Of a DNA stretch of 64,000 bases, positions 1-64,000 are shown one piece after another (within the stretch, counting starts at the first letter, position 1; each line of letters starts with the position of its first letter). A model generated the notes under the pieces. That model searched no databases. It was not told the origin of the DNA and saw nothing but the letters and a program-made list of their open reading frames with translations. This DNA is from Clostridia bacterium (GTDB lineage: Bacteria; Bacillota; Clostridia; Christensenellales; Aristaeellaceae): contig JAFROK010000031.1 in the NCBI GenBank assembly GCA_017429695.1, positions 124,001 to 188,000 of the forward strand, written 5' to 3'. The translations under genes were made by a program, and so were the position numbers.

Positions 1-712
1 ATGAATCATTCCGGGTTGCGGCGGCCAGCGTCGCAACATAGGAGCGGACTTCGGGAGAGCAGTAAACCTGGGTCACTTCATGCTGCAATGCCAGGATATC
101 CTGGGCGGTGCATACGGGCATAATGGTTTCCATGGGCGTCACCGTTCCCGAATAGCGTTCCAGTACTTCCATTTCCTGTTCCACCGTCGGATATCCGATG
201 GAAATCCGCAGGAAGAACCGGTCCACCTGGGCTTCCGGCAAAGGATAGGTGCCGACGAAATCCCCGGGGTTCTGGGTGGCCAGCACAATAAACGGCTGGG
301 GCAGCGGATGCGTAACACCATCCACGGTCACCTGGTGCTCTTCCATCACTTCCAGCAAAGCAGACTGGGTTTTCGGGCTGGTCCGGTTGATTTCATCCGC
401 GAGCACGATCTGGCTCATCACGGCGCCTTCCTTGAATTCCGTTTCGCCGGTTTTGAAATTCACCAGCGTATAGCCGGTTACATCCGAAGGCATCAGGTCC
501 GGCGTAAACTGAATCCGGCGGAACGAGCAGTCCAGGGATTTGGCCAGCGCGCTGGCCAGCGTGGTTTTTCCAACGCCGGGAACATCCTCAATCAATACAT
601 GGCCCTTGCACAGCAGCGCGATCAGCGCGTATTCAACCGCTTCTTCCTTTCCCACAACGGCTTTCCCGATGTTTTGCTGGAGCATATATATCATCTGTCC
701 GGGATTGTTCAT
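1..712 (-). CDS. MoxR-family AAA+ ATPase, C-terminus beyond the window
   Basis: This gene starts at 712 on the minus strand and runs off the left edge, so 237 codons are present. A clear AGGAGGTA site lies at 721-728. The protein shows a Walker A motif (GVGKTT, about residue 46), a Walker B motif (LADEIN, about residue 104), the sensor-1 region ATQNP and the TYPLPEAQVDRF segment typical of MoxR ATPases. MoxR proteins are chaperone-like ATPases, usually encoded next to DUF58 (von Willebrand-like) and transglutaminase-type membrane proteins. Such partners would lie downstream, outside the window. The specific client is unknown. The overlapping plus-strand reading frame at 80-730 is a shadow. 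Confidence 0.93.
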   Translation of the reverse strand, partial: MNNPGQMIYMLQQNIGKAVVGKEEAVEYALIALLCKGHVLIEDVPGVGKTTLASALAKSLDCSFRRIQFTPDLMPSDVTGYTLVNFKTGETEFKEGAVMSQIVLADEINRTSPKTQSALLEVMEEHQVTVDGVTHPLPQPFIVLATQNPGDFVGTYPLPEAQVDRFFLRISIGYPTVEQEMEVLERYSGTVTPMETIMPVCTAQDILALQHEVTQVYCSPEVRSYVATLAAATRNDS

Positions 713-785
713 TTCGTCAGTACCTCCTGATCAGCGCCTTCATCCGCATCATCAGCGACCGTCCATATCTTTTATCCGAATATTG

Positions 786-814
786 ATTATATCCCGGTTT
801 GCCGAAAACATCAA
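786..814 (-). promoter_or_regulatory. Promoter for the moxR gene
   Basis: On the minus strand a TTGATG -35 box (809-814) and a perfect TATAAT -10 box (786-791) are separated by 17 bases, which fits a sigma-A promoter. It lies 74 bases before the moxR start codon and interleaves with the oppositely directed acpS promoter. Confidence 0.6.
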
Positions 815-827
815 GATGTGGTATGAT
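799..827 (+). promoter_or_regulatory. Promoter for acpS
   Basis: TTGCCG (799-804) and TATGAT (822-827) are separated by 17 bases, and the -10 box is preceded by TGG, giving an extended -10 element. It sits 68 bases before the acpS start and shares its DNA with the divergent moxR promoter. Confidence 0.55.
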
Positions 828-895
828 CAATACGCCCGAAAATCAATATTTGGGTATCTGCTGAAATTCAATGCGCAGAAGCGGGAGTGGATGGT

Positions 896-1279
896 ATGAT
901 TGCCGGAATCGGCCTGGATTTATGTGAAATATCCCGGATGGAGAAAAACATCCGGGACGAACGTTTTCTGAAACGCTTTTTTTCGGAAGATGAGGCGCAG
1001 TATATCCGTTCAAAGGGGGTTTCCGCGGCCCAGACAATGGCCGGCATTTTCGCAGCGAAAGAAGCCTTCGGCAAAGCCCTGGGAACCGGGCTCGATTTCG
1101 ATCTGAGGGAAGCCGAAATCCTGCATGACGAAAACGGCTGCCCCTGTTACCACCTGAACGGCGCCATGAAAGAGCGGACGGCCGGAGACCGCTTCCTGCT
1201 GACCATCACCCACGACGGCGGGATGGCGGCTGCCGTCTGTATCCGGATCAGCGGGGACGTTCCCGGTTTTACTGCCTGA
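896..1279 (+). CDS. acpS: Holo-[acyl-carrier-protein] synthase
   Basis: AcpS moves the 4'-phosphopantetheine arm from coenzyme A to a serine of acyl carrier protein, which activates it for fatty acid synthesis. The 127-residue product has the usual length. It begins with the family signature GIGLDLCEI, whose Asp binds Mg2+, and carries the second motif FAAKEAFGKALGTG (Glu ligand and phosphate-binding Lys), followed by the typical LTITHD segment. A GTG three codons upstream (887) is possible, but the ATG at 896 fits the family N-terminus and has a GGGAG site 8 bases before it. Its 3' end overlaps the convergent hydrolase gene by 11 bases. A coaE-type gene making the CoA donor lies elsewhere in the window. 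Confidence 0.95.
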   Translation: MIAGIGLDLCEISRMEKNIRDERFLKRFFSEDEAQYIRSKGVSAAQTMAGIFAAKEAFGKALGTGLDFDLREAEILHDENGCPCYHLNGAMKERTAGDRFLLTITHDGGMAAAVCIRISGDVPGFTA

Positions 1280-1913
1280 ACAGGACCACATCCGGCTGGC
1301 ATTCCATATCGCCGGCGGTCACCCGCAGGATTTCAGCGTCCTCGAGGATGTTCCTGCCGGCAGATCCGTCCAGGAAGACTTCGGGGCCGGTAATGGGCCA
1401 GTCCGCGTTATATTTTGTTTTGTAATGCATCGGCAGTACGGTCCGTGCCTGCAGCATGTCCGCTGTTTCCCTGGCCTGTTTTCCATCAATGGTATAGAAT
1501 CCGCCGACGGGAATCATCAGGATGTCCGGATGCTGAAGGACGCTTTTCTGTTCGTCATTCAGCATGCATCCGAGATCGCCCAGGTGAACCAGCCGGAGGT
1601 TTTCGGTTTCAATCAGGAACAGCAGCGTTTCCCCGCGCTTTGTTCCATTCACATCATCATGAAATCCGCGTACCGCGGTAATGCTGATTCCGGGGCACGG
1701 CGTAAAGCGGCCCGCCCGGTCAATCACCGTCGGTGCGCCGTTGATTTTTGCTACATGGTTATGATCATGGTGGCCATGGGAAACAAGCACCGCGTCGGCT
1801 TCGGTCTCCCTCATCGGATATCCGCATGAACCGTCATATGGATCGGTGACGATCCTGTATCCGCTTTCCGTCTCGATATAGAATTCCGCATGGCCCGTAT
1901 GTCGGATAATCAT
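1269..1913 (-). CDS. Metallo-beta-lactamase-fold hydrolase (UlaG/UPF0173-like)
   Basis: The 214-residue protein has the HxHxDH metal-binding signature (SHGHHDHN, about residues 45-52), a downstream HLGD segment and a late PMHYKTKYN segment, as in the compact UlaG/UPF0173 branch of the metallo-beta-lactamase superfamily. Members hydrolyse varied ester or lactone bonds, and the substrate here cannot be told. There is no signal peptide, so it is probably cytoplasmic. Its ATG overlaps the stop of the upstream gene (ATGA, 1910-1913), which implies translational coupling. It is the last gene of the minus-strand run that starts with the SH3 giant, and it ends inside the 3' end of acpS. Confidence 0.85.
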   Translation of the reverse strand: MIIRHTGHAEFYIETESGYRIVTDPYDGSCGYPMRETEADAVLVSHGHHDHNHVAKINGAPTVIDRAGRFTPCPGISITAVRGFHDDVNGTKRGETLLFLIETENLRLVHLGDLGCMLNDEQKSVLQHPDILMIPVGGFYTIDGKQARETADMLQARTVLPMHYKTKYNADWPITGPEVFLDGSAGRNILEDAEILRVTAGDMECQPDVVLFRQ

Positions 1914-2383
1914 TTTTCTATTCCCCCCAAAAATCGTTTGTCAACATCCGGCAGAGGCTGCTTCTGCCGGAGCATTGCAGCCCACCTGGCATGAAGCGTC
2001 GCGCAGGTTTTTTCATATGCGTCCGTTCCCTCTTCCAGCGCTTTCAGGATCATCCGCTCCGCGCTGCCATCACTGGACGATTTTTCCCTTTCCCGCTGCA
2101 GCAGGCTCAGGCAGCATACCGCTTCGGGCGTCTGTGCCGGCGGTTCATCCGCCGCTTCAAATACAGGTTCCCTGTCAAGATGGATCCAGTCTTTCTCAAT
2201 CGCCGCATGCCATCCGTTTTTTCCGGCGGTATTCAGGAAGTGCGCCACGCAGCTGCTGCCTGCCGCACACGGATAATCCGTGGCAAAAAGATAATCGCTT
2301 TTCCGGCTCCGCCTCAGCGCCGGCGTTCGGTCATATCCCGATTCTGCCATGAGCTGCAGGAGCTCTTCCCGCCATTTCTTCAA
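1910..2383 (-). CDS. Uncharacterised 157-residue protein
   Basis: I do not recognise a family. The product is soluble and charged with no signal peptide or membrane helix. It begins MKKWREELLQLMAESGYDR and has several Cys residues (AAGSSC, EAVCCLSLLQ) and a C-terminal helical stretch. A basic YLFATDYPC segment and several Trp residues suggest a small folded domain. It lies 19 bases after the CapA-like gene and overlaps the next gene by 4 bases, so it is almost certainly in the same transcript and translationally coupled to the hydrolase. Clean coding character and tight packing argue that it is real. Confidence 0.6.
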   Translation of the reverse strand: MKKWREELLQLMAESGYDRTPALRRSRKSDYLFATDYPCAAGSSCVAHFLNTAGKNGWHAAIEKDWIHLDREPVFEAADEPPAQTPEAVCCLSLLQREREKSSSDGSAERMILKALEEGTDAYEKTCATLHARWAAMLRQKQPLPDVDKRFLGGIEK

Positions 2384-2402
2384 CGCTTCTGCCCCTTTGG
2401 TT

Positions 2403-3695
2403 TTATTTTTCGGCCAGCGGCGAATCCTTCAAAGCCTCTCTTGTAACATCCGCTGCCTTTGACATCGCGTTCTGCTGTTTGACTTCCATTCCGTCGGGAA
2501 TGGTGCCATTAGCGGCCAGGCATCTGTAATACGTCCGCTTATCCTGCGTATACATCCATGTATATACCGGCGTAAATGATGGTTCTGAAATGGTCACGTG
2601 ATGCGCGTCGTCCATCATAAACTCGGCCTGGAAAAGGTAGCCGGCCATCCGGCCCGCGCTGCTCCGGTCCTTGGTAATCGTCACGCCGAGGCTCCAGATG
2701 CACAGCACCTGTTTTCCGTTATTCCCGGTTGCTTCAATGTATTCAGCAGCCTGGGGAATCCTGCTTCCGGATCCGATGATGATATCAGCGCCGGCGTCCG
2801 CAATCTGCTGGGCAAGCGCTTTCTGTTTTTTATCCGGCGCCTTGGCCCGGCTTCCCCAGTTCATCAGCACGATCACCAGGTCCGCCCCCCGTGACCGGGC
2901 CTGCGCGATATCCGCCGAAATCAGCTCCGCGTCCGCCGCGGGAACGGCGCCGGACATGTTTTCCTTGTCCATTTTTTTCCGGTCATTCTGGGAAATGGTG
3001 CCGGTGTACTGAAGAAAAGCTGTCGGGATCCCGCCGCAGTTCATGATATTGATCCTGTTCAGGTCGCCCGGATCGTATATCCCGACAGGGGTAATCCCGG
3101 CTTTGGACAGGTGGCTGCGCGTTTCGGCAATACCATCCGCCTTTTTGTTCCAGGAGCCCTGGAATCCGCAGGCAGCCATATTGAATCCGGCTGTGCTGAG
3201 CATTTCGGCGGCAGCGGACGGCGCGATGATATCGCTGACTTTTTCATTGTCCATCAGAAGGTTTTCCAGGAATACGATATTGATATCCGACTGCACATTG
3301 CTGCGCAGCAGCATCATAATGTCTTCCACATCGTATTTTTTGAGTTCCGACAGATAGCAACTTTTCCGGATATCGCCTTCCAGAGCGGCTGTGCCGGCCA
3401 CGGTCAGCGTAAACCGTCCCCCGCTTCCGCCGGATGATGGTTTGGTTGATTCATCCTTGATCGCATAATACTGTTCGGACATCTGGCGCTTTCGCTGCAG
3501 TTCTTCTTCGGAAGCCGCTTTTTTTCCGGAATCCGAAAGGCCGGTCTTGCTTTCGTTGGATGAAAGACGGGAAAAATCAATGGGATTGCCGGAGGAGAGC
3601 CGGATAAATACCATGACGGATCCGATCACCACAATCAGTGTCAGAATCAGCATGATACATGTGCCTGCAGATACTTTTCTGCCGGACGGCTTCAT
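2403..3695 (-). CDS. Membrane-anchored CapA-like (PGA_cap) protein lacking catalytic residues
   Basis: The 430-residue product has one N-terminal membrane helix (about residues 9-31), a Ser/Lys-rich stalk, and a domain resembling the CapA/PgsA metallophosphatase fold of poly-gamma-glutamate capsule proteins. Recognisable but altered motifs are VFLENLL (family NLE), LVIVLMNWGS (family HWGxE) and GADIIIGSGSRIPQAAEYIE (family GADxVIGxHPHxxQ). The usual His, Glu and Asn ligands are missing, so catalysis is doubtful. I chose the ATG at 3695 because GGAGGTGAG lies just before it; a Met eight codons upstream would place the ribosome site inside the gene. It follows the SH3 giant and the microprotein on the same strand, which suggests an envelope role. 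Confidence 0.7.
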   Translation of the reverse strand: MKPSGRKVSAGTCIMLILTLIVVIGSVMVFIRLSSGNPIDFSRLSSNESKTGLSDSGKKAASEEELQRKRQMSEQYYAIKDESTKPSSGGSGGRFTLTVAGTAALEGDIRKSCYLSELKKYDVEDIMMLLRSNVQSDINIVFLENLLMDNEKVSDIIAPSAAAEMLSTAGFNMAACGFQGSWNKKADGIAETRSHLSKAGITPVGIYDPGDLNRINIMNCGGIPTAFLQYTGTISQNDRKKMDKENMSGAVPAADAELISADIAQARSRGADLVIVLMNWGSRAKAPDKKQKALAQQIADAGADIIIGSGSRIPQAAEYIEATGNNGKQVLCIWSLGVTITKDRSSAGRMAGYLFQAEFMMDDAHHVTISEPSFTPVYTWMYTQDKRTYYRCLAANGTIPDGMEVKQQNAMSKAADVTREALKDSPLAEK

Positions 3696-3747
3696 CCCCG
3701 GCTCACCTCCCCCCATCAAACTGAACCCTTCGCCTCAGGGAACCGGA

Positions 3748-3858
3748 TTATCGGATCACCACAGCCACAAGGACCGATATTACCATAATGCCCGCAATCA
3801 CGAGGGCGCCAATCCGGATATACTGTTTTTTCCGGTCTGCTTTATTGCTCCTGGTCAT
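3748..3858 (-). CDS. 36-residue single-helix membrane microprotein
   Basis: A short frame with a strong GGAGG site 8-9 bases before its ATG encodes a basic N-terminal segment (MTRSNKADRKKQY) and one hydrophobic helix of about 20 residues ending VLVAVVIR. It lies 21 bases after the SH3 giant and 52 bases before the CapA-like gene on the same strand, so it is probably part of that transcript. The positive N-terminus predicts a cytoplasmic N-terminus. No family is recognised. The combination of ribosome site, helix and operon position supports a real gene rather than chance, but there is no homology evidence here. Confidence 0.55.
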   Translation of the reverse strand: MTRSNKADRKKQYIRIGALVIAGIMVISVLVAVVIR

Positions 3859-3879
3859 AAAAGTTTCCTCCGTCGTATT

Positions 3880-6800
3880 TTATCCCTGAGCATCCGTATT
3901 GTTACGGGAGCTTCTGCGGTTGGGCCGGGTTTCAGCCTGCTCCGTTTTTCCGTCCGGTTTTCCCTCCGTTTTTCCCTCCGGTTTGAAAGAAGAGGTATAC
4001 TGTCCGTTCTCATTTTTTCCGGAAACATACCTTCCGTACGGATTGTCCATGCTTCCCGTATACGCCCTGTTCGCACCGCCGGTCTGCTCGCCTTTCGGGG
4101 CCGGCGCGGTCTTTCCGCCGGTTCCGGTATAGCTGCCGGTCCTTGCCCTGGCAGCCTGCTGCACAGAGGTGGGATGGTTCTGGGGCGGTCTGGCCGGTCC
4201 GTTCCCCTGCCGGCTGCGGACCTGCGCGGCCTTTTTCTGCGCGAGCCGCTGGGCAGCCTGCTGCTTCTTTTTCCGGTTCGCATACCAGACATAGCCGCCG
4301 CCTGCCGCACCGGCCACAAGTACACCGCCGATGATCCATCCGGTATAGTCTGCTCCCGGCTCCGTCTGCGGCGGGTTATTCCGGACGCTGCTTTCGGATG
4401 AAGCATCGTTCGGGGCTTCCGCTGTTGCCGTTGCGGTTTCCGTCAGTTCCAGATTGACACCCTGTTTCGTCAGTTCCTGCCGGATATATTCCATAGCGGA
4501 ATCAGTTCCGACATTATTGTTTCCGTATTCCTTCTTCAGCTGGTCCCTGATTTCTTCTTCACTCGTGCCAAGTTCTCCTCCGGCGACCTGCCGCACAATG
4601 CTGTCCAGGAATTCCTTATTCACCGGGATGTTTTCTTCCAGCGGCTCCGCGGTGGCAAACGGTTCAAAATCACCGTAATTGTTTGCAACGCCGCTGTCCG
4701 GATTCGTCCAGATATTGATCTGCTGGTCTTCCGCCGCAGGCGCGATGCCGGTCGGCGATCCGGTGGTTACAGGTCCCTGGTTTCCCGCATTGCTGGTGTT
4801 GCTCGTCTGGGTGGTGATGCTCTTCAGGTATTCCGGCGAGCTGAAATATGTGTTTGCCGCTTCGATGGTCAGCATATCCAGGTAGTCTTCCCGGACATAT
4901 CCGGCCTGGTTGTTGTAAAGTGTCTTATACCATGCGGAACCGTCGTCGGCAGATGTCTTTTCAATCACGGTAACGACCGTACCCTTGTTCAGCTGGGTAA
5001 TCTGCTTGTAGGCCTGGCCCGATCCCTGGCGGAGATTCACTTTGTCCGCGTTGATCATGCCGTAGCAGCTCAGGGTAGTCGGCTCATAAGGCGGCGCGGT
5101 AACAGCAGGCTGGGACGCGATATCCTCCGGGGTGTTCCCGTCGCCGCTGTTGGTCATCTCTTCCAGATAAGCCTGTTCCTCCATGGCATTCAGCATATGG
5201 AGCATATCATAGCGTACATATCCCCATTTGCCGTTGTCATACCGGATAATATGCCATATCGTATTGTCCGCGTATTCCTGGCCGGAGATATATACATATT
5301 TATGATTCGGAAGGGAATCAATGATTTCACCGGCCTGGTCCGGAAGCCTTCTGACCATCGTTCCGTCGCCCAGCGTAAACGCGTATCCCTGAACGGGATC
5401 CGGCGTGGGTGTGGGTTCCGGTGTCGGTTCAGCGGTGGGTTCCGGCGTGGGTTCGGGCGTCGGTGTAGGTGTCGGTGTCGGTTCCAGGGTCGGTTCCGGG
5501 GTCGGTTCCGGGGTCGGTTCCGGGGTCGGTTCCGGCGTGGGTTCAGGCGTGGGTTCGGGTGTGGGTTCGGGCGTCGCTGTCGGCGGCACAGAGGGTTCTG
5601 CTGTCGGTTCAAGCGTCGGCGCATTGTTGACAGGCGCCAGGTCCTGTTCCGTATACGCCGGCATCGGGGACGGCAGCGTCCGGTTATATGCGTCGCTTTC
5701 AGCAATCGTCATATCCACACTGATGTATTCCCACAGGATATATCCTTCTTTCCCGTTCACATTGACATGTGCCCAGAGATTATCCTGATCATCCAGCTCC
5801 TGCCGGATCAGGTACACCGGCGTGTCTTTTTTCAGCTGGCCGAGGCCGGCTGATTTGGTATCCTTTTCGGACCGCACATTCACAGCCGATTTGGCGGTTT
5901 TCACAAACCGGTTCTGGATCACGCCGAATTCCACCGGTTCGGGTGTGGGTTTCGGCGTGGGAGTCGGCGTGGCTGTCGGTTCCGGAGTTGGCGTAGGCGT
6001 CGGTTCCGGCGTCGGAGTGGGTGTCGGTTCAGGCGTCGGGGTCGGTGTGGGTTCGGGTGTGGGAGTCGGAGTCGGTTCCGGCGTAGGCTCGGGTGTCGGT
6101 TCCGCGGTCGGTTCCGGGGTGGCTGTATATGCGGGAATCTTATCCGCCACACCCGCAGCGTATGCGTCGCTCTCTTCCTGGCTCAGTACATCCAGGAATT
6201 CGCTCTTGATATATCCTTCTTTTCCGTTGATATTTGCCCATGTCCACATATCCCCGTCATTCGGGCCGGATACGTTCTGGATGGCATAAACATAGGAACC
6301 GTTTTTCAGGGTCACCTTAATGGATCCGTTTTTGGAAGGTTCTTCACGGAATTTGACCTGGCTGTCATTCGTCCTGGCATACCGGTTGATAAACTCCCCG
6401 ACCATGATGGTTTCCGCATTCACGGGTTCAGGAGTCGGAACCGGTGTGGGCGTCGGCGTCGGTGTGGGTTCCGGCGTGGGTTCAGGCGTCGGTTCCGGCG
6501 TCGGTTCGGGTGTCGGTTCCGGCGTCGGTTCAGGCGTGGCGGTATAGACAGGCATTACGGATCGGAGGCCCGAAGCATATGCCTGGCTTTCCTCCGGACT
6601 CAGCAGGTTCAGGAACTGGCTTTTGACATAGCCCTCTGTTCCGCTCACGTTGACCCAGGTCCACAAATCATTGTCAACCGGTCCGATTTCATTTTTAATC
6701 AGATAGACATAGGTGCCGCTGCCCAGATTGCCGATTTCCTTGTTCTGCTTGCTCGGATCACCGCGGAAAAACACATTGGCATTTGTTTTGCCGTACTGAT

Positions 6801-8667
6801 TGATAAACACGCCGGCCGGAATCGTATCCGCGCAAACCGGTTCCGGTGTGGGAGTGGGTTCAGGCGTGGGTTCCGGCGTCGGTTCAGGCGTGGGTTCCGG
6901 TGTCGGCTCATCTGTGGGTTCAGGCGTCGGTTCCGGTGTGGGTTCGGGTGTGGGTTCCGCTGTCGGTTCGGGGGTAGGCGTCGGTGTCGGATAAACCGGC
7001 GCGGGCGTCGTGAGGGTGGTCTGGTAGATATCACTGGCTTCCTGCCCGATCAGGTTGATCAGGTCGCTGCGGATATACCCCTCCTGCCCGTTCAGCAGGA
7101 TACGGCTCCATATCCTGCCGTCGTTTGTTCCGTATTCGTTGATGATCAGATAGACATAGGTGCCGGCAGGATGTCTGCCGTAATCCTGGGAGTTGGTCGA
7201 CGGTTCGCTGCGGAAAAACACATTGTCTTTATTGATAACGGCATACTGATTGATATATTCGCCGGGCAGGAGGCTTTCCGCCGTCTGGACGATTACCTGT
7301 CCGAGAAGCTGGGATCCCGTATTGGATTCCTGGCCGTTGTTTGTGTTCATATCCGGCGGGTTTCCGACAGGAAGCGGATCCTGCTTCGGCTCATTGTTGA
7401 TTACCGGCAGGTTATTATCCGGATTGTTATTCAGATTGGCGTCCGGAAGAATTTCCGTTGTACCGTTGTTCAGATTTGCTTCCGGATTGATACCATTTAC
7501 ATTGTTAGTCAGATTCGTGTCCGGATTGAAGCCGTTCAGCTGGGTGTCATCTGAACCGTTTCCGTTATTCTGGGGATTTCCATCAGTCGGTAAATATTCT
7601 GGTCCGGAATGCCCGCTGGCATACAGGTTGCTTTCTTCCGGGGAAATCAGGTTGATGAAATCGCTGCGGACATATCCTCCGTGTCCCTGGGCATAGATAT
7701 TGGTCCACACTTTGTTGTCAGCCGCGCTGATGACGTTCTGGATCAGGTAAACATAGTCTCCCTGATTCAGAAATCCAAAGCTGGTGGTATCTCTTCCGGG
7801 GCCCTCCCGGAAATTGACGCTGTCCAGGTTGATCACACCAAACTGGCCAATCGTCGTGCCGACAGGAATCGTGTCTGCCGTAACAGCAGCTGTGGGATTG
7901 CTTACCGGCGGATTGTTGTTTTCCGGAATGACCGGATTGGCATCCGGAATCGGCTCGTTGTTATCCGGGATAACCGGATTGACATCCGGATTTGCCCCGT
8001 TGTTGTCCGGAATGATCGGATTATTATCGGGATTCGGCTCGTTGTCATCCGGGATGACCGGAATGACATCCGGATTCTCCCCGTTATTGTCCGGAATGAC
8101 CGGATTGACATCCGAATTCAGCTTGTTGTTTTCCGGGATGACCGGATTGGTATCGGGATTCAGCCCGTTTTCATCCGGATTAACATAAGTCAGCGGAGGC
8201 GGTGAATTCAGATTGTCAGCTGTGGACAGATAAATCCTGAATTCATAGGAAACATCATTTTCCACGCCGATAAACGGCAGATATAATGTCAGGTTGTTCA
8301 GCGTCTCACCGGCATCCATCTGCTCAATGGTGGGAACCATTTCCGCTTCTGGGAAGAAAGCCGCCAATGACTGTCCGCTCGCCGGCGTGAACGCCATGGT
8401 TTCATGACCCGGATACACGGCATTGAAAACCAGGTCTTCCAGCGCAATCCCGGCCGGAACCTGTACCCAGAAACTGCCCGGCTGTTCCTGAATCGTCCAG
8501 GCTATGTAAGTCTCAGGAATGTTCTCATATGATGTCCATGTCAGGGAAACCGTTAAATTCGTCCAGTCTTCAGGCGCTGCCAGGGCAACCGGAATACAGA
8601 CTGTCATGAAAATGGCAGTCAGCAGCGCAATGATTCTTTTTACGGTTTTCTTCGCTTTCATGTGCAT
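3880..8667 (-). CDS. Giant surface protein with seven SH3b domains and PT/PE linkers
   Basis: The 1,595-residue product has a signal peptide ending about ALAAPED, an N-terminal domain (about 30-160), a stretch of about ten Asn-Pro-rich repeats of the type NPVIPDNN (160-260), and seven bacterial SH3 modules near residues 265-352, 465-546, 613-703, 750-840, 911-996, 1091-1170 and 1196-1276. The second to sixth modules are joined by four Pro-Thr-Glu linkers (PTPEPTPEP type). After an acidic low-complexity region comes one membrane helix (about 1443-1462) and a basic tail of 130 residues. SH3b domains commonly bind peptidoglycan, so it probably spans the wall. A frame extends upstream to 8847, but the start at 8667 has an AAAGGA site, precedes the signal peptide and lies after the promoter. 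There is no LPXTG motif. Confidence 0.88.
5400..6990 (-). repeat. Four blocks of PTPEP-encoding tandem repeats
   Basis: Four blocks of imperfect 6- to 12-base tandem repeats encode alternating Pro-Thr-Glu-Pro linkers at about 5400-5590, 5940-6125, 6424-6545 and 6840-6990. On the plus strand they read as runs of GGTTCCGGCGT and GGTTCAGGCGT units. They lie wholly inside the SH3-repeat gene and separate its folded modules. The near-identical units are in frame, so length changes by slippage would mostly keep the frame. Confidence 0.85.
7900..8185 (-). repeat. Asn-Pro-rich repeat block (NPVIPDNN type)
   Basis: About ten repeats, most of them about 30 bases long, encode units such as [14 protein letters not shown] and its variants, between the N-terminal domain and the first SH3 module of the giant surface protein. 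A looser Asn-rich relative of this linker recurs between the first and second SH3 modules at about 7320-7570. Confidence 0.75.
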
Positions 8668-8707
8668 TTTCCATCCTTTCGGATTTAGTCTTTCATGCAA
8701 CGGGGGT

Positions 8708-8736
8708 ATTTTACTGCCATTCCGGGAGGGTGTCAA
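8708..8736 (-). promoter_or_regulatory. Promoter of the SH3-giant transcript
   Basis: On the minus strand a perfect TTGACA (8731-8736) and TAAAAT (8708-8713) are separated by 17 bases. It is the best promoter before the five-gene minus-strand run and lies about 40 bases before the chosen start at 8667. It supports that start, because the upstream in-frame extension would precede the promoter. Confidence 0.7.
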
Positions 8737-8845
8737 ATCATGAACCGGTTGGAAGGAATTCATCCCGTTGCCGTCGAAAAAAATCACTTCGTTTATGTTA
8801 ACGAACGCCATTCGTTTTTTGTTCCCTGAAAGGAGAAAGGCTGCC

Positions 8846-9460
8846 ATGATGTCCCTGCTGGAAAAGCTGACGGTCTGTCATCCGGATTCTGAAAGGGCCG
8901 GCAGTATTGCTGCGTTTTTTTCAAAGCCGCCGGTGATCAGGACAGAAGACCTGGTTCTCCGTCCGATGAAAATGTCTGATGCTTCCGATATTTTTCATTA
9001 TGCTTCCGATCCTGAGGTTGCGAAATATGTGCTTTGGGATCCCCACCGCAGCATCGCGGATACGCGTGCATATATCCGCTATGTCCGCAGCCTTTACCAT
9101 CGTGCCCTGCCGTCATCCTGGGCGGTAGAGTACCGTCCCGCTGGAACGGTCATCGGCTCGATCGGCTTCATGGGATACTCCGATACGCATCATGCCGCCG
9201 AGGTCGGATACAGCTTTTCACGTGAATACTGGAACCGCGGCCTGGCAACGCAGGCATTGGGCGCCGTGATCCGGACCGCCTTCGAACAGATCCCCGGCCT
9301 GAACCGAATTGAAGCCCAGCATGATGTGCGCAATCCTTCCAGCGGACGGGTCATGGAAAAATGCGGAATGCGCATGGAAGGCATATTGAGAAACAGGTTA
9401 ATGAATAAAAATGAATTTATTGACGTGGCGTTGTATGCCATTTTAAAATCTGAATTGTAA
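8846..9460 (+). CDS. GNAT-family N-acetyltransferase (RimJ/RimL-like)
   Basis: The 204-residue protein carries the RimJ/RimL-type acetyltransferase fold: an N-terminal strand RTEDLVLRPM, the central VIGSIGFMGY strand, the acetyl-CoA-binding loop YWNRGLATQALG and the NPSSGRVMEKCGM helix late in the domain. It would transfer acetyl from acetyl-CoA to an amino group of a protein N-terminus or small molecule; the acceptor is unknown. The ATG at 8846 follows AGGAG (8831-8835) by 10 bases; the frame remains open to 8768, which overlaps the divergent promoter region. The ATG at 8849 is an equally possible start. It stands alone, convergent with the CotH gene. Confidence 0.88.
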   Translation: MMSLLEKLTVCHPDSERAGSIAAFFSKPPVIRTEDLVLRPMKMSDASDIFHYASDPEVAKYVLWDPHRSIADTRAYIRYVRSLYHRALPSSWAVEYRPAGTVIGSIGFMGYSDTHHAAEVGYSFSREYWNRGLATQALGAVIRTAFEQIPGLNRIEAQHDVRNPSSGRVMEKCGMRMEGILRNRLMNKNEFIDVALYAILKSEL

Positions 9461-9485
9461 TACAGCCAAATACGCCGATGAAGAA

Positions 9486-9516
9486 GATCCGGCCGGTGCG
9501 TCTGTCGGTCCGGATC
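9486..9516. terminator. Possible hairpin between convergent genes, no T-run
   Basis: GATCCGG (9486-9492) and CCGGATC (9510-9516) form a 7-bp stem between the 3' ends of the acetyltransferase and CotH genes and overlap the CotH stop. There is no following T-tract, so it is at best a weak or Rho-assisted terminator. Confidence 0.25.
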
Positions 9517-11590
9517 AGATGGCTTCAGGCGGCATCGGCGGTTTCGGGCCAAAGTATTTCTCCATTTCCTTATTGCTCAGGCCGAAGGCTTTTTTTGTAA
9601 ACTCCCACAGCCGTGTCGGTCGTTTCCGGATCACGTTCCGGAGGCGTTCCACCCGCTTCTGCCAGTATTTATAGGCGCCTTCCGCCGTCGTCGGCACTTC
9701 GGAAATGACGTTTTTATCGTTTTCAGGACCCCAGCGGTTCCAGTGCTGCTCCATCTCCGGTTCGATCAGCGCCACCAGTTCTTCCAGCACTTCCATCATC
9801 GTATCCGTTGTCAGTTTCTGATAGATTTCACCGTATATGGTCAGGAACCGGTCCTTGTATTCCGGAACGGTCAGCAGCTTCCGGAAGATCGAATTGTCGA
9901 AATTCAGCTGGCCCATGCCGCTCTTTTTGGTATAGCTCTTCGGACTGTCGAATCCGGAGTTCCACAGGCCGTAGTCCAGATCGTTGATCAGCCATTTCCA
10001 TTTGCTTCCGGGAGCGTTCAGGCGGTAGATGCGGAAATTGCCGATATCGCTGTTGCCGAAGAACATCTCGAAGGCCATGAACTCGAAATAATTGTCCACA
10101 TCGACATTGTCCAGGATGTACTGCAGATCCTCTTGTTTTTTGGCTGGATTACCGGCTTTGATCTTTTTGATCATGGCTTTGTATTCCGTATTGGATCCGC
10201 TCTTCACGCTGCCGTTTGCATGCAGCAGGTCCAGCTGGTCCGCGTCCCCCAGGTCCAGGCCCTCAAACTGCGCGACCATATATTCGTCCACCCGTTCCCG
10301 CAGGTTCATATGGCCCCAGTACTGCCCGTTCAGATATACCGCATAGGGCTTCCATGCCTGATGGGCCACATTGCATCCGCACAGATCCATCAGCCGGCTC
10401 TGGAACCCGTCCTGCAGCCGGGTCCACATGCAGTCATTCCCGCTGTTGCGCAGCACGAAGCTTTTATATTCTTCATATTCCCGGTCCGAAAACAGTTTTG
10501 CTTTGAACGTTTTCTCACCGTATTTGCTTTTCGCTTTGAATTTGAAACTCTTCTGGGGCATGTCCAGCGAATAGTCGCCGTTCAGGGAGATATCCGCGCC
10601 CTGGTTGACGATCCTATTTCCGCCGTCGTCGTACATTTCCACATAGCTTTCATATTTGACCCCGGAGTTCTTCACTTTCCGGTAAACCGTGTTTTTGAAG
10701 GGCAGGCCCGATTTTTTGTTGACGCCCTTTCCAACGGTCAGCATACCCTGTTTGGGATCCCACAGGTCGTCCGGATCTACCGTCACGGATACCACCGGCA
10801 GGCTGTGATCCGCATGGATAAAGAATGTACCTGTGAACGTATCGCCTGGCCGGATCGTCCCTTCCGCGAAAGCCCGGGCCCGGATCACGGTCGTAGCGGT
10901 GATTTCCAGCGTTTCCCCGCCATAAGGCGTGGATTCCCGCGTCGGCTCCGATCCGTCCAGGGTATAAAACACCTGGGTGCCTTCCGGGACGATGATCCGC
11001 AGATACAGGGCTGAATCATAAAAACCGGGCTCATCCGAGAATGACGGTTTCGCGGCATATCCCGTGAAACCATCGCCGTTTGCCGCAAAAGGCGTAGGCG
11101 GGTCATAATAGTACAGGCCGCCATCCTCCAAATTCCGTCCGAAGGAGATATCCGTCTTCATTTCAGGAAGCGTGATCCGGTCATGCACGATACCGTTCGC
11201 TTCAGACAAGGTAATTACTTCCCCGCTCTTCTTGCCGATTGTGAAGGACGCGTGCAGCTCCGTGTCTTGATTCTTTTCCGTGTCCTTGTCGCACAGAATG
11301 ACTTTGTATTCCCCGGGGCGAATCGTTGTTTCTTCGGGAAACTGCCATTTCGACGGCTTTTCCGGATTGTCGCTCAACCTCCATCCGCTCAGATCCACGG
11401 CAGTATCTCCGGAATTGAAGATCTCGACCCAGTCGGTAAATCCCGCTTTCGGATATGTAACGACCGAATCATTGCTGGCCATCACTTCGCTGATCAAAAT
11501 CATCGGATGAAGCGTTTCCTCCGTGATCGCTGTATTCCAGGCCATCACTGTCAAAAGCAGCACCGCTGCAATGATCATAAACCTTTTCAT
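9515..11590 (-). CDS. Secreted CotH-kinase protein with lamin-tail and CHB_HEX_C domains
   Basis: The 691-residue product has a signal peptide (MKRFMIIAAVLLLTVMAW), a lamin-tail domain (about residues 30-145: ISEVMASN, DWVEIFN, VDLSGWRLSD), a chitobiase/hexosaminidase C-terminal-type fold (about 195-265: VFYTLDGSEPT) and a CotH kinase-like domain (about 280-640) with the motif NGQYWGHMNLRERVDE and the metal-binding segment NDLDYGLW. CotH proteins are atypical kinases known from spore coat and fungal surface proteins. Here an extracytoplasmic protein or polysaccharide-surface role is inferred. The start at 11590 has GGAGGG 6 bases upstream; an upstream Met at 11620 lacks this. It has its own promoter and stands alone between the acetyltransferase and the phosphoesterase. 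Confidence 0.85.
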   Translation of the reverse strand: MKRFMIIAAVLLLTVMAWNTAITEETLHPMILISEVMASNDSVVTYPKAGFTDWVEIFNSGDTAVDLSGWRLSDNPEKPSKWQFPEETTIRPGEYKVILCDKDTEKNQDTELHASFTIGKKSGEVITLSEANGIVHDRITLPEMKTDISFGRNLEDGGLYYYDPPTPFAANGDGFTGYAAKPSFSDEPGFYDSALYLRIIVPEGTQVFYTLDGSEPTRESTPYGGETLEITATTVIRARAFAEGTIRPGDTFTGTFFIHADHSLPVVSVTVDPDDLWDPKQGMLTVGKGVNKKSGLPFKNTVYRKVKNSGVKYESYVEMYDDGGNRIVNQGADISLNGDYSLDMPQKSFKFKAKSKYGEKTFKAKLFSDREYEEYKSFVLRNSGNDCMWTRLQDGFQSRLMDLCGCNVAHQAWKPYAVYLNGQYWGHMNLRERVDEYMVAQFEGLDLGDADQLDLLHANGSVKSGSNTEYKAMIKKIKAGNPAKKQEDLQYILDNVDVDNYFEFMAFEMFFGNSDIGNFRIYRLNAPGSKWKWLINDLDYGLWNSGFDSPKSYTKKSGMGQLNFDNSIFRKLLTVPEYKDRFLTIYGEIYQKLTTDTMMEVLEELVALIEPEMEQHWNRWGPENDKNVISEVPTTAEGAYKYWQKRVERLRNVIRKRPTRLWEFTKKAFGLSNKEMEKYFGPKPPMPPEAI

Positions 11591-11649
11591 TATTTTCCCT
11601 CCGATCATCATTTCAGCCAATCCATAAAAAGGAATTACCCTCAGGACAG

Positions 11650-11679
11650 ATTATACTATAATCAGATAAACACAAACAA
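11650..11679 (-). promoter_or_regulatory. Promoter of the CotH gene
   Basis: On the minus strand TTGTTT (11674-11679) and TATAAT (11650-11655) are separated by 18 bases, 60 bases before the CotH start codon. Confidence 0.45.
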
Positions 11680-11722
11680 TCATTATTCTTCACTTGTGCA
11701 GTTTGCGAACTGATCTGTTTGC

Positions 11723-11751
11723 TTGAAGAATTGGCTATATTCAGTTATAAT
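11723..11751 (+). promoter_or_regulatory. Promoter of the phosphoesterase-ecf-truA run
   Basis: TTGAAG (11723-11728) and a perfect TATAAT (11746-11751) are separated by 17 bases, 32 bases before the phosphoesterase start. No other promoter or terminator is seen before the flavoprotein gene ends at 17711, so this probably drives all six genes. Confidence 0.65.
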
Positions 11752-11783
11752 AGGTGGGATTTTTTTGTGGGGAGGGACGGCTT

Positions 11784-12782
11784 ATGAATGAATATCGCGG
11801 AAAGCATGCGCCTTCCCATCCGTGGCCTGTTGCTTCCACCGCTACGGTTCCTTCCCGCCGCGGACGCCACCAGAAAAAAAGCCGTCGCCGCCGGGTTTGG
11901 CTCATCGTGGCCCTGGTGCTTCTGCTGCTCGTCGTGCTGTATCCCTTTGCGGAGCCCCGGCTGATCCTGACGGTCGATCCTTTTGAAATCAATACATCCA
12001 GCCTGCATCTGCCTGATAACATGGAGTACCTCCGGGTCGTTTATATTTCGGATATTCATTACGGCCATTGGTATTCCGCCTGGGACCTGAACAGGCTGGT
12101 TAAAAAAATCAACGATTTATATCCCCATATCCTGATTCTGGGCGGGGACTACGGAACCGATTTTGAATCCGCCATTCAGTTCTTCGGCCAACTCCAGAAA
12201 TACCACCTGAATGTTCGGCTGAAATCTTACGGCGTTTTGGGTGAAACAGATTATATCGGCGAAGATATCGATATCACCCGCCTCACCGACGCCATGAAAA
12301 ACGCCAATATCATCCCCCTTGTGGATGCCACCGATACAATCAGCCTGATCCCGGCATCCAATGCGGACAGTACCCAGACCATCAAAAACGGCAAGGTCTG
12401 CATCGTTGGGGCCGATGACTATATCAGCGGCTCTTCGGACCTGAAATCCCTGGCCTATTCTACAGACGTCGGCTCATCCGAATATGTCATTTTCGTTTCC
12501 CATAATCCGACGGTAATTCCCTATGCCCAGAAGCAGATTGACAGGAACAGCACGTTTGACTGGTTTGAGCTGGGCCTTTTCGGGCATACCCATGGCGGCC
12601 AGATGCGGGGATTTGCGTCTCTCCTTGAAATCGCGGATGATGTTCCCGAACGCTACCAGGAAGGGAAAATCTTCGAAAACCGAAGCTGGCTGCTTGTTTC
12701 CCGCGGAATCGGAACATCCGTTGTTCCCTGCCGGCTGTTCTGTTTTCCGCAGGTTCACTGCATCGATATATATCCAGACTGA
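11784..12782 (+). CDS. Membrane-anchored metallophosphoesterase (YkuE/YaeI-like) with altered GNHD motif
   Basis: The 332-residue product has a very basic N-terminal region, one membrane helix (about residues 37-54) and a calcineurin-type phosphoesterase domain. Motifs in order are ISDIHYG, LGGDYG, GETDY, VSHNP and GHTHGGQ. The family's third motif is GNH(D/E), whose Asn binds metal and whose His is catalytic; here it reads GETD. Activity may therefore be reduced or different. The YkuE/YaeI branch acts at membranes, including on lipid-linked phosphates. The start at 11784 follows GGGGAGGG; an upstream frame to 11754 overlaps the promoter. The ecfA1 gene begins 29 bases downstream. Confidence 0.85.
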   Translation: MNEYRGKHAPSHPWPVASTATVPSRRGRHQKKSRRRRVWLIVALVLLLLVVLYPFAEPRLILTVDPFEINTSSLHLPDNMEYLRVVYISDIHYGHWYSAWDLNRLVKKINDLYPHILILGGDYGTDFESAIQFFGQLQKYHLNVRLKSYGVLGETDYIGEDIDITRLTDAMKNANIIPLVDATDTISLIPASNADSTQTIKNGKVCIVGADDYISGSSDLKSLAYSTDVGSSEYVIFVSHNPTVIPYAQKQIDRNSTFDWFELGLFGHTHGGQMRGFASLLEIADDVPERYQEGKIFENRSWLLVSRGIGTSVVPCRLFCFPQVHCIDIYPD

Positions 12783-12811
12783 ACGCTCAGTATCCGAAAG
12801 GTGTTGGAATA

Positions 12812-13669
12812 ATGAATCCAGATGTTATGGTATCGGTTCAGGATGTTTCGTATATGTATGACGGCGCATCTTCCCCTGCCCTTTCCCATGTCGGTTTTGA
12901 AATCAGCCCGGGGGAATTTGTCGCCGTACTCGGACACAACGGATCCGGAAAATCAACGCTGGCCAAACTGATCAACGCACTTTATCTCCCTTCTGAGGGA
13001 AATGTGGTCGTCTGCGGATACGATACCCGGGAGGAAAAGCTCGTATGGGAAATCCGGCGCAGGGCCGGCATGATATTCCAGAATCCCGACAACCAGATTG
13101 TGGCGACCGTTGTGAAGGAAGATGTAGCGTTCGGTCTTGAAAACCTCGGCGTTCCGACGGAAGAAATGATTCCCCGGATCGAATCCGCCCTTTCATCCGT
13201 AAGAATGAGCAAATATGCGGAATCCTCTCCCCATACGCTTTCCGGCGGACAGAAGCAACGCGTCGCCATTGCGGGAATCCTGGCTATGGAGCCGTCTGTG
13301 ATTATCGCGGACGAAGCCACCGCAATGCTGGATCCCTCGGGCCGGAAAGAAGTACTGGATACGATCCGAATCCTGAATCAAACCAAAAACATCACGGTCA
13401 TTTGGATTACCCACTTTATGGAAGAAGCCGCCCAGGCGGATCGTGTCCTGGTCATAACGGACGGGGAAATCAGCCTGTCCGGCACACCGTCCGAAGTCTT
13501 TGACCATGTTGCCGAAATGAAAGAGATGCACCTGGACGTGCCGCATATGACCGCCCTTGCCGATGAGCTCCGAAGCAACGGCATGCCGCTCCGCACCGGG
13601 ATCCTGACGGTTGACGATCTTGCAGAGGAGGTGGAAAAAATCCTATGTCCATCGAAGTCCGGCATCTGA
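12812..13669 (+). CDS. ecfA1: ECF transporter ATPase EcfA1
   Basis: This is one of the two ATPases that power energy-coupling-factor vitamin and metal importers on the inner face of the membrane. The 285-residue protein has Walker A (GHNGSGKST, about residue 41), the Q-loop QNPDNQ typical of the EcfA1 type, the ABC signature LSGGQKQRVAIAG, a Walker B segment IIADEATAMLD and the switch His in WITHFMEE. The Walker B acidic residue is followed by EATA rather than the commoner ESTS/EATS. It overlaps ecfA2 by 25 bases and is followed by ecfT, the usual module. No substrate-binding S component is seen nearby, so the module is probably shared by S components encoded elsewhere. Confidence 0.93.
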   Translation: MNPDVMVSVQDVSYMYDGASSPALSHVGFEISPGEFVAVLGHNGSGKSTLAKLINALYLPSEGNVVVCGYDTREEKLVWEIRRRAGMIFQNPDNQIVATVVKEDVAFGLENLGVPTEEMIPRIESALSSVRMSKYAESSPHTLSGGQKQRVAIAGILAMEPSVIIADEATAMLDPSGRKEVLDTIRILNQTKNITVIWITHFMEEAAQADRVLVITDGEISLSGTPSEVFDHVAEMKEMHLDVPHMTALADELRSNGMPLRTGILTVDDLAEEVEKILCPSKSGI

Positions 13670-14517
13670 CCCACTGCTATTCTGCGGGAAGTCCCATCAG
13701 CACCGTCGCGCTGGATGATGTATCCCTGGCCATTGAAGACGGCGAGTTTGTCGGTATCATCGGCCATACCGGATCAGGAAAATCCACCCTCGTCCAGCAT
13801 CTGAACGGTTTGCTGAAACCCACGTCAGGCCAGGTCCTGATCGACGGTGAAGACCTGAACGGCGAACATGTCAACCGGCGGAAACTCCGGCAGCGGATCG
13901 GCCTTGTTTTTCAGTATCCCGAGTATCAGCTTTTTGAGGAAACCGTTGCAAAGGATATCGCCTTTGGCCCGAAAAACCAGGGGCTGTCTTCGGATGAAAT
14001 CAACGAAAGAGTGCGCTATGCAATGGAAAATGTGCACCTGGACTACGATAAATACGCCGAAAAGAGCCCGTTCGAACTTTCCGGCGGCCAGATGAGGCGG
14101 GTGGCCATTGCCGGCGTACTGGCGATGAAACCCTCCGTCCTGATCCTGGATGAGCCGACCGCCGGCCTGGATCCCCGCGGCCGGGACCGGATTCTTTCAA
14201 TGCTGGAAGACCTTCACGCCCGGGAAAAAGTGACCATCGTCATGGTATCCCACAGCATGGATGATATGGCACGCCTGGCGACCCGCCTGATTGTGATGGC
14301 GGACGGCAAGGTGAAAGCTTCCGGATCTCCCCGCGAAATTTTCGCGCAGCAGGAGATGATGGCGTCCTGCGGCCTGGATGTTCCGGCTGCCGCCCACCTG
14401 TGCCACGCCCTTCGCGAAAAAGGATTTGACCTCCCGCCGGACCTTTACCGGGAAAGTGAACTGAAAGCGCATATTCTGAGGCTCTGGTCCCTGAAAAAGG
14501 AGGGATCGAAATGCTGA
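13645..14517 (+). CDS. ecfA2: ECF transporter ATPase EcfA2
   Basis: The second ECF ATPase (290 residues) shows Walker A GHTGSGKST, the Q-loop FQYPEYQLFEETV that marks the EcfA2 type, signature LSGGQMRRVAIAG, Walker B LILDEPTAGLD and switch segment VSHSMDD. It would form a heterodimer with EcfA1 and bind the coupling helices of EcfT. Its start lies inside the 3' end of ecfA1 (25-base overlap), with GCAGAGGAGG before the ATG, and its end overlaps ecfT by 7 bases, so the three genes are tightly coupled in translation. Confidence 0.94.
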   Translation: MSIEVRHLTHCYSAGSPISTVALDDVSLAIEDGEFVGIIGHTGSGKSTLVQHLNGLLKPTSGQVLIDGEDLNGEHVNRRKLRQRIGLVFQYPEYQLFEETVAKDIAFGPKNQGLSSDEINERVRYAMENVHLDYDKYAEKSPFELSGGQMRRVAIAGVLAMKPSVLILDEPTAGLDPRGRDRILSMLEDLHAREKVTIVMVSHSMDDMARLATRLIVMADGKVKASGSPREIFAQQEMMASCGLDVPAAAHLCHALREKGFDLPPDLYRESELKAHILRLWSLKKEGSKC

Positions 14518-15317
14518 ACAATATCACGCTGGGACAGTATTATCCCGTAGACAGTCCGATTCACCGCCTTGACCCCCGGATCAAACTGATCCTGACCATC
14601 GCATACATTGTGGCGGTTTTCCTGGCAAAATCCTTTATCGGATATGCCCTGCTCCTCGGCTGGATTATCCTGGTGTCCGGCCTTTCCCATGTGCCTTTCA
14701 GGCTGGTGATGAAAGGCCTGAAACCGCTCCGGATTATTATCATCCTGACTTTCCTGCTGAACCTCTTTATGACCCCCGGCGATACGGTCTGGGTGGAATT
14801 CTGGATTATCCGGATCACAAAGGAAGCTTTCCTGCAGGCACTGTTCTATTCCCTGCGCCTTGTTTTCCTCGTTGCGGGAACTTCCCTGCTGACGCTGACC
14901 ACATCGCCGATCGCCCTTTCAGATGGCATCGAACTGCTGCTCACTCCTTTGAAAAAGCTGCACTTCCCTGCCCACGAACTGGCCATGATGATGACCATCG
15001 CCCTTCGGTTTATTCCAACCCTGTTGGAGGAAACGGATAAAATCATGAAGGCGCAGATGGCGCGGGGCGCCGACTTTGAAAGCGGCAACCTGATTTCCCG
15101 TGCCAAAGCCATGGTACCCCTCCTGGTGCCGCTATTTGTCAGCGCATTCCGGAGAGCCGGGGATCTCGCCATGGCAATGGAAAGCCGCTGTTATCACGGC
15201 GGAGAAGGCCGCACCCGCCTTCGTGTATTGAAGCTTACCCGCCAGGACTGGATTGCCTGTGCCGTAACGGTCCTGTTTATCGGCCTCATGATCCTGGAAA
15301 GCAGACTGATCTATTAA
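14511..15317 (+). CDS. ecfT: ECF transporter transmembrane protein EcfT
   Basis: EcfT is the membrane subunit that couples the EcfA1-EcfA2 ATPases to interchangeable S components. The 268-residue protein starts with the family segment LGQYYPVDSPIHRLDPRIKL, has several hydrophobic helices in its first half and a final one (ACAVTVLFIGLMIL), and carries the first coupling motif with Ala-Arg-Gly (QMARGADF, about residue 185). The second motif reads AMESRCYHG where ARG is usual, so it is altered to Ser-Arg-Cys. An AGGAGG-type site lies within the end of ecfA2. truA follows after 19 bases. Confidence 0.93.
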   Translation: MLNNITLGQYYPVDSPIHRLDPRIKLILTIAYIVAVFLAKSFIGYALLLGWIILVSGLSHVPFRLVMKGLKPLRIIIILTFLLNLFMTPGDTVWVEFWIIRITKEAFLQALFYSLRLVFLVAGTSLLTLTTSPIALSDGIELLLTPLKKLHFPAHELAMMMTIALRFIPTLLEETDKIMKAQMARGADFESGNLISRAKAMVPLLVPLFVSAFRRAGDLAMAMESRCYHGGEGRTRLRVLKLTRQDWIACAVTVLFIGLMILESRLIY

Positions 15318-15336
15318 TTTTCTGAAAGCGGAGGAA

Positions 15337-16128
15337 ATGAATTTGAAGCGCATCCTGCTGACGGTTGAATATGACGGAACCGCCTATGCCGGCTGGCAGC
15401 GGCAGATCAACGGGCTGGCTGTTCAGCAGGTTCTGGAGGAAGCGCTTGCCGTTGCCTGTTCCCATCCGGTGACAGTGACCGGTTCCTCCCGCACGGATGC
15501 GGGTGTGCATGCCAGAATGCAGATGGTCCACTTTGATACGGATGCGACCATTCCGCCGGATAAATACCCCTTTGTGCTGAACAACATCCTTCCGCCGGAT
15601 ATCCGGGTACAGGCCGGGCGTGAAGTTCCGCCCGGTTTTCACGCGCGTTTCCTGACCTCCGGCAAAACATATACCTACCGCATCCTGAACAACCGCCATG
15701 GCACAGCGCTTCATCGCAACCTGTTCTGGCATATTCCGGTACCGCTTTGCCGGGAACTGATGGAAAAAGCCATCGGCGATCTTTCCGGAGCCCATGATTT
15801 TGCCGCTTTCCAGGCAGCCGGGGGCACGGCCCGGACAACCGTCCGCCATATTTCCTCTGCGGACCTGACGGTCAGCGGATCCGAAATCATCTTCCGGATT
15901 ACCGGAAATGCATTTCTTTACAATATGGTCCGGATTATCGCCGGCACCCTGGCTGAAATCGGCCTGGAAAAACGTCCGGCCGACGCCTTCAGCCGCGCCT
16001 TTGTTTCCCTGAACCGCCTGGACCTCGGAATGACCGCGCCGCCGCACGGCCTGGAATTGACGGAAGTCTTTTATCCGGAAAAAGCCTTTTCTGTTCCGGA
16101 ATCCTTGCGTTGGCATGAGGAGGGCTGA
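15337..16128 (+). CDS. truA: tRNA pseudouridine(38-40) synthase TruA
   Basis: TruA converts uridines 38, 39 and 40 in the anticodon arm of many tRNAs to pseudouridine. The 263-residue protein has the N-terminal EYDGTAYAGWQRQ strand, the catalytic motif GSSRTDAGVHA with nucleophile Asp54, and the late FLYNMVRIIAGTLAEIG helix. The ATG at 15337 lies only 2 bases after the GGAGG site, whereas an in-frame TTG two codons on (15343) is 8 bases from it, so the true start may be the TTG. It follows ecfT as in many Bacillota, where truA sits after the ecf genes. Confidence 0.95.
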   Translation: MNLKRILLTVEYDGTAYAGWQRQINGLAVQQVLEEALAVACSHPVTVTGSSRTDAGVHARMQMVHFDTDATIPPDKYPFVLNNILPPDIRVQAGREVPPGFHARFLTSGKTYTYRILNNRHGTALHRNLFWHIPVPLCRELMEKAIGDLSGAHDFAAFQAAGGTARTTVRHISSADLTVSGSEIIFRITGNAFLYNMVRIIAGTLAEIGLEKRPADAFSRAFVSLNRLDLGMTAPPHGLELTEVFYPEKAFSVPESLRWHEEG

Positions 16129-16130
16129 AT

Positions 16131-17711
16131 TTGCTGAGATTATCCAACCTGAAAGTCCCGCTTGACTATTCGGATGAAACCCTTCGCCACCTGATTGTGC
16201 ATACGCTTTCCATATCGGAAGAAGAACTGATATCCATTTCCGTTTTCCGGCGTTCTGTGGATGCCCGGGATAAAACAGATGTCCATTTCGTGATTTCCGC
16301 TGACATGAAGCTGAAGCACGAACCGGAATTGCTGAAAAAGCACAAAAACCTGGCCCCTGTTCATCTCCAGGCACCTGTTCGCTTGCCTTCCCGTGCCTTT
16401 TCCCTTCCGCCCCTGGTTGTCGGTGCCGGTCCCTCCGGTCTTTTTGCAGCGCTTACGCTGGCCAAAGCGGGCGCCTGCCCGATCCTGATTGAGCGTGGAA
16501 AGCCCGTGGAACAGCGCCGGGAAGATATCAGCATAATGGAAAGCCGGGGCGAACTGGATCCCGAATCCAACTACCAGTTCGGAGAAGGCGGCGCCGGCAC
16601 TTTTTCCGACGGAAAACTGACCTGCGGCATCAAATCCCCGTATCTGCGTCCAGTGCTTGAAGCCCTGGTGGAACACGGTGCGCCTTCTTCCGTGCTGACA
16701 GACCAGAAACCGCATGTCGGCACAGACTGCCTGCGGAATGTGATTGTTTCCGTCCGGAAAAAAATCATTTCCCTGGGCGGTACGGTCCTGTTTGAAACCC
16801 GTCTGGAAGAGCTGCTGCTGCGTGGCGGCAGCATATGTGGCGCTATTGTTTCATCCGGCGGCGTCAGAAAGGAAATCCTGTCAGATCATGTCCTGCTGTG
16901 TATCGGGCATTCCGCCCGGGATACGGTTCAGCATCTGTTCAACCAGGGTGTCCGGATGGCCCAGAAGCCCTTCGCCATCGGCGTGCGGATTGAGCACCCC
17001 CGCCGGATAATCGACCGGGCCCAGTATGGTGCTTTTGCGGGCCATCCGGCCCTTGGCGCTGCATCCTATAAACTGGTCTGCCATACCCCGGATCAGCGCG
17101 GCGTATATACGTTCTGTATGTGTCCGGGCGGATATGTGATTCCTGCGGCTTCCCAGCCGCTGGGCGTTGTGGTCAACGGCATGAGTTTCCATGCCAGGGA
17201 CGCCGTGAACAGCAATTCCGCACTGCTCGTCGGGGTACGTACGGAAGATTTCGGCGATGATCATCCGCTCTCGGGAATGATCATGCAGCGAACCATTGAA
17301 AAGGCGGCCTATACGGCCGGCGGCGGAAACTACACGGCGCCTGCCCAGCGGGTGGAGGATTTCCTGTCGGACCGGGCATCGTCCCGGTTCGGTGAAGTCG
17401 CCCCTTCCTACCGTCCCGGTGTCACCCCCGCGGATCTCAGGACCGTCCTTCCCGGCTTTATCTGCCTGAATCTGAAAAAAGGTATCCGGGCCATGAACGC
17501 CCAGCTCCCCGGCTTTGCCATGCCGGACGCTGTGCTGACCGCGCCGGAAACCCGTTCTTCTTCCCCGGTGCGCATGCTCCGGATCCGTTCGGGCGAATCG
17601 GAAAGCTTTGCCGGCCTGTATCCGGTCGGAGAAGGCGCTGGATATGCGGGCGGCATCGTTTCATCGGCGATTGACGGAATCACCGCCGCCATGAATATTT
17701 TATCGGAATAA
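16131..17711 (+). CDS. NAD(P)/FAD-dependent oxidoreductase of the COG2509 type
   Basis: The 526-residue protein has a short N-terminal domain (about 1-90, ISVFRRSVDARDK), an FAD-binding Rossmann motif (VVGAGPSGLFAALTLAKAG, about residue 98), the typical NYQFGEGGAGTFSDGKLT segment, and a C-terminal FAD contact region (LYPVGEGAGYAGGIVSSA). This matches the uncharacterised FAD-dependent dehydrogenase family COG2509. The reaction is not established. The start is TTG, supported by GAGGAGGG at 16117-16124, and it lies 2 bases after truA, so the genes are coupled. A strong terminator follows, ending the run that began at 11784. Confidence 0.88.
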   Translation: MLRLSNLKVPLDYSDETLRHLIVHTLSISEEELISISVFRRSVDARDKTDVHFVISADMKLKHEPELLKKHKNLAPVHLQAPVRLPSRAFSLPPLVVGAGPSGLFAALTLAKAGACPILIERGKPVEQRREDISIMESRGELDPESNYQFGEGGAGTFSDGKLTCGIKSPYLRPVLEALVEHGAPSSVLTDQKPHVGTDCLRNVIVSVRKKIISLGGTVLFETRLEELLLRGGSICGAIVSSGGVRKEILSDHVLLCIGHSARDTVQHLFNQGVRMAQKPFAIGVRIEHPRRIIDRAQYGAFAGHPALGAASYKLVCHTPDQRGVYTFCMCPGGYVIPAASQPLGVVVNGMSFHARDAVNSNSALLVGVRTEDFGDDHPLSGMIMQRTIEKAAYTAGGGNYTAPAQRVEDFLSDRASSRFGEVAPSYRPGVTPADLRTVLPGFICLNLKKGIRAMNAQLPGFAMPDAVLTAPETRSSSPVRMLRIRSGESESFAGLYPVGEGAGYAGGIVSSAIDGITAAMNILSE

Positions 17712-17730
17712 TCCTCTGATATACCAGAAA

Positions 17731-17763
17731 AAAACGATCTCCCCGTTTTGGGAAGATCGTTTT
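17731..17763. terminator. Bidirectional rho-independent terminator
   Basis: AAAACGATCT and AGATCGTTTT arms with an inner CCC/GGG pair form a strong hairpin between the convergent flavoprotein and EF-G-like genes. A-rich and T-rich flanks serve both strands. Confidence 0.85.
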
Positions 17764-17779
17764 ATTTTGAGCTTCGGTA

Positions 17780-19867
17780 TTATTCTTCGTCGTCGTCTTC
17801 GATCTTGGCATTCGCAATGATCTTCTGGGCTTCGGCCTGCGGTACTTCTTCATACCGTTCAAACTTCATGGTGAAGGAACCTCTGGCCTGGGTCATGCTG
17901 CGAAGGTCGGTGGCATATTTGAACATTTCGGCCAGCGGTGCTTCAGCGTCCAGCTGCTGCATGCCGTTGACCTGGTTCATGCCCATGATCCGGCCGCGTC
18001 TCTTGTTCATGTCGCCCATGATGTCGCCCATGTACTCATTGGGAACAAGCACTTCCACATGCATGATCGGCTCCAACAGCACGGGGCTGGCATCCATACA
18101 GCCTTTCTTGTAGGCGATGCGCGCAGCCGTCTTGAACGCCATTTCGGAAGAGTCGACCGGGTGATAGGATCCGTCATACAGCTTGGCATGGAGGTGGACC
18201 ATCGGATAGCCGGCCAGGACGCCCTTCACGATGTTTTCGCGAAGTCCCTTTTCAACGCTGGGAATAAAGTTCCGCGGAACCACGCCGCCGACAACCGCGT
18301 CTTCGAATTCGAAGTCGGCATCGCTGTCAGTAATCGGGCTGAATTCAATCCACACATCGCCGAACTGTCCGTGACCGCCGGTCTGCTTCTTGTGGCGTCC
18401 CTGGACCTTGACTGTCTTGCGGATGGTTTCACGGTAAGGAATCTTGGGATCCTGCAGCACGGCATTGGCGCCGAACTTGGAGGCCAGCTTGTTCCGGATC
18501 ACATCCAGGTGCATTTCGCCCTGGCCGCTCAGCTCGGTTTCAAGCGTTTCGGTGTTCTTTTCAATCCGGATGGAGGGATCTTCTTCGGCCAGACGGTTCA
18601 GGCCGCTGAACACCTTATCTTCTTCACCCTGCTTGGCAGCGAAGACCGCCTTGGAAATGCAGGGAGCCGGGAATTCGATCGGCGGATAAAGGATCGGATT
18701 GTTGGCGTCGCACAGCGTGTCGCCGGTGGAGGTAATCTGGAGCTTGGCCAGGGCGCCCAGATCGCCGGCATGGAGTTTTTCGACGTTGGTCTGCTTGTTG
18801 CCCTTCATGCTGAAGAGGCCGCCGGCCTTTTCGGCTTTTTCCTTGTTGGCATTGTACAGAGGGGTGGAACTGGTCAGCGTGCCGCTGAAGACGCGGAACA
18901 GGCTCAGTTTTCCGACAAACGGGTCAGCGATGGTTTTGAAGACCAGGGCGGAGAAGGGTTCTTCGTCCTTGCACAGCCGTTCGACATCTTCGCCGTTCTT
19001 GGGGTTCTTGCCCTTCTGGCTCAGGCCTTCATGGGCGGGAGACGGCAGGTACTTGGCCATCAGGTCCATCATGCGGGCAATACCGACGCCGGTCAGGGCG
19101 GAGCACGCAACTACCGGAACAATGCTGCCGTCCTTCATTCCCTTGCGGAAACCGGCCATGATTTCGTCGTAGGTCAGTTCTTCGCCTTCGAGGTACTTCA
19201 TCATCAGGTCGTCATCCGCGGCGGCGGCCTGCTCGGTCAGGTATTCGAAAGCTTCGTTGACTTCGGCTTCGAGCTCAGCGGGCATTTTGACTTCGGTGCT
19301 CTTCTTGTAGGCGCCTTCGTATGCTTTCTTTTCAAGCACGTTGACAACGCCCTTGAAAGAAGTGCCCTGTCCCAGCGGGATCAGGATCGGCACAACGCTG
19401 GAGCCGTACTTTTCACGCAGCTGGGCAGTCACCTTTTCAAAGTTCGCATGTTCACGGTCCATCTGGTTAACAACAAACATACGGCCCAGGTTATGTGCGC
19501 CCGCATAGTCCCAGGCTTTTTCCGCGCCGACGCTCAGGCCGTTCACTCCGCCGACAACGATCACGGCTGTTTCAATGACGCGCAGCGGCCCCATCAGTTC
19601 GCCGATAAAATCGAAGTATCCGGGCACGTCGATGACGTTGATGACTTTATTGTCCCATGGAATCGGCGCATAGCTTGCGCTGATGGAAAACCCGCGTTTT
19701 TTCTCTTCCGGATCAAAGTCAGATACGGTGGAACCGTCTTCCACCTTGCCCTGACGGTCAATCATGCCGGCAGCGAAAAGCATGGCCTCGGTCAGCGTGG
19801 TCTTGCCTTCGCTGCCATGACCCATGAGGGCAATATTGCGAATGTTTTCGGTTTTGAACTCAGCCAT
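17780..19867 (-). CDS. Elongation factor G-like GTPase (second, divergent type)
   Basis: The 695-residue protein has the full EF-G layout: GTPase, domain II, and domains III-V (RETIRKTVKVQGRHKKQTGG and the late GDIMGDMNKRRGRIMGM loop). It differs from canonical FusA: the P-loop is GHGSEGKT (residues 16-23), switch I reads FSISASY, G3 is DVPGYFDF with Tyr84 in place of the catalytic His, and G4 is NQMD. This places it in the EF-G-like side family, whose role is less clear than that of FusA; a ribosome-linked GTPase is likely. I chose the ATG at 19867 because GGAGG lies 9 bases before it; the frame extends to 19927. It has its own extended -10 promoter and ends at a shared terminator. Confidence 0.88.
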   Translation of the reverse strand: MAEFKTENIRNIALMGHGSEGKTTLTEAMLFAAGMIDRQGKVEDGSTVSDFDPEEKKRGFSISASYAPIPWDNKVINVIDVPGYFDFIGELMGPLRVIETAVIVVGGVNGLSVGAEKAWDYAGAHNLGRMFVVNQMDREHANFEKVTAQLREKYGSSVVPILIPLGQGTSFKGVVNVLEKKAYEGAYKKSTEVKMPAELEAEVNEAFEYLTEQAAAADDDLMMKYLEGEELTYDEIMAGFRKGMKDGSIVPVVACSALTGVGIARMMDLMAKYLPSPAHEGLSQKGKNPKNGEDVERLCKDEEPFSALVFKTIADPFVGKLSLFRVFSGTLTSSTPLYNANKEKAEKAGGLFSMKGNKQTNVEKLHAGDLGALAKLQITSTGDTLCDANNPILYPPIEFPAPCISKAVFAAKQGEEDKVFSGLNRLAEEDPSIRIEKNTETLETELSGQGEMHLDVIRNKLASKFGANAVLQDPKIPYRETIRKTVKVQGRHKKQTGGHGQFGDVWIEFSPITDSDADFEFEDAVVGGVVPRNFIPSVEKGLRENIVKGVLAGYPMVHLHAKLYDGSYHPVDSSEMAFKTAARIAYKKGCMDASPVLLEPIMHVEVLVPNEYMGDIMGDMNKRRGRIMGMNQVNGMQQLDAEAPLAEMFKYATDLRSMTQARGSFTMKFERYEEVPQAEAQKIIANAKIEDDDEE

Positions 19868-19943
19868 AAATTCCATCCTCCAAATTTGTTTTTTTACATA
19901 ATCATTCCGCATTTCGGCGGAAATCAATTGCCAGTCAAAGAAT

Positions 19944-19972
19944 ATTATATCATATTCAATAATGTTTGAAAA
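19944..19972 (-). promoter_or_regulatory. Promoter of the EF-G-like gene
   Basis: On the minus strand TTTTCA (19967-19972) and a perfect TATAAT (19944-19949) are separated by 17 bases, with TGA before the -10 (extended -10). It lies between murI and the EF-G-like gene. Confidence 0.6.
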
Positions 19973-19975
19973 GTG

Positions 19976-20758
19976 TTAAATTCTGACCATGAAATCCAAA
20001 ATATTGTCTTTCTCCAGCAGTTTCTGCATCAGCCGGAGGTCTTTCTCCGTACCGCTGGTTTCCAGGATAATCTTTCCCCTGCCGGATTCATTGATCAGGT
20101 TGTTTCGCTGGAGCATGCGTTTCAGCTGTCGCGCGGTGCCGTCGCTCCCCTCCGTAATGGCAACAGATGGGGGGATCATATCCCGGATCATGTCTTTCAG
20201 GAAAACATAATGCGTACATCCCAGCACAATCGCGTCCACCGTGTTCATATCGTATGAGGAAAACACCTGTTTCAGGTATGCTTCCGCCTGTTCATAATCC
20301 TCTTGTTCCACCAGTTCCATCAAGCCCGTACACGGAACGCGGATAGCGCCCTCCCCGTATTTCTCCATCAGCCTTTCAAATTTATCCTGATGAAGGGTCA
20401 GCGGGGTCGCCAGCACCAGAATCGATCCGTCTTTGCGCAGTTCGGAAGCAGGCTTCAGCGCCGGTTCCATACCGATCACGGGGATGTCCAGCTCTTTCCG
20501 GAGCGTTGCCGCCGCGGCCCCGGTCGCGGTATTGCAGGCAATGACCAGCGCCTTGATTTTCTCTTTCATCAGGCGGGCCACCACATCGTGGACGCAGCGG
20601 ATCACTTCATCCGTGTCCTTCGTGCCGTACGGCGCGTTTCGGGTGTCCCCGTAGTAGATAAATGTTTCATTTGGAAGAAGGCGTTTCATGGCAATCAGCG
20701 CGCTGATTCCGCCGACTCCGCTGTCAAAAACCCCGACAGGATCTTCCCGGCGATTCAC
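19976..20758 (-). CDS. murI: Glutamate racemase
   Basis: MurI interconverts L- and D-glutamate in the cytoplasm and so supplies D-glutamate for peptidoglycan precursors. The 260-residue protein has the substrate loop FDSGVGG (Asp12), the first catalytic Cys in ACNTATG (Cys75), the YYGDTRNAPYG loop and the second catalytic Cys in LGCTHY (Cys181). The length is typical. A ribosome site (GGAGGCGGAG) precedes the ATG. It is divergent from the DUF951 gene, with back-to-back promoters between them. Confidence 0.95.
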   Translation of the reverse strand: MNRREDPVGVFDSGVGGISALIAMKRLLPNETFIYYGDTRNAPYGTKDTDEVIRCVHDVVARLMKEKIKALVIACNTATGAAAATLRKELDIPVIGMEPALKPASELRKDGSILVLATPLTLHQDKFERLMEKYGEGAIRVPCTGLMELVEQEDYEQAEAYLKQVFSSYDMNTVDAIVLGCTHYVFLKDMIRDMIPPSVAITEGSDGTARQLKRMLQRNNLINESGRGKIILETSGTEKDLRLMQKLLEKDNILDFMVRI

Positions 20759-20807
20759 TGCTCCGCCTCCTTTCCTGGTGAAATGAACTCTCCGTTCAAA
20801 CCATCCT

Positions 20808-20836
20808 ATATTATCAAATTCATCTTCCGATGTAAA
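20808..20836 (-). promoter_or_regulatory. Promoter of murI
   Basis: On the minus strand TTTACA (20831-20836) and TAATAT (20808-20813) are separated by 17 bases. Only 5 bases separate its -35 box from that of the divergent DUF951 promoter. Confidence 0.5.
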
Positions 20837-20841
20837 CCTCG

Positions 20842-20870
20842 TTGAAAAAGGGACCGTTTCGGTTTATATT
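20842..20870 (+). promoter_or_regulatory. Promoter of the DUF951 gene
   Basis: TTGAAA (20842-20847) and TATATT (20865-20870) are separated by 17 bases, 32 bases before the start at 20903. Confidence 0.55.
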
Positions 20871-20902
20871 ATATGGGATAAAGCATGACCTGGAGGAAGT
20901 AT

Positions 20903-21142
20903 ATGCCGGAAACCATTTTAACGGGAGATGTTGTCCGCACCAGGAAGCCCCATCCGTGCGGCAATGATGAATGGACGGTCCTGCGAACGGGCGCGGATAT
21001 CAAAATCAAATGCAATCGCTGCGGACGGCTGGTAATGATGGACCGCGACACATTTCTCAAGCGGAAAAAGGAATTGATTTCAAGAACCGGTGCCCCGGAT
21101 GCAGCCATTTACGGTATTCGGGCTGAACTTGCTAATTTTTGA
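20903..21142 (+). CDS. DUF951 domain protein
   Basis: The 79-residue protein matches the small DUF951 family of Bacillota: the conserved RKPHPCGNDEWTVLR segment followed by IKIKCNRCGRLVMMDR. The Cys residues (KPHPC, KCNRC) suggest a zinc-binding or nucleic-acid-related fold, but no function is established. I chose the ATG at 20903 because GGAGG (20892-20896) lies 6 bases before it; an ATG at 20885 precedes that site. It has its own promoter, divergent from murI. Confidence 0.85.
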   Translation: MPETILTGDVVRTRKPHPCGNDEWTVLRTGADIKIKCNRCGRLVMMDRDTFLKRKKELISRTGAPDAAIYGIRAELANF

Positions 21143-21158
21143 ATCATTGTGTTATAAT
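21129..21158 (+). promoter_or_regulatory. Promoter of the secreted Ig-like gene
   Basis: TTGCTA (21129-21134) and a perfect TATAAT (21153-21158) are separated by 18 bases, with TGT before the -10 box (extended -10). The -35 box lies inside the last codons of the DUF951 gene. Confidence 0.55.
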
Positions 21159-21199
21159 TTTCTTTGTTCGTACAGTTCCTGAAAGGGCGGTGTGCTTTC

Positions 21200-22759
21200 A
21201 TGCGTAAAGCTGTCTTTCTTTTAATCGTTCTTGTTTTTCTGGCTGCTGTTTCATATGCCGCGGCTGATACAGAGTATTCCCTTTCCCCGTGCTCCGGATC
21301 CGTTACAATTTCCGAAGATAAATTTATCATCCTCACGCCGGACAATCTCGGTGAACATACCGAAGTGCTCACCCGGATCGGCAGAACATCGGATCAGGTC
21401 AGGTCCGACTGGGAAGACCGGGGGGTTGTCCTTCAGGCCTGGTTCAACAACAAACAGCTGGACTCCTGCCTGGAGGTAATTGTCCGCCAGGATGAAGACG
21501 CCCGGAATTACTACGATCTGGTCAATCACTCCTCCGATGCGGGCTGGAAAACTTTCCTGGCGTCCCATAAGGGAGATAACGCATATAAGGCAGACGGATA
21601 TGACATCAAGGAAGTCGAAAAAAAACAGAAAAACCTTGAATTTCACAATTTCCTGCTGCAGCTGAAATACAAGCGGACAACGAACGACAAAACCTACTGG
21701 GGATATGCGTTCAAAACAGTCGCCAAAGGCTATACCGTGGTGCTGGATTACCAGGTATATGACCGGGGTCTCCGCACCGGCGACCTGAACGCGCTGAACA
21801 AGATCGTCAACACCCTGCGGTTCTTTGAAGGCGGCACGGAAACCGCCGACACGGGGTATTCCGGTTCCGTTTCCCTGCAGATCACCACGCCGCCCCCCAC
21901 CGAAACCAGCTCCGATACATTCACCGTGGAAGGCCGTACGGTGCCCGGAGCGCACCTGATCGGTGTGCTGATGCGGATCAACTCGGCCGAACCCGTTCTT
22001 TTCCATACCGACGCCAATGCCAGAAGCGGGGACTTCAAACTAAAAGTCACCCTGCCGGAAGAAAACGTCTGGCTGATGACGATCAATGTGGATATGAACG
22101 ATAAAATCGTGGCCGAACAGGTTTTTGAAACAACCACCTACAAAAAAACGCTGATCCCCATCACTTTCTCCTCCGGCATTCCGGAAGTGCTGTCCGCGGA
22201 TGAAACGGTCATCTCCGGCGTGACGGATAAAGGCGTCACCATCCAGTGCATCGTGACAAACGGCACGAACACTTTTGACAAGACGATCAAAACCAACGGA
22301 ACCGGAAAATTCAATTTCAAAATTCCGACCCAGCTTGAGGCCACTTATCATTTTACAGTAGTGTTCTCCAAAAAGGGATATGATACCAAACGGTTTACCG
22401 GCAATGCCGCGAGAAACCTGAATGAAGAAGAGCGCAAGGCTGCCATCAAAAAGGAGGCCATCAAGCCCGGGTATTCCACCCTCTGCCGGAACCTTGAATC
22501 CTACATCGGCAAAATCATGGGCTACAACCTGTATATCGCAGAAGTGATGCAGAACGGAAATGAATGGATCATCAAAGCCGCCATGGTGAAAAACAGCTCC
22601 GGCTACAAAAACTTTATGTATTTTGTCACCAGTGAAGATCCTGCCGTTGAAGCCGATTCCCAGATGCTGATGTACGGCACCTGTATCGGCCCGTATGTGA
22701 TCCAGACCGATGAGGGAAACCAGAACTCTCCCGCCTTCGATCTGCTGTTTATGGAATAA
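21200..22759 (+). CDS. Secreted Ig-like domain protein of unknown function
   Basis: The 519-residue product has a signal peptide (MRKAVFLLIVLVFLAAVSYA), an N-terminal region (about 30-210) of mixed fold, two bacterial Ig-like beta-sandwich modules (about 225-310, beginning SSDTFTVEGRTVPGAHL, and 315-400, beginning PEVLSADETVISGV) and a C-terminal domain (about 420-519) with two Cys (LCRNL, YGTCIGPY). I do not recognise the N- and C-terminal domains. No membrane anchor or wall-sorting motif is present. The start at 21200 has an AAAGGGCGG site and precedes the signal peptide. It is transcribed from its own extended -10 promoter and ends at a bidirectional terminator. Confidence 0.75.
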   Translation: MRKAVFLLIVLVFLAAVSYAAADTEYSLSPCSGSVTISEDKFIILTPDNLGEHTEVLTRIGRTSDQVRSDWEDRGVVLQAWFNNKQLDSCLEVIVRQDEDARNYYDLVNHSSDAGWKTFLASHKGDNAYKADGYDIKEVEKKQKNLEFHNFLLQLKYKRTTNDKTYWGYAFKTVAKGYTVVLDYQVYDRGLRTGDLNALNKIVNTLRFFEGGTETADTGYSGSVSLQITTPPPTETSSDTFTVEGRTVPGAHLIGVLMRINSAEPVLFHTDANARSGDFKLKVTLPEENVWLMTINVDMNDKIVAEQVFETTTYKKTLIPITFSSGIPEVLSADETVISGVTDKGVTIQCIVTNGTNTFDKTIKTNGTGKFNFKIPTQLEATYHFTVVFSKKGYDTKRFTGNAARNLNEEERKAAIKKEAIKPGYSTLCRNLESYIGKIMGYNLYIAEVMQNGNEWIIKAAMVKNSSGYKNFMYFVTSEDPAVEADSQMLMYGTCIGPYVIQTDEGNQNSPAFDLLFME

Positions 22760-22779
22760 GATGGTCCGTTGGTTATCAC

Positions 22780-22808
22780 AGCCGTGGAATGCCGATCATT
22801 TCACGGCT
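22780..22808. terminator. Bidirectional terminator
   Basis: AGCCGTGGAATG and CATTTCACGGCT form a 12-bp stem with one mismatch and a 5-base loop, followed by TTTTA on the plus strand. It sits between convergent genes. Confidence 0.7.
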
Positions 22809-22809
22809 T

Positions 22810-25698
22810 TTATAATTCCCTGATTTCAAAGCCGTCCAGCCGGTCCAGCATATCACCGGGGCCGGCAATGCAGACGTTTCCCTCTTTCGCGTAGCAGTCC
22901 AGCCATTCAATGCCCTCCGCCAGGTCCGAAGCGTGGATATTCAGGATTTCCATCCGGATTTTTTCGGTTTCTTCGCGGGTCATGCCGGTCATAATCCGTG
23001 AATCCGCCAGCGCGCTTTCCTCCCTGGGGGACAGCAGCGGATTCAGTTCATTCAATGAAGAGATGATATATTTTTCGACCTGCTTCTTGTTCCTGGCAAA
23101 TTTCCGCAGGAACGCTGCCGCCCCGTCATCCGCCTGAATCGATTTCTGCGGTGTCGGATCGCGGAAAGAATAGGAAAAGACGTTCCCGTTCCGGTCTGCC
23201 TGGAATCCGGCGCCGTAAGACCCGCCCTGAACACGGATCACATTCCATAAATATTCCAGGCTGAGAATGCCGGCTGTCAGCCATATTTTGCCCGAGAACG
23301 CTGCTCCGCACAGGTTGAGGCGGTATCCCCTGGCGCTGAAGCCAACCTGGGACGGAATCCGGAAGCCCGTTTTTTTCGGATAATCAATATGGTATTCTGC
23401 CGGCTCCGGATTCCCCGTTTTTTCGGGGATGGATTCAATCAGGGGTTTCAGGTTGATCTCACGGTTTCCGGTGACGCTGATGATCATTCCCGGGCGTCTG
23501 ACGGCATCGTTCAGGATATGCCTGCCCGTCTGGATGAAAGCATCCATTTCTTCATCTGGTTTGGACGCAAATCGGTGGATATACCGGATGGCCGGTTCTC
23601 CATCGAGGGCGTTCCGGATCGCGGCTTCCGCGCTGAACGGGCTCAGCGTGCTTTTCACCGCAATCAGGTGGCCGGCGCCGGCCGTACGCTGCCGTGCGCT
23701 GATCTCATTCTGAATCATCATATCCCGGATCCGCTCGTTCTGCCCCTCCAGGATGGTTTCTGTCAGCACTTCGCTGAGCAGGCAGCAGGCGTAATCCGCG
23801 TTTTCCTCCAGTGCGCTGGCAAAGGCAATCAGGTACGGGATGCAGGAGGATGCTTCATTTTTTTTGCTCCTGGCCATCACCGCAAATCCGAAGCTCCCGG
23901 TTGTTTTCCGGATTTCCTGTTCCAGGTTGAGCGGCCCGTGCTGCCGGGTCGGCAGCCTGCCCAGCATGCCGGCAAACAGGGCGGTTTTAGTCAGTTCATC
24001 CAGCGGAAACCCTGTCAGCGGAAAATAGATCCGGATATAGACAACCCCGTTGCACGGAATCCGGTGGCGCATGATCTGCATACCGTCCGTCTGATATTGT
24101 TCCGTATCAGTCCATCTGGGCGCAATATCCGCGTCTTTCCGGCAAAGTATCGGCAGCGTCTTCATGGCGGCACCCGGTTCACGTGTGTTCTGCCATTTTT
24201 CCAGGTCCTCAATCAGCCGGTCATTTTCGTTCTTTTCAGCTGCTGACCAGGCGCCCGTTATCCGCTGGACGCGTTCTGCTTCCTCTTTTCGTTTTCTTTC
24301 CCCGACGGTATGCGACGGCAGCGAATGCAGGATGACTTCAGCCTGGTGATTCAGCAACATATCGGCCGCGATCGCGTCAAGCCGGCCGTCACCGAGCATT
24401 TCCCGCAGTTCATTTGTCATATCCTGCGTATGCAGGGATTCCGCCGGATCCCCGCCGTAAAGCCAGGTGCCCATGCAGCGGATACACCGGCTGATTCCCT
24501 GGGGCTCGTCATCTTCCCGGAGATTGAAAACCAACCGGTTGAAAGATGCCAGCACCGATTCCCGGTCCAGGCCGTTTTCCTGAATGTACCGGCCGGTTTC
24601 CTCAATCAGCCGGATAATTTCCTGCTCTTTTCCTTCGGTGATGTTTTCAGCATGTACGGCCGTCCAGCTTTGCAGGCCGGTATCATCCACCGACAGATTC
24701 AGGTCCTGGCAGAGCCCTTTTTCCAGCGCCCTGCGTTTCAGCAGGGATTCATTGCTGCCCGTCAGGACATCACACACAATGCTTCTGGCAAAATTCTCCG
24801 TGCGGTCCTGCCACGACCCGGCAATCCTGGCGATCGTCAGGTGGCTGTGGTTCTGCAGCGTTTCTTCATCGCTGATCTCATATTCGATTGTTTTTTCGGA
24901 TGGCTTGGGCTGTTGGAAAGCAAATACCGGCCGGTCCTCCCGCTGGCCAAAGCCCTCAAAGCTTAAGTCGATGGCCTCCAGCATTTCGTCCGGGATAATC
25001 CTGCCATCCAGGTAGATATACGCATTGGACGGATGATATGTTTGCCGGTATTGTTCTTTGAACACTTCCCATGTCAGCTCGGTCATCCGTTCCGGATCGC
25101 CGCCGCTGTTATATCCGTAACTGGTATCCGGAAAAAGCTGGCTGATGATCTGCCGGTCAATCAGCGTATCGGTGTCGCTCATGGCGCCTTTCATTTCGTT
25201 ATATACAACGCCTTTGATTTCAGGATTTCCGTTTTCATCCCGGTCAACATGCCACCCTTCCTGGCAGAAGCGCTTCCGGTCCGTCATCACAAGCGGATGG
25301 AACACCGCGTCCAGGTAAACCCTTGTCAGGTTCATCAGGTCCCGGAAATTCCTGCTGGAAACCGGAAACATGGTCATATCGGGAAAAGTCATGGCGTTCA
25401 GGAATGTATTCATACTGCTTTTCAGCAGCTCAACAAACGGTTCCCGCACCGGATATTGCGCACTTCCGCATAAAACGCTGTGCTCCAGGATGTGAAAAAC
25501 ACCCGTCGAATCCGACGGAAGCGTACGGAATGAAATCGAAAATGTCATGTTTTCAGCATGATTGTCCAGCCAGAAAAGATCGGCTTTGGTTCTTTCATGA
25601 ACCATCCGGACAATCCGGCCATTCAGCTCGCTGTCTTCCTGAACGGATATGATCCGGAAGCCGTGGATGATTTGATTTGCCTGGTAGTCCCGTTCCAT
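22810..25698 (-). CDS. M16C-family zinc metallopeptidase (presequence-protease type)
   Basis: The 962-residue protein is of the PreP/insulinase type: an inverted zinc motif HILEH (His69, Glu72, His73) in an active N-terminal half, a distal zinc Glu168 in VVYNEMKGAMSD, and a second, inactive half that includes the late GGSYGAGFQ segment. Such peptidases form a closed chamber and degrade peptides. There is no signal peptide, so it is cytoplasmic and probably clears small peptides; its substrates are not known. The length is usual for M16C. An AAGGAAG site precedes the ATG and a TTGACA promoter lies upstream. It stands alone on the minus strand. Confidence 0.92.
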   Translation of the reverse strand: MERDYQANQIIHGFRIISVQEDSELNGRIVRMVHERTKADLFWLDNHAENMTFSISFRTLPSDSTGVFHILEHSVLCGSAQYPVREPFVELLKSSMNTFLNAMTFPDMTMFPVSSRNFRDLMNLTRVYLDAVFHPLVMTDRKRFCQEGWHVDRDENGNPEIKGVVYNEMKGAMSDTDTLIDRQIISQLFPDTSYGYNSGGDPERMTELTWEVFKEQYRQTYHPSNAYIYLDGRIIPDEMLEAIDLSFEGFGQREDRPVFAFQQPKPSEKTIEYEISDEETLQNHSHLTIARIAGSWQDRTENFARSIVCDVLTGSNESLLKRRALEKGLCQDLNLSVDDTGLQSWTAVHAENITEGKEQEIIRLIEETGRYIQENGLDRESVLASFNRLVFNLREDDEPQGISRCIRCMGTWLYGGDPAESLHTQDMTNELREMLGDGRLDAIAADMLLNHQAEVILHSLPSHTVGERKRKEEAERVQRITGAWSAAEKNENDRLIEDLEKWQNTREPGAAMKTLPILCRKDADIAPRWTDTEQYQTDGMQIMRHRIPCNGVVYIRIYFPLTGFPLDELTKTALFAGMLGRLPTRQHGPLNLEQEIRKTTGSFGFAVMARSKKNEASSCIPYLIAFASALEENADYACCLLSEVLTETILEGQNERIRDMMIQNEISARQRTAGAGHLIAVKSTLSPFSAEAAIRNALDGEPAIRYIHRFASKPDEEMDAFIQTGRHILNDAVRRPGMIISVTGNREINLKPLIESIPEKTGNPEPAEYHIDYPKKTGFRIPSQVGFSARGYRLNLCGAAFSGKIWLTAGILSLEYLWNVIRVQGGSYGAGFQADRNGNVFSYSFRDPTPQKSIQADDGAAAFLRKFARNKKQVEKYIISSLNELNPLLSPREESALADSRIMTGMTREETEKIRMEILNIHASDLAEGIEWLDCYAKEGNVCIAGPGDMLDRLDGFEIREL

Positions 25699-25730
25699 CG
25701 TGAAGTCTTCCTTGAAGGTTATTCCAGATC

Positions 25731-25758
25731 ATTTTATCGGATTATTGATCGTTGTCAA
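25731..25758 (-). promoter_or_regulatory. Promoter of the M16C peptidase gene
   Basis: On the minus strand a perfect TTGACA (25753-25758) and TAAAAT (25731-25736) are separated by 16 bases, 32 bases before the start codon. Confidence 0.6.
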
Positions 25759-25859
25759 GAACGGTTCCGGCAGGAATTTCTTTTCACCATGTTGTATTAT
25801 TTAATGGCATGAATGATATCGTGTAATCGGCTGATGCAAGAAAACGGAGGTTTCCGGCC

Positions 25860-26864
25860 ATGACGGTTCGTGAACGGCTTGAACAGCAGGAATATCTCCT
25901 GCTCTCACCCTATGCCTCTCATTCGGCAGAGTCCGCCGGAAGGGATACCCCGGTTCCCGCCTGTGACCTGAGAACCGATTTCCAGCGGGACCGCGACCGC
26001 ATCATTCATTGTAAATCTTTCAGGCGGCTGAAATTCAAAACACAGGTTTTCCTTTCGCCTGAGGGCGATCATTACCGCACCCGCCTGACCCATACGCTGG
26101 AGGTTTCCCAGGTCGCCCGGACCATTTCCCGCGCCCTGCGCCTGAACGAAGACCTGACCGAGGCCATCGCGCTGGGACATGATCTGGGGCATACGCCTTA
26201 CGGGCATATCGGCGAACGCACGCTGGATACTTTGATCTCCGGCGGATTCCGCCATAACGAGCAAAGCCTCCGCGTGGTCGAACGCCTGGAGAACGACGGA
26301 AAAGGCCTGAATCTGACAAAAGAAGTGCGCAACGGGATCCTGACCCATTCCGGGCGCCTGATGCCGGATACGCTGGAGGGCGAATGCGTCCGCCGGGCAG
26401 ACCGGATTGCCTACCTGAACCACGACCTGGACGACGCGCTGCGCGGCGGGATCATCCAGCTTGAGGATATCCCGCCTGATTTCCTGACGGTTCTCGGCCG
26501 GACGCATGGGGAAAGGATCGACCGGATGATTAAAGACGTTGTTTCCTCCAGCCTGGACCAGCCGCATCTTTCCATGTCTCCCAGGATCCAGAGCGCCATG
26601 GACGGCCTGCGCGAGTTTATGTTTGAACGCGTATATCGCAACCCCTGGCGGGATCCGGAAGAAATCCGGTGCGACTATGTCCTTCGCCATCTGTTTGAAT
26701 ACTACTGCACCCATCCCGGGGAAATGCCGGAAGAATTTGTGATGATCGGTTATCAGGACGGGACGGAGCGCAGCGTCTGCGACTACCTTTCCTGCATGAC
26801 AGACCGCTATGCCACGCGCAAATTCACTTCCCTTTTTGCCCCGTCTTCCTTCCCCGCTTTCTGA
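25860..26864 (+). CDS. dgt: dGTPase-type dNTP triphosphohydrolase
   Basis: The 334-residue HD-domain protein would remove triphosphate from deoxynucleoside triphosphates, chiefly dGTP. Metal ligands are seen in RTRLTHTLEV (His78), in GHDLGHTPYGH (His107, Asp108) and in YLNHDLDDAL. The N-terminal FQRDRDRIIHCKSFRRL segment is also typical. The length fits the short dGTPase-like branch found next to dnaG in clostridia. A GGAGG site lies 8-9 bases before the ATG. dnaG follows after 28 bases, and this gene probably leads the dgt-dnaG-sigA transcript. I found no convincing promoter in the 160 bases upstream. Confidence 0.92.
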   Translation: MTVRERLEQQEYLLLSPYASHSAESAGRDTPVPACDLRTDFQRDRDRIIHCKSFRRLKFKTQVFLSPEGDHYRTRLTHTLEVSQVARTISRALRLNEDLTEAIALGHDLGHTPYGHIGERTLDTLISGGFRHNEQSLRVVERLENDGKGLNLTKEVRNGILTHSGRLMPDTLEGECVRRADRIAYLNHDLDDALRGGIIQLEDIPPDFLTVLGRTHGERIDRMIKDVVSSSLDQPHLSMSPRIQSAMDGLREFMFERVYRNPWRDPEEIRCDYVLRHLFEYYCTHPGEMPEEFVMIGYQDGTERSVCDYLSCMTDRYATRKFTSLFAPSSFPAF

Positions 26865-26892
26865 TTTTTCCTGTTTGAGGTGATCTGATTCC

Positions 26893-28665
26893 ATGGCTTC
26901 CCGTTATCCGGCCGGATGGCTTGATGAGCTTCGTTCAAGATCGGATATTGTGCAGGTAATATCCGGTTATGTCGGCTTGAAAAAAAGCGGCCGGAATTAC
27001 TGGGGGCTCTGCCCGTTCCACGGAGAAAAAACGGCTTCGTTTTCGGTGGATGAAGAGCACCAGCTCTTTTACTGTTTCGGCTGCAAAGCCGGCGGCGATG
27101 TGATTCGTTTCATCATGGAAATCGAACGGTGCAGCTTTCAGGAAGCGGTTGAGCTGCTGGCGGAACGGGCGCACATCCCCATGCCCGAGATGGTGAACGA
27201 TCCCGAGTATGAGCAGCGGCGTTCCAGGCGCGAAAGGCTGCTGGAAATTAACCGCCGGGCGGCCCGGTATTATCATGAACTGCTTTTCCAGCCGGAGGGG
27301 GCTGCTTCCCTTGCCTATCTGCGCCGCAGGGGGCTGTCGGACAGCATGATCCGCAAATTCGGTTTGGGCGCGGCGCCTGATCAGTGGTCCTGGCTGACCG
27401 ACCGCCTGCAGGGAGACGGATTCTCCCTGGATGATCTGTCCGCGGTCGGACTGACCGTCGTGAAAAAAGCATCCGACGGATCCGGCAAAAAGCACGCCTT
27501 TGATATGTTCAGGAACCGCGCCATCTTTCCGATTATCGATATGTACAAAAACGTCATCGCCTTCGGCGGACGGTCGCTCGGCAAACAGGAACCCAAGTAC
27601 CTGAACACTTCGGATACGCCCGTATTCAATAAGCGCAAAGGGGTCTATGCCGCAAACCTGCTCCGCAGCCAGCGCCATCTGGATCATGTCATCCTGGTGG
27701 AAGGCTATATGGATGTGGTCAGCCTGACCCAGTTCGGCGTGAACGGCGTATGCGCAACGCTCGGAACCGCCCTGACCGATGAACAGGCCCGGCTGCTTCA
27801 CCGGTTTGCACCGGTGGTGTATCTGGCCTATGACGGAGATTCTGCCGGGCAGCATGCCATCCTCCGGGGACTGGATATCCTGGAAAATGCGGATGTTCCC
27901 GCCCGCGTGCTGGTTTTTCCGGACGGCCTGGATCCGGATGAATTCATCCGCCGGGACGGTCCGGAGGCTTTCAGCAAACTTCCTGCCCTGTCGCCCGCCG
28001 TTTACCGGATGGCCTCCCTGAAATCCCGCTATGACCTGTCCACCCGCGACGGCAAGCTGAACTATACCCGGGATTGTGCGAAAATCATTCTTCCCCTGGA
28101 CCCGCTGGAACGGGATACATGCATTCGCGATCTTTCCATCGAAACCGGTTTTTCCCCGGAAATTATTATGGAAGAAATGCATCAGCTTTCAGGGAAGAAA
28201 GAAAATGAACCGGCCCCTGCAGTGCCGAAAAAGCTTCCGCGCGCAAGAAAGCCCGAAGATGAGGCCGCACCGGAACTCACCGCCCAGGAAATGCTCCTCG
28301 GACTGCTTTCCACCGGACAAATACCGAAAGATATGGTCAGTAAAAAGGATTTTGATGATGAGGAGTTGAAATCTATATACAGCGGTCTGGTTTCCGGTAT
28401 GTCTCCGGCCGCTCTGATCGATACCGCGCCGGATGAAGAATCCCGTTCCCGCTATGTCCGGATTCTTCTCACGCCCTATGCTGAAAGCACGGATCAGCTG
28501 ATCGTCATGGCCAAGCAATGTCTGAACCGGATCAACCGTTCGTCCCTTCAGAAGCAGTATGACGACCTGATGAAAAAAATCGCGCTTCTGCCTGCAGGAG
28601 ATCCGGATATCAAATCCTGTCTGCTTCAGGCCCAGGATATTCAGGCCAAACTGAAAGCGCTGTGA
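26893..28665 (+). CDS. dnaG: DNA primase
   Basis: DnaG makes the RNA primers for lagging-strand replication. The 590-residue protein has the N-terminal zinc ribbon (Cys40, His43, Cys61, Cys64), the primase core, a TOPRIM domain with catalytic Glu270 (VEGYMDVV) and the DGD metal site (314-316), and a C-terminal region (about 430-590) that would contact the DnaB helicase. The length is normal. It is followed after 66 bases by sigA, the conserved macromolecular-synthesis order of Bacillota. Confidence 0.96.
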   Translation: MASRYPAGWLDELRSRSDIVQVISGYVGLKKSGRNYWGLCPFHGEKTASFSVDEEHQLFYCFGCKAGGDVIRFIMEIERCSFQEAVELLAERAHIPMPEMVNDPEYEQRRSRRERLLEINRRAARYYHELLFQPEGAASLAYLRRRGLSDSMIRKFGLGAAPDQWSWLTDRLQGDGFSLDDLSAVGLTVVKKASDGSGKKHAFDMFRNRAIFPIIDMYKNVIAFGGRSLGKQEPKYLNTSDTPVFNKRKGVYAANLLRSQRHLDHVILVEGYMDVVSLTQFGVNGVCATLGTALTDEQARLLHRFAPVVYLAYDGDSAGQHAILRGLDILENADVPARVLVFPDGLDPDEFIRRDGPEAFSKLPALSPAVYRMASLKSRYDLSTRDGKLNYTRDCAKIILPLDPLERDTCIRDLSIETGFSPEIIMEEMHQLSGKKENEPAPAVPKKLPRARKPEDEAAPELTAQEMLLGLLSTGQIPKDMVSKKDFDDEELKSIYSGLVSGMSPAALIDTAPDEESRSRYVRILLTPYAESTDQLIVMAKQCLNRINRSSLQKQYDDLMKKIALLPAGDPDIKSCLLQAQDIQAKLKAL

Positions 28666-28731
28666 TTTTCCCCCTTTTGTTTTCTGACGTACCCCGATTA
28701 CCGACCTGTTTCCGGAAGGAGAGGATTTCCC

Positions 28732-29853
28732 TTGTCGCTTCTTTCACCCGAAATCAAGCAAGCCCGTCTGAACGATCTTTATGAATACGGAAAATCCAAA
28801 GGTGTCATGACCTATAAAGAGATCATGGATCGTCTGATGGAGCTTGAAATGGATCCGGATCAGCTGGACCATGTGCTGGAAACGCTGGAAGCATATGGCG
28901 TCTCTGTGGTTAACGAGCTTCCCGATGCCGAAAACGCCGCGGCTGAAAACGCCGACGCGGAAGCCGCTGCGATGGAAGATAATGCCGCTGTGGACGCACT
29001 GGATCTTTCTGTTCCGGAAGGAATCAGCGTTGACGATCCCGTTCGGATGTATTTAAAAGAAATCGGCAAAGTGCCGCTGTTAACCGCGGACGAAGAAATT
29101 GAAATTGCCAAGCGCCTGGAAGAAGGCGACGAAAGCGCCAAGCAGAAGCTTGCCGAAGCAAACCTTCGCCTGGTTGTTTCCATTGCGAAACGCTATGTCG
29201 GCCGCGGCATGCTGTTCCTGGACCTGATTCAGGAAGGAAATCTCGGCCTGATCAAAGCCGTCGAAAAATTCGATTACCGCAAAGGCTTCAAGTTCTCCAC
29301 CTATGCCACCTGGTGGATCCGCCAGGCCATTACCCGCGCTATTGCCGACCAGGCACGTACGATCCGGATTCCGGTGCATATGGTCGAAACCATCAACAAG
29401 CTGATCCGTGTTTCCCGCCAGTTGCTCCAGGAATACGGCCGCGAACCCACGCCGGAGGAAATCGCCAAGGAAATGGGCATTTCCGAAGCCAAAGTCCGGG
29501 AGATCATCAAAATCGCCCAGGAGCCCGTATCCCTCGAAACGCCCATCGGCGAAGAAGAAGACTCCCATCTTGGCGACTTTATCCCGGACGACGATGCGCC
29601 CGCCCCTGCGGAAGCCGCTTCGTTTACCCTCATGAAGGAACAGCTGATGGACGTGCTGGACACCCTCACCCCCCGGGAGGAAAAAGTGCTCCGCCTCCGC
29701 TTCGGGCTGGATGACGGCCACCAGAGAACCCTGGAAGAAGTCGGCAAGGAATTCAATGTCACCCGTGAACGGATCCGGCAGATCGAGGCCAAAGCGCTTC
29801 GTAAACTGCGCCATCCTTCCCGCAGCAAAAAGCTCCGGGATTATCTCGACTGA
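28732..29853 (+). CDS. sigA: Primary sigma factor (SigA/RpoD)
   Basis: The housekeeping sigma factor directs RNA polymerase to TTGACA/TATAAT promoters like those seen in this window. The 373-residue protein has region 1.1 (1-70), an acidic Ala-rich insert, region 1.2 ([16 protein letters not shown]), region 2 with [17 protein letters not shown] that reads the -10 box, region 3 ([11 protein letters not shown]), and region 4 with the -35-reading helix [17 protein letters not shown]. The start is a TTG at 28732, supported by GGAAGGAGAGG at 28713-28723. The stop overlaps the trmK start by one base. Confidence 0.97.
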
Positions 29854-30569
29854 TGGCGGCCCCGGTCAGGCTTGATCACCGCCTGTCCCTGGTATACGAT
29901 TTATACGACGAATGTGATCTCGCAGCAGATATCGGAACAGATCATGCCCATTTACCGGCCGCGCTTCTTCAGCGCGGCCGCTGTCAGCATATGATCCTGA
30001 CAGATATCAGCCCGGACGCGCTGAACAATGCGCGTTCCGAAATCATCCGGTGCCGCCTGTCCGACCGTGCGGATCTCCGGCTGGGCGACGGACTGGCGCC
30101 GCTCCGTGATGATGAATGCTGCAATATGATATCGATCACCGGCATGGGCGGACGTTCCATCCGGGACATCCTGCTTTCCGGGACCGGCAAACTGCATGGC
30201 GCCGGCCTGATTCTTTCCGCGCATACCGACTGGTACCTGATCCGCCAGGCGCTGAATGAGATCGGCTACACGCCCGACCGGGAAGAGCCCTGTTTTCATG
30301 CGGGAAGATATTACCTGGTTCTTCGCGCAAGACCCGGCACCCGCAAAATGACGGAACGGGAATTGCGGCTGGGCGGTCCGCTTTTTATGTCGGAGTCCCC
30401 TGTCCTGCTTCCCTTTCTGGCAAGGCGCAGGGAAATTTTATCCGTCCAGTTATCCGGCCTGGTTTCTTCCACGGAACCGGATCCGGAAAAAGCAGCGCTT
30501 CTCCGGGATGATATGCTTTACCTGGAACAGAAGATCCATCAGCTTCAGCACAAGGAGGGATCCATGTGA
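29853..30569 (+). CDS. trmK: tRNA (adenine(22)-N1)-methyltransferase TrmK
   Basis: TrmK methylates N1 of adenine 22 in some tRNAs, using S-adenosylmethionine. The 238-residue protein has the motif I segment AADIGTDHAHLPAALLQRG, motif III (LRLGDGLAPL), the NMISITGMGG motif and the C-terminal coiled region LYLEQKIHQLQHKEG typical of the family. Its start overlaps the sigA stop (TGATG) and its stop overlaps the nif3 start, so translation is coupled through the operon. The sigA-trmK-nif3 order is conserved in Bacillota. Confidence 0.92.
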   Translation: MAAPVRLDHRLSLVYDLYDECDLAADIGTDHAHLPAALLQRGRCQHMILTDISPDALNNARSEIIRCRLSDRADLRLGDGLAPLRDDECCNMISITGMGGRSIRDILLSGTGKLHGAGLILSAHTDWYLIRQALNEIGYTPDREEPCFHAGRYYLVLRARPGTRKMTERELRLGGPLFMSESPVLLPFLARRREILSVQLSGLVSSTEPDPEKAALLRDDMLYLEQKIHQLQHKEGSM

Positions 30570-31336
30570 ATGTCGGAAAAATCCTTTCAATGATTGACGG
30601 AATCGCTCCCTTTGATTCCCAGGAGGAATGGGACAATTCAGGGCTCCTGGTCGGCAGCCCTTCCGCGGATGTCACCGGTATCCTTTTTGCGCTGGATCTG
30701 TCCGAACCCGTCATCGATGAAGCCATCGAAAAAGGCACTTCATTGATTGTAACCCATCATCCTGTGATGATTTCCCCCCGCCGGCAGATCACGGATGCGG
30801 ATTATGAAGGCCGCCTGATTTCCAGGATGATCCGCAGCGGCATCTCATTGATTGCCGCCCATACCAACCTGGACCGGGCGCCGGGAGGCATTAATGACAC
30901 GCTGGCCGCCGCCTCCGGTCTGTCCGGCGTCACCGGAGAAGGATTCTTCCGCGCGGGAAACCTGCCGCATTCCCTTCCCGTATCCGTTTATGCGGCGCAG
31001 CTCTCCCGGGATCTGGCCTGTACGGTCCGGATCATGGGACCGGAAAATGTTCCGGTTCAGCGCATCGGCCTTTCTTCAGGCGGCGGCGGGGATGCCTGGG
31101 CAGAGGCTGTCGGGAACGGCTGTGAGGCCTTTATTACGGGCGAAATGAAACATCACCTGGCCCTGGCTGCCGCCGATGCCGGCCTGGTCGTTCTGGAGTG
31201 CGGCCACTTTGCTACAGAGTTCCCGGGAATCCGGGCGCTGGCCGAAACTTTACAAAACCAGCTGAATCAGTTAGAATGTAATTTAGGGATTTTTGTTTCA
31301 AAGGTCCCGGCATATGCTTTTTTGCAGCAACCGTGA
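30566..31336 (+). CDS. Nif3-like dinuclear metal protein (YqfO/GTP cyclohydrolase I-2 related)
   Basis: The 256-residue protein belongs to the Nif3 family of hexameric, dinuclear-metal proteins. Metal ligands are seen in VTHHPVMIS, AAHTNLDRAPGG and the late LECGHFATEFPG. It is the short form without the inserted PII-like domain found in the longer Bacillus YqfO. The biochemical role of the family is unsettled. The start is GTG at 30566, supported by AAGGAGGGA 6 bases before it, and it overlaps the trmK stop by 4 bases. It continues the sigA operon. Confidence 0.88.
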   Translation: MNVGKILSMIDGIAPFDSQEEWDNSGLLVGSPSADVTGILFALDLSEPVIDEAIEKGTSLIVTHHPVMISPRRQITDADYEGRLISRMIRSGISLIAAHTNLDRAPGGINDTLAAASGLSGVTGEGFFRAGNLPHSLPVSVYAAQLSRDLACTVRIMGPENVPVQRIGLSSGGGGDAWAEAVGNGCEAFITGEMKHHLALAAADAGLVVLECGHFATEFPGIRALAETLQNQLNQLECNLGIFVSKVPAYAFLQQP

Positions 31337-31369
31337 CAGGCGGGTTTCCTGTCGGAAGGAGGCTACCTG

Positions 31370-32071
31370 ATGGACAGATTTGAAGCGTTATGGCAGTACC
31401 AGGTCGAAGATATGAAGGCAGATTCGATTGCGAATGCACTCCGCCGTTCTCCGACTCGTCAGAAGCTTGAAAAAACAAGGGATATGATTCTGGATCGTCA
31501 GAAGCAGTATAAGCAGATCGAAAACGACATCACGGCGATGGTAGACCGGAAAGATATTATTGTCCAGGCCCTGGACCATGCCCGGGTTCAGCTGGATCAG
31601 CTGAAAAGCCGTTTCGAATCCAATCCGCCACAATCTGCAGACGATGTCCGTTCCATGATTTCCGACGTCAGCAGATGCCGGGATACCATCCGCCAGTATG
31701 AAATGGAAATCAGCCGGATCTCCAAGGAATCCGCGGCCAACGATAAGCTCCAGCGCAGCGTCCGGCTGGAAGCTGCCAATGCCAAAAAGGCGTTCGACCA
31801 GTTAAAGGCCGACTATGAAGAAGAGTCGAAAAGCGTGAAGACGGATCTGGACGCACAGCGGGCCAAAGCAAAAGAACTGGAATCCACGGTGGATCCCGCG
31901 CTTCTGGAGGAATACAACACCATCAAACGAAGGATTTCTCCCCCGGTAGCCAGGCTGACCTACGGCCAGTGTTCCGGCTGTAACACATCGCTCCCGTCAG
32001 CCACCCTCGCCAAGATCAAAGGCGGCAACCTTGTCGAATGTGAAACCTGCGGCCGGATGATTATCCAGTAA
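31370..32071 (+). CDS. Coiled-coil protein with C-terminal zinc ribbon (COG1579)
   Basis: The 233-residue protein is a long coiled coil (about 1-190) ending in a C4 zinc ribbon with Cys pairs CSGC and CETC. It matches the COG1579 / zf-RING_7 family, named CdsZ in some annotations, often found after the nif3-like gene. Its function is not established; RNA or regulatory contacts have been suggested. GGAAGGAGG lies before the ATG. It is the last gene of the dgt-dnaG-sigA run, which ends at a strong terminator. Confidence 0.85.
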   Translation: MDRFEALWQYQVEDMKADSIANALRRSPTRQKLEKTRDMILDRQKQYKQIENDITAMVDRKDIIVQALDHARVQLDQLKSRFESNPPQSADDVRSMISDVSRCRDTIRQYEMEISRISKESAANDKLQRSVRLEAANAKKAFDQLKADYEEESKSVKTDLDAQRAKAKELESTVDPALLEEYNTIKRRISPPVARLTYGQCSGCNTSLPSATLAKIKGGNLVECETCGRMIIQ

Positions 32072-32081
32072 CAGCATACTG

Positions 32082-32109
32082 AAAAAGCCCTCCTCGCCGG
32101 AGGGCTTTT
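32082..32109. terminator. Strong bidirectional terminator
   Basis: AAAAGCCCTCC and GGAGGGCTTTT pair in an 11-bp stem with a 5-base loop, T-rich on both strands. It lies between the convergent zinc-ribbon and LRR genes. Confidence 0.9.
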
Positions 32110-32121
32110 CTTATCAGTTTT

Positions 32122-32919
32122 TTATGATTTGTTTGAATAAATAATCTCAACGTTTTCCGGGCACTGCAGGAATGCAGTAGCGTCAACGGTCACTTCATCT
32201 GACGGCAGGGTCACTTTTTCAAGCTCCTTGCAGGTGTGGAATGCACAGGATCCGATGGATTTCAGGTTCTGCCCGAATTCGATTTCCTTCAGGGCGTAGC
32301 AGCCCAGGAAGGCCATCTCGCCGACGGACTCAAGGGTATCCGGCACCTGGACATAATCCAGCATATAGCATGCCGCAAAGCACTGATCGCCGAAATAGAC
32401 AACGCCTTCCGGCACAATCACGGTCTGGAGATTGATGCACATGAAGAACGCCTGTTTTCCAATCGCCACAACGCCTTCGGGCACTTCAATCGTATTGATG
32501 AATCCCTTGTTTTCGAAGGTATGGTCGCCGATGACGCGCACCGGATATCCGCCGAGCGTTGAAGGGACTATCACATCCGTGCTCGTTCCTTTATACAGGC
32601 TGGTGATGCAGTATGTTCCATCTTCGGAAACAAAATAGGAATAATCCCCGTCTTCCATGAGATCCGGATTATTGTAGCCGGACAGGTCGCTCATCTGCTG
32701 AACTTTTTGTTTATATTCTTCTTTGTCCTGATCTTCAATGGCCTCGATGAATTCTTCTTCCGTTCCGACATCGTCAAAATCTTCTAAATCGTCGAAATCC
32801 TCGAAATCCTCATCATCAAGGAACTCAAAATCGTCGTCCCAGTCTTCTTCCGCCAGGGCAAAGGACCCTGAAACAAGAATAACCAACGCCATCAGCAGCG
32901 CCAGAATACTCTTTTTCAT
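32122..32919 (-). CDS. Secreted BspA-type leucine-rich repeat protein with acidic N-terminus
   Basis: The 265-residue product has a signal peptide (MKKSILALLMALVILVSGSFA), a very acidic Asp/Glu/Phe-rich segment (about 24-55), and BspA-type LRR_5 repeats (about 105-265), seen as VRVIGDHTFENKGFINTIEV, VAIGKQAFFMCINLQTVIV, VGEMAFLGCYALKEIEFG and related units. BspA-like proteins bind host proteins or other cells in several gut bacteria, so a surface or secreted binding role is inferred. I chose the ATG at 32919 because GGGAGGG lies 6 bases upstream; a Met at 32955 does not fit the signal peptide. No anchor motif is seen. Confidence 0.85.
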   Translation of the reverse strand: MKKSILALLMALVILVSGSFALAEEDWDDDFEFLDDEDFEDFDDLEDFDDVGTEEEFIEAIEDQDKEEYKQKVQQMSDLSGYNNPDLMEDGDYSYFVSEDGTYCITSLYKGTSTDVIVPSTLGGYPVRVIGDHTFENKGFINTIEVPEGVVAIGKQAFFMCINLQTVIVPEGVVYFGDQCFAACYMLDYVQVPDTLESVGEMAFLGCYALKEIEFGQNLKSIGSCAFHTCKELEKVTLPSDEVTVDATAFLQCPENVEIIYSNKS

Positions 32920-32960
32920 CCTGTTCCCTCCCTCGGAATAGATAAAATACATCACTTGAC

Positions 32961-32989
32961 ATTATATAAGGAAATCCTTCAAAAATCAA
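32961..32989 (-). promoter_or_regulatory. Promoter of the LRR gene
   Basis: On the minus strand TTGATT (32984-32989) and a perfect TATAAT (32961-32966) are separated by 17 bases, 42 bases before the start codon. Confidence 0.6.
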
Positions 32990-33047
32990 CCGGTTTATTT
33001 CATTTTGGGTCCGAATTTATTCCATTTGGAGGGCGAATATTTTATGA

Positions 33048-33076
33048 TTGACTCATCGCATTTTCTGTGATATTTT
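33048..33076 (+). promoter_or_regulatory. Promoter of the lacI-malQ-glgP run
   Basis: TTGACT (33048-33053) and TATTTT (33071-33076) are separated by 17 bases, with TGA before the -10 box (extended -10). It is 58 bases before the LacI-type gene. Confidence 0.6.
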
Positions 33077-33085
33077 GGTTATGGA

Positions 33086-33111
33086 ATCGTTTCCGTTATC
33101 GTTTCCGGAAA
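33086..33111 (+). promoter_or_regulatory. Candidate operator of the LacI-type regulator
   Basis: Just after the -10 box lies a 10-base direct repeat, ATCGTTTCCG at 33086-33095 and 33098-33107, and a perfect palindrome TTTCCGGAAA (33102-33111) with a central CG as in LacI-family operators. Its position over the transcription start would block the promoter, suggesting autoregulation. This is inference. Confidence 0.4.
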
Positions 33112-33133
33112 TACTCCGAAAGGAGGGGCCGTC

Positions 33134-34174
33134 ATGAAAGCATATACGATCCGCGATATTGCCAGGATGGCCGGCGTCTCGGTCACAACCGTCAGCCGGG
33201 TGCTGAACCACCGTCCGGACGTCAATCCAGAGACGCGCCGCCAGGTCGAAAAAATCATCCAGGAAAACCATTTTGTCGGCAATTCCAATGCCCGTGGCCT
33301 GAAACAGAACAGCGAAGTCATTGCGATGGTGGTCCGCGGGCAGGCCAATCCATTCTTAAGCAGTCTGGCGGAATCCATCCTGAACCGCGCCGCTTCCCTT
33401 CAGGACAGCTTTATTACGGAATATATCGATGAAAAAGATGATGAATTCCTGACCGCGCTTCGGATTACGCGGCAGAACACGGTCCGGGGGCTGATTTTTG
33501 TCGGCAGCCTGATTGACGCGCGTGTGCATGCCATCCGCGATCTGGATATTCCGGTTGTTTTTACCACGGTCAACGCGGAATCCTCCGCCCTGCGGCATGC
33601 TTCCTCCGTGGCGGTGGACGACCGGAATATGGGGCGCCTCGTCGGCGAAGAACTCCTGTCGCTGGGGCACCGGCATATTGCCGTTTTCGGTTCCAATCCG
33701 GTTGCCGGTGATTCCCTGGCCATGCGCTTCCAGGGGTTCTGCGAAGCCTATCGTGAACGCGGCCTTGTGTATGAGCAGGATTATTTCCGGGAAACGCGGT
33801 TTTCCTATGATGCCGGATACGAAACCGCCCGCGCCTTTTTCTCCGAGCATCCCGAAACGACCGCCCTGTTCGCTATGAGCGATACGGTGGCCGTCGGCGC
33901 CATCCGCGCCCTCAACGATCTCGGACGGAAAGTCCCGGAGGAAATCAGCGTCGTCGGTTTTGACGGCATTGATATCAGCCGCTATACGGTTCCCCGCCTG
34001 ACAACGATTGAACAGCCGGTGGATGAAATCGCCAGGCGTAGCGTCAACCTGCTGCTGGATATGATGGAAAATGATGCTTCCCCGCGGCATATCCTCGTGA
34101 CGGCTGAATTCAGGAAACGGGAGTCTGTCGCGGCTGTAAAAGCAGATGAAACGAGTAATAAAGGAGTATCGTGA
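33134..34174 (+). CDS. LacI-family transcriptional regulator
   Basis: The 346-residue protein has an N-terminal helix-turn-helix (IRDIARMAGVSVTTVSRVLN) and hinge, followed by a periplasmic-binding-like sugar-sensing domain with VRGQANPFLSSLAE and GYETARAFF segments and the common family closing signature SVVGFDGIDISRYTVPRLTTI. It probably controls the malQ and glgP genes that follow directly, in response to a maltodextrin-type ligand. AGGAGGGG lies before the ATG. Its last bases run up to malQ (stop 34172-34174, malQ ATG 34177). No sugar transporter gene lies nearby. Confidence 0.92.
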   Translation: MKAYTIRDIARMAGVSVTTVSRVLNHRPDVNPETRRQVEKIIQENHFVGNSNARGLKQNSEVIAMVVRGQANPFLSSLAESILNRAASLQDSFITEYIDEKDDEFLTALRITRQNTVRGLIFVGSLIDARVHAIRDLDIPVVFTTVNAESSALRHASSVAVDDRNMGRLVGEELLSLGHRHIAVFGSNPVAGDSLAMRFQGFCEAYRERGLVYEQDYFRETRFSYDAGYETARAFFSEHPETTALFAMSDTVAVGAIRALNDLGRKVPEEISVVGFDGIDISRYTVPRLTTIEQPVDEIARRSVNLLLDMMENDASPRHILVTAEFRKRESVAAVKADETSNKGVS

Positions 34175-34176
34175 TC

Positions 34177-35649
34177 ATGCGTTCAAGCGGTGTATTATTG
34201 CATATTTCCTCCCTGCCCTCTCCCGGAGGAATCGGTTCGCTGGGACAGGAAGCATTTCAGTTTGTGGACTTTCTGCATGCCTCCGGAATGAGCATCTGGC
34301 AGGTGCTGCCGATCGGCCCGACCGGATACGGCGAAAGCCCGTACCAATCCTCTTCGGTGTTTGCCGGCAATCCCCTGCTGATTTCCTGCCGGAAGCTGCG
34401 GGAGGAAGGCCTGCTTTCCTATGAAGATCAGGAAGAATACATCCCCGGTTCAGAAGATCGGGTGGATTACGATCTGGTGCGCGAAAACAAAACCATGCTG
34501 CTCCGCCGCTGTTATGACCAGTCCGCGTCCGCTCTCCGGAATGCGGTTTCCGATTTCTGCCGAAATAATCCCTGGGTCGGTGATTTTGCCCTGTTTACGG
34601 CTGTAAAAGCCCATTTCGGCAACATCATGTTTTCCGCCTGGCCCGACAGGGATATCCTGCTGAGAAAACCCGAAGCCGTCCGGAAGTATACGGAAATGCT
34701 CCGGGATGAAATCGATTTCCATATTTTCTGCCAGTATCTTTTCCGCCGCCAGTGGTTTGCCCTGAAAAAATACGCGGGAGAGCATGCTGTCCAGCTGTTC
34801 GGGGATATGCCGATCTACGTTGCGGAAGATTCGGCGGACGCCTGGACGCATCCCGAAATTTTCCAGCTGGACAAAAACCGGATTCCCAAGCGCGTGGCAG
34901 GCGTTCCGCCGGATTATTTCTCCGCGGACGGCCAGCTTTGGGGAAATCCGCTATACCGGTGGAGATACCTTCGCCGGACCGGTTACGACTGGTGGATCAG
35001 CCGGATGAAAGGCATGTCGGAATTGTATGATATTATCCGGATCGACCATTTTATCGGATTTGCCAATTACTATTCCGTCCGCCACGGCATGCCGAATGCC
35101 CGTAAAGGCAGATGGATTGTGGGCCCCGGGAAAAAGCTGTTCCAGGCGTTGCAGAAAAGCCTCCCGGATATTCACATTGTGGCGGAAGACCTGGGATGTG
35201 TCAACGCGCGGGTTCAGCGGCTGCTGGACTGGTGCGGATATCCCGGTATGAAAGTGATGACCTTCGGTTTTGATTCCGATAAGACCAATCCGCACTATAT
35301 CGGGAATTACCGGTCCAACACCGTTGCCTATACGGGCACCCACGATAACAACACGACCCGTGGGTGGGCTGAAGCCGCTGCTCCGGAAGTGCTCGCTTTT
35401 GCTGGAAAAGAGCTTGGCTTCAACACCCCGGAGGAAGCACCGGAAGCGTTTATCCGTGCGCTGTTTGCCTCGCCATGTGACACCGTCATTGTGCCGATGC
35501 AGGACATTCTCGGCCTGGGTGAAAGCGCGCGAATGAATTATCCCGGCACAATCGGAGGCAACTGGCTCTGGCGGATGAAGCCGGGCGACATTACTTCCGA
35601 TTTGTCCCTGAAGTATTACAAACTGAACCGAAAAACAAACAGGAGGTAA
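34177..35649 (+). CDS. malQ: 4-alpha-glucanotransferase (amylomaltase)
   Basis: MalQ (GH77) transfers maltodextrin segments between chains and releases glucose, giving longer glucans for phosphorolysis. The 490-residue protein has the start signature SGVLLHISSLPS, the active-site Asp region IIRIDHFIGF, the acid/base region IVAEDLG and the transition-state Asp region TGTHDNNTTRGW. The length is normal. The ATG at 34177 has AAGGAG 10 bases upstream; an in-frame GTG at 34171 is too close to that site. glgP follows after 7 bases, so both act together on glucans. Confidence 0.95.
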   Translation: MRSSGVLLHISSLPSPGGIGSLGQEAFQFVDFLHASGMSIWQVLPIGPTGYGESPYQSSSVFAGNPLLISCRKLREEGLLSYEDQEEYIPGSEDRVDYDLVRENKTMLLRRCYDQSASALRNAVSDFCRNNPWVGDFALFTAVKAHFGNIMFSAWPDRDILLRKPEAVRKYTEMLRDEIDFHIFCQYLFRRQWFALKKYAGEHAVQLFGDMPIYVAEDSADAWTHPEIFQLDKNRIPKRVAGVPPDYFSADGQLWGNPLYRWRYLRRTGYDWWISRMKGMSELYDIIRIDHFIGFANYYSVRHGMPNARKGRWIVGPGKKLFQALQKSLPDIHIVAEDLGCVNARVQRLLDWCGYPGMKVMTFGFDSDKTNPHYIGNYRSNTVAYTGTHDNNTTRGWAEAAAPEVLAFAGKELGFNTPEEAPEAFIRALFASPCDTVIVPMQDILGLGESARMNYPGTIGGNWLWRMKPGDITSDLSLKYYKLNRKTNRR

Positions 35650-35656
35650 ACCCAAC

Positions 35657-37999
35657 ATGATGAACGCCAGTCAACTGATCCGTGATGCCGAACAACGCAT
35701 GATGACCGAAAGCCATAAATCCCTGAAGGAAGCCACCGCGTCCGAGCTTCACAACGCGGTGTCCGGCGCGGCAATGGATGCCATTGCCCCGCTGTGGAAG
35801 AAAAAGGAAGAAGAACGTTTTCCGAAAAAGCAGGCATACTACCTGTCCATGGAATATCTCGTCGGCCGCCTGGTTTACAACAATCTCTACTGCATGGGCC
35901 TGCTGGATGACGTCAGAAAGCTGCTTGCCGAAAAGGGCACGGATATTGCCCTGATGGAAGATGTGGAGGATGACGCTTTCGGCAATGGCGGCCTGGGACG
36001 GCTTGCGGCCTGCTTCCTGGACAGCGCCGTCACATGCAAAGTACCCCTCACCGGCTATGGTCTGCGTTTTCGCTACGGTCTGTTTAAGCAGCGCTTTGTC
36101 GACGGGCGCCAGGTGGAAGAACCCGATGACTGGGCCCGTTTCGGCGACCCGTGGTCCATCCGCCGGGTGGATGAAGCGGTCGTCGTGTCCATGAAAACCG
36201 GCGATGTGCTGGCCGTTCCGTATGATATGCCCGTCATCGGCTACGGCGCAAAGAATATCGGAACGCTCCGGCTGTGGCAGACCGAAAGCCTCCATGAAAT
36301 CGATTTTGACCAGTTCAATCAGCAGAATTATGCCAAAGCGGCGGAAAATAAAAACAAGGCAGAGGACATTACGAAATTCCTCTACCCGAACGATACCCGC
36401 AAGGAAGGAAAACAGCTTCGTGTCAAGCAGCAGTATGTGCTCGTTTCCGCCACCATGCAGGATATCCTGCGCGGGTACCGCAAACGCCACGGCCATGACT
36501 ATTCCTTCTTCGCAAAGGAAACCGCGGCCCAGCTGAACGATACCCATCCCACCATGGCCATTCCGGAGCTGATCCGACTCCTCGGGGAAGACGGTGTTCC
36601 CTTTGAGGAAGCCTTCCTTATTGCCAGGGATGCTTTTGCCTACACCAACCATACCGTCATGCAGGAAGCGCTCGAAAAATGGGATCTTTCCCTGCTGAAC
36701 TCCGTATGCCCGCAGATTGTATCCGTCATCCGCAAAATTGACGCCCGTTTCCGGAAGGAAATGAAAGCCCTGAACAAGGAGATTACGCCTTCCCTTTGCA
36801 TCATCCTGGACGGCCGCGTCCATATGGCGGAACTGGCCCTGTACGCTTCCCATGCGGTCAACGGTGTGGCAGCGCTGCATTCCGAAATCCTCAAAAACGA
36901 CGTGTTTGCCGACTGGTACGGAATCTATCCGGAACGCTTCCAGAACAAGACAAACGGCATTACCCAGCGCAGATGGCTCGGCCTGTGCAATCCGGAGCTG
37001 TGCAGCCTGATTGAGAGCAAAATCGGCCCGGATTTCATTACGGACCTGGACCAGCTCAAAAAGCTGATTCCCTCGCTGAATAACGCGTACTGCAAAAAAT
37101 TCATCGCTGTCAAGAACACGAAGAAAAAGCAGCTCTGCGCGGAAATCAAGGCAAAAGAAGGCATCTCCCTGGATCCGTCCATGGTCTTTGACGTCCAGGT
37201 CAAACGGCTCCATGAATACAAGCGCCAGTTTATGAACGCGCTGAGCATTCTCGCTATCTATGACCAGCTGAAGCGCGGCCAGCTGAAGGATCTGCCGCCG
37301 GTGGCCTTTATCTTCGGGGCCAAGGCTGCTCCGGGGTATGAACGGGCCAAAGCCATTATCCACTGGATCAATATGATCGCGGATAAAGTCAACAATGATC
37401 CGAAAACAAAAGACCGGCTGAAAGTGGTCTTCGTGCAGAATTATAACTGTTCCTGGGCAGAGAAAATCATTCCGGCCGCCGATATTTCCGAACAGATTTC
37501 CCCTGCCGGCACCGAAGCTTCCGGAACAGGCAATATGAAGCTGATGCTGAACGGTGCGGTCACCCTCGGCACCTTCGACGGCGCCAACGTGGAAATTGTG
37601 GAAGAAGCCGGCCGGGAAAACAATTATATCTTCGGCGCCACGGTCGACGAACTCGAAAAAATCAAAGATACCTATGACCCGAAAAAGATCTACCAGAAAA
37701 ACGCGCTCCTGCGCCGTGCGCTGGATACGCTGGTCGACGGTACCTTCCCCGATGATGACGGCCGCCTGAAGGAGCTCCATGACGCGATCCTGGAAGGCGC
37801 TTCCTGGCATAAACCGGATCATTACTACGTAATGAAGGATTTCCCGGGATATTACGAAACGAAACTCCAAGCGATCAAAGACGCAAAAACGGACGAAATC
37901 GCTTTCGCCCGTAAGTGCCTGATGAATGTGGCTTCCGCCGGCAAGTTCTCCTCAGACCGGACCATCCGGCAATATGCCAAAGAAATCTGGCATGTATGA
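35657..37999 (+). CDS. glgP: Glycogen/maltodextrin phosphorylase
   Basis: The enzyme splits terminal alpha-1,4-linked glucose from glycogen or maltodextrin with phosphate, releasing glucose-1-phosphate. The 780-residue protein has the N-terminal YYLSMEYLVGR, the GNGGLGRLAACFLDS substrate segment and the pyridoxal-phosphate site EASGTGNMKLMLNGA with Lys628. The length is usual, slightly short of the muscle enzyme. AGGAGG (35641-35646) lies before the ATG; the next codon is also ATG. It is the last gene of the lacI-malQ-glgP run. Its terminator hairpin lies inside the end of the convergent gene. Confidence 0.95.
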   Translation: MMNASQLIRDAEQRMMTESHKSLKEATASELHNAVSGAAMDAIAPLWKKKEEERFPKKQAYYLSMEYLVGRLVYNNLYCMGLLDDVRKLLAEKGTDIALMEDVEDDAFGNGGLGRLAACFLDSAVTCKVPLTGYGLRFRYGLFKQRFVDGRQVEEPDDWARFGDPWSIRRVDEAVVVSMKTGDVLAVPYDMPVIGYGAKNIGTLRLWQTESLHEIDFDQFNQQNYAKAAENKNKAEDITKFLYPNDTRKEGKQLRVKQQYVLVSATMQDILRGYRKRHGHDYSFFAKETAAQLNDTHPTMAIPELIRLLGEDGVPFEEAFLIARDAFAYTNHTVMQEALEKWDLSLLNSVCPQIVSVIRKIDARFRKEMKALNKEITPSLCIILDGRVHMAELALYASHAVNGVAALHSEILKNDVFADWYGIYPERFQNKTNGITQRRWLGLCNPELCSLIESKIGPDFITDLDQLKKLIPSLNNAYCKKFIAVKNTKKKQLCAEIKAKEGISLDPSMVFDVQVKRLHEYKRQFMNALSILAIYDQLKRGQLKDLPPVAFIFGAKAAPGYERAKAIIHWINMIADKVNNDPKTKDRLKVVFVQNYNCSWAEKIIPAADISEQISPAGTEASGTGNMKLMLNGAVTLGTFDGANVEIVEEAGRENNYIFGATVDELEKIKDTYDPKKIYQKNALLRRALDTLVDGTFPDDDGRLKELHDAILEGASWHKPDHYYVMKDFPGYYETKLQAIKDAKTDEIAFARKCLMNVASAGKFSSDRTIRQYAKEIWHV

Positions 38000-38000
38000 T

Positions 38001-39068
38001 TTATTTCCAGATATCCGGAGCAGGAACTTCATCCTGCTCCCTTTTTTCTTTCTCCCTTTTCAGGATAATCTTCTCCAGGATCACCGTACCGATGCCGACG
38101 ATCAGGAACAGGTAGTAGGTAAAGAACCGCCATACCAGCAGGGCCAGACCTTTGATTTTCTCCGTGAACACATTGGTGTAGTACAGCATGAAGAAGCCTT
38201 CATTCGCGCCGCTGGCGCCGGGAAGCGGCGTAGCGCTGGCGCTGACATACAGCAGGCAGCTCAGCGTGAGCACTTCATACCAGTGCGTCCCCTGCATGCC
38301 GAAGGCGTAGTAAACAAATACAATGGAACCCGTGAGTCCGAGCAGGCTCAGGAAGCTGCAGAGAAACTGCAGCAGGATCTGCCCGGGCATATGCATCAGA
38401 TCGTGTAGGGCTTTGTCATATGAATCGAGAATGCCGGATACTTTCTCAATCGTAGCGTCCGGCTTCTTGACCAGATGAATCTTGTTCAGCAGCCGGATGA
38501 TCCAGTTCAGGATGCCCTGGACCCACTTCCGCTTGAACGCCGCAAAGAGGACCAGCGGAACGGCGCCGAAATTGAGCAGCCAGCCGAACCGGACCACCCA
38601 CATCGCGCCCTGCAGCTGCCTGTAGACAAAATCCCGGTTCAGCAGGAACAGCACCAGGCTCATGGCCGAAATCATAAACTGGTTGGTGATAAAACGGATG
38701 GTAACCGCCATCGTCCCGTAGGCCACCGGAATGCCGGCTTTCCGCATGGAGTTGACCTGCATCGGCTGCCCGCCGGCAGCGCTGGGCGTGATATTGCTGT
38801 AATAAAAACCGATCAGGGCCACATTGATGGCGCGGCCGATGCTGATTTTAAAGCCGGCCCTGCGCAGATAGCACCAGTAGTTGAGCCCGTCAAACACGGT
38901 ATACGCCAGCCAGCAGAAAAACACGCACGTAAGCCACCAGAGATTCATCTGGGAAAACGCGGTGCCGATATCTGAAAGCTCCTGATTTCTGAGTGCAAGA
39001 AAAATTACAGCTGAAATGGAAAGAACGATAAACAGAATGCTCAGAATTTTCTTGAGATTCGGTTTCAT
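38001..39068 (-). CDS. Flippase-like integral membrane protein (LPG_synthase_TM / UPF0104 family)
   Basis: The 355-residue protein has about eight membrane helices and the family signature NITPSAAGGQPMQ, with a late LPGASGANEGFF segment. It resembles the membrane half of MprF, which moves lipids across the membrane, but it lacks the soluble lysyl-transferase domain, so only transport of a lipid or lipid-linked sugar is inferred. A CAGGAGGAAG site precedes the ATG. Its last codons carry the terminator hairpin of glgP. No clear promoter was seen in the 93 bases upstream, so it may be read from the beta-galactosidase gene. Confidence 0.85.
   Translation of the reverse strand: MKPNLKKILSILFIVLSISAVIFLALRNQELSDIGTAFSQMNLWWLTCVFFCWLAYTVFDGLNYWCYLRRAGFKISIGRAINVALIGFYYSNITPSAAGGQPMQVNSMRKAGIPVAYGTMAVTIRFITNQFMISAMSLVLFLLNRDFVYRQLQGAMWVVRFGWLLNFGAVPLVLFAAFKRKWVQGILNWIIRLLNKIHLVKKPDATIEKVSGILDSYDKALHDLMHMPGQILLQFLCSFLSLLGLTGSIVFVYYAFGMQGTHWYEVLTLSCLLYVSASATPLPGASGANEGFFMLYYTNVFTEKIKGLALLVWRFFTYYLFLIVGIGTVILEKIILKREKEKREQDEVPAPDIWK
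38017..38047 (+). terminator. glgP terminator inside the 3' end of the flippase gene
   Basis: GGAGCAGGA (38017-38025) pairs with TCCTGCTCC (38032-38040), followed by six T (38042-38047). It lies 17 bases after the glgP stop and codes for residues near the C-terminus of the opposite-strand protein. Confidence 0.8.
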
Positions 39069-39161
39069 TTCTTCCTCCTGATTTCAGCTGCTGATATAAT
39101 CATTCATCCTACAAAGGGGCCGTTTGGAAATAATCCAAAGAATATTTTACCGCATTTATGC

Positions 39162-42100
39162 TTAAGTGTCCAGCTTTTTGAACCTGAATCCGTCGAAATC
39201 GAACTGGCTGCCGGGCAGGAAAACAAACGATACGGAACACATCCCGCCGGGCACCTGAATGTCAAAGGACTGTACGGAACCGCCGTTGCCGCTGAAATCG
39301 GCGATTTCCGTCACGCCGTTTCCTGCCTCACCGGTAATCCGGACGGTAATGGCATTCACGTTCAGCGGCGTTTTTCCTTTGATTTCGAGCCTGTTTTTGC
39401 GGGTTTTCCCGAAATCCATGCCGTTGAATGTGAGCGTCACGTTGTTGCCGATCTCGCATACCGAGGAACCGTCTTTCCGAAATGAATCCCCGTATACCTG
39501 ATCCGCCTCTCCCGCGGAAAGCGGCAGAAACGCGCGGCTTTGCTTTTCAAACACAAACCCCTTCATATGGACCTTCTGTTTCATGCGGAAGCAGACGGTC
39601 CGGATGCCTGTCAGCCGTTCCGGCAGCTGATAGGTTTCCTCCTGGTATACGTTCCAGATGCTGGGCTTTTCATAATGCAGGGTTGTGATCAGGCGTCCCC
39701 CTTCAGCCGGATCGCCGTCCAGCAGTTCAATCTCGTAGGGCTTGTCATCCAGTGCGAAAATCGAAACGGTGATCCTGTCCGATCCGGCCTTTCCGAAATC
39801 CAGCCTGGAAAATCCGGCCATGCTTTCATTTTCCCGGTCAAAGGCGATTCCCTTTTCGTTTCCGGTGCCGATTTCACCCGTATGCAGGTCAAACAGGCCG
39901 GCCGAAACAAAGCGATACGGATCCAGGGAAGGTTTTCCGACCCCTTCCGCGCTGATTTCGATCTGGCTGATCAGATCCGCGTGGCTTTCCGTTTCCCCGG
40001 TCATTGCGCGCAGATAGAAATAACCGTCGCCTGAGGCTGTCACATAAACCCGGCCCTGATCCTCCCGGACCATCGCATAAGGCGTTTCGATCCCGGCAGC
40101 ATTGGTAACCTGCCAGGTGACATCCTGCCTGTCCGCGTTTTCAGGCAGATATTTCCAGTCAAAGGCACATTCAGGGTTGTCCGGTGTAATCTTATTTCCG
40201 TGAACCGCGGCAATTTCAATTTTCCTTATAGGCCTGCGGATGTTCCGGGCGTGGTCCGGAATCCGCATGACGCGTGATTGTCCCTGCCTGATCTCAGAAG
40301 CCTGAACCGGGATTGTCAGTTCACTGCATTTCCCGTCTGCTGAGGTCACGCTGATCTTCACGTCTTCCCGGATCCCGCTGGAGCCGATGATTGCCAGGAG
40401 TTTTCCGCCGAAGAGCCGCCGGTCATTGCTCTTGTATCCGTCCGGATCCGTGGAATCTCCGTTGTCCGTTCCCATCAGGCATCCGCCGCCGGAAACGCTG
40501 ATGTGAACCCGGTCCCGCGCGTTGTCCACCGGATTGCCGTTTCGGTCGGCGGCGCAAATCCGGACAAACGACAGATCCCATCCGTCCGACAGCAGATATT
40601 CATCCTCACATTGCAGCACAAAATGATCGGTATCTTCCGGGGTCACCCGGACATCCCGCATAATTTCCTGACCGTCCACATTGTAGCCGATTGCTTCCAG
40701 CGTGCCGGGCTCATACGGGATTTTCCAGACCGGCAGGCACTTTTCAGCATCATCCGCCGAAACGCGCTTCCGGCCGCATGTTTTTCCGTTCAGCAGCAGT
40801 TCGGCTTCCGCACAGTTGGTCATCACCGGGATATCAATCAGCTGTCCGGGGTTCCAGTCCCAGTAGACGCCGATATGAAGCGTCGGCCGGTCGCTCCACA
40901 GGCTCCTGAAAAGATAATACGGGTCTTTCGGAAAGCAGGCCGTATCAGCCTGGCCGAAATAACATGAACGCGTATGATATGGCGTGGGTTCGCCAATATA
41001 GTCAATGCCGCTCCAGATAAACTGCCCCATGCTGTATCCGCACTTCAGATCGTCCACAATCATGGACTTCAGGTCCAGCGCGCCCCAGCTGGTGTTGCTG
41101 TTGCCGAGGGCGGAGCACTGCTGATCCGCTTCGCTCATCACGCTCTGTTCAATCGGAAAATGATAGATATTGCGGCTTGCAAGCACGCTGGCGGTTTCGC
41201 TGCCATAGATCACCCAGTCCGGATGCTGCCGGTGATGGGACTCATATAATTTTTCGCCGTAATTATATCCGGCTGTTTTGACGATCTCAGCGCACCGCTG
41301 TCCTCCTTCCCACGGCATATAGTTGCAGCCGAAAGTCACAGCCCCGTGATGCCCTGGATCGTGTTTCTCCACCTGTTCCTTCAGCATGCGGGTGACTTCC
41401 GTTCCGCGCATATCCGCATGCATATCGTAAATTTCGTTGCCGATGGACCACATGATGACGGAAGGATGGCACCTGTCCCGCCGGACCCAGGAAGCAACGT
41501 CTTCCGCTTCATTTTCATCAAAGAAGCGGGCGTAATCGTAGGTCGTTTTCGGCCTTTCCCACATGTCAAAGGCTTCATCAACCACCAGGATGCCCATTTC
41601 ATCGCATAAATCCAGCAGCTTTTCAGCCGGCGGATTATGGCTGGTCCGGATCGCGTTGACGCCCATATCCTTCATTAACTTCAGCTGCCGGCGAGCCGCT
41701 TTTTCGTGAAACGCGGAGCCCAGGGCGCCGAGATCATGATGGAGGCATACGCCATGGAGCTTGACCGGCTTCCCGTTCAGGAAGAATCCGTGATCCGGAT
41801 CAAACGTGGTTTCCCGCAGGCCGAATTTCAGGACTCCGGTCTGTTTCCCGTAAGTATAGTGCAGCTGATAAAGCTTCGGGTCTTCAATGGACCACGCCTG
41901 CGCAGCCATTTCGAATTCCGTATGGATGGCGTGTTCGATCCCCGAAGCAGATCCTTCCGCCAGCTGTGTGCCTTGTTCATCCGTAATACGGCACTGAAAC
42001 AGACCCCGGTCTGTTCCGTGTGTTTCCGCGCTCAGGCTGACTTTCCAGCCATCTCCGGTTTTCTTTTCCGAAATGGCAAAGCTGTACGGCACAATATAAT

Positions 42101-42530
42101 CCTGCGGCAGGCATACCAGTTTCACGTCCCGGAAGATCCCGCTGCCGGAATACCACCTGGAATTCGGGCTCTGGTGGCGTATATGCACATAAATCCGGTT
42201 CGTTCCCGCTTTGATTTTCCCGCTCAGGTCCGCCGTGAACGCGGTATATCCGTAGGCATGGGAACAGATCATATGGCCGTTCAGCCATACGTCGCAGTCC
42301 ATATACACCCCGTCAAACTGCAGCAGCATGACCGGCGCATGGTTTTCCGGAATCTCAAGCTCCCGGCAGTACCAGGCGTCGGCGGATTCATAAAGATCGT
42401 TTTCCTGCCAGATCAGCCAGTCATGGGGCAGATCCACCGCCTGCCATCCGGACGGATCCTTCATGGCGTCAAATGTGCTGCCTGGCTGCATTTTTTTGAA
42501 CATCCAGCCGTCATTGATCAGAAGATCCAT
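39162..42530 (-). CDS. GH2-family beta-galactosidase-like glycosidase
   Basis: The 1,122-residue protein has the GH2 layout: sugar-binding domain (about 1-170), immunoglobulin-like domain, and TIM barrel (about 270-560) with the acid/base Glu366 in SIGNEIYD and the nucleophile Glu445 in YGSETAS, then a DUF4982-type Ig domain and extra C-terminal beta domains (about 850-1122, RFSADFDLADQI-type segments on the other strand are shadows) including two galactose-binding-like modules. There is no signal peptide, so it is intracellular and probably acts on imported oligosaccharides. Beta-galactosidase is likely, but GH2 also covers glucuronidases and mannosidases. GGAGG precedes the ATG. It lies 24 bases after gpsA on the same strand. 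Confidence 0.88.
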   Translation of the reverse strand: MDLLINDGWMFKKMQPGSTFDAMKDPSGWQAVDLPHDWLIWQENDLYESADAWYCRELEIPENHAPVMLLQFDGVYMDCDVWLNGHMICSHAYGYTAFTADLSGKIKAGTNRIYVHIRHQSPNSRWYSGSGIFRDVKLVCLPQDYIVPYSFAISEKKTGDGWKVSLSAETHGTDRGLFQCRITDEQGTQLAEGSASGIEHAIHTEFEMAAQAWSIEDPKLYQLHYTYGKQTGVLKFGLRETTFDPDHGFFLNGKPVKLHGVCLHHDLGALGSAFHEKAARRQLKLMKDMGVNAIRTSHNPPAEKLLDLCDEMGILVVDEAFDMWERPKTTYDYARFFDENEAEDVASWVRRDRCHPSVIMWSIGNEIYDMHADMRGTEVTRMLKEQVEKHDPGHHGAVTFGCNYMPWEGGQRCAEIVKTAGYNYGEKLYESHHRQHPDWVIYGSETASVLASRNIYHFPIEQSVMSEADQQCSALGNSNTSWGALDLKSMIVDDLKCGYSMGQFIWSGIDYIGEPTPYHTRSCYFGQADTACFPKDPYYLFRSLWSDRPTLHIGVYWDWNPGQLIDIPVMTNCAEAELLLNGKTCGRKRVSADDAEKCLPVWKIPYEPGTLEAIGYNVDGQEIMRDVRVTPEDTDHFVLQCEDEYLLSDGWDLSFVRICAADRNGNPVDNARDRVHISVSGGGCLMGTDNGDSTDPDGYKSNDRRLFGGKLLAIIGSSGIREDVKISVTSADGKCSELTIPVQASEIRQGQSRVMRIPDHARNIRRPIRKIEIAAVHGNKITPDNPECAFDWKYLPENADRQDVTWQVTNAAGIETPYAMVREDQGRVYVTASGDGYFYLRAMTGETESHADLISQIEISAEGVGKPSLDPYRFVSAGLFDLHTGEIGTGNEKGIAFDRENESMAGFSRLDFGKAGSDRITVSIFALDDKPYEIELLDGDPAEGGRLITTLHYEKPSIWNVYQEETYQLPERLTGIRTVCFRMKQKVHMKGFVFEKQSRAFLPLSAGEADQVYGDSFRKDGSSVCEIGNNVTLTFNGMDFGKTRKNRLEIKGKTPLNVNAITVRITGEAGNGVTEIADFSGNGGSVQSFDIQVPGGMCSVSFVFLPGSQFDFDGFRFKKLDT

Positions 42531-42554
42531 CCTTTTTTCCTCCGGAAATGATTT

Positions 42555-43556
42555 TTATCTGGTTTCCCGTTTCAGGCTGCGCCCCATCAGGTCACGGACA
42601 ATTTTAGCCGGATCGGCCTTTTCATCCACGATCTGGCGGACCGCGTCGATCAGCGGCATATCCATCCGGTATTTGCGGCACAGGCTGACAGCGGCCGGCA
42701 GCGCATTGATGCCTTCGACCACCATGCCGATCTGGCGGACGGCTTCATCCGCCGGAACCCCCTGGCCGATCAGGATGCCGCAGCGGTTGTTTCTGGAATG
42801 GTTGCTGGTCGCGGTCACAATCAGGTCGCCGATACCGGCCAGGCCGAAAAAAGTCCGCTCCTCGCATCCCATGGCCAGGCCGAGCCTGCGGATTTCTTCC
42901 ATTCCCCGCGTAATCATGGCCGCCCGGGTATTATCGCCGTATCCCAGGCCCCTGGCAATGCCCACAGCCAGCGCTTCAACATTTTTCAGGGCGCCGCAGA
43001 TCTGAACGCCCCGGATATCCGGATTGGTGTAGGGACGGATGCACGTTCCCTCAAACAGCTTCTGAACCCGGACCGCATCCTCTTCAGGACCCGCAGCGAC
43101 AATCAGCGTCGGAAGATCCACGGCCACTTCTTCCGCGTGGGTCGGTCCGCTGATCGCCGTGACGCGCGGACTGTGAATTCCCGCCCGGCCCAGCTCATCC
43201 GTGATCACCTCGGTCATCGTCATCAGCGTGTCGCGTTCAATTCCCTTGGACGCATTTACCCAGACGGGATCATGATGAACAACCGGCGCGAAGGTGCGGA
43301 TTGTCTCCCGCATATACACGGAGGGCACAACGGTCAGGATGAATTCCGCTTCCCGGATGGCCTCTTCAGGATCATCCGTGAAAGCAATCTCTTCGGGAAT
43401 CATCACATCCGGAAGATTCGGCGCTTTCCGGCTTTCGCGCAGCCGGTCGCATTCTTCGGCGAATTTGCTCCAGACAACCAGGCTGTGCCCGTTCATGGAC
43501 AGCACCCGCGACAAAGCGATTCCCCATGTGCCGGCGCCAAGAACTGCAATCCTCAT
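42555..43556 (-). CDS. gpsA: Glycerol-3-phosphate dehydrogenase [NAD(P)+]
   Basis: GpsA reduces dihydroxyacetone phosphate to sn-glycerol-3-phosphate, the backbone of membrane phospholipids. The 333-residue protein has the N-terminal NAD-binding GAGTWGIAL, the NASKGIE segment with its catalytic Lys, the ISGPTHAEEVA segment and CGALKNVEALAVGIARGLGYGDN with its active Lys. The length is usual. The start overlaps the DUF1934 stop (ATGA, 43553-43556), so the two genes are translationally coupled. GH2 glycosidase follows after 24 bases. Confidence 0.96.
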   Translation of the reverse strand: MRIAVLGAGTWGIALSRVLSMNGHSLVVWSKFAEECDRLRESRKAPNLPDVMIPEEIAFTDDPEEAIREAEFILTVVPSVYMRETIRTFAPVVHHDPVWVNASKGIERDTLMTMTEVITDELGRAGIHSPRVTAISGPTHAEEVAVDLPTLIVAAGPEEDAVRVQKLFEGTCIRPYTNPDIRGVQICGALKNVEALAVGIARGLGYGDNTRAAMITRGMEEIRRLGLAMGCEERTFFGLAGIGDLIVTATSNHSRNNRCGILIGQGVPADEAVRQIGMVVEGINALPAAVSLCRKYRMDMPLIDAVRQIVDEKADPAKIVRDLMGRSLKRETR

Positions 43557-44017
43557 TGTGCTTTTCCTTTCCTCTCCGCTGTGTATTCAAGATGAAGCTC
43601 GTTGGTGGAAGCATAGGCGCCCTGGAAATCCAGCTGGTATTTCAGGTGGACCGATCCTTTATCCGGCCCGATCATGCAGCTGACATCCCGGGCGAAAACG
43701 CCCATGTTCATTTCCCCGTACGGCGTCTGGTAAACGCCTTCATACCGCTGCTGCGGAACAAACACCATGGTGTTGGTCACGTCGCCGTGCCGCGTCATGG
43801 TCACCCGGCTTTTGCCCATTTCCAGGGATACCAGGGCGGTCATGGTTTCGCCGCTTTCCTCATCGTGAAGTGATTCGGTATATCGGATAACTGCTTCCCC
43901 GTTCGGAAGCATGGAAAGATTGCCCCGCGTCATAAACTGGATGGGATAATCAGGTGCCTGATCATACCGGGCGGTTGCCAGGAGATTGATCAGTACAGGC
44001 TTGTTTTCATCTGCCAT
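43553..44017 (-). CDS. DUF1934 domain protein
   Basis: The 154-residue protein fits the DUF1934 family (YwiB-like), an eight-stranded beta-barrel, lipocalin-like fold found in Bacillota. The match rests on the size, on the beta-rich pattern (MLPNGEAVIRYTES, VSLEMGKSRVTMTRHG, PYGEMNMGVFARDV) and on LKYQLDFQG. Its function is unknown. I chose the ATG at 44017 because GGGAGAGGG lies before it; a Met six codons upstream lacks this. It is co-transcribed and coupled with gpsA. Confidence 0.78.
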   Translation of the reverse strand: MADENKPVLINLLATARYDQAPDYPIQFMTRGNLSMLPNGEAVIRYTESLHDEESGETMTALVSLEMGKSRVTMTRHGDVTNTMVFVPQQRYEGVYQTPYGEMNMGVFARDVSCMIGPDKGSVHLKYQLDFQGAYASTNELHLEYTAERKGKAQ

Positions 44018-44050
44018 CTTGCCCTCTCCCTTCATTCGTTTTCCCGTTTC

Positions 44051-44079
44051 AGTTTACATCTCTTCCCCGGGCTTTGCAA
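44051..44079 (-). promoter_or_regulatory. Promoter of DUF1934-gpsA
   Basis: On the minus strand TTGCAA (44074-44079) and TAAACT (44051-44056) are separated by 17 bases, 34 bases before the start at 44017. Confidence 0.4.
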
Positions 44080-44088
44080 TAGAATCTC

Positions 44089-44117
44089 TTGCCTTTTTTC
44101 CGGCCCGGCGGTATCAT
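44089..44117 (+). promoter_or_regulatory. Promoter of ispE
   Basis: TTGCCT (44089-44094) and TATCAT (44112-44117) are separated by 17 bases, 30 bases before the ispE start. Confidence 0.45.
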
Positions 44118-44146
44118 GGCCTCGGATCATTCATCCGGAGGTTACT

Positions 44147-45013
44147 ATGCGTCTGGAAGCATTTGCAAAAATCAACTGGTCCCTTGATATTACGGGAATC
44201 CGTGAGGACGGATATCATCTGATGGACATGGTCATGCAGCCTGTTTCCGTTGCGGACGAAATCACACTGCTCCCGTCCCGCGAAATGAAAATCACAACCA
44301 GCGGAACGCCGCGTTCCCGCGCGGATGATACCAACCTGGCCATCCGCGCCGCCCGGGCACTGCAGCAGGCCGCCGGCGTTTCATCCTGCGTTTCCGTCCA
44401 TGTGCACAAGCGCATCCCGATGGGCGCCGGCATGGGCGGAGGCAGCGCCGATGCCGCCGCCGTACTGTACGGCCTGAACCATTTATGGAACACCGGGTTT
44501 TCATCCCAGGAACTCGAAAAAATCGGCCTCACACTTGGCGCGGACGTTCCCTTCTGCCTCCGCGGCGGCCTGACGCGAACCACCGGCATCGGCGAAATCA
44601 TGGAAAATCACTTCTGCAAAAGCAATTACTGGCTCCTTGTTTTCCAGCCCTGCCGCGGCCTGAGCACCCGGGAAATCTTCACGGATTGGCTGATGTCCGA
44701 AACCGTTCATCCGGATACCCCCGGGGTCCTGAAAGCGCTTGAAACCGGCAATCCCGACCTGCTGGGCGAATCCATCGGAAACGTACTGGAGCCTGTTTCG
44801 GCCCGCCGCTGCCCTGAGATTCAGGAGGCAAAGGACTCCCTGATGCTTGCCGGCGCCCGGGCCGCGTCCATGACGGGAAGCGGCAGCGCCGTTTTCGGCC
44901 TTTTCCGTTCCCGCACCGATGCCGAAAAGGCATCCGCCGCGCTTTCCCGCCGCTGGAAAAACATCTTTGTCTGCCATACCCAGTCGGACAGCATTCGGAT
45001 CCTGGAGGAATAG
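44147..45013 (+). CDS. ispE: 4-diphosphocytidyl-2-C-methyl-D-erythritol kinase
   Basis: IspE phosphorylates CDP-methylerythritol in the non-mevalonate (MEP) isoprenoid pathway. The 288-residue GHMP kinase has the N-terminal AKINWSLDITGIREDGYH (Lys and Asp near the substrate), the ATP loop IPMGAGMGGGSADAAA and the late MTGSGSAVFGLF motif. The length is normal. CCGGAGG lies before the ATG. The TtcA-like gene follows after 6 bases in the same transcript. Confidence 0.95.
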   Translation: MRLEAFAKINWSLDITGIREDGYHLMDMVMQPVSVADEITLLPSREMKITTSGTPRSRADDTNLAIRAARALQQAAGVSSCVSVHVHKRIPMGAGMGGGSADAAAVLYGLNHLWNTGFSSQELEKIGLTLGADVPFCLRGGLTRTTGIGEIMENHFCKSNYWLLVFQPCRGLSTREIFTDWLMSETVHPDTPGVLKALETGNPDLLGESIGNVLEPVSARRCPEIQEAKDSLMLAGARAASMTGSGSAVFGLFRSRTDAEKASAALSRRWKNIFVCHTQSDSIRILEE

Positions 45014-45019
45014 AAACAG

Positions 45020-45775
45020 ATGAAGAAGACCCTCGGTTGTATCCGGAAAGCGGATACTGACTTCGGAATGATTCAAAATGGGGACACCATCGCAGTGGGG
45101 GTTTCCGGCGGAAAGGATTCCCTGCTGCTGCTCCATGCCCTGTCCCTGTACCGCAAATTCACCCATAAGCAGTTTGACCTCCGGGCCATCACGGTCACCA
45201 TGGGGCTTGAGCCGTTTGACCTGAGCGGAATCCGCGCCCTTTGTGATGAACTGGAAATTCCGTATATTGTAAAAGACACGCAGATCGGCGAGATTATTTT
45301 TGAGTACCGTAAAGAAAAGAATCCCTGTGCCTTGTGTTCCAAAATGCGCCGGGCGGTGCTTGCCAACACTTGTGTGGAAACAGGATGCAACAAACTGGCC
45401 CTCGGGCATCACCGGGAAGACGCCATCGAAACCCTCCTGATGTCCCTTTTTTATGAGGGACGCTTTCATACCTTCCATCCGGTCACCAAAATGAGCCGGA
45501 CCGGAATCACCGTCATCCGTCCGCTGGTCTACCTGCCCGAAAGCCATGTACGGCATATGAACCGGATCCTCTCGCTTCCGGTCGTTCCCTCGCCGTGTCC
45601 GGTCAATGGAAAAACCGTCCGGGCGGAAATGGAACAGATGATCCGCGAAATGAAAAAACGCTTCCCGGATGCGCCGGACCGGTTTCTGCATGCGCTTCAA
45701 CATGAGCCCTACGACCTCTGGCAGAAAGGCGCTTCAACCGATCCGGATCCGGATCGGCAGGACCCGGATCTGTAA
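45020..45775 (+). CDS. TtcA/TtuA-like tRNA thiolation PP-loop ATPase
   Basis: The 251-residue protein has the PP-loop GVSGGKDSLLLL (about residue 30), a CxxC pair CALCSKMRR, and the GHHREDAIETLLM segment, like TtcA, which thiolates cytidine 32 of tRNA with an iron-sulfur cluster. A later Cys (SPCPVNG) completes the cluster ligand set. The closest role is tRNA 2-thiocytidine formation, but sister proteins act on other positions. It is 6 bases after ispE, so the two are co-transcribed. The C-terminus is Asp/Pro-rich. Confidence 0.88.
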   Translation: MKKTLGCIRKADTDFGMIQNGDTIAVGVSGGKDSLLLLHALSLYRKFTHKQFDLRAITVTMGLEPFDLSGIRALCDELEIPYIVKDTQIGEIIFEYRKEKNPCALCSKMRRAVLANTCVETGCNKLALGHHREDAIETLLMSLFYEGRFHTFHPVTKMSRTGITVIRPLVYLPESHVRHMNRILSLPVVPSPCPVNGKTVRAEMEQMIREMKKRFPDAPDRFLHALQHEPYDLWQKGASTDPDPDRQDPDL

Positions 45776-45840
45776 TTTCATCAGATCTTGCTTTTTCTGT
45801 CTTCATTATTTCATTTTTCCTTTATTTTGTACCGTCAGTG

Positions 45841-45849
45841 TGATATAAT
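45841..45849 (+). promoter_or_regulatory. Extended -10 promoter of xpaC-telA
   Basis: TGATATAAT (45841-45849) is a perfect extended -10 box, 31 bases before the xpaC start. No strong -35 box is seen at the right spacing; TTTATT at 45821-45826 (17-base spacer) is the nearest. Confidence 0.5.
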
Positions 45850-45880
45850 GTATTGATTTTTGTTTTGAGGAGACCTGGTT

Positions 45881-46732
45881 GTGAGCAAGAAGGGTAAGAA
45901 TTACAACGGAAAGTCCGGCGGCGCCGGCTTTCTCGTAACGCTGGGAATCGCGTTTCTGCTTTTCCGGAGTGTTCCGGCCATTGTGGTCGGCGTCGTCATC
46001 GGCGCCGGTGTGGCCGCCGTCACCGGCATTATGGGCAGCAAGCTCGATACCACAACACATAACAAGCGCGACATGGAACGCGAAAAGCAGGAAGAAGAAA
46101 AGCGCCGCCAGGAAGAAGAGAAAAAGCGCCGCGAAGCCGCTTCCCGCATTCCCCTGACCGGGGATGAAACCGCCGATAATGTCATCATCAAGGGACAGGA
46201 AATGCTCAACACCATCCGCACGGAGAACGCCCTGATCCCGGATCAGACCCTTTCCGCCCAGATGGATACGCTGGCCGAAAAATGCACCCAGATTTTTCAG
46301 ACGGTTTCCGAATCCCCGTCCAAAGCGCCCCAGGTGCGTAAGTTCATGAACTACTACCTGCCGACGACGCTGAAAATGCTGGCCAATTACCGCACCATGC
46401 AGCAGCGCGGCGTGTCCTACCAGGAAATGAACCAGGCCCGCGAAACCGCCGTCCGGGGAATGAACATGGTGCTGACCGCCTGCCAGAAGCAGATTGACAA
46501 CCTGCATAAGGAAAACATGCTGGATATCTCCACCGATATCGATGTCATGGAACAGATGCTCAAGCGCGACGGCTACACCGAAAACGAGATCACCGGCAAC
46601 AAAGGCATGACAACCGCCCGCACGGCGGCGGAAGCCCAGATGCGCACATCATCCGCCCCTGTCATGGACTTCCCTGTGGAAGATGGAACGTCCTCGTCTG
46701 CTTCCTCTTCCGCGCGGCATGAATATCAATAA
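45881..46732 (+). CDS. XpaC-like membrane protein (5-bromo-4-chloroindolyl phosphate hydrolysis family)
   Basis: The 283-residue protein has two short N-terminal hydrophobic segments (FLVTLGIAFLLF, AIVVGVVIGAGVAAV, about residues 16-50), a very charged Lys/Glu coiled stretch and a helical C-terminal domain (about 95-250: KFMNYYLPTTLKMLANY). This matches the XpaC family, whose members often precede a TelA gene. The biochemical role is not known. The start is GTG, with GAGGAG 8-9 bases before it. telA starts 23 bases downstream. Confidence 0.82.
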   Translation: MSKKGKNYNGKSGGAGFLVTLGIAFLLFRSVPAIVVGVVIGAGVAAVTGIMGSKLDTTTHNKRDMEREKQEEEKRRQEEEKKRREAASRIPLTGDETADNVIIKGQEMLNTIRTENALIPDQTLSAQMDTLAEKCTQIFQTVSESPSKAPQVRKFMNYYLPTTLKMLANYRTMQQRGVSYQEMNQARETAVRGMNMVLTACQKQIDNLHKENMLDISTDIDVMEQMLKRDGYTENEITGNKGMTTARTAAEAQMRTSSAPVMDFPVEDGTSSSASSSARHEYQ

Positions 46733-46755
46733 TCTTATCAAGGAGGATCAATCAA

Positions 46756-47919
46756 ATGTCTGAATCCGGACCGATTCTTCAGCTTGCAACTGCGCCTGTT
46801 GCTCCCGAACCCGAAGCTCCCGCGGCGGAGACTTCCAGCATCCAGCAGGCCCCCGAAGAAGAAAAAGCCGCCGGTGGCCCCATGCTCGATGAGAGCCAGC
46901 TGACAGAAGCCGAGAAAAAAGCCATTGACGATTTCATTGAAAAAGTGGATGTCACCAATCCTGATCATGTGCTCCTCTTCGGCGCGGATGCCCAGAAGCG
47001 GATTGCGGATTTTTCCCAGACCGCGCTGGACGCCGTTAAAACCCAGGATACCGGCGAAGTCGGCAACATGCTGGTCAGCCTTGTTTCCGAGCTGAAGGGG
47101 TTCCAGCGGGATACTGAGGAGCCGAAGGGCCTGGCCAAGCTCTTTGCGAAGGGCGAAGACAAGATCACCAAAATGAAAGCCCGTTACAATAAAGTCTCCA
47201 CCAATGTGGACTCCATTGCCGGCTCCCTCGAATCATACCAGACCCAGCTGCTCAAGGATGTCGCCATGTTTGACCGCCTGTACGATCAGAACAACGACTA
47301 TTTCCACCAGCTGACGCTCTACATTATCGCCGGCGAAAAGAAGCTGGCCCAGGTCCGGAGCACCGAGCTCAAAGCGCTGCAGGAAAAGGCAGCCCAGAGC
47401 GGAGACGCGATGGACGCCCAGAAGGCCAACGACCTTGCCGCCCAGTGTGACCGTTTCGAGAAAAAGCTCTACGACCTGAAGCTGACCCGCCAGGTCGCCA
47501 TCCAGATGGCGCCCCAGATCCGGCTGCTCCAGAACAACGACAGCCTCCTGGTGGAACGGATCCAGTCCACGCTGTCCAATACGCTCCCCCTCTGGAAAAG
47601 CCAGATGGTCCTGGCCCTCGGTATGCATCATTCCCAGCAGGCCCTTCAGGCGCAGACCGCTGTCACCAACATGACCAACGAGCTGCTGAAGAAGAACGCC
47701 GAAGCCCTGAAAATCGGCACCATCGCCACCGCCCGCGAAGCGGAGCGCGGCATCATTGATATCGAAACCCTGGTGCAGACCAACCAGGACCTGATCGACA
47801 CCATCAACGAAGTGGTGAATATCCAGTCCCAGGGACGCGCCAAGCGCTTGGAGGCTGAAAAGCAACTGTACAACATGGAAGCGGAGCTCAAGAAAAAGCT
47901 GCTCTCCACCAGTCTCTGA
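46756..47919 (+). CDS. TelA-like toxic-anion resistance protein
   Basis: The 387-residue protein is almost wholly helical and belongs to the TelA family, linked to resistance to tellurite and other toxic anions and to some antibiotics. Family segments include LFGADAQKRIADFSQTALD (about residue 72), NVDSIAGSLESYQTQLLKD, QIRLLQNNDSLLVERIQS and ETLVQTNQDLIDTINEV. No membrane helix or signal is present. The mechanism is unknown. An AAGGAGG site lies before the ATG. It forms an operon with xpaC, a common pair, and ends before a T-poor hairpin at 47936-47961. Confidence 0.88.
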   Translation: MSESGPILQLATAPVAPEPEAPAAETSSIQQAPEEEKAAGGPMLDESQLTEAEKKAIDDFIEKVDVTNPDHVLLFGADAQKRIADFSQTALDAVKTQDTGEVGNMLVSLVSELKGFQRDTEEPKGLAKLFAKGEDKITKMKARYNKVSTNVDSIAGSLESYQTQLLKDVAMFDRLYDQNNDYFHQLTLYIIAGEKKLAQVRSTELKALQEKAAQSGDAMDAQKANDLAAQCDRFEKKLYDLKLTRQVAIQMAPQIRLLQNNDSLLVERIQSTLSNTLPLWKSQMVLALGMHHSQQALQAQTAVTNMTNELLKKNAEALKIGTIATAREAERGIIDIETLVQTNQDLIDTINEVVNIQSQGRAKRLEAEKQLYNMEAELKKKLLSTSL

Positions 47920-47935
47920 TTCTGTTCCTTTTCGC

Positions 47936-47961
47936 GGCCCGGCAACGGATTCTGCCGGGCC
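47936..47961 (+). terminator. GC-rich hairpin after telA with weak T-tract
   Basis: GGCCCGGCA (47936-47944) pairs with TGCCGGGCC (47953-47961). The following GATACTTTCATTTTT is not a continuous T-run, so termination may be partial. Confidence 0.4.
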
Positions 47962-47987
47962 GATACTTTCATTTTTGAGGTGGTTTC

Positions 47988-49439
47988 ATGCGCGTGATTG
48001 GTCTGACCGGCAGCATCGCCTGCGGCAAATCAACCATCAGCACATATCTGGTTTCCTGCGGCTTTCCGGTGGTGGACGGGGATCAGCTTTCCCGTGACCT
48101 GACCGCCCCCGGCAGTCCCGTGCTGGAAGAAATCCGGAAAAACTTCGGGGACCGCTACATCAATGAAAACGGCAACCTGAACCGGCGCGCCCTGGGGCAG
48201 CTGGTTTTCCGGGATGAGCATGCCCGGAGCCGGCTGGATGCTGTTATGGCGCCGCACCTGAAACGCCTCACAACCGAACTGATCGAACATTATCGTTCCG
48301 AAGGCGCGGCGCTCTGCTTCCTGGATATGCCGCTGCTGTTCGAAAAAGGCTATGACGCCCTGTGTGATGTGGTCTGGACGGTATGGCTTCCCGAAGATTT
48401 ACAGCTTTCCCGGCTGATGGCCAGGGACAGTTTTTCCGAGGAGGATGCCTTAAGGCGGATCCGGTCTGTCATGTCTTCGGACGAAAAAGCCCGGCGGGCG
48501 GATCACGTCATAGATAATTCCGGTTCTGTCCGCAGCACGCTGGATGCGGTGGACCGCCTGCTGGAAGCGGAACTGAATCCCGCCATCGCTGTCGAACCCC
48601 CGCCCGTACAGCCCGTACAGGCACAGGAACCCCTCCGCCGTTCCGCTCCTGTTCCCGTCCCTGCCCCTCCCCAGCAGCCGGATGTTCCCCCTGCCGCGCC
48701 TGAGGTCATGGAAAGGCCCGCCGCTGCGCGTCGTCAGCCTTCCTCCCGCAAAGCGGAATGGAAAACCCCGCTGTGGATGAAAATCTCCCTGATTGCCGTA
48801 TCCATGCTGCTTGCCTGCAGTATTGTGGCTTACTGGATGATGTCCGGATACCTGGCCGGCCAGGAAAAAAAGCATGCGGACGAGCAGGCCGCCGTGAATG
48901 CGTATTATCATTTTGCGGATTATGAAACCACCTACCGCCCCATCGTGGAAAAATATGCGGCGGAATTCAATCTCAATCCGGCCTTTGTCTGCGCGGTCAT
49001 CCGGGCGGAAAGCTCTTTCAGGCCGGGCGTCAGTTCCGGCGCGTCCGCCCGGGGGCTGATGCAGCTCCGGGAAGGCACCGCGTCCGACCGGGCCCGGGAT
49101 CTCGGAATTCAGGATTTCACGTTTGATATGGTGTATGATCCGGAGGTGAACATCCGTCTCGGGTGCTGCCATCTGCGATACCTGATCCGAAGGTTCGGCG
49201 ACTACCTTCCGACCGTCATCAGCGCATACAACGCCGGGGAAGGCACGGTAAAAAGCTGGCTGGCCGGCAGCGCGGCCGGCAGCGACGGCCGGACCATCGT
49301 CGCGGACCGTATCCCGTATGACGATACACGAGATTATGTGAGAAAGGTGACAGAATACTATGGCGTATATCAGAAAGAGTTCTATTCGGTTGCTTTGCCT
49401 GATACTGATGCTGCCTCTGGTGACCGTCCTGCCATGTAG
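47988..49439 (+). CDS. coaE: Dephospho-CoA kinase fused to a membrane-anchored lytic transglycosylase
   Basis: One frame of 483 residues joins two normally separate proteins. Residues 1-195 are CoaE: P-loop GLTGSIACGKST, substrate Asp in VVDGDQLSRDL, FLDMPLLFE and the RADHVIDNSG segment, all intact, so it should phosphorylate dephospho-CoA in the last step of CoA synthesis. Residues 200-260 are a Pro/Ala-rich, basic linker, followed by a membrane helix (264-286) and an SLT domain (about 310-465) with the catalytic Glu341 in IRAESSF, GLMQL and SAYNAGEG. The basic flank predicts a cytoplasmic kinase and an external peptidoglycan-cutting domain. A GAGGTGG site precedes the ATG. The last 80 bases overlap the next gene. 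No stop or good internal ribosome site separates the halves. Confidence 0.9.
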   Translation: MRVIGLTGSIACGKSTISTYLVSCGFPVVDGDQLSRDLTAPGSPVLEEIRKNFGDRYINENGNLNRRALGQLVFRDEHARSRLDAVMAPHLKRLTTELIEHYRSEGAALCFLDMPLLFEKGYDALCDVVWTVWLPEDLQLSRLMARDSFSEEDALRRIRSVMSSDEKARRADHVIDNSGSVRSTLDAVDRLLEAELNPAIAVEPPPVQPVQAQEPLRRSAPVPVPAPPQQPDVPPAAPEVMERPAAARRQPSSRKAEWKTPLWMKISLIAVSMLLACSIVAYWMMSGYLAGQEKKHADEQAAVNAYYHFADYETTYRPIVEKYAAEFNLNPAFVCAVIRAESSFRPGVSSGASARGLMQLREGTASDRARDLGIQDFTFDMVYDPEVNIRLGCCHLRYLIRRFGDYLPTVISAYNAGEGTVKSWLAGSAAGSDGRTIVADRIPYDDTRDYVRKVTEYYGVYQKEFYSVALPDTDAASGDRPAM

Positions 49440-50946
49440 TCATGTGTTCGCCGCCGACATCCCGGAAAACATGGTTTTCGGCATGCAAAGCACGAAAACC
49501 GTGTTGATTCGTCCTTTCGAACCGGTGGAACGCGATATACTGCCCATATACAACCTGGTCTATGAAAGTCTGGTTACAATCGATGATGACTACAATCCGA
49601 GAGGGTGCCTGGCGGAAAGCTGGGAATGCTCCTCCGACGGAAAGCTCTGGACCTTCCACCTCCGCACGGATGTTTTCTTCTCGGACGGCACGCCGCTGAC
49701 CGCCCGGGATGTGGTGGCTTCCGCCAACTATATCCTGGATAAAGCCAAGGATGAAAACATCACCGATCATGGTTTTTACAGCAACCTGAAATATTTCATT
49801 TCTTCCATTTCCGCCAAGGACGACAGTACGGTCACCGTCAAAGCCGCGCGCCGTTATTACGGCCTGCTTTATGCCATGACCTTCCCGGTGGTTCCCGAAT
49901 CCATGGTCCAGGCGGACAATCCCCTCGGCACCGGTCCCTATCTCATCGGCGAATTCCATGCCGGGCAGCAGATGTGGCTGACCGCCAATACCCGATGGTG
50001 GAAAGCGCAGCCGAAAGTCCGGGATATCAGCTTCCTTTTCCATACAACAGCCAGGTCCCTCGTTGAAAGCTATGAATACGCCCAGATCGACGCGGCCTAT
50101 ACGCGTTCCATTGCCGGCGCCCAGTACAAAACCGGCACTTCGTCCATTACCATGAGCTTCCGCACCAACCAGCTGGAATGCCTCCTGATGAACAATTCCT
50201 CCTCCGAGCTGACCCCGGAAGTCCGCAAAGCGATCCGCTTCCTGATTGACCGGAATAAAATCATCACAAACGTCTACTCCGGCATGGCGAAGGAAACCAA
50301 CTTCCCTTTCTATCCCGGCACCTGGATGTACAACAGCGCGCTGGATGACCAGTTCTACCGGGATGTGGATGAAGCGAAGCGCCTGCTTGCCGAAGCCGGG
50401 TGGGAGGATTCGGATGAAAATAACATCCTGGACCGCATCAACAGCAAAGGCGAGCTCCGGAACCTGAGCCTCCGTTTCTATTATTACGAAGAGCCGGACA
50501 ATGACGTCCGGGCCGAAGCGGTCAACCAGATCGTTGAGTCGCTGGCGGAAGTCGGGATCGCCTGCCGGGTGGAGGCGATGACGATGGCCAATATGAAATC
50601 CAAGCTGGAAGCCGGTTCCTACGACCTTGCGCTGGCATCCTTTGCCATGGATGTCTGCCCGGATCCCGGGTTTATGCTCATGTCGGACAACGTCCGGGTC
50701 GGCAACTATTCCAGGTACCGCAACGACCGGATGGATGAACTGTGCAAATCCCTCCGTACCCAGGTGACCCAGGACGGTTTCCGCCAGGACCTGATGCGGA
50801 TTCAGGAGCGCATTTACCAGGACTGCCCCTTCGTCTGCCTCTACTGGCGGATGGGAAATGTTATTACAAGAAATATGTATACCACCTGCCGCGATGTCCG
50901 CGAATATGAAGTGCTCCGGGGCATTGAATCCTACGCTGTCCAGTAA
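49360..50946 (+). CDS. ABC transporter substrate-binding protein, SBP_bac_5 (peptide/nickel type)
   Basis: The 528-residue product has a signal peptide (MAYIRKSSIRLLCLILMLPL, cleavage near VFAAD) and a family 5 substrate-binding fold: NLVYESLVTIDDDYNPRGCLAESW, FHLRTDVFFSDGTPLTARDV, GTGPYLIGEF and VRKAIRFLIDR. It would bind peptides or a similar ligand outside the membrane. There is no clear lipobox (the Cys context is VLPC), so it may be released or held in another way. No permease or ATPase genes lie next to it. Its start lies inside the end of the coaE fusion gene, in another frame, with AAAGGTGA upstream; starting later would remove the signal peptide. Confidence 0.88.
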   Translation: MAYIRKSSIRLLCLILMLPLVTVLPCSHVFAADIPENMVFGMQSTKTVLIRPFEPVERDILPIYNLVYESLVTIDDDYNPRGCLAESWECSSDGKLWTFHLRTDVFFSDGTPLTARDVVASANYILDKAKDENITDHGFYSNLKYFISSISAKDDSTVTVKAARRYYGLLYAMTFPVVPESMVQADNPLGTGPYLIGEFHAGQQMWLTANTRWWKAQPKVRDISFLFHTTARSLVESYEYAQIDAAYTRSIAGAQYKTGTSSITMSFRTNQLECLLMNNSSSELTPEVRKAIRFLIDRNKIITNVYSGMAKETNFPFYPGTWMYNSALDDQFYRDVDEAKRLLAEAGWEDSDENNILDRINSKGELRNLSLRFYYYEEPDNDVRAEAVNQIVESLAEVGIACRVEAMTMANMKSKLEAGSYDLALASFAMDVCPDPGFMLMSDNVRVGNYSRYRNDRMDELCKSLRTQVTQDGFRQDLMRIQERIYQDCPFVCLYWRMGNVITRNMYTTCRDVREYEVLRGIESYAVQ

Positions 50947-50983
50947 AGAATAGCCCATCAACAAATCGGAAGGAAGAAAGTCC

Positions 50984-51925
50984 ATGAACTATATTGAAGT
51001 CATTGTCCATACCACTACCGCCGGATCGGATGAAATCTCGGAAATCCTGATGGAACACGGTGCTTCCGGCACCATGATTGTGGACCGTTCGGACATCCCG
51101 GATCCGGGGCAGCCCCATGGCTACTGGGAAATCATTGACCCAAAGCTCCTGGAGTCCATGCCGCCGGATGTGGAGGTGCACGCCTGGCTGGAAGATTCTC
51201 CTGCCGGATCATCCGCGCTTTCGGATATCCGTGAGGCACTGGACCGCCTCCTGCCGGAGCGTCCCGGTTTCGGCACGCTGGAAATGGACCGGCGCACGGT
51301 TTCGGATGACGCGTGGAACGAAGTATGGAAAAAGTACTACAAACCGTTCTATGCTGCTGATCATCTGGTAGTCAAACCCACATGGGAATCGTTCACGCCG
51401 GCACCGGGAGACCGGATCATTGAAATCGATCCGGGAATGGCCTTCGGCAGCGGCACCCACGAAACCACCGGCATGTGCATTTCCATGCTGGAAGAGGCCA
51501 TTCATGGCGGAGAGCATGTGATCGATGTCGGCACCGGAAGCGGGATCCTGGCGATTGCCGCCGGGCTGCTGGGCGCCGGAAAAGTGCTGGCGATTGATAT
51601 CGATCCGGATGCCGTCCGCGTCGCCGCTGAAAATGTTTCGCATAATCACCTGGACCAGGTCATCGATGTGCAGCAGGGTAATCTGCTGGACCATGTGGAT
51701 CAGGTCTGCGATATCTGTGTGGCCAATATCATTTCCGATGTGATCATTGCTTTTGCCGCCCCCCTGATGAAGCATATCGTTCCCGGCGGATTGTTCCTCT
51801 GCTCCGGCATTGTGAAAGAGCGTTCGGAGGAAGTCCGTTCAGCTCTGGAAAACGCCGGATACGAAATCCTGAAGACCGAATACCGGGGAGAATGGACCGC
51901 CTTTATGTCCCGGAGGAACAGCTGA
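50984..51925 (+). CDS. prmA: Ribosomal protein L11 methyltransferase
   Basis: PrmA trimethylates ribosomal protein L11 with S-adenosylmethionine. The 313-residue protein has the N-terminal substrate-recognition domain (about 1-95), the WKKYYKPF segment, the GMAFGSGTHETT loop, the SAM motif VIDVGTGSGILAIAAG and a catalytic NIISDV segment (family NI(L/I)A). The length is normal. It overlaps rsmE by one base (TGATG), and the prmA-rsmE-mtaB order is the usual one in Bacillota. Confidence 0.95.
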   Translation: MNYIEVIVHTTTAGSDEISEILMEHGASGTMIVDRSDIPDPGQPHGYWEIIDPKLLESMPPDVEVHAWLEDSPAGSSALSDIREALDRLLPERPGFGTLEMDRRTVSDDAWNEVWKKYYKPFYAADHLVVKPTWESFTPAPGDRIIEIDPGMAFGSGTHETTGMCISMLEEAIHGGEHVIDVGTGSGILAIAAGLLGAGKVLAIDIDPDAVRVAAENVSHNHLDQVIDVQQGNLLDHVDQVCDICVANIISDVIIAFAAPLMKHIVPGGLFLCSGIVKERSEEVRSALENAGYEILKTEYRGEWTAFMSRRNS

Positions 51926-52659
51926 TGCACCGTTTTTATGCCGATCCCGGCCGTTCAACGGATGGGATCGTTTACCTGACCCCGGAGGATGCTCATCATG
52001 CGCTGGACGTCCTGCGCATGCGCGCCGGAGATCCTGCTGAAGTCATCGATCAGGGGCTTCGTTTCCGGGCGTCTGTAGCATCCATGGAAAACGGCGAGGT
52101 CATTCTCCGGAAAGAGGAATTGCTTCCTTCGACCGAAACCGCCGTTTCATTCACCTTGTTCCAAGGCCTTCCCAAAGGCGACAAAATGGACCTGATCGTC
52201 CAGAAAGCGGTTGAACTGGGGGCTTCCCGGATCGTACCGGTCGTCATGGCCCGCTGCATCGTGAAGCTGAATGAAAAGGATGCGGCCCGCAAAACGGAAC
52301 GCTGGCAGAAGATTGCCCGCGAAGCCGGAAAACAAAGCGGCCGCTGTATCATCCCGGAGGTCGCGCTCCCCTGTCCGCTCAGCCGGATTTCCGGATTGCT
52401 CAGTTCCCTGCAGCAGACCGTTGTTCCCTGGGAAATGAGCCGATCATACGGTCCCCGCGCCTTTGCCGGTGAGCATTCGGACCTTCGTTCCCTCGGCATC
52501 GTAATCGGGCCGGAAGGCGGAATCAGCGAAGAAGAAATCGCCTTCCTTTCTTCCCTCGGTGTCACACCCGTCACCCTGGGGAAACGGATCCTGCGCACGG
52601 AAACCGCCGGCCTTGCGGCTTTAAGCGCCTTTTCAGCACTTTACGGGGAAATGGAGTAA
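51925..52659 (+). CDS. rsmE: 16S rRNA (uracil(1498)-N3)-methyltransferase
   Basis: RsmE methylates uracil 1498 of 16S rRNA. The 244-residue SPOUT enzyme has an N-terminal PUA-like part (EDAHHALDVLRMRAGD), the central GLPKGDKMDLIVQKAVELGA segment and the knotted C-terminal motif IGPEGGISEEEIAFL followed by LGKRILRTETA. The start at 51925 follows GGAGG by 8 bases and overlaps the prmA stop; the frame stays open to 51892, but a start there would place the site inside the gene. mtaB follows after 7 bases. Confidence 0.95.
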   Translation: MHRFYADPGRSTDGIVYLTPEDAHHALDVLRMRAGDPAEVIDQGLRFRASVASMENGEVILRKEELLPSTETAVSFTLFQGLPKGDKMDLIVQKAVELGASRIVPVVMARCIVKLNEKDAARKTERWQKIAREAGKQSGRCIIPEVALPCPLSRISGLLSSLQQTVVPWEMSRSYGPRAFAGEHSDLRSLGIVIGPEGGISEEEIAFLSSLGVTPVTLGKRILRTETAGLAALSAFSALYGEME

Positions 52660-52666
52660 TCATGAT

Positions 52667-53965
52667 ATGCCAACCGCTGCCTATCACACCCTCGGATGCA
52701 AGGTCAACCAGTATGACACCCAGGCCATGGAAGAGCTGCTCTCGTCGGCCGGCTGGGAAACGGTCCCTTTTCCTTCCGATGCGGATGTTTACCTGGTGAA
52801 CACCTGCACCGTCACCGGAACCGGCGATAAAAAATCCCTCCAGACCATCCGCCGCCTGCGGCGTGAACACCCCCAAAGCAAGCTGATTGTCTGCGGATGC
52901 CTGGCCCAGCTGCGGGGCGCGGAACTGCTGGATACCGGCGCGGACCTGATCCTCGGCACCCAGTTCCGGAATGAGGTGGTTCAGCTTCTTTCCCGTGTGA
53001 TTGAGGAAGGAAAACCGATCTGCGCGGTCCGTCCGCTTGAAAGCGGCCTGCCCTTTGAACCGCTCCGGATTTCCCGCCAGGAGGGGCATACCCGCGCCGT
53101 ACTGAAAATCCAGGAGGGCTGCGCCAACCGCTGTTCCTACTGCGTGATTCCGCTTGTCCGCGGTCCGATCCGTTCCCGTCCCCTTCCCGATATCCTGGAA
53201 GAATCCCGCCGCCTGGCGGATGCCGGATTCCGAGAAATTGTGCTGACCGGTATTCATCTTTCCTCTTACGGCAGGGACCTTGATTCCGGCATTTCCCTGG
53301 CGGACGTGATTTCCGGCCTTCAGGCGGTGGACGGGATCCTGAGAATCCGCCTCGGTTCCCTGGAGCCGACCATCGTGACGCGTGATTTTATGGCCGCCGT
53401 TCAGGACGCGGGCAAGCTTTGCCCCCAGTTCCACCTGGCACTGCAGTCCGGCAGTAATTCCGTTCTTCGCCGGATGCGCCGCCGGTACAATACTTCCCAG
53501 TACCTGAAGGCCGTGGACCTGATCCGGGAATTTTTACCCGATGCCGCCCTGACAACGGATATCCTGACTGGCTTTCCCGGTGAAACGGAAGCGGAATTTC
53601 TTGAAACAGCGGAAATGATCCGCCGTGTCGGCTTTGCCAGGATTCATGTGTTCCCCTATTCTCCCCGGCCCCATACCGACGCTGCCGTCATGCCGGGCCA
53701 GCTTCCGGATGCCGTCCGCCAGGAACGTGCCCGGAAACTGATTGCGATCGGGGAAGAAACGGCCCGGGCCTACCGGAATACCTGGCTGAACCAGGAAACC
53801 GAACTTCTTCCCGAAGAAATCGTGGACGGCTGCTGGGAAGGCTATACGCCGGAATATATCCGTGTGAAACTGAATCCGGATGTCCGCTGCTGCGCCGGTA
53901 TGCCCGTCCGGATCCGCATTTCCTCCGTTGATCATCCGACGGCTGTCGGTGAAATATCAGAATAG
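52667..53965 (+). CDS. mtaB: tRNA t6A37 methylthiotransferase MtaB
   Basis: MtaB adds a methylthio group to t6A at tRNA position 37, giving ms2t6A. The 432-residue protein has an N-terminal UPF0004 domain with Cys residues for one iron-sulfur cluster (TLGCKVNQYD, NTCTVT, VCGCLAQ), the radical-SAM Cys cluster CANRCSYC, the LTGIHLSSYGRDL segment and a C-terminal TRAM-like region. The second half of the partner pathway starts with TsaC, encoded at the right edge. HIT and rpsU follow, as in related genomes. Confidence 0.95.
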   Translation: MPTAAYHTLGCKVNQYDTQAMEELLSSAGWETVPFPSDADVYLVNTCTVTGTGDKKSLQTIRRLRREHPQSKLIVCGCLAQLRGAELLDTGADLILGTQFRNEVVQLLSRVIEEGKPICAVRPLESGLPFEPLRISRQEGHTRAVLKIQEGCANRCSYCVIPLVRGPIRSRPLPDILEESRRLADAGFREIVLTGIHLSSYGRDLDSGISLADVISGLQAVDGILRIRLGSLEPTIVTRDFMAAVQDAGKLCPQFHLALQSGSNSVLRRMRRRYNTSQYLKAVDLIREFLPDAALTTDILTGFPGETEAEFLETAEMIRRVGFARIHVFPYSPRPHTDAAVMPGQLPDAVRQERARKLIAIGEETARAYRNTWLNQETELLPEEIVDGCWEGYTPEYIRVKLNPDVRCCAGMPVRIRISSVDHPTAVGEISE

Positions 53966-54016
53966 GATTCGCCTGTTAATCCGGTGAATCCAGAAAAGAA
54001 AGGAAGTTAAAATGCC

Positions 54017-54358
54017 ATGAGTGACTGTCTGTTCTGCAAAATTATCAGCGGTGAGATCCCTTCCACAAAAGTGTATGAGGATGATCTTGTTTATGCGTTC
54101 CGGGATATCAACCCCCAGACGCCCGTCCATGTACTGGTCATTCCGAAAAAACATTTTGCATCTATTGATGAAATCGACCGGGCGGAGGACCGGGAAATTG
54201 CCGCCTGCCTGCGCGCCGTCCGCCTGATCGCCAGACATGAAAACCTGGAAAAGGGCTACCGGGTCATTTCAAACTGCGGCCCCGATGCCTGCCAGTCCGT
54301 TCCCCATCTTCATTTCCACATCCTCGGCGGCCGCAAAATGTCCGATCAGATGGCCTGA
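54017..54358 (+). CDS. HIT-family nucleotide-binding protein
   Basis: The 113-residue histidine-triad protein has the CLFCKIISGEIPS start, the HVLVIPKKH segment and the catalytic triad HLHFHIL, typical of HINT-type purine nucleoside phosphoramidases that hydrolyse AMP-linked amines. The two N-terminal Cys residues (CLFC) form the first half of a zinc site seen in HINT-type proteins. The length is normal. An AAAGGAAG site lies before the start. It lies 51 bases after mtaB and is likely in the same transcript. Confidence 0.93.
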   Translation: MSDCLFCKIISGEIPSTKVYEDDLVYAFRDINPQTPVHVLVIPKKHFASIDEIDRAEDREIAACLRAVRLIARHENLEKGYRVISNCGPDACQSVPHLHFHILGGRKMSDQMA

Positions 54359-54403
54359 TTCCGGATATTCCCGTCAATCTTCCCCATAAATTTGGAAAAG
54401 AAG

Positions 54404-54432
54404 TTGACGCGTGCTGCATTTGGCTGTATAAT
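54404..54432 (+). promoter_or_regulatory. Promoter of rpsU
   Basis: TTGACG (54404-54409) and a perfect TATAAT (54427-54432) are separated by 17 bases, a near-consensus sigma-A promoter 75 bases before rpsU. Confidence 0.75.
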
Positions 54433-54441
54433 ATCAATACG

Positions 54442-54480
54442 GTTTTGCCGTCCGTCCGTGTGGCCGGCTGCTGGCAAGAC
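54442..54480 (+). other. Possible leader hairpin before rpsU
   Basis: GTTTTGCC (54442-54449) can pair, with one G-U pair, with GGCAAGAC (54473-54480) around a GC-rich interior. It falls in the untranslated leader between the promoter and the rpsU start. I do not recognise a known leader family. Confidence 0.3.
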
Positions 54481-54507
54481 GTTGATTGAGCGAGGGGAGG
54501 GATAACA

Positions 54508-54681
54508 GTGTCCGAGGTTCGTATCCGCGAAAATGAGTCCCTGGAAAGTGCGCTCAAACGGTTTAAGCGGCAGTGCGCCCGCAGCGGCGTTCTCCAGGAA
54601 GTTCGCAAGCGTGAGCATTACGAGAAGCCCAGCGTAAAACGCAAGAAGAAGGCTGAAGCCGCCCGCAAGCGCAAATGGTAA
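54508..54681 (+). CDS. rpsU: 30S ribosomal protein S21
   Basis: This 57-residue protein matches S21: [20 protein letters not shown], then a basic middle and a C-terminal [17 protein letters not shown] tail. S21 is the last-added protein of the small ribosomal subunit. The start is GTG at 54508, with GAGGGGAGGG 6-7 bases before it. It is too short for most simple ORF searches but clear. It has its own promoter and terminator. Confidence 0.96.
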
Positions 54682-54692
54682 TCGATACCATC

Positions 54693-54717
54693 CCCTCCCT
54701 TTCCGGGAGGGTTTTTT
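54693..54717 (+). terminator. rpsU terminator
   Basis: CCCTCCC (54693-54699) and GGGAGGG (54705-54711) with a 5-base loop are followed by six T (54712-54717). Confidence 0.92.
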
Positions 54718-54756
54718 CTATATATAAATAAATGTGTATACCATGCCGATAGCATC

Positions 54757-54788
54757 TTGAAAAAGAACGGGCAATCTGATAATATAAT
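54757..54788 (+). promoter_or_regulatory. Possible promoter before the Trm11-like gene
   Basis: TTGAAA (54757-54762) and TATAAT (54783-54788) are both present but with a 20-base spacer; TAATAT at 54780-54785 gives 17. The gene starts at 54819. Confidence 0.35.
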
Positions 54789-54818
54789 ATCAATACGATC
54801 TAATGAAATGAGGATGCC

Positions 54819-55835
54819 ATGGTATATTCTTTCGCGCTTATCAAGCATGCGAACATACGTTATCGGGAATCTGTCAGCCGGCTGGCCAGATATGAATTAC
54901 TTGCTTTACTTCGCTCTCTTTCCATTGACTGTGACGTTCAGTGTGAAGAAGCCGGCGGCGCGGTTTTCCTGTCCTTTGAAAGCCGTCCCCTTTCCGGCGA
55001 TGAAATATCTTATCTTTTCCGCCACAGCAGCATTTCCTTCATGGCGGAGAAGGCCGGCGATTCCCTGCTCCGTCCGCTGAATCCGCTCAGTTCGGCCTAT
55101 CTTCCGGAGGATCTTCCGGAAGTCCTGAAATATAAAGGAAAAACATCTGTCTCCTTTACCTTCATGATGCTGAACATCGCGCTGTCCCTGACGCCCTTTG
55201 TTCATTCCGATGTTCCGCTGACCGTGCTGGATCCGCTCTGCGGAAAAGGCACCACCTGCTTCTGCGCGCTGCAGCGCGGTTTCAACGCCATCGGACTGGA
55301 CCAGGACCATAAGGCGGTCCGCGAAGCCGGCGACTATTTCACCCGGTATCTGAAATTTCACCAGCTCAAGCATTCCGTCGAGCAACGGTCCGAAACCTTC
55401 GAAAAAAATTCCGTTCCCCTCACCTGCTTCACTTTTGCCAATACGCGCGAGCATTATCTTCAGCATGACACCCGTTCCCTGGTGCTGGCCTGCGGCGATA
55501 CCGCATCGTCCCCTGCCATTGTGCGGCGGAAACCGGCGCACCTGATCATAGCGGATCTTCCCTACGGGATCCAGCATGCGCCGCAGTTTGGCCGCAAACC
55601 GGAATCCTTCACGGGCCTTCTCTCCCGGGCGCTCCCCGTCTGGCAGAAAGCGCTCGCCCCCGGCGGCGCCCTGGCCCTCAGTTTCAATACGCTGACCCTT
55701 CCCGTTGATACCGCCTCCACCCTGATCCGGAATTCCGGCCTGCAGCTGTGTGAAGGCGAGCTCTTCTCCCATTTCCGCCATGAAGTGGAACAGGCCGTTG
55801 TACGGGATGTTCTCTTTGCAGTAAAAACCCCTTAA
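54819..55835 (+). CDS. Trm11-like SAM-dependent RNA methyltransferase
   Basis: The 338-residue protein has an N-terminal domain without an obvious THUMP signature (about 1-100), then a Rossmann-type methylase with the SAM motif LDPLCGKGTTCFCAL and the catalytic-type motif IIADLPYGIQH. These resemble the Trm11/UPF0020 class of guanosine or adenosine RNA methylases, whose usual motif is (N/D)PPYG; here it is DLPYG. RNA is the likely substrate, but the target is unknown. It lies 15 bases before rho and is probably co-transcribed with it. Confidence 0.75.
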   Translation: MVYSFALIKHANIRYRESVSRLARYELLALLRSLSIDCDVQCEEAGGAVFLSFESRPLSGDEISYLFRHSSISFMAEKAGDSLLRPLNPLSSAYLPEDLPEVLKYKGKTSVSFTFMMLNIALSLTPFVHSDVPLTVLDPLCGKGTTCFCALQRGFNAIGLDQDHKAVREAGDYFTRYLKFHQLKHSVEQRSETFEKNSVPLTCFTFANTREHYLQHDTRSLVLACGDTASSPAIVRRKPAHLIIADLPYGIQHAPQFGRKPESFTGLLSRALPVWQKALAPGGALALSFNTLTLPVDTASTLIRNSGLQLCEGELFSHFRHEVEQAVVRDVLFAVKTP

Positions 55836-55850
55836 GGAGGAACGATCAAA

Positions 55851-57593
55851 ATGACCGAAAATGAAATGAAAGCCATGACTGTTGTCCAGCTGAGAAAAAC
55901 CGCCAAGGATCTTGGCATTACGCTCGGCGCGGGTATAGATAAAGCCGGCATCATTCAGAAAATCCTGGAGCATACCGGTTCCGGCGAGGTTGCCCCTGCT
56001 GCCGAAGAAACCGAATCCACTCCCAAATTCCAGGCCGCCTGGCATAATGTGGACGCGCCCCGCTATGCATCCCGGCCCGCCTATCAGGCGCCTGTGACGC
56101 CCCAGCGCCCGGCCTGGCAGAATACCACCCCTTCCGGCCAGCAGGTCACCCGGGAGCAGCAGCGTGTGCAGCCGGTCCGTCCGGGCACGTTTACACCCCG
56201 TTTCGGTCCTGCTCCTTCCATGTCGGCGATTTCTCCCGCTGAATCAGCCGCCCCTGCTCCCGCATCGGCACCGGAAGCCCCGGCTTCGCCCCTGCCCGAG
56301 CGCAGGCTCGGTGAATCTTCCGGCTATACGTCCCGTTTTTCGGCTCCGTATACCGGCGTATACACCGCTCCGCCGGTTCATCATCCGGAAATGCCTTCGG
56401 TTTCCCCTATTCCGGAAACCTCTGTCGGCACACCGACGCTGGAGGAACTCCTTGCTTCCGGCGAATGTGAAGACGGAAGCGGCGTGCTGGAACTGCACCC
56501 GGACGGATACGGTTTCCTCCGTGCCCCTAGTTTCCTTCCTTCCACCAAAGACGTCTATGTTTCCATGGCCCAGATCCGCCGCTTCGGGCTTCGCACCGGC
56601 GACCTGATCGAAGGAAAAATACGTCCCCAGCGGGAAGGCGATAAATATGCCGCGCTGCTTTATATTTCTAAAATCAACGGCGTTTCCGAAGAAGAAGCCT
56701 TTTCCCGTCCCGCCTTTGACGAGCTGACGCCGGTCTATCCGAACAGAAGGCTGTCCCTGGAATGCTTTGATGGTAAATCCCTCCGGGATATGCGCCTCAT
56801 TGACCTGATCGCCCCCATCGGCTTCGGCCAGCGGGCTTTGCTGCTGTGCCCACCCGGCACCGGCAAAACCAACCTGATGACCAATTTTGCCAAAGTCATC
56901 AGCAGCAATTATCCGGATGTCAAAATCCTCATGCTCCTGATTGATGTGAACCCGGAAGATACCACCCTGATGCGTGATGCGGTTCCCTGTCCGGTGCTTG
57001 CTTCCAGCTTCGACCAGCCCCCGGAAGCCCATCTCCGCCTGTCCGAAATCGTGCTGGAGCGCGCCATGCGCCTCGTGGAGCAGAAGCAGGATGTCGTCCT
57101 GCTGGTGGACAGCCTGACCCGCCTGGCCAAGATCTACACCACCGCCGCGGCCCAGCAGGGACGCAGCCTGCCGGGCATGATCAACCCCGCCAGCCTGTTC
57201 CGCGCCAAGCGCATGTTCGGGGCGGCCCGTTCCTGCAAGGAAGGCGGAAGCCTGACCGTAATCGCCGCGATGGATATCCTCACTGGTTCGAAGGTGGATG
57301 ATTCTGTTGTGGAAGAATTCAAGGGCACGGCCAACATGGAACTGACGCTGGACCAGAATGTAGCCCGTGCCGGCGTTTCCCCGGCCATCAACCTGGAAAA
57401 CAGCTACACCAAAAACGCGGACCTGCTGATCAATGACCGGCAGAAGGAAGGCCTGAGCCTCATCCGCACGATGCTGGGCAGCACATCCTCCGCCGTCGCC
57501 ATTCCGCAGCTGCTTTCCATGATGGATAAAACCGATACCAACGAAATGCTTCTTCTGAAGATGAAAGACTGGTTTGCACTCATGAACCGTTAA
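55851..57593 (+). CDS. rho: Transcription termination factor Rho
   Basis: Rho is a hexameric RNA helicase that ends transcription. The 580-residue protein has a Rho_N domain (1-45: VVQLRKTAKDLGITLGAG), a Pro/Ala-rich linker (about 45-195), a cold-shock-like RNA-binding domain (about 200-280: GVLELHPDGYGFLRAP), and the ATPase with Walker A CPPGTGKTN (about residue 333) and the VDSLTRLAKIYTT segment. The long Pro-rich insert makes it longer than E. coli Rho, as in many Actinobacteria and Clostridia. An AAGGAGGA site precedes the ATG. The pyrophosphatase follows after 19 bases. Confidence 0.95.
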   Translation: MTENEMKAMTVVQLRKTAKDLGITLGAGIDKAGIIQKILEHTGSGEVAPAAEETESTPKFQAAWHNVDAPRYASRPAYQAPVTPQRPAWQNTTPSGQQVTREQQRVQPVRPGTFTPRFGPAPSMSAISPAESAAPAPASAPEAPASPLPERRLGESSGYTSRFSAPYTGVYTAPPVHHPEMPSVSPIPETSVGTPTLEELLASGECEDGSGVLELHPDGYGFLRAPSFLPSTKDVYVSMAQIRRFGLRTGDLIEGKIRPQREGDKYAALLYISKINGVSEEEAFSRPAFDELTPVYPNRRLSLECFDGKSLRDMRLIDLIAPIGFGQRALLLCPPGTGKTNLMTNFAKVISSNYPDVKILMLLIDVNPEDTTLMRDAVPCPVLASSFDQPPEAHLRLSEIVLERAMRLVEQKQDVVLLVDSLTRLAKIYTTAAAQQGRSLPGMINPASLFRAKRMFGAARSCKEGGSLTVIAAMDILTGSKVDDSVVEEFKGTANMELTLDQNVARAGVSPAINLENSYTKNADLLINDRQKEGLSLIRTMLGSTSSAVAIPQLLSMMDKTDTNEMLLLKMKDWFALMNR

Positions 57594-57612
57594 CCTGCGT
57601 CTGGAGGTTTTT

Positions 57613-59220
57613 ATGGATTCTGTCTATGTCATCGGACACAAAAATCCGGATACAGATTCTGTCGTTTCCGCCATTGCGTACGCAGCGCTCAACAATGCGC
57701 TGGGTGAAAACCATTATGTGGCGGCGCGGATCGGTCATCTGAACAACGAAACCGCTTTCCTGCTGGAGCGGTTTGGTTTCAAGCCGCCGCTCTATCTTCG
57801 TTCCGTCCGCACCCAGGTGTGCGATATCGATTTTGATACGCCGCCGACGTTGGGAGAAGGCGTTCCCGTATCCCATGCCTGGAATATGCTGCATACCCAG
57901 GACAACCGGGTTTCAGGCCTTCCGATCACCAATGAGGACGGAACGATTCTCGGCATGATCACCATGGGAAAAATTGCTGAAAGGGATATGGAATCCCTCA
58001 GCATGCCCGTTGTAGAGCAGATTCCGGTCTATAATCTCCTCAGCGCGCTGGAAGGCCTGATTATCAATAACGATCAGGACTTCTTTGATACGATATCCGG
58101 CGAAGTCACCATTCCCCTCTCCGAATCCTCCCCGATCGGATCCGGCAGCATTGTCCTGTGCGGCAACCAGAAGGAGATTGCCGACCGGGCCATCGAATCC
58201 GGCGCGGCCTGCCTGATCCTGTGCCAGACCGCCCTGAGCGAGCAGTACCGGAATGTTTCATCCCGCACCTGCATCATGACCACCCCGTTCGAACCGTACC
58301 GGGCAGCCAGAATGATCTTCCAGGCCGTGCCCGTCGGGCGGATCATGAAAAAAGACCTGGTCATGTTCCATCTGAACGATTACCTGGACGATGTGCGTGA
58401 TACCGTGGTCAAGAGCCGCTACCGTTCCTATCCCGTGCTCGATGAAGAAGAAAAGGTCATCGGCACCCTTTCCCGGTATCACCTGATCAGTCCCCGGAAA
58501 AAGAAAATCGTCCTGGTGGACCACAACGAAATCGGCCAGTCCGTGTCCGGCCTGGAGCAGGCTGAGATTATCGGAATCATTGACCATCACCGCCTGGCAG
58601 ATATCCAGACCGGAAACCCGGTATTCGTCCGGAACGAGCCCATCGGCTCAACCACCTCCATCGTTGCTTCCATGTATCAGGAACGGGGCCTGATGCCGTC
58701 GCCGAACCTGGCCGGACTGATGGCGGCCGCGATTATCTCGGATACGGTCATGTTCAAGAGCCCCACCTGCACCCAGCGGGACAGAGTGCTGGCCGATCGT
58801 CTTGCGCGCCAGGCCGGCGTGGACCCGGAAGAGCTCGGAAAAGCCATGTTCTCCTGCGGCGCTTCTCCGGACAAGCCCGCTGCCGACCTGATCAAAAACG
58901 ACCAGAAGGAATTCCATCTTGGCAGCCATTCCCTGGCCGTCTCCCAGATTACAACCGTGGATTCCGATCGTTTTATGGCCCGCCGGGATGAGATCATTGC
59001 CGAACTGGAAAAGGTCCGTTCCGAAAAGAAATATGACCTTGCCATCGTGATGATTACGAACGTCCTCAAGGAAGGCACGGAGCTCCTCTTTGCCGGGGAT
59101 CCCGAGGTGATCCACAATGCTTTCGGCGCGGACAGCGTCCATGACCACCATGTATTCCTGCCGCATGTGCTGTCCCGCAAAAAGCAGATTGTCCCCGCCC
59201 TTTCCCAGCTCTGGGGATAA
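57613..59220 (+). CDS. ppaC: Manganese-dependent inorganic pyrophosphatase with CBS and DRTGG domains
   Basis: This family II pyrophosphatase splits inorganic pyrophosphate with Mn2+. The 535-residue protein has N-terminal DHH metal motifs (IGHKNPDTDSV), CBS repeats with an inserted DRTGG domain (about residues 70-290, allosteric nucleotide sensing), the central IIDHHRLADIQT motif and a DHHA2 C-terminus (FSCGASPDKPAADLI). The CBS insert implies control by adenine nucleotides. Length and domains match the CBS-containing family. A GGAGG site precedes the ATG. A terminator shared with the convergent SH3 gene follows. Confidence 0.93.
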   Translation: MDSVYVIGHKNPDTDSVVSAIAYAALNNALGENHYVAARIGHLNNETAFLLERFGFKPPLYLRSVRTQVCDIDFDTPPTLGEGVPVSHAWNMLHTQDNRVSGLPITNEDGTILGMITMGKIAERDMESLSMPVVEQIPVYNLLSALEGLIINNDQDFFDTISGEVTIPLSESSPIGSGSIVLCGNQKEIADRAIESGAACLILCQTALSEQYRNVSSRTCIMTTPFEPYRAARMIFQAVPVGRIMKKDLVMFHLNDYLDDVRDTVVKSRYRSYPVLDEEEKVIGTLSRYHLISPRKKKIVLVDHNEIGQSVSGLEQAEIIGIIDHHRLADIQTGNPVFVRNEPIGSTTSIVASMYQERGLMPSPNLAGLMAAAIISDTVMFKSPTCTQRDRVLADRLARQAGVDPEELGKAMFSCGASPDKPAADLIKNDQKEFHLGSHSLAVSQITTVDSDRFMARRDEIIAELEKVRSEKKYDLAIVMITNVLKEGTELLFAGDPEVIHNAFGADSVHDHHVFLPHVLSRKKQIVPALSQLWG

Positions 59221-59232
59221 ATATCCGCAACA

Positions 59233-59272
59233 AAAAACAGTCTCCGTTCCGCAATGAACGGAGGCTGTTTTC
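59233..59272. terminator. Bidirectional terminator
   Basis: AAACAGTCTCCGTTC and GAACGGAGGCTGTTT form a long stem with a 5-6-base loop, followed by T on both strands. It lies between convergent ppaC and the SH3 protein gene. Confidence 0.85.
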
Positions 59273-59282
59273 TGTTGCCTCT

Positions 59283-60227
59283 TTATGGTTCGATTTCTTT
59301 GATTTCCGCTACCTCGCCCATGCTGTCAAAGGTCACGAGATAATAGAAATTTTCCGGATCATCGCCGTATTTGACTTCAATGCCGTCCCGCTTCAGCGTC
59401 ATTTCAAAAGGATGGGTGATTTCGGGATCATCAATTTCGGATTTCCACAGGACCCGTCCCTCCTGGGTGATGGCCACCGGGTGCGGCCCGTCTGTTCCGG
59501 CAATGTACATCGTCCCGTCATCGTCATTGACCGCGGTCAGGGCACCGTCTCCCAGGTCACAGTTGCCCTTCATGATCGTCCATTTTTCGTTTCCGCTGAG
59601 GAGATCGAACATGGTCAGCCCGTATCCCCCGTCGTAAAGGACGACCATGGGATCATCCTCCGTTCCGCCGATAAACGCTTTCAGCAGGAACTGGTCGTTA
59701 TAGGTTTCCAGCGTTTCAATATGTCCCCACAGCGGTTCGCCGTCAATAAAGCAGCCCAGCCGGAGGATTTCCCGGTTGATCGTTTTGCCCTTTTCATATT
59801 CATGGGCTGCCACCACGGAAATATTGAAATCTTTCCAGTCCAGCACCACTTCGCCGTCGCCGATCACTTCATCCATCGTCATTTTCTGCGTGATGGCGCT
59901 GGTAACAGCCGGCTCAAACTCCGGCGCCTTGTCCAGGAACTGTACCAGGATATACCCCTGCAGCCCTTCGTATTCGGCGTAAACAAAGCTCTTTTTTTCC
60001 TTGATGGTGCGGCAGTTGTAAACAATCGCGCCCAGCGGAACCTTGGCCAGTGCTTTGCCCGTTTTGTACGGAACATTCCGCAGCGTCACATATTCCTTGC
60101 ACCGGACGACTTTCATCGCACCGATATAGCGGAAATTATGCTCTTCCGGAATCCGGTCGGCCAAAACGCTCAGGCAGAAGGAACAAGTCAGGAGCAGCGC
60201 AAATAAAACAGCCATTATCTTTTTCAC
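59283..60227 (-). CDS. Secreted SH3b protein with C-terminal beta-rich domain
   Basis: The 314-residue product has a signal peptide (MKKIMAVLFALLLTCSFC), one SH3b module (about 38-100: VTLRNVPYKTGKALAKVPLG), and a beta-rich region (about 130-314) with repeating strand pairs (VVLYDGGYGLTMFDLLSG, TMYIAGTDGPHPVAI, GRVLWKSEI) that resembles a partial PQQ/WD-type propeller. It may bind the wall or a ligand, but the function is unknown. It shares the SH3b theme with the giant at 3880 but is not a copy. The start is GTG at 60227, with GGAGGG 7 bases before it, and a promoter lies upstream. Confidence 0.75.
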   Translation of the reverse strand: MKKIMAVLFALLLTCSFCLSVLADRIPEEHNFRYIGAMKVVRCKEYVTLRNVPYKTGKALAKVPLGAIVYNCRTIKEKKSFVYAEYEGLQGYILVQFLDKAPEFEPAVTSAITQKMTMDEVIGDGEVVLDWKDFNISVVAAHEYEKGKTINREILRLGCFIDGEPLWGHIETLETYNDQFLLKAFIGGTEDDPMVVLYDGGYGLTMFDLLSGNEKWTIMKGNCDLGDGALTAVNDDDGTMYIAGTDGPHPVAITQEGRVLWKSEIDDPEITHPFEMTLKRDGIEVKYGDDPENFYYLVTFDSMGEVAEIKEIEP

Positions 60228-60261
60228 GCTGCTTCCCTCCTCATATTTTTCATGTCATATT

Positions 60262-60290
60262 ATTTTATCGCAAATTGCCCGTTTTCACAA
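60262..60290 (-). promoter_or_regulatory. Promoter of the SH3b secreted-protein gene
   Basis: On the minus strand TTGTGA (60285-60290) and TAAAAT (60262-60267) are separated by 17 bases, 34 bases before the start codon. Confidence 0.5.
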
Positions 60291-60302
60291 GGGATATATA
60301 CA

Positions 60303-60330
60303 GAAAAAGAGCGCATTTTCATGCGCTCTT
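60303..60330 (-). terminator. rpmE terminator
   Basis: On the minus strand AGAGCGCAT and ATGCGCTCT form a 9-bp stem with a 4-base loop, followed by a T-run. It lies just after the rpmE stop. Confidence 0.9.
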
Positions 60331-60335
60331 TCACT

Positions 60336-60536
60336 TCATTCAATATTGAACCGCTTCTTGAAGCGATCAACACGTCCGCCAGTGTCTACCAGCTTCTGTT
60401 TGCCGGTATAGAAAGGATGGCACTTGGAGCAGATATCCACTTTCATCTCTTTCTTCGTGGAGCCGGTTTCAAATGTTTCACCGCATACGCAGCGAACGAT
60501 ACATTTGCCGTACTGGGGATGAATGTTTTCCTTCAT
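60336..60536 (-). CDS. rpmE: 50S ribosomal protein L31 (zinc-binding form)
   Basis: The 66-residue protein matches L31: [20 protein letters not shown], with the zinc ligands Cys16, Cys18, Cys36 and Cys39 ([16 protein letters not shown]). It is therefore the Cys-containing type, which is replaced by a Cys-free paralog under zinc starvation in many bacteria. I chose the ATG at 60536, since AGAGGTG lies 8 bases before it; the frame extends upstream to 60614 into the promoter. It has its own promoter and terminator. Confidence 0.95.
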
Positions 60537-60576
60537 TGCTGTTTCACCTCTTTCGCGTATGCAATGGCGGTAAACC

Positions 60577-60614
60577 GCAAAAGGTATAATATCATAATCG
60601 CGCGCCTTTTGCAA
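60577..60614 (-). promoter_or_regulatory. rpmE promoter flanked by an 8-bp inverted repeat
   Basis: On the minus strand TTGCAA (60609-60614) and TATTAT (60586-60591) are separated by 17 bases, with TGA before the -10 box. A perfect 8-bp inverted repeat, GCAAAAGG (60577-60584) and CCTTTTGC (60605-60612), spans the promoter, overlapping the -35 box and the likely start point. It may be an operator. Confidence 0.5.
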
Positions 60615-60744
60615 TCATTTTTTTAAGACTTTCCGGATTCCCTGCCGGTTTTGTGAAAATTATGTGAATCAAAGGGTTTCAGCAGGTTTTCGTCGAAATT
60701 TAATACGTTTTAATGAAGATGATTTTCAGGAGGTTGTACCTGAT

Positions 60745-61815
60745 ATGGCTCAGAAACCCGCAGAACAAAAAACCTTTGATGTCGGCGGCCAGGCTGTCAT
60801 GGAAGGCGTCATGATGCGCTCTCCGAATGCCACCGCCGTCACTGTCCGCCGGCCGGACGGCACCATGGTCACCAAACTCACGCCTTTTGTTCCGCTGAAG
60901 GAAAAACATCCCTGGATGGGAAAGCCCTTCATCCGCGGCATCATCAATATGGGCACCATGATGTATTACGGCATGAACACCCTGGAAGACTCCACTAAAA
61001 TGCTCGGTATTCTCGATGAAGAACCCAGCAAGTTCGAAAAATGGCTCGCCAAAAAGCTGGGCAAGGGCGTGGATAAAATTGTCATGGGCCTGGCTATTGT
61101 CCTGGCAATTGTCCTTTCCCTCGGCCTGTTTATGGCGATTCCCGCCGCCGTTGAAAACTGGATGAAAGCGGCCGGCGCCTCTCCCATCGCCTATACGCTG
61201 GTCGGCGGCCTGGTCAAAATCCTGATCCTGGTCGGCTATATGTGCTTCTGCGGACTGGTGCCGGATGTCCGCCGCACTTTCCAGTACCATGGCGCCGAGC
61301 ACAAATCCGTTCACTGCCATGAATCCGGAAAACCGCTGACGCCCGAAAACGCGCAGACCTTTTCCCGGCTGCATCCGCGCTGTGGCACCGCGTTCCTGCT
61401 GATCGTTTTCCTTGTCAGTATTTTCCTCTTCCTGGTCCTGAATGTGATTCTTCCGATCAACAATTTCATTCTCCGCTTCCTTTTCCATCTGGCGATGCTC
61501 CCCATTGTCGCCGGCATCAGCTATGAAGTGCTGATGGGCCTGGCCCATTCCAAAAGCAAGGCAGCCTGCCGGCTCCGCTGGCCCGGTATGCAGATGCAGC
61601 GCCTGACCACCCGGGAGCCGGATGAAAAAATGCTGGAATGTGCCATCATTTCCGTGAATGTGGTGCTCAACGGCTTCCCGGAAGGCTGTGAAAAGACGCC
61701 CGAAGGCTGGGGCGTTTTCCGGAACTACTATGAATCGGAACCCGGATATGTTCCCCCGGAAAAGCCCGCTGATGACGTCCCGGCCGATGAACCCGCCGGG
61801 GATGAAGAAAAATGA
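60745..61815 (+). CDS. yqhQ: DUF1385 membrane protein (YqhQ-like)
   Basis: The 356-residue protein fits DUF1385: VGGQAVMEGVMMRSP near the N-terminus, hydrophobic helices around residues 110-135, 145-170, 215-240 and 245-270, a conserved YHGAEHKSVHCHESG motif with His and Cys, and the LHPRCGTAFLLIV segment. The conserved His/Cys suggest a metal or thiol site at the membrane, but the function is unknown. I chose the ATG at 60745, where AGGAGG lies about 12 bases before it; the frame runs on to 60664. It lies just before prmC and prfA, a common clostridial order. Confidence 0.88.
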   Translation: MAQKPAEQKTFDVGGQAVMEGVMMRSPNATAVTVRRPDGTMVTKLTPFVPLKEKHPWMGKPFIRGIINMGTMMYYGMNTLEDSTKMLGILDEEPSKFEKWLAKKLGKGVDKIVMGLAIVLAIVLSLGLFMAIPAAVENWMKAAGASPIAYTLVGGLVKILILVGYMCFCGLVPDVRRTFQYHGAEHKSVHCHESGKPLTPENAQTFSRLHPRCGTAFLLIVFLVSIFLFLVLNVILPINNFILRFLFHLAMLPIVAGISYEVLMGLAHSKSKAACRLRWPGMQMQRLTTREPDEKMLECAIISVNVVLNGFPEGCEKTPEGWGVFRNYYESEPGYVPPEKPADDVPADEPAGDEEK

Positions 61816-62648
61816 CGCCCCGCGACCTGATCCGCAGCGCGGCAGAACAATTCCGTACGGCCGGTGTGCCTGATCCGGAATACGACAGTTCGCTGCTCCT
61901 TGCCCATCTTTGCGACCGTCCGCCGCTCATGCTCCGCCTGGATACGGATACGCAGCTCAATGAAGAAACCATTTCCCGTTTCAAATCGCTGTGCGACCGC
62001 AGGCTGAAAAGGGAGCCGCTGCAATACATCCTCGGCGAAGCCTCATTCTACGGCTTCCGGTTTGATGTGGATTCCCGGGTGCTGATTCCGAGGCCTGAAA
62101 CAGAACTCCTCTGCGAATGGGCGCTGGAGCTCATCCCTGCAGGCCGGAAAACGGATATTCTGGACCTCTGCTGCGGAAGCGGCTGTATCGGCATTTCCCT
62201 GAAGCTATCGCGTCCCGCAGCATCGGTCTGCCTTTCCGATATTTCAAAGGACGCCCTGGATGTGGCCGCGCTCAACGCGGCCCGCCTGAATGCTGATGTT
62301 TTCCTCTGCCGCAGCGATCTTTTCAATGATCTGCCCGCTGACCGGTTTGATGTCATTGTATCCAATCCCCCGTATATTCCCTCGCCGGATTGTGCGTCCC
62401 TCCAAGCAGAAGTGATGCAGGAGCCGCTTTCCGCGCTGGACGGCGGAGATGACGGGCTTTGTTTTTACCGCCGTATCTGTCAAGAGGCGCCGCGTCACCT
62501 GAAACCCGGCGGTTTCCTGCTGATGGAACTCGGCGACAATCAGGCAGACCGGGTCCGGTCGCTGATGGAAGCATCCGGCTTTGTTTCCGTCACGGTCCGG
62601 AAGGATTACCAGTCGCTTGAGCGCATGATCTGCGGTAAGATTCCGTGA
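61812..62648 (+). CDS. prmC: Peptide chain release factor N5-glutamine methyltransferase
   Basis: PrmC methylates the glutamine of the GGQ motif of release factors 1 and 2. The 278-residue protein has the N-terminal helical domain (about 1-80), the SAM motif ILDLCCGSGCIGISL and the NPPY motif VSNPPYIPS that binds the glutamine. Its start overlaps the yqhQ stop by 4 bases (ATGA, 61812-61815), and its substrate gene prfA follows after 11 bases. The protein acts directly on the product of prfA. Confidence 0.95.
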   Translation: MTPRDLIRSAAEQFRTAGVPDPEYDSSLLLAHLCDRPPLMLRLDTDTQLNEETISRFKSLCDRRLKREPLQYILGEASFYGFRFDVDSRVLIPRPETELLCEWALELIPAGRKTDILDLCCGSGCIGISLKLSRPAASVCLSDISKDALDVAALNAARLNADVFLCRSDLFNDLPADRFDVIVSNPPYIPSPDCASLQAEVMQEPLSALDGGDDGLCFYRRICQEAPRHLKPGGFLLMELGDNQADRVRSLMEASGFVSVTVRKDYQSLERMICGKIP

Positions 62649-62659
62649 ACGGAGGCTTT

Positions 62660-63718
62660 ATGTTCGATAAGCTCGCATCCATATATGATGAATACCAGGA
62701 GCTTTCCGAATCGATTTCCCATGAGGAAATCATCCGGGATTATCCCCGTTATCAGTCGATCCTGAAGAAAATGACCGAGCTGAAGCCCGTTGTGGATCAG
62801 TATGAGCAATATTTGTCCCTGGAGCAGAAAATCCATGATACAGAAGAATTGCTTCATGATCCGGACCTGGCGGATGAAGCGGAAGCCGAGCTGACGCTTT
62901 TTCACGCCCGGCAAGAGGAACTTCTTTCCGCTCTGAAAATGCTCCTTGTGCCTTCGGATCCGATGGACAGCCGGAATGTGATCCTGGAAATCCGTGCCGG
63001 TGTTGGCGGTGAGGAAGCCGCCCTCTTTGCCGGCGACCTGCTCCGGATGTACCAGAAATACGCGGATAAATCCGGCCTTCGTCTGGAACTGCTTTCCCTC
63101 AGCAAAACAGACCTGGGCGGCGTCAACGAAGCGCTGATGATGATTTCCGGCCATGAAGCCTATGCCCGCCTGAAATTCGAAAGCGGCATCCACTGCGTCA
63201 AAAGGGTCCCTGTGACCGAAAGCAGCGGCAGGATCCATACTTCCACCGCAACCGTCGCCGTTCTGCCCGAAGCGGAAGACATGGAGCTGACAATCAATCC
63301 GGCGGATCTCAGAATCGATGTTTTCCACGCCTCCGGCCATGGCGGTCAGGGCGTCAACACCACGGACAGCGCGGTCCGTATCACCCACCTGCCGACCGGA
63401 ACGGTCGTCACCTGCCAGGATGAAAGAAGCCAGCTGGAAAACAAAGCCAAAGCGATTAAAGTCCTGCGTTCCCGCCTGCTCGAAGAAGCCCGGGCCGCCC
63501 GGGAAGCCGAAACAGCGTCCAGCCGCAGTTCCCAGATCAAGCAGAGTGAACGCAGCGAACGGATCCGCACCTATTATTTCAATCATGATTATGTGGTGGA
63601 CCATCGGGTCAATATGACGCTGAATCGGACCGTCAATTTCCTGAACGGCGAACTGGCCCCGCTGATCGACGCCCTTCGCCTGGCTGAAAAAACCAGCCTG
63701 CTCAATCAGTCTTCATAA
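62660..63718 (+). CDS. prfA: Peptide chain release factor 1
   Basis: RF1 ends translation at UAA and UAG. The 352-residue protein has the codon-reading PxT tripeptide as RVPVTESSGRIHTS, and the catalytic GGQ motif GHGGQGVNTTDSAV (Gly228, Gly229, Gln230). The length is slightly short of the usual 355-360. I chose the ATG at 62660, with GGAGG 4 bases before it; a GTG five codons upstream (62645) starts before that site. prmC, its modifying enzyme, is directly upstream. Confidence 0.96.
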   Translation: MFDKLASIYDEYQELSESISHEEIIRDYPRYQSILKKMTELKPVVDQYEQYLSLEQKIHDTEELLHDPDLADEAEAELTLFHARQEELLSALKMLLVPSDPMDSRNVILEIRAGVGGEEAALFAGDLLRMYQKYADKSGLRLELLSLSKTDLGGVNEALMMISGHEAYARLKFESGIHCVKRVPVTESSGRIHTSTATVAVLPEAEDMELTINPADLRIDVFHASGHGGQGVNTTDSAVRITHLPTGTVVTCQDERSQLENKAKAIKVLRSRLLEEARAAREAETASSRSSQIKQSERSERIRTYYFNHDYVVDHRVNMTLNRTVNFLNGELAPLIDALRLAEKTSLLNQSS

Positions 63719-63744
63719 TTCATCTTCATTAATTCATCTTCATT
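63717..63744 (+). repeat. Perfect 14-base tandem repeat before tsaC
   Basis: AATTCATCTTCATT occurs twice in direct tandem at 63717-63730 and 63731-63744, from the prfA stop to just before the tsaC ribosome site. Confidence 0.9.
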
Positions 63745-63759
63745 AGGAAGTGATTTTCC

Positions 63760-64000
63760 TTGACCACCCGGCTCATGACTGCGGATCCCGAATCCCTGGC
63801 CCTGGCTGCCGATCTCCTGAAAAGCGGAAACCTGGTCGGTTTCCCCACTGAAACCGTCTACGGCCTCGGGGCGAATGCGCTGGACGCGGAAGCTGTCCTG
63901 TCCATTTTCGCCGCCAAAGGCCGCCCGGCCGACAACCCGCTGATTGTCCATATTTATGACCAGGCCCAGCTGTCTCCCCTATGTGATATTCCGGACCGGG
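63760..64000 (+). CDS. tsaC: L-threonylcarbamoyladenylate synthase (Sua5/TsaC), 3' end beyond the window
   Basis: The first 80 codons are present. They show the YrdC/Sua5 signature FPTETVYGLGANA (ATP and threonine pocket) and KGRPADNPLIVH, which binds the carbamoyl-phosphate-derived adenylate. The enzyme makes threonylcarbamoyl-AMP, the first step to t6A37 in tRNA; MtaB, encoded at 52667, acts later on that base. The start is TTG at 63760, with AGGAAG 9 bases before it; an ATG follows five codons later. The gene runs off the right edge, so length and any C-terminal Sua5 domain cannot be judged. Confidence 0.93.
   Translation, partial: MTTRLMTADPESLALAADLLKSGNLVGFPTETVYGLGANALDAEAVLSIFAAKGRPADNPLIVHIYDQAQLSPLCDIPDR

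Follow-up and report, generated by a model that had tools for sequence, protein, structure and literature searches.

The fused gene and its neighbours

The window, a stretch of 64,000 nucleotides from a Clostridia bacterium (GCA_017429695.1, contig JAFROK010000031.1, positions 124,001 to 188,000), carries at 47988–49439 on its plus strand an open frame in which a dephospho-CoA kinase (CoaE) domain is followed by a linker, a predicted membrane helix, and a lytic transglycosylase (SLT) domain. A first, sequence-only reading of the window had described the frame as uninterrupted, and translation gives 483 amino acids with a sole, terminal stop. The features of the locus are listed below with their coordinates, strand, and basis.

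46756..47919, plus strand: telA, upstream gene (Pfam; synteny)
47977..47982, plus strand: Shine-Dalgarno (SD)-like GAGGTG preceding the ATG (sequence and SD scan)
47988..49439, plus strand: coaE-slt fusion gene, 483 amino acids (open frame; full-length relatives in the genus)
47994..48530, plus strand: dephospho-CoA kinase domain, PF01121, residues 3–181 (Pfam; alignments with solved CoaE)
48573..48776, plus strand: basic Pro-rich linker, residues about 196–263 (alignment, tails of sister genes, no in-frame stop)
48783..48839, plus strand: predicted single membrane helix, residues 266–284 (hydropathy and charge bias)
48945..49274, plus strand: SLT lytic transglycosylase domain, PF01464, residues 320–429 (Pfam; Slt70 alignment)
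49008..49010, plus strand: Glu341 codon (aligned with residue 478 of Slt70; invariant in alignment A1)
49360..50946, plus strand: sbp, downstream gene for an SBP_bac_5 substrate-binding protein (Pfam; conserved overlap)

The gene belongs to a block, xpaC-telA-coaE-slt-sbp-prmA-rsmE-mtaB, whose genes are named partly after their Pfam matches, and which is conserved, whole or in part, in species with fused and with separate genes. A consensus scan of 46600–49700 found no promoter-like sites (0.9 expected by chance) and no terminator-like sites on the plus strand, so that coaE-slt may be transcribed as a member of the block.

The sbp gene begins within coaE-slt and overlaps its 3′ end by 80 nt (49360–49439), being read in the +1 frame. 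Its SD-like site and ATG fall within the codons of an RVTRDYG-type motif of the SLT domain, and its signal-peptide-like start overprints the variable C-terminal tail of that domain. A long out-of-frame open frame over the slt end is present, whether the genes are fused or not, in 33 of 33 loci of the window's genus and in 114 of the 120 family loci described below; it was found in none of five added loci, and in the other named records it occurs in all 15 fused loci and 26 of the 56 separate ones.

The kinase and transglycosylase domains

The kinase domain (residues 3–181) scores 188.3 bits in Pfam against a cut-off of 27 (E 1.3e-55) and passes the CoaE equivalog model TIGR00152 (164.1 bits, cut-off 65.55). 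It aligns nearly end to end with the solved CoaE sequences 2if2, 1uf9, 2f6r, and 1jjv. Motifs were compared in 40 fused proteins (33 from the genus of the window, four from genus g48, one from g32, and two from named records). With patterns chosen in part from the alignment, the GxxxxGK[ST] P-loop, D[GAS]D, and PLL[FYL]E were each found in all 40 of them, and R[LA]..RD, a less strict pattern for the lid, in 38.

The SLT domain (residues 320–429) scores 81.3 bits against a cut-off of 21.3 (E 5e-23). The claim that one frame holds a complete CoaE and a complete SLT is thus upheld by Pfam, both domains lying far over cut-off. The SLT part aligns over 148 residues with Escherichia coli Slt70 (1qsa), and Glu341, singled out from the sequence at the outset, falls on residue 478, which we take to be the catalytic Glu. 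All 35 fused proteins aligned in A1 have Glu341, the GLMQ and AY[HN]AG motifs occur in 40 of 40 fused proteins, and in the window SLT this Glu stands in an ES motif. The model of the flagellar assembly lytic transglycosylase BB0259 reached 137.3 bits against a cut-off of 234, through the C-terminal part of the model only. Ten NCBIfam models matched the protein, none of them spanning both domains, and a single-protein scan of the genome contigs returned 91 pattern matches and no relatives.

The SLT part of the window protein (48945–49388) diverges from its genus, with a mean identity of 44% to the other 32 proteins, whose own means are 63–71%; its CoaE part is ordinary within the genus (62% identity). 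In a tree of SLT domains the window SLT falls outside its genus and adjoins genus g44, and a constraint placing it within its own genus was not rejected (AU p 0.49). The divergence may reflect fast evolution or replacement by another SLT.

Linker, membrane helix, and predicted topology

Between the domains, the Pro-rich basic linker and the single membrane helix of the sequence-only reading were both recovered from composition, hydropathy, and charge. Pro makes up 26% of the linker, residues 266–284 form one hydrophobic stretch of 19 residues with a mean hydropathy of 2.13, and the net charge is +5 in the 20 residues N-terminal of the helix and −1 in the 15 residues C-terminal of it. This charge bias favours the orientation proposed at first, with the kinase inside and the transglycosylase outside, and it fits an N-in/C-out topology in the window protein and in the genus. 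The four g48 fused proteins do not share it: three show no such bias or the opposite one, and the fourth has a bias of nil.

N-terminal of the helix, the genus linkers measure 50–96 residues, with 23 lengths among 33 proteins. An RR-type motif near the linker start is present in 27 of the 33 and an R[PS] motif near the helix in 31, and a fuller RR..RY-type motif occurs in eight of the 40 fused proteins. The RR-type motif is also found in the tails of 31 of 34 standalone SLTs from the nearest genera. Across the 40 fused linkers (4596 codons) there is by definition of the fused class no in-frame stop, and the same codons hold 154 stops in the +1 frame and 86 in the +2 frame. For the genus the stop-free linker does not follow from how the class was chosen, because no genus genome has a separate CoaE.

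Occurrence in the genus

The fused protein matched 33 of 45 genomes of the window's genus, whose members are gut bacteria, 30 of them by a single full-length match in an open frame and three (G003, G034, G042) by two matches within one open frame each; in open-frame analysis all 33 read as fused. A CoaE over the Pfam cut-off is present in 33 of the 45, one in each and always in the fused frame, and an unfused CoaE over the cut-off in none. In the remaining 12 genomes (completeness 54–85%), neither a match to the fused protein nor a CoaE over the cut-off was found. All 13 genomes with a completeness of 90% or more and a contamination of 5% or less carry the fusion. As candidates for a second CoaE in the genus, just four weak partial matches appeared, all under the cut-off (G000, G006, G020, G024). 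Unfused coaE and SLT genes throughout the near relatives had been named at the outset as a pattern that would refute the fusion; instead, 33 of 33 genomes have the fused frame.

In 14 genomes, eight of them from the genus, PF01464 has exactly one match each, which in all eight genus genomes is the fused frame, and all 14 have coaD as a gene of its own. Each of the eight genus genomes also has one member of MltG/YceG (PF02618), so the fused SLT is not their sole transglycosylase.

It is scarcely conceivable that an assembly or sequencing error deleted a stop between two real genes. The window genome is 88% complete and in 60 contigs, and those fused relatives that have record titles are metagenome-assembled or uncultured, which would leave some room for error; the frame is, however, common to all 33 genus genomes with CoaE, which rules out this account for the genus as a whole. 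The 31 genus proteins compared with the window protein in A1 (G034 being left out) are 44–57% identical to it and have many linker lengths, and four fused relatives (G001, G002, G020, G031) come from assemblies of one or two contigs.

Separate neighbours and the lost slt start

The sister genera have coaE and slt side by side as two genes. In the family, 124 loci (44 + 80) were scored, taken from the best matches listed and biased to strong ones. Four loci, all of genus g38, were dropped; the remaining 120 comprise 38 fusions and 82 cases of neighbouring, unfused coaE and slt, in agreement with the neighbourhood that the first reading described for some clostridia. In the stretches examined around the dropped loci (L168, L172, L176, L178), no SLT lies on the coaE strand; that of L172 ends at a contig end. 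Among the best 80 of 541 loci in named records, 76 have a downstream SLT, 17 fused and 59 separate, and many of these duplicate family loci, so that the two sets are not independent. Separate coaE-slt neighbours are also present in Paenibacillus species.

In 16 of 17 loci of the sister genus g25, slt has a start with 5–8 matching SD bases, 13–20 nt past the coaE stop. The standalone SLT of this genus has a basic Pro-rich tail before its helix, with motifs such as RRADRYKQ and VMERPKAPARR. The fused linker resembles this tail and is therefore probably the former cytoplasmic tail of a standalone SLT. In three g44 loci (L153, L161, L163), the standalone SLT has a zinc-ribbon-like CPxC...CPxC stretch before the basic tail and helix, which suggests that the cytoplasmic tail of SLT may pick up different domains.

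The fusion would then have formed by in-frame joining of adjacent coaE and slt, the SLT already having its cytoplasmic tail and membrane anchor. The origin first put forward, the loss of a stop between neighbours, thus stands as regards the joining of neighbouring genes, but loss of one stop alone is not enough, since slt has also lost its start and ribosome-binding site. An SD match of at least six bases before an in-frame start was found in one of 40 fused genes (G160 of g48, near the CoaE end) vs 53 of 85 separate slt genes. In-frame starts with four to six SD bases, in the linker or the last 20 CoaE codons, occur in 25 of the 40 fused genes. The window has none with four or more in this region, and the earlier remark that no usable internal start is seen holds by this SD measure.

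These counts bear on whether one frame gives two products, with proteolysis or internal initiation (e.g., at Met241 or Met264) freeing a soluble CoaE and a short anchored SLT, which we consider unlikely; the fusion would then be one of genes and not of function. The long Pro-rich linker might be protease-sensitive, the weak starts of the 25 genes could be used, and a CoaE freed inside would suffice for CoA synthesis. Of the 33 genus linkers, 16 have a Met ahead of the juxtamembrane R[PS] motif and 17 lack one there, and the standalone tails of g25 hold a like motif (VMERP) deep inside, well past the SD-bearing start. Internal initiation is further opposed by the loss of the strong SD match in 39 of 40 fused genes, common as it is before separate slt genes, and by the linker starts of the window, all of which have fewer than four matching SD bases.

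Recurrence of the fusion

A tree was built from 125 loci with both domains, namely the 120 family loci, L057, L058, and three Paenibacillus or Bacillaceae records. The 33 genus proteins form one clade with a support of 99, and at least two further lineages of the family have fused forms. The fused state requires at least five changes on the tree, four of them forced by the starred branches, and these counts do not separate gain from loss. A single clade of all 40 fused proteins was rejected (AU p 6.8e-6). When the four g48 fused proteins, which include one long branch, were constrained to a single clade, p was 0.027, and the g32-type fused proteins (L037, L057, L058) are split from separate ones by a branch with a support of only 75. 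The ancestral state was presumably separate, because of the outgroup and the wide spread of separate neighbours. On these sequence comparisons, the adjoining genes seem to have fused on more than one occasion.

Genus g48 is mixed, four of its seven scored loci being fused (G091, G160, G178, G193) and three separate (G141, G215, G224). Holding both states, it is suited to observing gain or loss of the fusion. Fusions were also sought in other families of the order, in a draw of 151 genomes that contained no g48 or g32 genome. At 1e-20, 132 of them had a match, and among the matches listed single full-length ones were found only in three genomes of the window's genus. Five long frames (G276, G278, G303, G377, G408) considered as fusions were all separate genes on inspection.

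Selection on the fused gene

Computed for ten fused-gene pairs, with some genes used in more than one pair, dN/dS ranges from 0.04 to 0.11 for CoaE and from 0.04 to 0.12 for SLT, and strong purifying selection acts on both domains. The interdomain stretch including the helix has values of 0.06–0.36 in the nine computable pairs, and the linker N-terminal of the helix 0.14–0.37 in five pairs. The linker before the helix is thus more weakly constrained and may be a mere spacer.

It is very improbable that one domain is a dead remnant retained as a membrane or folding partner. The UPF0157 domain of Mycobacterium tuberculosis is described as having a folding role for CoaE (PMC2765170), and the divergence of the window SLT from the other 32 would be in keeping with decay; but the motif residues of both domains are kept in 40 of 40 fused proteins, purifying selection is about equal on the two, and no second CoaE over the cut-off was found in the genus.

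A probable membrane-tethered CoA kinase

The product is very likely one bifunctional N-in/C-out type II membrane protein, with CoaE and SLT in one chain. The N-terminal CoaE would phosphorylate dephospho-CoA in the cytosol, the flexible basic Pro-rich arm and the single helix would anchor the protein, and the C-terminal SLT would cleave peptidoglycan outside. We infer from motifs, charge bias, and start sites that both domains are active, that the orientation is as drawn, and that the chain stays uncleaved. CoA kinase and transglycosylase would then be made 1:1, and CoA synthesis would be kept at the membrane. The fusion is the only CoaE over the cut-off in the genus and, in the eight genomes tested, the sole PF01464 SLT, so that CoA synthesis would depend on a membrane-tethered enzyme. 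The only CoaE found in the genus thus shares one chain, predicted to span the membrane, with a wall hydrolase, and the fusion would show whether membrane-tethered CoA synthesis is cost-free.

The simplest account of the benefit is that there is none, the joining of neighbouring enzymes being tolerated. Given the repeated occurrence, a mild advantage of dosage or localisation is thinkable. The fusions of other lineages serve as natural replicates, which may point to a functional link of neighbours from unrelated pathways or to mere tolerance of fusion. We find it rather improbable that the fusion was repeatedly selected because CoaE and SLT act as a unit in which the state of the inner domain governs the place or time of wall cleavage outside; if true, this would be a direct protein link between central cofactor supply and wall turnover. 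The corresponding mechanism, in which the nucleotide or CoA state of CoaE controls the outer transglycosylase through linker and helix or through CoaE oligomers, is likewise rather improbable. It would agree with coaE and slt being neighbours or fused in 120 of 124 family loci, with the fused state having changed more than once, and with the basic juxtamembrane R[PS] motif of 31 of 33 genus linkers. Against it, the linker varies in sequence and length (50–96 residues before the helix), and the block holds genes of unrelated function (e.g., prmA and rsmE), so that shared expression alone could account for the neighbourhood.

Comparison with known systems

The standalone SLT beside coaE, known from the same bacterial family, Paenibacillus, and others, shares with the window protein the SLT family, the kind of anchor, and the neighbour; it is, however, a separate gene with its own start and usually a ribosome-binding site. 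The catalytic domain of E. coli Slt70 (1qsa) shares the 148-residue alignment, Glu included. Unlike the window SLT, the large periplasmic Slt70 is soluble and has neither an anchor nor a kinase. Ordinary CoaE (PF01121, TIGR00152) is a short soluble protein, usually regarded as a housekeeping enzyme. The window protein has the same complete domain, over the curated cut-offs, but here the kinase is the N-terminal portion of a predicted membrane protein.

We know of no precedent for the pair of CoaE and SLT. The sequence-only reading was not aware of a described fused form either, in agreement with the open PMC full-text literature searched, where no listed title or start of an abstract describes a CoaE-SLT fusion.

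Mycobacterial CoaE carries a C-terminal UPF0157 domain described as needed for folding (PMC2765170). In this CoaE-UPF0157/GrpB protein (PRK03333), as in the window protein, CoaE comes first and an extra C-terminal domain follows, according to the same source (PMC2765170); the partner in the window is a helix and SLT, not UPF0157. The PRK03333 model reached 151.5 bits against a cut-off of 215, and only its positions 2–196 of 395, the CoaE part, were matched. In human CoA synthase, the N-terminal part is described as targeting the mitochondrial outer membrane, and phospholipids as activating the enzyme (PMC2765170). Eukaryotic CoA synthase (CoaD-CoaE), as described, resembles the window protein in having CoaE at a membrane within a multidomain protein, but its partner is the preceding enzyme of the pathway and its targeting is by an N-terminal domain, whereas the window kinase would reach the membrane by a helix that leads to an enzyme outside. 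The human and mycobacterial cases are thus precedents for, respectively, a membrane-located CoaE and a CoaE joined to a further domain.
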